Positions 1 to 23,628 of a stretch of DNA of 23,628 nt are shown here, one piece after another (within the stretch, counting starts at the first letter, position 1; the number at the start of each line of letters is the position of its first letter). Under the pieces are notes generated by a model. That model worked only from the letters and a program-made list of their open reading frames with translations, made no database searches and was not told the DNA's origin. Source of the DNA: a virus. The stretch is from IMG/VR virus record IMGVR_UViG_3300007640_000246, positions 1 through 23,628 of that record; one strand, given 5' to 3'. The position numbers and the translations under genes are program-made.

Positions 1-480
1 AGCCGACGCGTCGGCGGTCTTGGTCACGTCGATCTCGAACTTCTGCCCAGCGGCAGCGTCCTTCATGGCCCGGGCTATCGGCGTCCACTCATCGCGGTCG
101 AGGTCACGTTCCACGATCCAGTAGGTGTGCAGCCCATTGCCTGACTTGATGATGAGCGGCTTGGGCAGCTTCATATCTGCGATGAATTTGCCGAGGGCCT
201 TCAGCCCTGCTTTCCAGTTCGGGAACGGCTTGTCCTCACCACAATCCACGTCGATGGTGACGACCTTGGTTGCCTCTACGTTCGTGTTTCTACGGCTGCT
301 ATCGTCCTTGAATGTGGAGATAGCGAAATACGCGTCCTGCCCTTTTCGATCTAATGCCTGTACTTCGTTCACCACGTCAGCCAAGTCGCTGAAGAACCGG
401 TTGCGTTTACCGGTGAGTGAGAAGCGGCAGTACATCCCTTCTGTTGGCAGAACACGCTGGAGGAAGTCCAACGTATTCAT
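1..480 (-). CDS. AEP-type phage primase / primase-polymerase, N-terminal part (cut by window edge)
   Basis: Only the first 160 residues are present; the gene continues beyond base 1. The visible part reads like the N-terminal domain of the archaeo-eukaryotic primase (RepB/bifunctional primase-polymerase) proteins of phages and plasmids. It has TIDVDCGED near residue 76, where this fold carries its metal-binding acidic motif, then KSGNGLHTYWIV near residues 112-123, resembling the conserved sGxGlHxYW strand, then EIDVTKTADASA at the cut, resembling the start of the D-x-DASRVLR motif. The ATG at 480 has AAGG about eight bases upstream. Expected role is primer synthesis for phage DNA replication; a helicase domain often follows but cannot be seen here. 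It is the last gene in the window of the long minus-strand array. The family call rests on recalled motifs, not a search. Confidence 0.72.
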   Translation of the reverse strand, partial: MNTLDFLQRVLPTEGMYCRFSLTGKRNRFFSDLADVVNEVQALDRKGQDAYFAISTFKDDSSRRNTNVEATKVVTIDVDCGEDKPFPNWKAGLKALGKFIADMKLPKPLIIKSGNGLHTYWIVERDLDRDEWTPIARAMKDAAAGQKFEIDVTKTADASA

Positions 481-503
481 GTGTCACGCCTTGCTCTGAT
501 TGT

Positions 504-525
504 GGGGAGGGTTCTAGCCCTCCCC
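504..525. other. Perfect 8-bp intergenic hairpin
   Basis: GGGGAGGG at 504-511 pairs perfectly with CCCTCCCC at 518-525 around a 6-base loop. It lies between the HTH gene and the primase gene, both on the minus strand. A T-rich tail (GTTTTG) follows only on the plus strand, so read in the direction of the genes it lacks a U-tract and is not a standard terminator. It could stabilise an mRNA end, cause partial termination, or terminate antisense transcription. Confidence 0.6.
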
Positions 526-536
526 GTTTTGTCACT

Positions 537-821
537 CTACGCTTCTACGCCCAAAATCTCAAGGAGAGCGTCTAGGCGTTGTTCACTGTTCCAGTGCTTG
601 GCCCCTTCGGGGGGCCAAGTACCATCTTTCAAGAGCGGTAGAAGCTGGCGCAGGATGTCTTTGACCTTCTTCTCGTTGCGCTCCCGGATCGGCCCGCCGT
701 CCACCCACTTGTAGTAGGTGGCGCGGGACACTCCGAGTAGCTTGCACATGTCCTTGATGGTCAGGGCCATGCGCTCACGCACCAGTTCGACCTTTTCAAA
801 GTCGAGGCCGGGATTACTCAT
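537..821 (-). CDS. Small helix-turn-helix DNA-binding protein
   Basis: A 94-residue protein starting MSNPGLDFEK. Residues about 10-45 form a clear helix-turn-helix of the phage/XRE type (ALTIKDMCKLLGVSRATYYKWVDGG), with GVSRATYYKW as recognition helix. The rest is a basic helix followed by an acidic C-terminal helix. The ATG at 821 overlaps the stop of the upstream gene by eight bases (ATGAGTAA). An ATG at 830 and a TTG at 839 are alternative starts, and GGGGA at 838-834 could serve any of them. It may be a phage regulator or a replication accessory protein that recruits another factor; the sequence does not decide. A 9-bp inverted repeat with a five-base loop (597-619) lies inside the gene. 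Confidence 0.75.
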   Translation of the reverse strand: MSNPGLDFEKVELVRERMALTIKDMCKLLGVSRATYYKWVDGGPIRERNEKKVKDILRQLLPLLKDGTWPPEGAKHWNSEQRLDALLEILGVEA

Positions 822-1806
822 CGTCGTCATCGTCCCCAATCAAAGCAGAAATTTCGTCGGCCAAGCTGGCCACGTCATCGTCCACCTCGGCGGCAGCCTT
901 GGGTTCAGCCTTGGGCTTGGCGGCAGCCTTGGGCTTGGCAGCAGGTTTGGCCTTGGCCGCACCGAAACCACGCTTGGGCTTCTCAGCCACCGGTGCTTCT
1001 TCCTCGGCTTCTTCCTCGACCTCCGGCTCCGGTTCCGGTGCTACCTTAGCAACGGCCTTCACGGCTGCCTTACGGGGCTGGGTGGGCGCTGGTGCCACCT
1101 CGGGCTGCTTCTCACCGGTGATCTCCAACACGTTGTCAGCACCGAACAGAGGCTCGACCGCTGCGTAGGTATCTTCATCGAGGAAGCCACCGAAGCCGAA
1201 CTTCAGCTTGGGGAAGGACGCGTCAGTGTCGAACCCGATCTTGGTCTTGACGATCTCCGCCGGGATACCACGCATGGACAGTTCCTTGTGGTACGCGTTC
1301 AGCCCCTTCAGTGCCGCAGGCGTGACTTGCAGCAGGTAGACGGGACCGTCGGGATCGTCAGCCGCCACGATAGCCAGACGCTTCTGGTCGGTGCAGGCTT
1401 TGAGATGCTGACCCTGCGGCCCGATCTTGGAACCCCATGCGTTGTGCGGGCACTGGGCGCACAGATCATTCTGCGGGCTCTCGCTCTCCGGGTGGGGCTT
1501 GATACCATCCAGCGAGTAGCAGTCGGGTGCAGTCGGCTCGGCGTCCTTGTCCCATGCCTTGGCGTAAAACGTCTTGGACAGCTTGGGGTTCGCGCCGACG
1601 ATCACAACGTCCAGCGAGGTGGTGTCCAGCACGGTCTCGGTGCCATCCTCCACGATGCGGAAGCGTGCGCCTTTGATCGAGATGCGGGGGAACGCCTGTC
1701 CCTGCGAGATGCCCGACGAAATGCTCTGCGACAGCGCCGACGGCTGGCCGACTTTGGCTGCGAGGTGCGCCGGGACTTGGATGTTGGTGGGTACGATGTT
1801 GCTCAT
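814..1806 (-). CDS. Probable ssDNA-binding protein with zinc-binding core and acidic tail
   Basis: 330 residues. The start at 1806 has a strong Shine-Dalgarno site (AAGGAGG). Residues 40-230 form the folded part and carry four cysteines (96, 116, 119, 138; C-x19-CxxC-x18-C) that could hold a zinc ion. Residues 235-305 are a low-complexity linker, first Glu/Pro rich, then a Lys-Ala-Pro repeat encoded by imperfect DNA repeats near 890-955. The protein ends in an acidic tip, IGDDDDDE. A folded core, flexible linker and acidic tip is the architecture of phage and bacterial SSBs (T7 gp2.5, T4 gp32, bacterial SSB), whose tails recruit replication partners. Its position between helicase, nuclease, polymerase and primase genes supports this role. 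No specific family was recognised with certainty, so the SSB call is an inference from architecture and context. Confidence 0.6.
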   Translation of the reverse strand: MSNIVPTNIQVPAHLAAKVGQPSALSQSISSGISQGQAFPRISIKGARFRIVEDGTETVLDTTSLDVVIVGANPKLSKTFYAKAWDKDAEPTAPDCYSLDGIKPHPESESPQNDLCAQCPHNAWGSKIGPQGQHLKACTDQKRLAIVAADDPDGPVYLLQVTPAALKGLNAYHKELSMRGIPAEIVKTKIGFDTDASFPKLKFGFGGFLDEDTYAAVEPLFGADNVLEITGEKQPEVAPAPTQPRKAAVKAVAKVAPEPEPEVEEEAEEEAPVAEKPKRGFGAAKAKPAAKPKAAAKPKAEPKAAAEVDDDVASLADEISALIGDDDDDE

Positions 1807-1816
1807 AGGGTCCTCC

Positions 1817-2212
1817 TTAACGAGCGGTGGGTTTGCGTACGTTGATGTCCAGCTTGGTGCCGTACTTGATACCCGGCGGGACTTCTTTGTTGGCTTCGAT
1901 GTAGCCTCGGACGGCGGTCTTGCTGACACGCTTCTCCAGCATGTCGTAGGCTTCTTCCTCACGGATGAAGCGCAGCACTGCGTCCCAGTCATCGACGTTG
2001 GCGAAGTCAGTGGTGGTCAGGAACGCGGTTCCGTACTCCGTCTTGAACGACGTGAGACCATCGGCATCCAGCTTCGCTTTGAGGAACGCCTCCAGCTTGG
2101 TCATGTCGGCCTTGATCTTGTCGAGTTCCTCTTTGATGGTGGCTTCCACGAGAGCCTTCTTCTCCCGCAGCTTCATGTATTTCTTGATGACGGCATCGAC
2201 TGTCACGGTCAT
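1817..2212 (-). CDS. Conserved-looking phage protein with N-terminal coiled coil
   Basis: 131 residues. Residues 5-50 are a charged amphipathic helix (KYMKLREKKALVEATIKEELDKI and on), likely a coiled coil. A compact domain follows that contains SFKTEYGTAFLTTTDFANVDDWDAVLRFI and ends in a basic tail. It sits ten bases upstream of the ssDNA-binding protein gene and three bases after the helicase gene, with GGAG six bases before its ATG, so it is probably co-translated with both. The short beta-rich middle after a long helix is common in phage proteins encoded beside SSB or recombination genes. I do not recognise the family and assign no activity. Confidence 0.7.
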   Translation of the reverse strand: MTVTVDAVIKKYMKLREKKALVEATIKEELDKIKADMTKLEAFLKAKLDADGLTSFKTEYGTAFLTTTDFANVDDWDAVLRFIREEEAYDMLEKRVSKTAVRGYIEANKEVPPGIKYGTKLDINVRKPTAR

Positions 2213-2215
2213 GGG

Positions 2216-3769
2216 TCACTCCGTTTGTTGTTGGATGAGATCGAGAAGCAGGCCCTGCAGTTTCTGCTTATTCGCCAGCCGGTGGTACATCTTGTATTCC
2301 AGATCGGTTGATTCGATGTGGACCACGTTGCTGACGTGCTTCTTCCCGATACGCTCTACACGCCCGTTGGCCTGAACATACTGCTCGTTGCTGGTGATGG
2401 GGCCATACCAGATCACGGTCGAAGCCGAGGTCAGGGTCAAGCCATGTGCCATCGTGGCAGGGTGAGCGATCAGAACGCGCGGGTCTTTGCTGTGCTGGAA
2501 GTCGTAGAAAATCTGGTCTCGCTTCTTGGATGACACTGCGCCGTTGACTACGGCTGTGCTCCACCGCTTGGACAGTTCACGCTCCAGCATGTTGAGTGTT
2601 CCCGTCAGGGGAACGAATACGATTACTTTCTCTCCAGCTTCTTCAATCACCTCCTTCACTGCGTTCACCCGTGGTGAACAATCAACCTCGAAGTCCTGCC
2701 CGTCGTCGGTGTAGGCCACACCACAGGCAATCTGGACTAGCTTCTGCACCTTCACCGCTTCGTTCACTGCGCTGATGGTTGCGCCACCCTGCTGCATCTC
2801 GATCACAAGACGGCGCATCATGGTGGTGTAGTGCTTCTTCTGCTCTGCCGTCAGTTCCACCTTACGGGTCTGGATCACCGTGTCTGGCAGGTCAAAGCAT
2901 TCGTCCCGTGTGTAACGCACAGCCGGTTGCAGGATGTTCTTCACGATGTCCACGCTCTCGGGGCGGGGCACGAACTTCCACTGGCCGACCTTCATCATGA
3001 CCTGCTCACGGAATGCCGTGTAGGTGCGCGTTGCATAGGGGCTCTCGACCAGTTGCGACAAGGTCCACGCGTCGGTGGGGTCGTTCGGTGTCGGCGTCCC
3101 AGTCATGAGCCACAGGCGGGTGTCAGGGTTCTTACCCATCCACTTCTTGAAGTGCTTGTACCGGCTGGTCGATGGGTTCCGCAGCACAGCCGCTTCGTCC
3201 ACGATGACCAGATCGAACTTACCCACAGCATCCTCAGCGATGATGTTGAAGCCATCGTGGTTGATGATGTAGAAGTCCGCCTCGGTGTTGAGCAGCTTCT
3301 TCCGCTTGGCCGCAGTGCCGTGGAGTACCACGTGCTTGCGGTGGTAGAATCCCTTGAAGATCGCATCACCCCAGACCCGTTCCAGTGTGGACAGCGGCGA
3401 GAGGATCAGCACCTTCTTTACCATGCCCAGCTTCATGAGGTAGTCGGCTGCCCAGAGCGAACTCTGGGTCTTGCCGGTGCCGATCTCATTAAGCACCAAG
3501 CACTTGTTGTGCATGGTCAGGAACGCAGCAGTCATCCGCTGGTGTTCGTAGGGTGTGAACTGGCCGGGCCAGTCATAGTAATGCAGGATGGGCGACGGCG
3601 CGGCGATGCCTAGCGAACGTAGCTTCTGCACCTCACTGATCTTGTGAGGCACCGCAACCAGTTCAGTCCCACGGAAAGATAGCGTCTTGGCAGATGGGAC
3701 CGTTGCCAGCACCCTTGCCGGGTTCTTCAGCTTCAGTGCCAGAGCCTTGGCCTTTGGAATTACGAGCAC
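2216..3769 (-). CDS. SNF2-family DNA helicase/translocase
   Basis: 517 residues of a two-lobe superfamily 2 ATPase. Visible motifs are Walker A EIGTGKT (95-101), motif II DEAA (191-194), motif III TGTPTPN (223-229) and motif VI QANGRVERIGKK (466-475), which supplies the arginine finger. These match SNF2/UvsW-like proteins that remodel replication forks or drive branch migration. The start is a GTG at 3769 with GGAG seven bases before it. This start is preferred because the N-terminal segment VIPKAKALALKLKNPARV looks like ordered protein, and no other in-frame ATG occurs before about residue 86. It makes the gene overlap the upstream VRR-NUC gene by 107 bases in another frame. A paired nuclease and SNF2 helicase is a common phage arrangement and suggests joint work on branched DNA. 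Confidence 0.9.
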   Translation of the reverse strand: MLVIPKAKALALKLKNPARVLATVPSAKTLSFRGTELVAVPHKISEVQKLRSLGIAAPSPILHYYDWPGQFTPYEHQRMTAAFLTMHNKCLVLNEIGTGKTQSSLWAADYLMKLGMVKKVLILSPLSTLERVWGDAIFKGFYHRKHVVLHGTAAKRKKLLNTEADFYIINHDGFNIIAEDAVGKFDLVIVDEAAVLRNPSTSRYKHFKKWMGKNPDTRLWLMTGTPTPNDPTDAWTLSQLVESPYATRTYTAFREQVMMKVGQWKFVPRPESVDIVKNILQPAVRYTRDECFDLPDTVIQTRKVELTAEQKKHYTTMMRRLVIEMQQGGATISAVNEAVKVQKLVQIACGVAYTDDGQDFEVDCSPRVNAVKEVIEEAGEKVIVFVPLTGTLNMLERELSKRWSTAVVNGAVSSKKRDQIFYDFQHSKDPRVLIAHPATMAHGLTLTSASTVIWYGPITSNEQYVQANGRVERIGKKHVSNVVHIESTDLEYKMYHRLANKQKLQGLLLDLIQQQTE

Positions 3770-4055
3770 GGATATACTCCCTCACGGTCTCAATGGTCTC
3801 ATCGTCGTACGCGACAAAGCACTTGCCGCCAGCTTGCTCAATGTCCCTCATGCACTTCATCTGAAGCGCCGTGGGCTTCTTGGTCTTGTCCGCCTTGCAC
3901 TCGATACCAACGAACTGTCCCGCCACGATGGCAACCCTGTCAGGGATGCCTGCCACACCGAACGGACCAGCCTGTGGGCTGTAGTACCAGACGCCTTCCG
4001 CCTTCAGCATCTTGTCGAGACGCGACTTGATCTTACCCTCGGGCGTAGTAGCCAT
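3663..4055 (-). CDS. VRR-NUC domain nuclease
   Basis: 130 residues. Residues 1-98 form a VRR-NUC fold, a small PD-(D/E)XK nuclease. GIPDRVAIV carries the acidic residue D39 and FVGIECKADK carries E52 and K54, followed by the family's typical Q65 helix (PTALQMKCMRDI). Stand-alone VRR-NUC proteins of phages cut branched DNA such as Holliday junctions. The ATG at 4055 has AGAGGAAA upstream. The last 32 residues are Gly/Ser/Glu rich, look unstructured, and are encoded by the 107 bases shared with the start of the SNF2 helicase gene. They may therefore be tolerated read-through of the helicase start, not a functional domain. Confidence 0.88.
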   Translation of the reverse strand: MATTPEGKIKSRLDKMLKAEGVWYYSPQAGPFGVAGIPDRVAIVAGQFVGIECKADKTKKPTALQMKCMRDIEQAGGKCFVAYDDETIETVREYIRARNSKGQGSGTEAEEPGKGAGNGPICQDAIFPWD

Positions 4056-4086
4056 GTCTAGTTTCCTCTGTATCGTATGTCAACTT

Positions 4087-4749
4087 TTATTTTGCGTACT
4101 CGCAGAAAGATTTGCACGGGCACCAGTTGCACAGGCCGCTCGGCTTAGCTGGCCAGTTATCGTGCTCAAGCGCACCTTCGATGCGCGTGATCTTGCCCAG
4201 TATCTTTTCCCAGATCGGGGCTTCCTGCTCACGCGTGAAGGTCTCGCTGTCCATCTTCATCTCTTTCAGCCAGACGAAGGTGGTCTTGATCTGCTCGACC
4301 TGCGGGTAATGCTTGAACACCTGCACCGCGAACATCTCTAGCTGGTCGAAGTCGGGGCGGCGCTTGCCGGTTTTCCAGTCGAACATGTACGCCTTGGACC
4401 CATCACGCACCAACACGTCGATCTTTGATCTGAGCCATGCGTCACCGTCCCACCAGCCTGTGGGTTCGAGTGACTGGTTGAGGGTCATTTCTTCCTCGAC
4501 CGTCAGGGCGTCAGCGCCCAGCGCCAGCTTCTCGATGCTGCCCACGATGGGTTCATAGCGCGAGGACTCGCGGTCCAGTCCCGTGCCTTCGCCAAGCCTG
4601 AGTTCCAACGACTTGTGGATGCGCTCACCATACGCAGTGACGGCGTTGCCGCTGTCCTTCACGGACTTCTCGATCCGCTGGTGAAAGTAGTTCTTCGGGC
4701 AGTTCTCAAACATCTTGATGGATGAGTACGAGTGGGCCAGCTTGGTCAT
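4087..4749 (-). CDS. RecB/Cas4-like PD-(D/E)XK nuclease with Fe-S cysteines
   Basis: 220 residues. The order of motifs matches the PDDEXK_1 (RecB/AddB/Cas4-type) exonucleases: N-terminal HSYSSIKMFENCPKNYF, GERIHKSLE with H45, KIDVLVRDG with D111, MFDWKTGKR with D124 and K126, then Q136 in DQLEMFAV. Cysteine 17 with C207, C210 and C216 (CxxC-x5-C, plus an extra C212) reproduces the spacing of the AddB/Cas4 4Fe-4S staple, which clamps the ends of the nuclease domain. Phage members act as DNA exonucleases in recombination, end processing or host DNA degradation. The gene has an ATGA overlap with the gene before it. The fold call is firm; the precise role is inferred. Confidence 0.86.
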   Translation of the reverse strand: MTKLAHSYSSIKMFENCPKNYFHQRIEKSVKDSGNAVTAYGERIHKSLELRLGEGTGLDRESSRYEPIVGSIEKLALGADALTVEEEMTLNQSLEPTGWWDGDAWLRSKIDVLVRDGSKAYMFDWKTGKRRPDFDQLEMFAVQVFKHYPQVEQIKTTFVWLKEMKMDSETFTREQEAPIWEKILGKITRIEGALEHDNWPAKPSGLCNWCPCKSFCEYAK

Positions 4750-4976
4750 TTCTTTTTCCTCTTTGGGTCCAGCTTCTGTGCGATGTAGATAAACACCCCG
4801 GGTCCACCCCGAGACTGCACCAGCGCCACCAGACCTCGATCATAGGCGTCCATCGCATCTGTTCGGTGTGGCCCACCGCAGTGCCGACCCACGTGGTAGA
4901 CGATGTTCTCTCCGGGCCGCGCCTCATGTAGCACAGACCAGAACTTGCCTTTCGGTTCGTCCTTGGTGTCAATCAT
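4746..4976 (-). CDS. Small conserved phage protein of unknown function
   Basis: 76 residues, starting MIDTKDEPKG at 4976 and overlapping the polymerase stop as ATGA; its own stop overlaps the next gene the same way. These two four-base couplings are the main reason to call it a gene. The pattern ARPGENIVYHVGRHCG followed by DAYDRGLVALVQSRG and VFIYIAQKL resembles a family of small phage proteins often found beside replication genes, whose function is not known to me. It reads like a small winged-helix or two-strand fold, with a Lys-rich C-terminus. No catalytic motif is visible. Confidence 0.75.
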   Translation of the reverse strand: MIDTKDEPKGKFWSVLHEARPGENIVYHVGRHCGGPHRTDAMDAYDRGLVALVQSRGGPGVFIYIAQKLDPKRKKK

Positions 4977-6829
4977 TTCGCATCTCCGTAGTTGTGACCC
5001 ACGTCTGCTTCGCAGGCAACGGGTAAGTCCGGTGCCCACTTGGGTGGGGTGGACATGACCTTGACCATGTAGTCCTTGCAGGCGTCAGCCTGTTCCTCTG
5101 GCACCACGCACACGACTTCGTCGTGGACCTGCAGGGCGACGGGGTAGCGCCGCCCGATCTTGGCCATCTGCTCAGCCACGACGATACGAGCAACCGCTTG
5201 GGTGATGTTCTCCACCACCTTGCCACCGTAGATTTTGATCCATGTGAGTTCGGGTGCCTCGTCGCCTATGACCCGTGCCCGGATGAACTTCCTGTAAACC
5301 CGTGCGTCGTTGATGTACTCGAACCCATGGGCGCTGCGGCGCAGCGCAGGGTACCGGATGCGCAGCCCATTAGGCAGGATAATACCCTCTGAGTCATAGC
5401 CAATCAGGTCACACATGTCGCCGCTCTCACCAGCCACCAGCCCGTTGAGGGTGTGGTTGCACCGGTTCCAGAAGGCTTGGATGCGGTGGTACTTGTTCCT
5501 GTACAAGCGCACGATCTTCTGCGCCTCGCTCTCGTCCACCTTAACCGAGATGAACCCAGTGGCCAGCGAGTGCTGGAACTTGGACGGACCCATGCCGTAC
5601 CCAAGTCCGAGGATGCAGGTCTTACCCACGTGGCGCTCGACCTTGTCGGCCTTGGTGACAGGGCGCTGGTACACATCGGTGGCGAACTCAGAGTACACGT
5701 CACGCCCTTCGCGGAAGGACTGCACGAGGTCATCCTGCCCAGCGAGGTAGGCCACCAGTCGTGCTTCGATCTGGCTTGAGTCACAGGCCACGATCATGTG
5801 TCCATCGGGGGCAGCCAGCGCCTTGCGTAGCTGGCCACCTCTCGGCAGGTTCTGCAGGTTCACCTTGTCCCCACCGCTGAACCGCCCAGTATGGGCACCA
5901 TAATAATTCAGCATGATGGGCAGCGGCCCGCGCTCAGAGATTTCCAGAAACCGCTTGGTACGTGTTTCTTCGATGGTGCTCTTGGTCCCTAGCCGCGCCT
6001 CGACCACCGTGCGGACAGCAGCCTTGGGGTGCTCCAGCAGAGCCGTGAACGCTGTGTCGTTCTTGGCGAAGGCGTAGGTCTGCTTGCCTGTGGTCGGGCT
6101 GGTTTTCATGGGCGGTTCTACACCCATCGCCCGCAGCAGATCAGCGAACTTGTTGTTGGACATCAGGAACTTCTTGGCCTTTGCCTCCCCGCCCAGCTTG
6201 TTGAGCAGTGCAGCCTTGCGTTCGTGAATACCTTCGAGGTGTGCGTCCAGCACCACCGGATCGAGCACGATCTTCGGTTCGGTGTACATGCGGATGGTCT
6301 GGTCAATCACCAACAGTTCCTCCTTTGGGAACTGCCGTGCCATCTTCTTGAACAGGCGGTAGGTCAGGTTGGTATCTTGGATGCAGTAGGTAGCGAAGGC
6401 GTCCATATGCTCAGGGGTGAAGTCCCTGCGGCGCAGCCCCATGGTACGCATCACCTCGTCACCCTTGTCACCCAGCTTGTAGTAGGTGGCCAGCGCCTTG
6501 AGGCTACCACCCACGGTCATCGAGTGCAGGGGCCGGGCCATGCTCAGCGTATCGAGCCACAGCTTGGGCTTGATGTTGTACTTCCACGAGAGGATCGCCC
6601 CGTCGAAGGCTGTGTTGTGGCAGAGGATCGCCCTGTCGCTGTAGTCCAGCGCATGAAGGAAGCCACCGGGGTCAGCCCCGGTGTACCAGTCGGTCTCTTG
6701 CTCGTTGACTTTTATGGCAACACCGATCACCTCGAAGCGGGGGTCACGGATGTATGCCTCGGTCGTCATCTTGGACAGGCTGTAGTCCCTGTCGTAATAG
6801 GTCTCGAAGTCGATGGTCACGATGTCCAT
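4973..6829 (-). CDS. Family A DNA polymerase with 3'-5' proofreading domain (Leu762 type)
   Basis: 618 residues. The N-terminal DEDDy exonuclease is intact: D7 and E9 (IDFETYYD), D76 (HNTAFDG), Y148 and D152 (YCIQDT). The polymerase part shows motif A with D350 (CDSSQIEARL), motif B on the O-helix (ERHVGKTCILGLGYG, with K403 and Y411) and motif C H569-D570-E571 (QVHDEVV). The residue equivalent to E. coli Pol I F762 is leucine (L407, codon at 5609-5611). Leu at this site is known from environmental phage polymerases and is linked to altered fidelity and speed. There is no 5'-3' exonuclease domain. It is the replicative polymerase of the phage. Start and stop overlap neighbouring genes (TGATG before it, ATGA after it). 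Confidence 0.96.
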   Translation of the reverse strand: MDIVTIDFETYYDRDYSLSKMTTEAYIRDPRFEVIGVAIKVNEQETDWYTGADPGGFLHALDYSDRAILCHNTAFDGAILSWKYNIKPKLWLDTLSMARPLHSMTVGGSLKALATYYKLGDKGDEVMRTMGLRRRDFTPEHMDAFATYCIQDTNLTYRLFKKMARQFPKEELLVIDQTIRMYTEPKIVLDPVVLDAHLEGIHERKAALLNKLGGEAKAKKFLMSNNKFADLLRAMGVEPPMKTSPTTGKQTYAFAKNDTAFTALLEHPKAAVRTVVEARLGTKSTIEETRTKRFLEISERGPLPIMLNYYGAHTGRFSGGDKVNLQNLPRGGQLRKALAAPDGHMIVACDSSQIEARLVAYLAGQDDLVQSFREGRDVYSEFATDVYQRPVTKADKVERHVGKTCILGLGYGMGPSKFQHSLATGFISVKVDESEAQKIVRLYRNKYHRIQAFWNRCNHTLNGLVAGESGDMCDLIGYDSEGIILPNGLRIRYPALRRSAHGFEYINDARVYRKFIRARVIGDEAPELTWIKIYGGKVVENITQAVARIVVAEQMAKIGRRYPVALQVHDEVVCVVPEEQADACKDYMVKVMSTPPKWAPDLPVACEADVGHNYGDAK

Positions 6830-7347
6830 CAGCGGCCCATCCCTTCCCGCCAGATACGGATCAGGTGGTTGGCCTGCGACTTGGCATCGTCCAATGCGTT
6901 GTGGTGTACACCGCTGCGGTCCATCTCGATCTGCGGGTACATGTTCTTCATCGTCCGGTAGCAGCGGTCAGCCCAGAACGGCCACGGTGGGGTCAGGTTC
7001 ATCCGCCGGTAGGTCTCGGACAGGATGATGTTGTCGAAGCTGGCACCGTTGCCCCATACACCCTCGGGTTTGTAGGGCTTGAGCCAGTCACGGAACTCGT
7101 AGAGGGCAGTGAGTACCTTCTTCTTGTCACCGCGCAGCGCCGACCGTGCCTCGCCGCTCTGCTCCATCCACCACAGCACAGTCTTGGGATCGACCACGGC
7201 ATGGCTGTCATCCACTGCGCTCTCAAGGTCGATGTTGACGTAGAACTCGTCGGTGATTCCGTTGCCGTCGAACATCACGGCACCGATGGCGATGATCGGT
7301 GCATTGGGCCGGGTGCCCATGGTTTCAAGGTCTATCATCACGTGCAT
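6829..7347 (-). CDS. DEDDh 3'-5' exonuclease (RNase T / Rv2179c-like)
   Basis: 172 residues. D6 and E8 (MIDLETMGTRP), D105 (GNGASFDNIIL) and the C-terminal HHNALDDAKSQ (H148/H149 with D153/D154) form the four acidic residues and general-base histidine of the DnaQ-like exonucleases. The sequence around LETMGTRPNAPIIAIGAVMF resembles the compact Rv2179c-type 3'-5' exoribonuclease family often carried by phages. Its substrate could be DNA or RNA. The polymerase next to it already has its own proofreading domain, so this enzyme probably trims other ends or degrades RNA. ATG 7347 is chosen for the AAAGGAAG sequence upstream. Its stop overlaps the polymerase start by one base. Confidence 0.88.
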   Translation of the reverse strand: MHVMIDLETMGTRPNAPIIAIGAVMFDGNGITDEFYVNIDLESAVDDSHAVVDPKTVLWWMEQSGEARSALRGDKKKVLTALYEFRDWLKPYKPEGVWGNGASFDNIILSETYRRMNLTPPWPFWADRCYRTMKNMYPQIEMDRSGVHHNALDDAKSQANHLIRIWREGMGR

Positions 7348-7516
7348 CGTGTGCTTCCTTTCTTATCCTGTTGATCGTGTATTGGTGGCCGTGCGCCATG
7401 CGGTGGATCACTTCGAGTTCTTCTGGTGTCACCCACCATGGGGGGAGCCTTACGAAGCCCGCCTTTCGGAGGGCGTCACTGACGCCAAGGTTCTTCGGCG
7501 GTTCCTTCTTTCTCAT
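7325..7516 (-). CDS. Small phage protein, unknown function
   Basis: 63 residues, beginning MRKKEPPKNLG. The ATG at 7516 overlaps the stop of the dCMP deaminase gene as ATGA, and the 3' end overlaps the exonuclease gene by 23 bases. A central RLPPWWVTPEELEVIHRMAHGH followed by VNR/INRIR-like text suggests a short helical bundle and resembles small phage proteins seen near nucleotide-metabolism genes. The protein is basic at both ends. No enzymatic motif is visible. Called as real because of start coupling, consistent orientation and ordered composition. Confidence 0.7.
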   Translation of the reverse strand: MRKKEPPKNLGVSDALRKAGFVRLPPWWVTPEELEVIHRMAHGHQYTINRIRKEAHDARDDRP

Positions 7517-7962
7517 CCTTCAATCTCGGTGACAGTCACACCAGCCTCACCAAACTGTGCCAGTGTAAAAGTGTAGTCGTCAGCCCACCGGGTCATGAAA
7601 TCCTTACTCGGCTTAGGCCACACCACGTGCCTGATCCCGGCTTGGATAGCCAGCGCAGCGCACTGAGCACAGCAGGGGTGGGTGACGACCATCGTGCAGT
7701 CATCGAGCGATGCCGTGGCGAACATGATGGCGTTCTTCTCAGCGTGCAGGATCAGCCTGTACTTGGTGTCTCTGTTGTTCAGCCGCTCAGGGCTGTCCTT
7801 CACACCACGTGCAAAGCCGTTGTACCCTGCGCTGACGAGTCGCCGCTTGGGGTCGAAGATCACAGCGCCCACCTTGGTCGATGGGTCCTTGCTCAGCAGG
7901 GCCACGTGTTGGGCCATGCCTATCGCCCAGTCCTGCAGTCGTTCGGTGTCGAGTGGGTTCAT
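7513..7962 (-). CDS. Deoxycytidylate (dCMP) deaminase
   Basis: 149 residues, the usual length for the phage ComEB/dCMP deaminase family. The zinc site is complete: H73 and catalytic E75 in LHAEKNAI, then C98 and C101 in HPCCAQC. The substrate-side motifs DPSTKVGAVI (26-35) and GYNGFARGV (47-54) also match. The enzyme converts dCMP to dUMP, which feeds thymidylate synthesis and shifts the dNTP pool for phage replication. No thymidylate synthase is in the window. ATG 7962 overlaps the preceding stop as ATGA, and GGAGG lies 13 bases upstream. Start and end are both coupled to small genes. Confidence 0.95.
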   Translation of the reverse strand: MNPLDTERLQDWAIGMAQHVALLSKDPSTKVGAVIFDPKRRLVSAGYNGFARGVKDSPERLNNRDTKYRLILHAEKNAIMFATASLDDCTMVVTHPCCAQCAALAIQAGIRHVVWPKPSKDFMTRWADDYTFTLAQFGEAGVTVTEIEG

Positions 7963-8159
7963 GCTTTCTTTATCGCCTCCAGTGTCTTGTTTACTTGCCA
8001 GCTATTGCGCTTCGACGAGTTGTTCGCCACGCAGATCATTGGCTGGTCCTCGATCTGCACGAAGTAGTGGTCTCGCTTCTTGACCAGTCGCCACGGGACG
8101 GGGATGGCGGCGATCTCTCGCCGCACCCGCTTGTCAATCTGTCGTGGTAGGTCTGTCAT
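7959..8159 (-). CDS. Small basic phage protein, unknown (weak HicA-like look)
   Basis: 66 residues. After a basic helix the protein reads PWRLVKKRDHYFVQIEDQPMICVANN and then KRNSWQVNKTLEAIKKA. A strand-turn-strand with a central histidine and a final helix faintly recalls the small HicA/dsRBD-like fold, but no HicB partner lies beside it, so no toxin function is claimed. The start at 8159 overlaps the previous gene by 26 bases and is preceded by G-rich sequence (GGGGG, GGGG). The stop is coupled to the deaminase start. Function unknown. Confidence 0.68.
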   Translation of the reverse strand: MTDLPRQIDKRVRREIAAIPVPWRLVKKRDHYFVQIEDQPMICVANNSSKRNSWQVNKTLEAIKKA

Positions 8160-8607
8160 CGGCCCCGACCCCCCGTGCCTCGAACGCTATGATGAAGGCG
8201 ATGCAGCAGGCGGCGTGCCACGTGTGAGGCATACCCGTCTCAGGATCGTTGTCCTCCCCGCTCCACCATGCTGACATGTGGCGGCGTAGGGCTGCGTAAG
8301 GGCGGCCCCACTTCATACCCAGTTCCCAGTTGCGCTCACCGTACTTGGCAGCACCAAAGGTCAACACCTTGGCGATGGCCTCCTCGATCTCCGGCGGGAT
8401 CAGGTCGTACCGCGCCTTGTCGGCGTCGAACTTCAAACCCTCAACGAGTTGGGGCTTGGTTTCCTCCCGCCAGTTGGGACTGCTGATACGCTCCATCAGC
8501 GCCTCGGCCTCGCCCAGTGATACGTCACAGTTCAGCACCACGTCCTCAGCGGTGGCCTGCCGGTTGGCCAGCAGATACTGCCAGCACCGTTGCTCTTGTT
8601 CTGTCAT
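8134..8607 (-). CDS. Winged-helix / DUF5664 (MazG-like dATP/dGTP diphosphohydrolase-type) fusion
   Basis: 157 residues. Residues 1-45 look like a small helix-turn-helix or winged-helix unit (EQRCWQYLLANRQATAEDVV, LGEAEALMERI). Residues 57-147 match the DUF5664 domain (GLKFDADKARYDLIPPE, FGAAKYGERNWELGM, YAALRRHMSAWWSGEDNDPETG, HTWHAACCIAFII), an all-alpha NTP pyrophosphatase-like fold. Some relatives, such as MazZ, hydrolyse dATP and dGTP in 2-aminoadenine phages, while others are in ordinary phages. Expected role is cleaning or adjusting the dNTP pool, next to the dCMP deaminase. The ATG at 8607 has GGAGA upstream and follows the previous stop by one base; a longer in-frame start at 8649 lies inside the previous gene and is rejected. 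Confidence 0.82.
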   Translation of the reverse strand: MTEQEQRCWQYLLANRQATAEDVVLNCDVSLGEAEALMERISSPNWREETKPQLVEGLKFDADKARYDLIPPEIEEAIAKVLTFGAAKYGERNWELGMKWGRPYAALRRHMSAWWSGEDNDPETGMPHTWHAACCIAFIIAFEARGVGADDRPTTTD

Positions 8608-8608
8608 G

Positions 8609-9382
8609 TCACTCTCCCTCAAACACGCCGAACCGCTTGCGCAGTTCAATGCTCTGTGCCTTCACGATCTTGTCGATGCGCTCGTACATCTGCATCGAAG
8701 TGGGTGTTTCCCAACTCTTGGTTTCGCTGGCAACGAACATACGCAGCAGGTCAATGCTGCAATCCCCAGTCTTGATCGCTTTGTATAGTATGTCAAGCCA
8801 CTGATCCTTGTTCCACTGCGGTTTGTCGGCCCAAGATGTGGGGTCCTTCTTCTCGGTAGCGATCAGCCCATCGAATACACCAACACGTGCAGCGACCTTC
8901 AGCTTGCGCTTCCATGCACGGCTGGCAGCCAGCCAGTCCTTGCGCCGTTCAGGGTCCACCTTGCGCTTGAAGTCCGGCAGATAATTCAGGCATTTGCCTG
9001 TATAGAGGTCGAACTTGAGGCCGTCATAGACTTGCGGTGCGTTGGTCGGCTGGTTGAAATGCTCCCACACACGCAGGTTAGGTAGGTTCATCTCATGATC
9101 CACCCGGTATGCCTTGAAGGCGTACCGCGCCCAACGGAAGGGCAGGTTCCGGTGCATCGAAGCGCTGAGGGTATGGGCTACGCGGTGCGCTTTCTCCCCT
9201 GTCAGGGTAAACATAAACGTGTTGTCAGGAAGGAACCGCCCGACCTGCACGTCGCACGCCGTCACCACGTACTCGTTACCGTCTTGGAACAGCCGCCAGC
9301 CAGCGCCCTTCATGGGTCGCCCCTTGGCCTTGCCCCGTGCCTTCTCCATGTGCAGCTGTGCTGCTTTGTAGCTTGAGATCAT
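8609..9382 (-). CDS. Phage protein of unknown function
   Basis: 257 residues. I do not recognise a family. The N-terminal 30 residues are basic (MEKARGKAKGRPMKGAGWR), followed by a beta-rich part with EYVVTACDVQVGRFL and FMFTLTGEKAHRVAHTLSAS. An aromatic and basic middle region follows (DLYTGKCLNYLPDFKRKVDPERRKDWLAASRAWKRKLK), then a helical C-terminal half. The charge suggests nucleic acid contact. ATG 9382 overlaps the upstream stop as ATGA and its stop is one base from the next start, so it is translated with its neighbours. Confidence 0.78.
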   Translation of the reverse strand: MISSYKAAQLHMEKARGKAKGRPMKGAGWRLFQDGNEYVVTACDVQVGRFLPDNTFMFTLTGEKAHRVAHTLSASMHRNLPFRWARYAFKAYRVDHEMNLPNLRVWEHFNQPTNAPQVYDGLKFDLYTGKCLNYLPDFKRKVDPERRKDWLAASRAWKRKLKVAARVGVFDGLIATEKKDPTSWADKPQWNKDQWLDILYKAIKTGDCSIDLLRMFVASETKSWETPTSMQMYERIDKIVKAQSIELRKRFGVFEGE

Positions 9383-9969
9383 GCTGCTTCCTCCAGTCCA
9401 TTCGCTTCAATCGTTTCCCACACCGCCTCGTCACTGACGAGGTAGTCGTATTCCTCCTCCAGATTGCGGTAGAGGTCTTGCATGTAGGTCCGCCACTGTT
9501 CGATCACGTCCTTCTCTAGGTCGCTGACCTCGTCCTCCAGTTGGCTCTGCCATTGCTCAGCGATGGTCTCGTGGAACTCCGTCGGCTGGGGTAGCATCCC
9601 GGTCAGGGTATCGCTGTCCACCCAGAACTCGGTGCAGTTCTGGTGGTAGTATTGCCCTCGGTGTGAGCAGTTGGCATAGACCTCACCCTCATGCTCCAAC
9701 AGCTTGCGGATCATGGGGTATTGGTCCTTGTGGTGATGGTCGAGGTAGGTCCGCACGTTGTCAAACGATCCCTCGAAACAGGCACCGCTGCCCTGCGTAT
9801 AGAACCCGCTGAAATACATGCGGGTCACGTTGATACCAACGGCCTTCATGTCCTCCCGGAAGTGTTCGTAGACGCAGTCCCACCACTGATCGTACTCGAC
9901 GTTAGTGTATCGGTGTTTCTCCAGCAGGTAGTCTCGTTGCTCTGAGTTCATCATCTTCGATCCAGACAT
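9379..9969 (-). CDS. Acidic phage protein with GFxxQGSGAxFxG motif, unknown
   Basis: 196 residues, strongly acidic in its C-terminal half (EDEVSDLEKDVIEQW, LEEEYDYLVSDEAVWE). Residues 54-67 hold SGFYTQGSGACFEG, a motif I recall in uncharacterised proteins of several phages. A second conserved-looking block is SHRGQYYHQNCTEFWVD near residue 105. The acidic helices may mimic DNA or bind a host protein, but this is a guess. The ATG at 9969 has AAGGAG six bases upstream. The first 68 bases are shared with the end of the upstream membrane-protein gene in another frame. Confidence 0.8.
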   Translation of the reverse strand: MSGSKMMNSEQRDYLLEKHRYTNVEYDQWWDCVYEHFREDMKAVGINVTRMYFSGFYTQGSGACFEGSFDNVRTYLDHHHKDQYPMIRKLLEHEGEVYANCSHRGQYYHQNCTEFWVDSDTLTGMLPQPTEFHETIAEQWQSQLEDEVSDLEKDVIEQWRTYMQDLYRNLEEEYDYLVSDEAVWETIEANGLEEAA

Positions 9970-10198
9970 GTGCTTCTCCTTTTGCTACGTCATAGAGTAC
10001 GTTCTTGAGGAACATGGTTTCTGCCATGAGCGCCTCGTTCTGTTCCTTGGTTTGGGTGAGGGTCAGCTTGGCTGAGTACAGTCGCTGCTCAGCTTTCACC
10101 AACCGCTTGGTGGTTGTGGTCAGCCTCCGTTGTTGGAAGCCGACCCAGAAAATGGCGACCACGAGGGCCGCCATCAGGGTAAGGGTTGCTTCGATCAT
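9902..10198 (-). CDS. Small membrane protein with coiled-coil domain
   Basis: 98 residues. Residues 4-21 form one hydrophobic segment (ATLTLMAALVVAIFWVGF) followed by a positive stretch (QQRRLTTTTKRLVK). This predicts a type II inner-membrane protein with the C-terminal part in the cytoplasm by the positive-inside rule, unless inverted. Residues 30-70 are a heptad-like helix (KAEQRLYSAKLTLTQTKEQNEALMAETMFLK). The layout superficially resembles i-spanins, but the gene lies in the replication array and no partner lipoprotein is visible, so lysis is unlikely. ATG 10198 is coupled to the upstream stop (ATGA). It overlaps the next gene by 68 bases. Confidence 0.72.
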   Translation of the reverse strand: MIEATLTLMAALVVAIFWVGFQQRRLTTTTKRLVKAEQRLYSAKLTLTQTKEQNEALMAETMFLKNVLYDVAKGEAHVWIEDDELRATRLPAGETPIH

Positions 10199-11313
10199 TT
10201 GTCCACCATGGGGACAACCTCACCGAACGGTGCGTCAGTTGCGCCAGTCGTCACCCAAAGCACAGGGCAGCTAGGTTCGTCACCGAAATCGTGGCAGTAG
10301 AGATCGGTGAGGAACACGATACCAGCGGGGTTGATGTCGTTCTCCTCGATGTACTCGAACACAGGGCTGAAGGCTGTACCGCCACCACCACGAGGATTGA
10401 ACTCGAACTCGTCGTCACGTGTCAGGGTATCAACAGCACAGACCTCATGGCTGAAGAAGATCAGGTGCAGTTTGGACGGCTTGCCGTCCTCGTGTACTAC
10501 ACGGCACTCGGCACCGTACTGGTTGGCCTCGTCTTGGCTGATCGAGCCGGACATATCCACGGCGAACACCAACTCACCAAGGACCTCGCCACTGACAGTG
10601 GGCATGTACAGCCCTTGTGACAGGAACCTGCGGTTAGGTCGGGCGAAGGTACGCTGGTCGTTCTTGGCTTTCTGGACGAACATGTGCAGTCGTTCACGCC
10701 AGTCCACCTTGGGCTTGAGTACCTCATCCACCAGCCGGGCCATGTTGGCGCTGAGTTTACCCATCATCTTGGCAGCCTGTGCAGCTTGGGCCACCTTGAT
10801 CTTCCACTCGGCAGCCTCTTGGGCCTGCTCAGCTTGGCCACCCTCGCCGTCTTGCAGGTCGTTACCAGTACCACCCGGGCCGTCGTCCTCACCGTCACCG
10901 TCAGCATCTGGCAACAGGTTGTAGATACCGTCGGACGTGCCGCCGCCGTTGGTGTAGATGTTCTTGTCGAGGCAGCCACCCTCGATGAACTTACCGATGC
11001 CCTCATCCACCAGCAGTTGGTTGATTACGAAGTCAGCGGCCTTGTTCCACTTCTTGGGGTCACGGGCACCCCGTCGGTAGTTGTGCTCCAGCATGGGGTG
11101 CAGACACTCGTGAGCCACGAGGAACTTGAGTTCCTCGTCAGTGAGCGGCTCGATGAAGTCGGGGTTATACAGGACACGCTTGCCGTTGGTGGCAGCGGTC
11201 GGCACCTCGTCGCTCAGTGACATAGGCATGTTGAGCGCCACGCTGCCAATGAAGGGGTGTTCCAAGATCAGGCTGGTCTTGGCCTTGCTCAGTCGTTTCA
11301 TCAGGTCCATCAT
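10195..11313 (-). CDS. Metallopeptidase-like / VWA domain protein (CobT/DUF2201-type partner of MoxR ATPase)
   Basis: 372 residues. The N-terminal domain has a zincin motif, H68-E69-x2-H72 (VAHECLHPML). An acidic Gly/Asp-rich linker spans 133-170. The C-terminal VWA-like domain (about 240-372) keeps the MIDAS signature D253-x-S255-x-S257 (FAVDMSGSIS), with a later TD motif in VFLTDLYC. This is the architecture of the DUF2201 (COG3864) proteins that work with MoxR-type AAA+ ATPases. The partner ATPase is encoded upstream at 12780-13769. The pair likely remodels or inserts metal into a target protein, but its role in phages is unknown. The start is ATG 11313 or 11310, with GGGAG upstream. Confidence 0.87.
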   Translation of the reverse strand: MMDLMKRLSKAKTSLILEHPFIGSVALNMPMSLSDEVPTAATNGKRVLYNPDFIEPLTDEELKFLVAHECLHPMLEHNYRRGARDPKKWNKAADFVINQLLVDEGIGKFIEGGCLDKNIYTNGGGTSDGIYNLLPDADGDGEDDGPGGTGNDLQDGEGGQAEQAQEAAEWKIKVAQAAQAAKMMGKLSANMARLVDEVLKPKVDWRERLHMFVQKAKNDQRTFARPNRRFLSQGLYMPTVSGEVLGELVFAVDMSGSISQDEANQYGAECRVVHEDGKPSKLHLIFFSHEVCAVDTLTRDDEFEFNPRGGGGTAFSPVFEYIEENDINPAGIVFLTDLYCHDFGDEPSCPVLWVTTGATDAPFGEVVPMVDK

Positions 11314-11510
11314 TTATCTCCCTTGGTTTCGATATGGACACCACGCTGACCGTAGGTGGCGGCGACGTACTCAGCACCCTCTCGTGCTTCGATCCAGTCA
11401 GCGCAGGAAGAACACAGGCCGTAGCCTGTATCTTGGTTATGGAACTGCACCAGTGGTGCAGTCCTTGCTCCGCAGCAAGCACACAGCTTGCTCCTCGGTT
11501 TACCGAGCAT
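11310..11510 (-). CDS. Small zinc-ribbon protein
   Basis: 66 residues. Two cysteine pairs, CACC near residues 9-12 and CSSC near 33-36, form a treble-clef or zinc-ribbon knuckle typical of small phage zinc proteins. Its start shares the A of the preceding TGA (TGATG), and its stop overlaps the start of the VWA gene (ATGA), so it is co-translated inside the MoxR/VWA module. It could be an adaptor for that module or a small DNA- or protein-binding factor. Function unknown. Confidence 0.78.
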   Translation of the reverse strand: MLGKPRSKLCACCGARTAPLVQFHNQDTGYGLCSSCADWIEAREGAEYVAATYGQRGVHIETKGDK

Positions 11511-11686
11511 CAGTTGGTCTCCTTCTTGCGCTTCACACGGGTCTCAGCTTCTTCCCATCCCAGATCACCGGCCAAGCCGTTGTCCACCAGACGGGACTTC
11601 TCATAGTCGGCAATGTCTGCCGCCTCGTCGATGTTGGGTGCTTCCACCGTACGGTAGAAGATCAGTTGGATTTCAAACTTAGGCAT
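11510..11686 (-). CDS. 58-residue phage protein, unknown
   Basis: A short gene. The translation MPKFEIQLIFYRTVEAPNID continues with EAADIADYEKSRLVDNGLAG and ends in a basic tail (RVKRKKETN). The Shine-Dalgarno site GGAGGA lies eight bases before the ATG at 11686. The gene shares one base with the stop of the upstream gene and one with the start of the downstream gene (TGATG twice), which is strong evidence that it is translated. The beta-strand followed by helix resembles the small ferredoxin-like or dsRBD-like units of phages. No function can be assigned. Confidence 0.8.
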   Translation of the reverse strand: MPKFEIQLIFYRTVEAPNIDEAADIADYEKSRLVDNGLAGDLGWEEAETRVKRKKETN

Positions 11687-12540
11687 CAGTTCAGTCCTCC
11701 CATGAAGGCTGCCATCTTGGCAGCGATGTCGTTCGCGTCGTCAGCCACCGACTGACGGGTAGTGGGGTCGGCTCTCAGTACATCGGGGTTGTACCCAGCC
11801 AGCTTGGCCTCGACCTCTTGGCGCATGGCCTCAAGGTTGGGGTCGTCCATCACGTTGAGACGTGGCAGCAGTTCACAAAGATCGACCAAGTGGTCCACCG
11901 TTGAGTCCCGGAAGATAGCCTTGGGGTCGTCCATCTTCTCGGCGAAGTGCTTCACCTTGTCATAGAGCCGCTGCCACACGTCCTGCATGGCACCAGATGC
12001 AGCCTGTTTGACCCTTGCCTCCACCTCATCGTGGATACGGGCCAGTTCCTCGTCAGCGATGTCCACACGGAAGTCGTTGTTAGGTACAGGCATCACTTGC
12101 ATGTCCATCTTGAACTTGTCAGCGATCTCGTGTGCCTCAGGGTAGTCGGTCGGCTTGTAGGCTGCACCGAGGAACCGCTGCGCATCCTGTACCAGTTGGG
12201 GGTACTCAGGCACGAACCGGGTGACGAGTGTCTCGTACTCGCTCCGCTCTTTGCGGAAGTCAGTCATGAAGGTGAGGTAGTTGGCAGTGGGCAATATCTG
12301 GATACCCTTCACACCCCACGGCAGGGTGTTGTCGTAGAACTTGGTGCGGATCAGGCCAGCTTTCTTCTTGATGTCATCCAGCAGGTCACACATCGGCAGC
12401 AGGCTCTTGTGAGTACGTACCGAGTTGCTGATGGCACCCTTCATGGCAGTGGTTTCTGCACTGATCTCTTTGTCCAGCTTGTTGGCAGACCACGTCGAGA
12501 TGTTGAGTTGTACGAGGATAGCGCGATCAGAAAGTTTCAT
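11686..12540 (-). CDS. Helical protein of the MoxR/VWA module (DUF3150-like)
   Basis: 284 residues from MKLSDRAILVQLNISTW at 12540, with AAGGA upstream; a longer in-frame start at 12573 is disfavoured because it lacks this site and overlaps the previous gene. The protein is mostly helical. It begins with the LVQLNISTWSANKLDKEIS block typical of proteins I recall as DUF3150, which occur between phage CobS/MoxR-like ATPases and CobT/VWA proteins. The same order is seen here: ATPase upstream, VWA protein downstream. It may be the linker or substrate adaptor of the complex. Family assignment is from memory and position and is moderately sure. Confidence 0.72.
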   Translation of the reverse strand: MKLSDRAILVQLNISTWSANKLDKEISAETTAMKGAISNSVRTHKSLLPMCDLLDDIKKKAGLIRTKFYDNTLPWGVKGIQILPTANYLTFMTDFRKERSEYETLVTRFVPEYPQLVQDAQRFLGAAYKPTDYPEAHEIADKFKMDMQVMPVPNNDFRVDIADEELARIHDEVEARVKQAASGAMQDVWQRLYDKVKHFAEKMDDPKAIFRDSTVDHLVDLCELLPRLNVMDDPNLEAMRQEVEAKLAGYNPDVLRADPTTRQSVADDANDIAAKMAAFMGGLN

Positions 12541-12544
12541 ACGT

Positions 12545-12793
12545 TCAATCCTTCTTGAAAGAGGGCGCAGCACCGGTCAGCCGGAGATACGCTTGGTAGG
12601 CCAGCACCTTGCGAGGGTACTTGCTGGCAACGAACTGGTCCCACGTGGTGGGGCCAGTGGTGTAGACCTTGAACCCAGAGGGTTTGATCTGGTTCCATTC
12701 ATTGGAGAGGAGCCTGAGGTCCTCGTCACTGACCTGCCCGGTGGTACGTAACCACCGGACAAACGTCGGACGTTGGGGTTCAGAACAGGACAT
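12545..12793 (-). CDS. 82-residue phage protein, unknown
   Basis: Starts MSCSEPQRPTFVRWLRTTGQ at 12793 and overlaps the end of the AAA+ ATPase gene by 14 bases. The text PTFVRWLRTTG, then SDEDLRLLSNEWN, then TTWDQFVASKYPRKVLAYQAYLR suggests a small three- or four-helix domain. It vaguely recalls YozE/SAM-like folds, in which a W/F-x-FV segment precedes a YxxYL helix. It sits within the MoxR/VWA module and probably serves it, but no function is known to me. No good Shine-Dalgarno site is visible, which fits translational coupling to the ATPase gene. Confidence 0.68.
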   Translation of the reverse strand: MSCSEPQRPTFVRWLRTTGQVSDEDLRLLSNEWNQIKPSGFKVYTTGPTTWDQFVASKYPRKVLAYQAYLRLTGAAPSFKKD

Positions 12794-13769
12794 CTTGGTG
12801 GCCCACTGCCCACTTGGTGAAGGCTTGTGTGTTGGCCAGTTCGGGCTTCTTACGGACAGCATAGCTGACGCTGAGCACTGAGAACTCCGCTGGCATCCGG
12901 CTGGTGTATGTCACAACACGTTCCATGTTACCCTCACTGGCACGCTCAGCGATAGCACCGGACAGGGCGTAGAGTGTCGCCGGATCAGTCGGCACGTCAG
13001 CCGTGTCGGGGTTCATGAGGATGGCGTCAGGGTTGGGCAGCTTACGGAAGATACGCATAAAGCCCACGAACTCAGCCGCAGCACCCTCACCAACGGCACC
13101 CTTGAAGCACTCGTACTCAGCCTCGGCAGGCACCTTGCCAAGCACTGCGGATACACCTTCGACCCATGAACGAGGTGTGGGGTTCACATCACGCTGAGGG
13201 TCGAAGTCATGCAGCAAGTGAGGCCGGAACCGGATGAACGCAATGACCTCTGGTGCCACGTTGTGGTCGATCATCCAGCTTGTGCTGTCGTCGAGGTGTG
13301 TCTCGAACTCAAGCACCGTCTCACGGTTACGAAGGTGGCTCAGGACACGGTTAGCACCAGCCCTGTCAGACTGACGGTTACCAGTCGAGATCACCGTCCA
13401 GCCATCGGCCAACGGTTTGCCGTGTAGAGTACGGGCTTGCTGGATGTTGGCCAGCACCTTCTGTAGGTCGGCATTGGCTTGGTTGCGGTCGTCGAACAGC
13501 AGTACACCACCGTTCTCAGTACCGGCCTTGCCCTTGTAGGGGAACCAGTCGGGCAGTTTGTACTCAAACCCGTTGTCCGTCGGGTAGGGAATACCAAAGT
13601 CCTCGACCAGCATGGTCGGCATGTGCCGTTCGACAATGGGCAGCCCCAGTTCCTCAGCCACCTCGTGGACGATGGTGGTCTTACCACCACCCGGTGCCCC
13701 CTCAATAGCGACGGAACGACCAGCGGGAATGAGAGCCGAGAGTGTGGATTTCAGCAGAGTAGCACGCAT
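12780..13769 (-). CDS. MoxR/CobS-type AAA+ ATPase with unusual Walker B
   Basis: 329 residues. Walker A is GAPGGGKT (24-31), sensor 1 is around N131 (VISTGNRQSDRAG) and the C-terminal lid is helical. Walker B reads VLLFDDRNQAN, with D93-D94 where MoxR-type ATPases normally have Asp-Glu; the missing glutamate is the usual water-activating residue, so hydrolysis may be slow or altered. The family works with VWA proteins as a chaperone or metal-insertion machine, and a VWA protein is encoded at 10195-11313. ATG 13769 has AAGGAG upstream. The gene opens the module made of itself, 12545-12793, 11686-12540, 11510-11686, 11310-11510 and 10195-11313. Confidence 0.88.
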   Translation of the reverse strand: MRATLLKSTLSALIPAGRSVAIEGAPGGGKTTIVHEVAEELGLPIVERHMPTMLVEDFGIPYPTDNGFEYKLPDWFPYKGKAGTENGGVLLFDDRNQANADLQKVLANIQQARTLHGKPLADGWTVISTGNRQSDRAGANRVLSHLRNRETVLEFETHLDDSTSWMIDHNVAPEVIAFIRFRPHLLHDFDPQRDVNPTPRSWVEGVSAVLGKVPAEAEYECFKGAVGEGAAAEFVGFMRIFRKLPNPDAILMNPDTADVPTDPATLYALSGAIAERASEGNMERVVTYTSRMPAEFSVLSVSYAVRKKPELANTQAFTKWAVGHQDVLF

Positions 13770-13790
13770 AATTCAGTTCTCCTTGATGCG

Positions 13791-13958
13791 TCAGTTGTCG
13801 TCGTAACGAGCGTGGTCAGGCCCCAGCACGATGCAGGAACCGTCGTGACGATCCCTGACCCGCTTGGCCTCCTTCTTGTCGTCATAGTACACCGGCTCAC
13901 CGGTACGCTCAGACACCACGAGGCTGCCGTTGGGCAGCCTTACAGCAAACAGTTTCAT
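13791..13958 (-). CDS. 55-residue early protein, unknown
   Basis: MKLFAVRLPNGSLVVSERTG continues to a charged EAKRVRDRHDG helix and ends in RYDDN. GGAGA stands four bases upstream of ATG 13958, directly after a hammerhead ribozyme (13981-14051), and that ribozyme-linked site decides the start; the longer open frame runs through the ribozyme. A short two-strand plus helix protein. It is the last ribozyme-flanked gene before the AAA+ module. Function unknown. Confidence 0.75.
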   Translation of the reverse strand: MKLFAVRLPNGSLVVSERTGEPVYYDDKKEAKRVRDRHDGSCIVLGPDHARYDDN

Positions 13959-13980
13959 GTTGTCTCCACTTGTTTGTGTT

Positions 13981-14051
13981 TGGCTTGTCTCATCAGTGAG
14001 CAGGGAGCCACCCTGCTCAGACAGACCACCGGTGAGGCGGTCTGTTTCGAC
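13981..14051 (-). ncRNA. Type II hammerhead ribozyme, copy 1 (between early genes)
   Basis: Read on the minus strand. Stem II 5' strand GUC is 14051-14049, and GAAA is 14048-14045. Stem III is 9 bp (14044-14036 with 14030-14022, one G-U pair, loop UCACC), with A14045 pairing U14021. The cleavage-site C is 14020, so cleavage is expected between 14020 and 14019. Stem I is a perfect 9 bp (14019-14011 with 14005-13997, loop UGGCU). The core CUGAUGA is 13996-13990 and the stem II 3' strand GAC is 13989-13987. AGCCA at 13985-13981 is complementary to the UGGCU loop and predicts a pseudoknot. Stem II is open, so the topology is type II. All invariant core bases are present. It lies between the stop at 14056 and the GGAGA site of the gene starting at 13958. 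Confidence 0.93.
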
Positions 14052-14055
14052 GTTA

Positions 14056-14292
14056 CTAGTTGAGCGGTCCACCACAGTGCGGACAGGTTGCCTCGTCGTA
14101 GTGTTCGTCCTCGAACTCGATATGTGGACCAGTGGGGACACTGAATGCCTCGGCGTTCTGCACGGCGAGTTTCATGAACATCATGCTGTGCAGCAGGTGC
14201 AGGTTCTCATGTCGCTGAATGAACTCACGCACCTCAGCCTTGTCTTGGTCAGTTCCCTTGATGAACTTCTCGAATATCTCTTCAATGGTCAT
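14056..14292 (-). CDS. 78-residue early protein with C-terminal CPHC motif
   Basis: The N-terminal two thirds are helical and charged (IEEIFEKFIKGTDQDKAEVREFIQRHENLHLLHSMMFMKLA). The C-terminus holds EATCPHCGGPLN, one half of a zinc knuckle; a second cysteine pair is missing, so zinc would need dimerisation or histidines (several lie in HENLHLLH). ATG 14292 follows the upstream stop by three bases. The stop TAG at 14058-14056 is four bases from the hammerhead ribozyme. Function unknown; the position in the early block suggests host interaction. Confidence 0.75.
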   Translation of the reverse strand: MTIEEIFEKFIKGTDQDKAEVREFIQRHENLHLLHSMMFMKLAVQNAEAFSVPTGPHIEFEDEHYDEATCPHCGGPLN

Positions 14293-14295
14293 GGC

Positions 14296-15102
14296 TTATC
14301 CAATCCTCTGTATCTGGTTGATGGCGTTCTTGTACTCGTTGTAGCTGTGGAAATACTCGACGGTCTTGGTGCCGTAGCACATCTCGTACTCGTAGACCGC
14401 CTCACGTAGAGACCGCAGTTCGGCGTCCAGAGGGACGCTGTTGGACATACGTCCACTGATCTCAGCCCATCCAGTCTCGCCTTGACGGAGGTACTCAACG
14501 GCTGTTCTGGGTGTCCAACCAAAGGGGCTGGACCCATAACGGTGGCCAAACTCAGCAACACCCAGCTTGATCCGTGTCTCCAACCACAGCTTGAACGTAT
14601 AGTAGTTGGCATCACGTAGGGCTTGGCGGCCCTCTTTACGGTTGAGGTAGGGTACTTCCACGGGCTTAGCACCCTCTACGAGGGTCCAACCGGACTGGTC
14701 TGGCTGGATTACAGCGTAGCTGGGGGTGTGATAGTATCGACCACCCACTTCAGTGATGAGACCGGGACCGTTGTACCGATCTGCCCAGTGAGTATTCACA
14801 TGAGGGCCGAGGATTGACCACATGACACGGTTGGTGAGGACAGAACCGTAAGGGTCGAGGTGTATGGGGTTGTTATACCCATCACCGTTGGCGTCGTAAG
14901 TGATGATGTCAGTCTGGTAGAGCCGGACAATGATGTCACCAGTGGTAGGGTCCTGACGTATAGTCAGGTTGTCATTAGACCGTCGTGCCAGAGGACGGGT
15001 ATCCACAGATCGACCACGGATGGGTTTGATAGCGTTGTACTTGTCGAGAGCCGACTTGTAGCTGAGGATACGGTTGGGAAGTTCAATGTTGCTGCCGAAC
15101 AT
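14296..15102 (-). CDS. 268-residue early protein, unknown
   Basis: Starts MFGSNIELPNRILSYKSALD at 15102, with GGAGA six bases upstream, immediately after hammerhead copy 2. An earlier in-frame start at 15192 would translate through the ribozyme and is rejected. The protein has an N-terminal IKPIRGRSVDTRPLARRSNDN segment, then RLYQTDIITYDANGDG and a beta-rich middle, then an aromatic C-terminal helix region (EYEMCYGTKTVEYFHSYNEYK). The RGRSxDTRPLxxR pattern and YxTDIITY strand recall uncharacterised phage proteins. No enzyme motif is visible. It is the largest of the ribozyme-flanked early genes. Confidence 0.78.
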   Translation of the reverse strand: MFGSNIELPNRILSYKSALDKYNAIKPIRGRSVDTRPLARRSNDNLTIRQDPTTGDIIVRLYQTDIITYDANGDGYNNPIHLDPYGSVLTNRVMWSILGPHVNTHWADRYNGPGLITEVGGRYYHTPSYAVIQPDQSGWTLVEGAKPVEVPYLNRKEGRQALRDANYYTFKLWLETRIKLGVAEFGHRYGSSPFGWTPRTAVEYLRQGETGWAEISGRMSNSVPLDAELRSLREAVYEYEMCYGTKTVEYFHSYNEYKNAINQIQRIG

Positions 15103-15115
15103 GAGTGTTCTCCAT

Positions 15116-15186
15116 TGGCTTGTCTCGTCAGTGTGCTGGTAGCCAGCCAGCACAGACAGACCACCGGTGAGGTGGTCTGTTTCGAC
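15116..15186 (-). ncRNA. Type II hammerhead ribozyme, copy 2
   Basis: Minus strand. GUC is 15186-15184, and GAAA is 15183-15180. Stem III is a perfect 9 bp (15179-15171 with 15165-15157, loop UCACC), and A15180 pairs U15156. The cleavage-site C is 15155, cut expected between 15155 and 15154. Stem I is 8 bp (15154-15147 with 15139-15132) with a 7-base loop containing UGGCU (15145-15141). The core CUGACGA is 15131-15125, and the stem II 3' strand GAC is 15124-15122, extended by one U-A pair (15187/15121). AGCCA at 15120-15116 complements the loop. Compared with copy 1, stem I has compensatory changes in several pairs and stem III replaces a G-U with A-U, which supports selection on structure. 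GGAGA (15113-15109) follows directly. Confidence 0.93.
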
Positions 15187-15188
15187 AG

Positions 15189-15506
15189 TCACAGGTTGAG
15201 ATACTTGGCGACAGAGTAGGCGTTCACAGACAGCCTCACGACCATCGTGTTGGGCTTATGGTCAGGGAAGTAACCAGTGGCTTCCCAACCAGCGGTGCCA
15301 AGGGACGTAGTACCGTCCCACATATTGGCCCTGACCATATCCCGAATATGGTCGATGGAGGATCGACCGGGGTTGATGACCTCCAGCACCTTGGCTGTCT
15401 GTTCGAGACTGTACTCGTCGAACTCTATGTTGAACCCTTGGTTGATGCAGTCAGCCTTACGCTGCCATTCATCACGGATTTGCTGTTCAGTGGTGGAAGA
15501 AAGCAT
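15189..15506 (-). CDS. 105-residue early protein, unknown
   Basis: Starts MLSSTTEQQIRDEWQRKADC at 15506, nine bases after a GGAGAA site that follows hammerhead copy 3. The N-terminal half is helical (EQTAKVLEVI, IDHIRDMVRANMWDG). The C-terminal half has a GWEATGYFPDHKPNTMVVRLSVNAYSV strand pair. The stop TGA at 15191-15189 lies two bases before hammerhead copy 2, so the gene is bracketed by two ribozymes and could be released as a monocistronic mRNA. Function unknown. Confidence 0.76.
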   Translation of the reverse strand: MLSSTTEQQIRDEWQRKADCINQGFNIEFDEYSLEQTAKVLEVINPGRSSIDHIRDMVRANMWDGTTSLGTAGWEATGYFPDHKPNTMVVRLSVNAYSVAKYLNL

Positions 15507-15522
15507 GTGTCAAGTTCTCCAT

Positions 15523-15586
15523 TGGCTTGTCTCATCAGCACAGCAGGAGCCACCTGCTGTGGACCACCCCGTAGGGTGGTTTCGAC
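15523..15586 (-). ncRNA. Type II hammerhead ribozyme, copy 3 (overlaps a stop codon)
   Basis: Minus strand. GUC is 15586-15584, and its G is the last base of the upstream TAG stop codon. GAAA is 15583-15580. Stem III is 6 bp (15579-15574 with 15569-15564) closed by a UACG tetraloop (UNCG type), and A15580 pairs U15563. The cleavage-site C is 15562, cut expected between 15562 and 15561. Stem I is a perfect 9 bp (15561-15553 with 15547-15539, loop UGGCU). The core CUGAUGA is 15538-15532 and the stem II strand GAC is 15531-15529. AGCCA at 15527-15523 complements the loop. Stem III is shorter and of unrelated sequence to the other copies, yet the core is unchanged. GGAGAA follows at 15520-15515 and serves the gene starting at 15506. 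Confidence 0.93.
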
Positions 15587-15714
15587 TAGGAAACCCATAA
15601 GAAGTTGGTGTTGTTAGAGTAACGACGCTGGAAGTCAGCGAAGGACACATGGTCATACCACACTGTCTCACCAGACAGAGGGCAGCGAAGGTAAACATCA
15701 CCGTAGGTGTTCAT
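15586..15714 (-). CDS. 42-residue early protein, unknown
   Basis: A short gene: MNTYGDVYLRCPLSGETVWY, then DHVSFADFQRRYSNNTNF, ending LWVS. ATG 15714 overlaps the preceding stop as ATGA, and the TAG stop shares its G with hammerhead copy 3. Coupling at one end and the ribozyme at the other make this a real cistron despite its size. Rich in aromatic residues and without hydrophobic segments, so soluble. Function unknown. Confidence 0.7.
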   Translation of the reverse strand: MNTYGDVYLRCPLSGETVWYDHVSFADFQRRYSNNTNFLWVS

Positions 15715-15980
15715 AGTTCGATCTCCAGAGGGGTTGAGTTACGGTTGTAGTGGATGTGAAGGTGGGTATAGCCATACCGCTTGAGGTTACGGACCTCGTC
15801 AACAGCGACGATGGAGCCACAGTAGGGGCTCGACTGAGTGGTGATGACGAACTCTTTACCAACAGCCCAGTCATAACCAGCATCGGCTTGGTGGAGGTAG
15901 GTCCGCCGATAAGGGCGGACCGAAAGTATACGATGGTCCTGTTCTGGGAACAGGTCGGTAAGTTTACACCAGACAGTCAC
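15711..15980 (-). CDS. 89-residue early protein, unknown (GTG start)
   Basis: Starts with GTG at 15980 (MTVWCKLTDLFPEQ), overlapping the previous stop as GTGA, with a strong AAGGAGG site upstream. Residues include RPYRRTYLHQADAGYDWAVGKEFVITT and a final strand YTHLHIHYNRNSTPLEIEL. The mixture of strands with a C-terminal basic patch suggests a compact soluble protein. Its end shares the ATGA with the 42-residue gene. No family recognised. Confidence 0.75.
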   Translation of the reverse strand: MTVWCKLTDLFPEQDHRILSVRPYRRTYLHQADAGYDWAVGKEFVITTQSSPYCGSIVAVDEVRNLKRYGYTHLHIHYNRNSTPLEIEL

Positions 15981-16204
15981 AGCGCCACCTCCTTGGACTG
16001 GTCACCGAGACGAAACTCTACACGGGTGTAACCCATGTCACGGAGAATCGGTGCTTCGAAACAGTCAATGGTCATACCTGACAGGCGGTCATAACCACGA
16101 ACGAGGACTGGTTTACCAGCATAGTAGTCACGGATCACTTGGTTGACGTTTGTGTAGGGAGTGGTGGTGGCAGTCGGTTGTACTGAGAGAGTGTCAAGTT
16201 TCAT
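15977..16204 (-). CDS. 75-residue protein, first gene of the leftward array, unknown
   Basis: Starts MKLDTLSVQPTATTTPYTNV at 16204; TGGAGA lies about six bases upstream, the same spacing pattern as the genes behind the ribozymes. Longer starts at 16219 and 16225 overlap that site and are rejected. The second half reads DYYAGKPVLVRGYDRLSGM, then DMGYTRVEFRLGDQ. It resembles the next gene in one feature, a final MGYTRVEFR versus YGYTHLHIH strand, so the two may be distant duplicates. It is the gene closest to the central control region and should be the earliest transcribed. Function unknown. Confidence 0.72.
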   Translation of the reverse strand: MKLDTLSVQPTATTTPYTNVNQVIRDYYAGKPVLVRGYDRLSGMTIDCFEAPILRDMGYTRVEFRLGDQSKEVAL

Positions 16205-16331
16205 AGGAAGTCTCCACATTGACATGTTAAGTTAATACCACCGGGGCTGGCCCGACGGCGAAGCCAAGTTCGCAAAATCCGCCGCCGGTGTCAAGTTTGG
16301 TGGCCAAGCCCTTGATTTTGCTCGATTTTTC

Positions 16332-16351
16332 GCTAAGTATTGCTAAGTATT
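16332..16351. repeat. Tandem 10-bp direct repeat
   Basis: GCTAAGTATT occurs twice in immediate succession (16332-16341 and 16342-16351) at the left edge of the AT-rich region. It resembles a short iteron or a melted-region repeat; it directly abuts the outer inverted repeat arm at 16351. Confidence 0.85.
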
Positions 16352-16698
16352 TGAAATCATTACAACTATCTATTTAGATAGTGTATGGTATTCGTGTAAG
16401 TAATTGATTTTACAGCAACTATCTAACTATCTATCTATCTATTGAAAACTAAACGCGCTATGTTTTTAGGGGGGTGTGACTCGTTTACTCGCAAGACCAA
16501 AATCGGCTACGGAGAAAGGGTAAAAAAAAATAGATAGATAGATAGTTAGATAAAATAGAAATGTAAACACAGACTAAACACACTAACCCGTTGGTTTTTA
16601 AGAGAAATCCCGTGGACTTTACACGCTAACTGCTGTGTCAAGTTAGCAAACTATACTATCTATACACGAAAAAAGTTAGATAGTTGCAATGATTTCAA
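16351..16698. repeat. Outer inverted repeat, 22-bp arms with one mismatch
   Basis: The arm at 16351-16372 matches the reverse complement of 16677-16698 at 21 of 22 positions (core TTGAAATCATT then CAACTATCTA). The left arm runs into an 18-base palindrome-like element, ACTATCTA-TT-TAGATAGT (16365-16382). The arms enclose about 300 bases and the inner inverted repeat. Confidence 0.85.
16420..16552. repeat. Inner inverted repeat, perfect 24-bp arms built of TATC/GATA units
   Basis: 16420-16443 is the exact reverse complement of 16529-16552. The arms are made of tetranucleotide units (CTAT / GATA). The 85-base spacer contains a T-run followed by GGGGGG (about 16461-16475) and an A-run. Such a large symmetric element may bind an initiator or repressor, or form a cruciform. 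Confidence 0.9.
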
Positions 16699-16706
16699 TG
16701 GCTTAC

Positions 16707-16730
16707 AAACTAAACGTGTATACATTGACA
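16707..16730 (+). promoter_or_regulatory. GTGTATAC motif with TTGACA, copy A (candidate promoter or operator)
   Basis: AAACTAAACG, TGTATAC and TTGACA occur in order here and, with small length differences, at 20084-20108 upstream of the portal gene. The AACGTGTATAC core recurs at 17863 upstream of the small terminase. The shorter GTGTATACTT is at 16788-16797 and an inverted GTATACAC at 16752-16759. All copies are intergenic. No standard -10 box at the right spacing follows the TTGACA here, so a phage-specific factor binding site is as likely as a sigma-70 promoter. Confidence 0.5.
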
Positions 16731-16773
16731 TACGTTACATGTAAACTTGCAGTATACACGGTAAAAGATACAC

Positions 16774-16841
16774 GCCCCCGACGAATGGTGTATACTTATG
16801 GGTATGTATATACGAGGCAGCTAAAGGCCCCCGACGTATGG
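16774..16841 (+). repeat. 15-bp direct repeat with one mismatch
   Basis: GCCCCCGACGAATGG (16774-16788) and GCCCCCGACGTATGG (16827-16841) lie 53 bases apart, each near a GTATAC/GTATATAC element. They lie between the GTGTATAC motifs and the terminator at 16898 and look like repeated regulatory units. Confidence 0.75.
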
Positions 16842-16897
16842 AGGAGCGAAGCGAGCAAACTTAAAGGCCACCTCTGCGAGGCTGGTGTACAGCAGAC

Positions 16898-16930
16898 AAA
16901 AGAAAACCCACCCAGCTTTCGCTGGATGGG
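16898..16930 (-). terminator. Rho-independent terminator of the two small leftward genes
   Basis: On the minus strand a 10-bp stem (16930-16921 with 16916-16907, one T-G pair) closes on a GAAA tetraloop and is followed by TTTTCTTTT (16906-16898). It lies seven bases after the stop of the gene at 16938-17141 and would stop its transcription before the central region. Confidence 0.88.
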
Positions 16931-16937
16931 TCGGTGG

Positions 16938-17141
16938 TTAGAGGGCTAGGAAGATCACTAAGGTCGTTGCGGTCAGGACCACGAAGGCGATGCCTGCGAT
17001 GATCTCTCGGATGAACCCAGTAGGCTGGGCCTGTTCCTTGGCTCGCAGGTATCGGGCCGCTTCCTTCTGGCCGATCTTGCTGATGTAAGCATCGTGCTTG
17101 TCCATCATGTCCTGCAGTTCCTTGCGGGTCTTGGTTGTCAT
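16938..17141 (-). CDS. Small tail-anchored membrane protein, unknown
   Basis: 67 residues. The first 45 are charged and helical (RKELQDMMDKHDAYISKIGQKEAARYLRAKEQ); residues 46-67 form one membrane segment (IIAGIAFVVLTATTLVIFLAL) at the very C-terminus, so it should be tail-anchored with the N-terminus in the cytoplasm. GGAG precedes ATG 17141. It ends just before the terminator at 16930. A single C-terminal membrane helix could fit an early membrane effector or a small holin-like protein, but neither position nor sequence proves this. Confidence 0.72.
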   Translation of the reverse strand: MTTKTRKELQDMMDKHDAYISKIGQKEAARYLRAKEQAQPTGFIREIIAGIAFVVLTATTLVIFLAL

Positions 17142-17163
17142 GTCATTCTCTCCGTTGAAGGGT

Positions 17164-17187
17164 GGCAGGGCACTTGCGTGCCCTGCC
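17164..17187. other. Perfect 10-bp hairpin between two leftward genes
   Basis: GGCAGGGCAC (17164-17173) pairs perfectly with GTGCCCTGCC (17178-17187). On the minus strand the loop is GCAA, a GNRA tetraloop. A T-rich tail follows only on the plus strand (CGTTGTTTT), so for the minus-strand genes it is a stable intercistronic hairpin, not a terminator, as at 504-525. Confidence 0.65.
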
Positions 17188-17194
17188 CGTTGTT

Positions 17195-17578
17195 TTACTT
17201 CCGGCTCAGGTCCGGACCCGTTTGGGTTTTGGCCTTGGGCTTGGGCTTGGTGTCCTGTCGGGACACCAGCAAGGCGAGGTACGGTGCAGGGAACCGCGCC
17301 TTATTCCCTTGCATCACGACGGGCGTGCGCCCGGCGTTCAGCATCTTTTCAAGCTGGCCATGCGACCAAGTGGTCGCATACCCGTCCTTCTTGCCACCGT
17401 CCGCTTCCGGCACGAATGCCGAAACGCGGAGCTTGTGCGCCTTGGCAGCCACAAGCAGGTCGGACATGATGTCCGACATCTCGCCCTGCGCGTCATAGTC
17501 CGCGCCTGACTTCAGCTCAATGAATGAGCCGGACTTCGAGACGGCGAGACGGACGCCACCCATAAATGCCTTAGCCAT
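17195..17578 (-). CDS. 127-residue phage protein, unknown
   Basis: Starts MAKAFMGGVRLAVSKSGSFI with AAGGA upstream of ATG 17578. Residues 15-100 alternate strands and helices, including SDIMSDLLVAAKAHKLRVSAFVPEADGG and HGQLEKMLNAGRTPVVMQGN. The last 20 residues are a Lys/Pro/Thr-rich tail (TKPKPKAKTQTGPDLSRK). Composition suggests a soluble, possibly DNA-binding protein. It opens a two-gene leftward unit with the membrane protein and has an unusual structured 5' leader (17599-17647). No family recognised. Confidence 0.7.
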   Translation of the reverse strand: MAKAFMGGVRLAVSKSGSFIELKSGADYDAQGEMSDIMSDLLVAAKAHKLRVSAFVPEADGGKKDGYATTWSHGQLEKMLNAGRTPVVMQGNKARFPAPYLALLVSRQDTKPKPKAKTQTGPDLSRK

Positions 17579-17598
17579 TGCTAAGATCCTTTCAGTTA

Positions 17599-17647
17599 GC
17601 GGGAGCCACCCGCAGGCTTGTCAAAGATCCGACGTGGCTGGCGTCGG
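17599..17647 (-). promoter_or_regulatory. Two leader hairpins with complementary loops
   Basis: Minus strand: hairpin one has a 6-bp stem (17647-17642 with 17634-17629) and loop CCAGCCA; hairpin two has a 5-bp stem (17613-17609 with 17603-17599) and loop UGGCU. AGCCA and UGGCU are perfectly complementary, so the loops could kiss. The second hairpin ends about 20 bases before the start of the gene at 17578. The same UGGCU/AGCCA pair is used by the three hammerhead ribozymes, but the ribozyme core is absent here. Confidence 0.45.
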
Positions 17648-17885
17648 TGTCGTTGGCCTGTCGCCATCGACAAATCCGTTATGGCATGGCCAGCCGAGAA
17701 TGTCACGTTTGGCCAGTTTGACTAGTTTTTGCGGATAATAGGATCGCGCATCATGCGCAGCGCACGCATGTGCACGCGGGCGGGGGTGGGGGCACATGGA
17801 CATGGAAATCCGACCCGCCCCCTCAATATGGTAAACCTCTCAAAGCACGACCCCAAAAAAGGAACGTGTATACTTTGCACACCTC

Positions 17886-17915
17886 TTGCCAGCCCCCCAC
17901 TTCCCGCGCTATCTT
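17886..17915 (+). promoter_or_regulatory. Candidate promoter of the packaging genes
   Basis: TTGCCA (17886-17891) and TATCTT (17910-17915) are separated by 18 bases, both four-of-six matches to sigma-70 boxes. The expected transcription start is about 17922, the A of the terminase ATG, so the transcript would have no leader. No Shine-Dalgarno site is present, which agrees with leaderless initiation. The AACGTGTATAC motif lies just upstream. Confidence 0.4.
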
Positions 17916-17921
17916 TGCGCC

Positions 17922-18398
17922 ATGGACACATTCCCGTTGCACCACACCAAATGGTCTGACCGCCTCGCGTTCGACGTGGCTCTCGCTCTGGAAGGCAGCG
18001 GGGAGACGCTCGACGAGATCAAGCAGCGCCATCACATCAGGTCCAGTGACCTGCTGGTCTTCAAGGGCGACCCGGTGTTCCTCAAGAAGGTGGAGCATTA
18101 CCGCGAGGAGGTTCGGGAGAAAGGGCTGACCTTCAAGCTCAAGGCCCGGGCACAGGCCGAGGAACTTCTGACAACCTCATGGGGGTTGATCCACAGCCCA
18201 GACGTATCTCCGGCGGTGAAGGCCGACCTCATCAAGAGCACGGTGAAGTGGGCCGGGCTGGAGGTTAAGACGGACGAAGGCGCTGGTGGTGCCTCCGGTG
18301 GGGTGAAGATCAACATCAACTTCGGGAACAATGCACCGCCCATGACCCTCACGGCGGAAGTGGAGGGCGACCTCATTGAGCATTCTGACGAGCTTTGA
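17922..18398 (+). CDS. terS: Terminase small subunit (probable)
   Basis: 158 residues. FKGDPVFLKKVEHYREEVREKG, then FKLKARAQAEELLTTSWGLIHSPDVSPAVKADLIKSTVKWAGLEVK is the pattern I know from phage small terminase subunits and terminase-adjacent DNA-binding proteins. The first 50 residues contain a helix-turn-helix-like stretch (GETLDEIKQRHHIRSSDLLVF). The C-terminus is Gly-rich. It lies directly upstream of the large terminase, with one small gene between. It should recognise phage DNA and start packaging. ATG 17922 is chosen because the preceding open frame runs through the promoter; there is no visible ribosome-binding site. Confidence 0.82.
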   Translation: MDTFPLHHTKWSDRLAFDVALALEGSGETLDEIKQRHHIRSSDLLVFKGDPVFLKKVEHYREEVREKGLTFKLKARAQAEELLTTSWGLIHSPDVSPAVKADLIKSTVKWAGLEVKTDEGAGGASGGVKININFGNNAPPMTLTAEVEGDLIEHSDEL

Positions 18399-18597
18399 CA
18401 GCGAGTATGAAGGGGCCCCGGCGATACGCCTGCAGTCGTTACAAGAGCATGAAGACCTATGCGCTGCGCTTGAAAGCGAAGGCCACTCGTACCGGACGAA
18501 AATCATCCCCCCACGTGGCAGAACGCACCGACGCCCAAAAGGACGCCCGAGGGAAATCGTGGTGATGCTGGTGAAGGAGCACACCAATGGCACTTGA
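18376..18597 (+). CDS. Small protein between terminase subunits, unknown (TTG start)
   Basis: 73 residues from a TTG at 18376, with GGAGG nine bases upstream; it overlaps the small terminase by 23 bases and the large terminase by 11. The second half, RTKIIPPRGRTHRRPKGRPREIVVMLVKE, is basic and looks conserved: the GRPREIVVMLV strand recalls small proteins found beside terminases in other phages. It might assist packaging or bind DNA. No ATG is available in this frame before the conserved part, so the TTG start is the best choice. Confidence 0.7.
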   Translation: MSILTSFDSEYEGAPAIRLQSLQEHEDLCAALESEGHSYRTKIIPPRGRTHRRPKGRPREIVVMLVKEHTNGT

Positions 18598-19972
18598 CAT
18601 AAACTACACACCACCATTCACGGGCGAGAAGTTCATGAAGTCCGACGCCAAGATGCGGGTGCTCATGGGCCCCGTTGGTTCGGGCAAGTCTGTGACTTGC
18701 AGCTTCGAGATCGTGCGGCGGGCGGCGCTGCAGGAGCCGGACCAGACCACAGGCAAGCGCAGAACGCGGGCGGCTATTGTCCGTGAGACGGCACGCCAGC
18801 TTCAGGATACGACGATCAAGACCTTCCTCGACTGGTTCCCGCCGGGGGTGTGCGGGCGGTACATGCGGACCACCAAGACCTACTTCTTCGAGGTGGGGGA
18901 CATCGAGTGCGAGATTATGTTCCGGGCGCTGGACGACGCCGATGACGTGGCTAATCTGAACTCGCTGGAACTTACGTTCGCGTGGTTCAACGAATGCAGG
19001 GACATTCACCCCGAGATCGTGGACGCCATGTCCAAACGTATTGGGCGATTCCCGTCCAGCAAGGACGGTGGGCCGACGTGGTTCGGGATGTGGGGGGATA
19101 CCAACCCTCCGACCATGGACACGTGGTGGTACTACCAGATGGAGCATCTCAACCCCAAGGATGGTGTCTCGCCTAACGACAACGGGTGGGATGTGTTCAA
19201 GCAGCCGTCGGGGCGGAGCGTCTACGCGGAGAACATCGAGAACCTGCCGGATGGGTACTACGATACACAGGGTCGCAGTGAGGACTACATCCGGGTCTTC
19301 ATCGACGGCGAGTATGGTCTGAGCAGCAACGGGAAACCGGTGTATCAGTATTTCCGCCCGGACTACCACATGGCAGGCCAACGGCTGCGGGTGATCGAAA
19401 ATGGCGTGCGGCCCATCATGGTGGGGATGGACTTGGGGTTGACTCCCGCTGCCGTTCTGGGGCAACAAGACCCTCGCGGACGGGCCTTGATTCTGGACGA
19501 GCTAGTGAGCTTCGACATGGGGATTCAACGCTTCGTCCGCACGATGCTCAAGCCCCGCCTTTATGAACGCTTTCCCGGTGCGCCGGTCCTGATTGTCGTG
19601 GACCCGGCGGGTGTGCAGCGGGCGCAGACTGACGAGCGGTCGGCTGTGGACATCATCAAGGCTGAAGGGCTGAGGGTCATCCCGGCCAAGACCAACAAGG
19701 TCAGCGCACGGATCAACGCAGTGGACGACTACCTCATGAGGCAGGTGGACGGCGACCCGGCGTTCCTGCTCGATCCACGCTGCACGCAGCTTAAAGCCGC
19801 CATGATGGGTGGGTACCGGTTCGACAAGAACGGCGGGATTGACAAGAACAAGCACAGCCACGTGGCCGAAGCACTCCAGTACCTGATGCTACATATAGCG
19901 TCCGGGGGTGAGGCAGGGCACATGATACAGCGTCGGGAGATCAGACCTGTTGCATCTGCAGGCTGGACATAG
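18587..19972 (+). CDS. terL: Terminase large subunit (packaging ATPase and nuclease)
   Basis: 461 residues. The ATPase domain has Walker A GPVGSGKS (28-35) and Walker B ELTFAWFNECRDI with catalytic E136; the usual Asp before it is Asn135. The RNase H-like nuclease domain shows D282 (VGMDLGLTP), D339 (LIVVDPAG) and, at the third acidic site, E428 (HSHVAEALQYLML), where Asp is more common. These are the two activities of phage DNA packaging: the motor that drives DNA into the prohead and the nuclease that cuts concatemers. The length is typical of podovirus large terminases. A strong terminator follows at 20037. Confidence 0.95.
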   Translation: MALDINYTPPFTGEKFMKSDAKMRVLMGPVGSGKSVTCSFEIVRRAALQEPDQTTGKRRTRAAIVRETARQLQDTTIKTFLDWFPPGVCGRYMRTTKTYFFEVGDIECEIMFRALDDADDVANLNSLELTFAWFNECRDIHPEIVDAMSKRIGRFPSSKDGGPTWFGMWGDTNPPTMDTWWYYQMEHLNPKDGVSPNDNGWDVFKQPSGRSVYAENIENLPDGYYDTQGRSEDYIRVFIDGEYGLSSNGKPVYQYFRPDYHMAGQRLRVIENGVRPIMVGMDLGLTPAAVLGQQDPRGRALILDELVSFDMGIQRFVRTMLKPRLYERFPGAPVLIVVDPAGVQRAQTDERSAVDIIKAEGLRVIPAKTNKVSARINAVDDYLMRQVDGDPAFLLDPRCTQLKAAMMGGYRFDKNGGIDKNKHSHVAEALQYLMLHIASGGEAGHMIQRREIRPVASAGWT

Positions 19973-20036
19973 TAGTCTCAACGCGTCACGGGACCAACTC
20001 CTCCCTGTTGGAACTTGCTCAGACACGCCTCACTGA

Positions 20037-20073
20037 CCCCCGCTGGCTGTCACCCGGCGGGGGTTTTTCTTTG
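20037..20073 (+). terminator. Rho-independent terminator after the large terminase
   Basis: A 10-bp stem (20037-20046 with 20054-20063, one T-G pair), seven-base loop and TTTTTCTTT tail (20064-20072). GC-rich and strong. It separates the terminase transcript from the portal operon. Confidence 0.93.
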
Positions 20074-20075
20074 GG

Positions 20076-20108
20076 TTGCCGCGAAACTAAACGATGTGTA
20101 TATTGACA
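20076..20108 (+). promoter_or_regulatory. Promoter of the portal/capsid operon with GTGTATA motif, copy B
   Basis: TTGCCG (20076-20081) and TATATT (20099-20104) are 17 bases apart, four and five matches to sigma-70 boxes. The segment also contains AAACTAAACG, GTGTATA and TTGACA, shared with 16707-16730. Position immediately after a terminator and before the portal gene makes promoter function likely. The expected start is near 20111. Confidence 0.6.
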
Positions 20109-20109
20109 A

Positions 20110-20123
20110 ACAGGTATACCTGT
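20110..20123. promoter_or_regulatory. Perfect 14-bp palindrome at the start of the portal transcript (candidate operator)
   Basis: ACAGGTATACCTGT is its own reverse complement. It begins at the predicted transcription start and ends 15 bases before the portal ATG, the usual place for a repressor or activator site. The central GGTATACC shares GTATAC with the other intergenic motifs. Confidence 0.55.
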
Positions 20124-20138
20124 GAATGACGGGGCGAC

Positions 20139-22208
20139 ATGGCTGGTTTGACGATCCTACGCGTTGTAGATAACAACACTCTTGCTCGTGAGGAGCAGGA
20201 GCGGATCGACCGCGAACTGCAGGCGCGCCAGAACGACCCCTTCATTCTGGGTCTGACGGCTTATCTGCGCGAGTGCTGGGATGCAGCCCGCACTGCCAAA
20301 AAACCTATTGAAGACATCATGTTACGAGCCATGCGGCAGCGCAACGGCGAGTACGAGGCTGACAAGCTGAGCCAGATCAGGCAGCAGGGCGGCTCGGAAG
20401 TGTACATGATGATTACCGAGGTGAAGTGCCGGGCGGCTGAGAGTTGGCTGCGGGACATCATGCTCGACCAAGGGATGCCCCCGTGGGATTTGAACCCGAC
20501 GACGATCCCGGACCTCTCGCCTGACACCGACATGGAGATCGAGCAAGCGTTCGGCGGCAAGGTTGTCGAGATACTGCAGGCGCATGGTAAGGCCCCCACG
20601 GTGGAGGAGATGGCCGAACTGCGTGAGATGGTGGCACAGGACTATAGGTTCCGAGTGCTACAGGAAGCACAGAACCGTTCGGATCGCATGAAGAACAAGA
20701 TCGAGGATCAGTTCGAGCAGGGCGGCTGGTCTGAGGCGTTCAACGAGTTCATCACCGACCTCGTGACGTTTCCGGCTGCTTTCGTGAAGGGGCCTGTTGT
20801 GCGCCGCCAGCGCGTACTGGGCTACACCAAGACCATGGACGGGACGACTGTCGTCGAGGCGACAGAGCGACTGGGGCCTGAGTTTGAGCGGGTTGATCCG
20901 TTCCGTATGTACCCTGAGCCGGGCGTGCGGAACATCAACGACGGGTATCTATTCGAGCACCACCACATGAGCCGGATGGAACTGGCTGATCTGATCGGTG
21001 TGCCGGGGTATGACGACGACGCGGTTCGCAAGGTCCTTGAGATTGGCAACGGCCAGTCTTGGATCAACGAGGACGTGGAACTGGAGAAAGAGGAGCAGGA
21101 GCGCCTCTATTACGCCTACAATTCGCCCACCGAGATGTACGATGCGCTGGAGTTCTGGGGCAAAGTCAGCGGTGAGATGCTCCGTGAGTGGGGCTTGAGC
21201 GAGGAAGAAGTCCCGGATACGGCCCGTGAGTACGACGCCAACGTGTGGATCGTGGGGAACTACGTCATCAAGGCGGTCCTGAATTACGATCCGCTGGGCG
21301 AAAAGCCCTACGCCAAGACGAGCTTCATCAAGCAGCCCGGGGCGTTCTGGGGCAAAGGCATTCCAGAGATCATCGAGGATGTGCAGAATATCTGCAACGC
21401 AGCGGCGCGGTCGCTGGTCAATAACATGGCCATTGCTTCGGGGCCGCAGGTCGAGGTCAACCTCGAACGTATCCCGCCTAACGAAGACATCACCCAACTT
21501 CATCCGTGGAAAATCTGGCAGACGATGAATGACCCGCTCGGATCGAGCGCACCTGCCGTGCGCTTTTCGCAGCCGGATTCACGTGCCAACGAGTTGATGG
21601 GCGTCTACGACCGGTTCTCGCGGCTGGCGGACGACCACAGCGGAATCCCGGCCTACATCTACGGCGATACCAACGTGAAGGGCGCAGGGCGCACAGCCTC
21701 CGGCCTGTCGATGCTCATGGGGTCTGCGGGTAAGGGCATCCGTCAGGTCGTTATGCACATCGACAACGACATCATCCACCCCATCGTCAAGCGCCAGTTC
21801 ATCTACAACATGCGCTACGACCCGGATGAGAGCATCAAAGGCGATGTGGAGATTGTACCGAAGGGTGCGATCAACCTTGCGGTCAAGGAGACCGTCAACG
21901 TCCGCCGCGTGGAGTTCCTCAACGCCACGGCCAACCCCATCGACATCGAGATCATGGGTCCAGACGGTCGCGCCGCGATACTGCGCGAAGTCGCCAAGGG
22001 CCTGCAGATGCCGGTGGACGACATTATCCCGTCCCGCGAGAAGCAGTCGTATGAGCAGAAACTGGCCGCGCAGGCCATGGCGCTGCAGGCTGCGCAGGGC
22101 GGACAGCAACAAAGCGGTGCGCCGACACCCACCCTTCCGGGCGGTATGCCCATGGGTGGCCAACAGGCTAACACCGTGATGAATCGCAACACTGGGGGAG
22201 CAGGATGA
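20139..22208 (+). CDS. Portal protein
   Basis: 689 residues, within the usual range for podovirus-type portals (roughly 500-750). The N-terminal part is charged and helical, with a WLRDIMLDQGMPPWDLNPTTIPD segment near 105-125. The middle holds DPLGEKPYAKTSFIKQPGAFWGKGIPEIIEDVQNICNAAARSLVNNM, a block I recognise from head-tail connector portals, and then GDTNVKGAGRTASGLSMLMG. The C-terminus is Gln/Gly/Pro rich. It forms the dodecameric ring through which DNA enters the head and to which the tail attaches. It follows the terminator and promoter at 20037-20123; its stop overlaps the next start (ATGA). Confidence 0.93.
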   Translation: MAGLTILRVVDNNTLAREEQERIDRELQARQNDPFILGLTAYLRECWDAARTAKKPIEDIMLRAMRQRNGEYEADKLSQIRQQGGSEVYMMITEVKCRAAESWLRDIMLDQGMPPWDLNPTTIPDLSPDTDMEIEQAFGGKVVEILQAHGKAPTVEEMAELREMVAQDYRFRVLQEAQNRSDRMKNKIEDQFEQGGWSEAFNEFITDLVTFPAAFVKGPVVRRQRVLGYTKTMDGTTVVEATERLGPEFERVDPFRMYPEPGVRNINDGYLFEHHHMSRMELADLIGVPGYDDDAVRKVLEIGNGQSWINEDVELEKEEQERLYYAYNSPTEMYDALEFWGKVSGEMLREWGLSEEEVPDTAREYDANVWIVGNYVIKAVLNYDPLGEKPYAKTSFIKQPGAFWGKGIPEIIEDVQNICNAAARSLVNNMAIASGPQVEVNLERIPPNEDITQLHPWKIWQTMNDPLGSSAPAVRFSQPDSRANELMGVYDRFSRLADDHSGIPAYIYGDTNVKGAGRTASGLSMLMGSAGKGIRQVVMHIDNDIIHPIVKRQFIYNMRYDPDESIKGDVEIVPKGAINLAVKETVNVRRVEFLNATANPIDIEIMGPDGRAAILREVAKGLQMPVDDIIPSREKQSYEQKLAAQAMALQAAQGGQQQSGAPTPTLPGGMPMGGQQANTVMNRNTGGAG

Positions 22209-22426
22209 AGCGCCCTGATCCCAGAGTAGTCAAAGCCCTCGCTCTGACGACGCGCCAGTTCCCGGAGGTCCTGCAGTGGATCGAAGGCTGGTATCGTCAG
22301 GAGCTGGAGCAGTTACCCAGTGTTGGACAGAACGTGGCACTTGCACAGGGGCGGTGTCAGGTTCTGAAAGAGCTTCATGAACTCATGAAAAAGTCCCCTG
22401 ACCTAGCGGCAGAATCCAAAGGATAG
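22205..22426 (+). CDS. Small protein between portal and scaffold, unknown
   Basis: 73 residues, starting MKRPDPRVVKALALTTRQFP and coupled to the portal stop by an ATGA overlap. It is almost entirely helical (EVLQWIEGWYRQELEQL, NVALAQGRCQVLKELHELMKK). Small helical proteins at this site occur in many podoviruses and may assist head assembly or internal virion structure, but no function is proven. The gene ends 35 bases before the scaffold gene. Confidence 0.78.
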   Translation: MKRPDPRVVKALALTTRQFPEVLQWIEGWYRQELEQLPSVGQNVALAQGRCQVLKELHELMKKSPDLAAESKG

Positions 22427-22461
22427 CTGCGGAATACGCACACCGATGAGGAGCGTTCATT

Positions 22462-23469
22462 ATGGCACTACCAGCGCAAGTTCGGAAACAATCTGAGGCA
22501 GTAAACAAACTGTACGAAGAACTCAATGTGGACACCGGTGAGCAGGGCCAAGAGGCCGAGGCTACGCCTGTAAGCACTGAGGACACTGGTACGGTACGTG
22601 GAGCCGACAGCAGTCAAGAGCAAGCACCCGCGCCCAAGGCAGAAGAGCAGCCTGCGGGCGACAAGACCGAGAAGACCATTGAGCAGAAGTACAAGACCCT
22701 GCAGGGTATGTACAACGCTGAGGTCCCCCGGCTCCACGCTGAGAAGCGTGAGCTAAACAATCGTGTTCAGCAGCTTGAACAGTTGATCGCTTCGATGAAT
22801 GCCGCGCCTGCCCCCCAGCAGGTTCCTACCCAAAAGCTCGTTACTGAGCAGGACATGGAAGACTACGGCGACTCTATCGAAGTTATGCGGCGCGTTTTCC
22901 GCGAGGAGATGTCGTCGAAAGACACAGAGATCAACGACCTCAAGCGGTTGGTGCGGCAAATGCAAGGCACCGTGATCCCGCAGGTTCGCCAGCTTTCGCA
23001 GAGCCATGCCGTATCCAATGAACAGCGGTTCTGGGCAGACCTACAGACGGCTGTACCTGACTGGCAGGACATCAACGGAAATCAGGAGTTTCAAGCATGG
23101 CTCCTCGAAGTCGATCCGCTCACTGGTATTCCGCGCCAGACGTATCTTGATGACGCACAGCGTAACATGGATGTACGTCGGGTAGCGAATTTCTTCACGG
23201 CTTGGAAGGACATGACTGGTGGTCAAGATGCTCGTATCCAGCGGGAGTCTCAGCCTGCTTCGGAGCTTGAACGTCAGGTAGCACCCGGCAAAGGCCGGTC
23301 TGGCGGTGCAAAGCCCCAAGGCGAAGCCAAGACCTATACGTCCGATGACATCAAGAAGTTCTTCTCTGATGTCCAGAAGGGCAAGTATAAGGGACGGGAG
23401 ACTGAGCGTGACCGTATTGAGCGCGACATTTTCGCTGCACAGCGGGAAGGTCGTATCGTAACCGCATGA
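22462..23469 (+). CDS. Scaffolding protein
   Basis: 335 residues, hydrophilic and rich in Glu, Gln and Lys. Disordered at both ends, with predicted coiled coils at about 70-112 (KYKTLQGMYNAEVPRLHAEKRELNN, VQQLEQLI) and 146-180. The C-terminal helix is basic (KGKYKGRETERDRIERDIFAAQREGR), a typical coat-binding element of scaffolds. It lies between portal and major capsid gene, where scaffolds sit. It would guide capsid assembly and then leave. GAGGAG lies upstream of ATG 22462. Identity is based on composition and position, since scaffolds diverge fast. Confidence 0.85.
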   Translation: MALPAQVRKQSEAVNKLYEELNVDTGEQGQEAEATPVSTEDTGTVRGADSSQEQAPAPKAEEQPAGDKTEKTIEQKYKTLQGMYNAEVPRLHAEKRELNNRVQQLEQLIASMNAAPAPQQVPTQKLVTEQDMEDYGDSIEVMRRVFREEMSSKDTEINDLKRLVRQMQGTVIPQVRQLSQSHAVSNEQRFWADLQTAVPDWQDINGNQEFQAWLLEVDPLTGIPRQTYLDDAQRNMDVRRVANFFTAWKDMTGGQDARIQRESQPASELERQVAPGKGRSGGAKPQGEAKTYTSDDIKKFFSDVQKGKYKGRETERDRIERDIFAAQREGRIVTA

Positions 23470-23485
23470 ACTTAGGAGGCATGAG

Positions 23486-23628
23486 ATGTCTTATCCTGTC
23501 GCCGGTGGCCGCCCGAATTATAGCGGCAACTTCATCCCCGAAATCTGGTCGGGCAAACTGATCGAGAACTTCTACGACGCCACTGTGCTCGCAGCGATCT
23601 CGAACACCGACTACGAAGGTGAAATCCG
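23486..23628 (+). CDS. Major capsid protein, N-terminal part (cut by window edge)
   Basis: 47 complete codons are visible: MSYPVAGGRPNYSGNFIPEI, then WSGKLIENFYDATVLAAISN, then TDYEGEI. FIPEIWSGKLIENFYDATVLAAI is a motif typical of the N-terminus of phage coat proteins. AGGAGG at 23474-23479 lies six bases before ATG 23486; an ATG at 23481 in another frame is out of phase with this reading. It directly follows the scaffold gene. The rest of the protein is outside the window. Confidence 0.9.
   Translation, partial: MSYPVAGGRPNYSGNFIPEIWSGKLIENFYDATVLAAISNTDYEGEI

Follow-up and report, generated by a model that had tools for sequence, protein, structure and literature searches.

Three segments on the minus strand of a phage operon, designated P1, P2 and P3, are almost certainly type II hammerhead ribozymes, and their constitutive self-cleavage would probably divide the leftward polycistronic mRNA into shorter segments. 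The stretch analysed, hereafter the window, is the 23,628-nt IMG/VR record IMGVR_UViG_3300007640_000246 (positions 1 to 23,628), which is probably a fragment of a larger genome. No DNA-level relative of the window was found among 50,697 named phages, and the terminase closest to that of the window, from Pseudomonas phage Rollin, has 45% identity. The finding matters because the role of bacterial and phage hammerheads was called an open question in a 2017 review, which also noted the link of prokaryotic hammerheads with phages (PMC6155905).

Candidate type II hammerheads in the leftward operon

Analysis of the window with Rfam cmscan revealed minus-strand matches to RF02276 (Hammerhead_II) at 15521-15587 for P1 (46.4 bits, E 8.7e-07), 13978-14052 for P3 (41.0 bits, E 2.3e-05) and 15114-15187 for P2 (33.8 bits, E 0.0018 for the window). 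The gathering score of RF02276 is 37 bits, which places P1 and P3 above the cut-off and P2 just below it; P2 is orthologous to full RF02276 matches in relatives, such as that of L020 (37.8 bits). A strict descriptor, comprising the GAA core, an A-U pair closing stem III, H17, CUGANGA and three helices, gave exactly three matches over the window, corresponding to P1, P2 and P3, and none in 0.96 Mb of shuffled sequence. The ribozymes extend over 15529-15586 (P1), 15121-15187 (P2) and 13987-14051 (P3), all on the minus strand, with predicted cleavage at 15562/15561, 15155/15154 and 14020/14019, respectively. Weak Rfam matches to sRNA162, ceN61 and anti-hemB in the window lie far below their cut-offs and were dismissed as chance.

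All three copies contain the core GAA and CUGANGA sequences, the A15.1-U16.1 pair and an H at position 17, the cleavage position, where each has a C. Stems I and III are closed, while stem II, a 3-bp helix (GUC/GAC), is open. Hairpins I and III recur in free folds, with z values of -2.2 to -4.2, and a 5-bp pseudoknot connects loop I (UGGCU) with the tail 3' of stem II (AGCCA). Each copy is minimal in its stems and loops (58-67 nt altogether), with no inserted aptamer. The genes upstream of P1, P2 and P3 end at 15586, 15189 and 14056, and the next genes start at 15506, 15102 and 13958, each preceded by GGAG. Assignment to type II hammerheads is thus based on the covariance model, the core, covariation, the pseudoknot and position taken together.

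These results agree in most respects with a preliminary description of the DNA, which had proposed three minus-strand type II hammerheads with all invariant core bases, each placed after the stop codon of one gene and ahead of the Shine-Dalgarno (SD) site of the next, and with 5' ends at 15561, 15154 and 14019. The RF02276 matches and the descriptor confirm the identity, the gene coordinates and GGAG sequences agree with the placement, and the descriptor gives the same bonds (after 15562, 15155 and 14020). The Rfam comparison that it had suggested bore out P1 and P3, while P2 fell just short of the cut-off, and the pseudoknot had been overlooked. Its claim that serial use in one operon was unreported proved wrong, as Perreault et al. 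2011 had already described prophages in which genes are flanked by multiple, clustered hammerheads; one of these clusters, a triple array from Agrobacterium tumefaciens, was shown to cleave both in vitro and in E. coli (PMC3088659). With several hammerheads flanking single genes or short blocks in one operon, the window is a further case of this known kind.

The leftward operon begins near 16225 on the minus strand, with 4-nt overlaps between several of its first genes (15977-15980, 15711-15714). Upstream of P1 lies a 42-aa ORF (15586-15714, minus strand) with a counterpart in L013, whose TAG stop codon overlaps base 1 of P1 stem II. The order then continues with P1, a 105-aa gene of family c17 (15189-15506), P2, a 268-aa gene of family c13 (14296-15102), a 78-aa gene (14056-14292), P3, a 55-aa gene (13791-13958) and a MoxR-like AAA ATPase (phrog_1297, 12780-13769), all on the minus strand. 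Beyond the ATPase are genes for a VWA-like DUF2201 protein (10195-11313, minus strand), a family A DNA polymerase and an SNF2-type helicase, while the opposite arm, carrying the terminase and an SU10-like portal, diverges from the hammerhead-bearing operon. Given this gene content and the divergence from terminase and portal, it is plausible that the operon comprises early genes. Searches of PHROGs, Pfam and PADLOC gave no match for any small gene adjoining the ribozymes. The model of the 268-aa protein was fair (pLDDT 84.8), its fold-search matches were uncharacterised phage proteins only, and nothing named was matched in either protein family or fold searches for its function. The model of the 105-aa protein was poor (pLDDT 66.6).

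Covariation and distribution among relatives

The stems had also been described beforehand as covarying between copies. Among the three window copies alone this covariation is modest, since stem III of P2 and P3 is nearly the same, but it becomes overwhelming when relatives are included. In the clade of the window (20 ribozymes), the most variable stem positions are paired in 95-100% of cases, compared with 42-76% expected under independence, and up to six pair types occur at positions of conserved pairing. The variety of pair types is the better evidence of the two, because the descriptor itself requires part of the pairing. At a pseudoknot position in the clade, C-G switches to U-A (15 vs 3 of 20), and loop-tail complementarity of four or more bases was present in 82%, compared with 27% with shuffled tails. 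The predicted stems and pseudoknot change in a compensatory way among relatives.

A DNA pattern built on loop I, CUGANGA and the tail, which make up the 3' half of the motif, matched at least 119 stretches of IMG/VR. The full descriptor was satisfied by 105 of the 119 distinct matches listed with enough upstream sequence; the pattern did not require the 5' half. At least 199 distinct ribozymes were collected, 20 in the clade and 179 others. Among the matches listed, 146 of the 185 distinct ribozymes with enough flanking sequence have a stop no more than 70 nt upstream and an SD site and start no more than 70 nt downstream, a placement found for 7.4% of random positions, and the median gap from the upstream stop to the ribozyme is 2 nt. 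Several contigs among the matches listed carry five to ten hammerheads each.

The preliminary description had suggested a search of related phages for the same loci; P2 has orthologues in several relatives, and in ten a hammerhead directly precedes the ATPase gene. A scan with the ATPase identified 228 relatives, from which 80 loci were kept. Of 50 records searched with the Rfam model, 18 yielded a hammerhead match with E ≤ 0.01, and almost all of these 18 belong to the closest relatives; the match in the L053 record is marginal, at 19 bits. On one side of the ATPase tree, hammerheads are present in 18 of 20 rows, compared with 0 of 23 by the descriptor on the other side, where L053 sits. Two rows on the hammerhead side have none: L008, a fragment, shares its ATPase with L007, which does have a hammerhead in its record, and L021 is nested within the ribozyme clade and, by this placement, has lost its ribozyme. 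L032 carries just one hammerhead, which is a different one and sits 2.6 kb upstream of the ATPase gene; it may represent a separate acquisition. As a finding new to this study, the predicted ribozymes mark one clade of uncultured phages of ~55 kb. Most relatives at 75-80% ATPase identity have no hammerheads, which indicates that the trait is dispensable.

Comparison of the P2 junction across relatives revealed that the downstream gene is always of the 268-aa family, while the upstream position is occupied by the 105-aa family, an 89-aa family or a small insert. The putative ribozyme at P2 therefore travels with the downstream gene through turnover of the upstream gene, which is also new here. 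L012 and L015 have no ribozyme at this junction, and their 105-aa and 268-aa genes share a single base (TAATG). In L021, an 11-bp GC-rich terminator-like hairpin followed by a U run (L021:275-302, plus strand) precedes the 268-aa gene in place of P2. One hairpin and two relatives with overlaps suggest three interchangeable junction elements, of which a gene overlap would keep the genes coupled, and a terminator-like hairpin or a ribozyme would separate them. A possible ribozyme remnant between the c17 and c13 genes of L012 (ACAAGCCAA before the SD site) was dropped, as it aligns with ordinary c17 C-terminal codons in L011 and L015.

The strength of stems I and III as hairpins, and the presence in L021 of a plain terminator-like hairpin at the P2 junction, would also suit a reading in which P1, P2 and P3 are hairpins only, acting as RNase III sites, attenuators or barriers with no ribozyme activity. 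This is scarcely credible, since mere hairpins do not need the conserved unpaired GAA, CUGANGA and H17, nor the pseudoknot; furthermore, no minus-strand terminator was called at any of the three sites, and neither stem III nor stem I is followed by a U run.

Gene content near the sites differs among relatives, as would fit ribozymes that are repeated joints for gene exchange or small selfish inserts, with cores that let cassettes recombine and cleavage that merely spares the neighbouring genes. Stem III is near-identical in P2 and P3 of the window and is common to P1 and P2 of L013, and stem I of P2 matches that of its L013 orthologue, which suggests that stem III has been exchanged between copies inside one genome. 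However, the compensatory changes in stems and pseudoknot demand selection on the RNA, and P2 is kept with its downstream gene despite turnover upstream. Although this account fits better than the other alternatives, followed in order by regulated switches, circular mRNAs and plain hairpins, we consider it unlikely as the main explanation.

Arrays in cultured Streptomyces phages

Two of the array-bearing IMG/VR records were identical, over the stretches compared, to cultured Streptomyces phages. Streptomyces phage Sentinel (L199, G054; NC_054658) has ten Rfam type II matches in one arm, at 40,591-46,418 of 50,272 bp, and Streptomyces phage Celia (L200, G051; NC_054655) likewise has ten in one arm, at 41,297-49,021 of 50,493 bp. 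No ribozyme feature is annotated at the array sites in the public records of either phage. A literature search, with little coverage of subscription papers, retrieved no report of hammerheads in Streptomyces phages, which is not proof of novelty. Predicted type II arrays of up to ten copies per genome, including those in cultured Streptomyces phages, are reported here as new.

Celia has 21 annotated junctions, of which 11 measure 50 nt or more; a hammerhead is present in nine of these 11. The tenth ribozyme overlaps an annotated gene start by 34 nt, and that start may have been placed too far upstream. Nine filled junctions, plus a tenth site at a possibly misannotated start, fit a more general reading, which we put forward tentatively and hold to be somewhat short of an even chance, that some phages rely mainly on hammerheads to punctuate one arm of the genome, with a ribozyme at nearly every junction wider than ~50 nt. 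If so, a long transcript would be converted into gene-sized mRNAs by ribozymes in place of the terminators, promoters or RNase III sites used elsewhere. The presence of ten-copy arrays in cultured phages makes segmentation testable in ordinary infections.

Predicted segmentation of the leftward mRNA

The arrangement in the window is consistent with a pathway in which the three hammerheads are transcribed within the leftward polycistronic mRNA, and each would fold through stems I, II and III and the loop I-tail pseudoknot, followed by a single self-cleavage just 5' of stem I. The hairpin of stem III would close the upstream piece, leaving a 2',3'-cyclic phosphate at its 3' end, and the downstream piece would have a 5'-OH and open with the hairpin of stem I, with the next start codon ~25 nt beyond the ribozyme. 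Cleavage and these end groups at P1, P2 and P3 are what we infer from known hammerhead chemistry. Each gene or gene pair would thereby receive a uniform leader and structured ends of its own, allowing stability and translation to be set piecewise with no extra promoter or terminator; these effects on the RNA we likewise infer. Segmentation is supported by the L021 hairpin, another 3'-end-forming element at the P2 junction, and by the retention of P2 with its downstream gene while the upstream gene varies. It also has precedent in the cleavage of clustered arrays in vitro, and of the triple array in E. coli (PMC3088659), and in the engineered insulator RiboJ (PMC7536230). On the other hand, given the position of the upstream stop, terminating ribosomes could hinder ribozyme folding, which counts against the proposal.

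In pseudoknot-free folds of cleaved and uncleaved RNA, computed SD exposure after cleavage mostly improved at P1, worsened at P2 and was little changed at P3. Unmasking of the ribosome-binding site was rejected as a switch for want of a consistent effect, and the inconsistency favours segment ends and stability over translation switching. The same result bears on regulation of cleavage by a ligand or protein, which would set the downstream gene on or off. Cleaved and uncleaved RNA could differ in stability, and salt-dependent control has been discussed for hammerheads of the HF1/HF2 type (PMC3088659). With no inserted aptamer in minimal ribozymes of 58-67 nt, and no consistent change in SD exposure, regulated switching is quite improbable.

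RtcB-type ligases join 2',3'-cyclic phosphate and 5'-OH ends. Hammerhead cleavage leaves ends of this chemistry, and the piece between P1 and P2 contains a complete gene with its SD site, so that pieces between ribozymes, such as this 407-nt piece with the 105-aa gene, might be ligated into circular mRNAs. This outcome is very improbable, as spliced or circular products were sought in other arrays by Perreault et al. 2011 and none were found (PMC3088659).

Segmentation by constitutive cleavage, the reading preferred here, resembles several known systems in part. Like intrinsic terminators between phage genes, of which the L021 element at the same junction is a likeness, the ribozymes would supply a hairpin 3' end; unlike them, they have no U run, and transcription would be expected to continue, with the cut coming after synthesis. 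In T7 early mRNA, RNase III cuts between genes and leaves hairpin ends. The window would work in a similar way, with intergenic cuts in a polycistronic phage mRNA, except that signal and catalyst would be one RNA, with no host enzyme. RiboJ also places a hammerhead before the ribosome-binding site, so that the RNA upstream is cut away and the transcript keeps a constant, structured 5' end; in E. coli, RiboJ reportedly cleaves with efficiencies near 0.9, and insulators of this type are said to make the 5' UTR uniform and to increase stability (PMC7536230). RiboJ is, however, engineered, has an added hairpin and sits after a promoter, whereas the window ribozymes are intergenic and would also form the 3' end of the upstream mRNA.

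The closest known system is the type II hammerhead family RF02276 itself, for which Perreault et al. 2011 described the architecture and the common loop I-3' tail pseudoknot, and proposed that long phage transcripts are cut into operon- or gene-length mRNAs (PMC3088659). The window shares with that family the core, the open-stem-II permutation, the pseudoknot, a location between phage genes and clusters that include a triple array. It differs in belonging to a phage group without a near named relative, in a position fixed relative to the downstream gene, and in giving way, in relatives, to a terminator-like hairpin or to overlapping genes. This comparative pattern, in which the ribozyme follows the downstream gene and is replaced by a hairpin or overlaps, yields specific predictions on mRNA segmentation.

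Two further features were observed in the window. The divergent intergenic region (16364-16687) contains many CTATCTA/TAGATAG repeats and a perfect 24-nt inverted repeat (16420-16443 / 16529-16552), and is possibly an origin or a regulator-binding region. The interval from the terminase gene to the portal gene holds a terminator-like hairpin (20035-20065, plus strand; CCCCCGC...GCGGGGG then TTTTTCTTTGGG), which coincides with the weak anti-hemB match and resembles the hairpin of L021.
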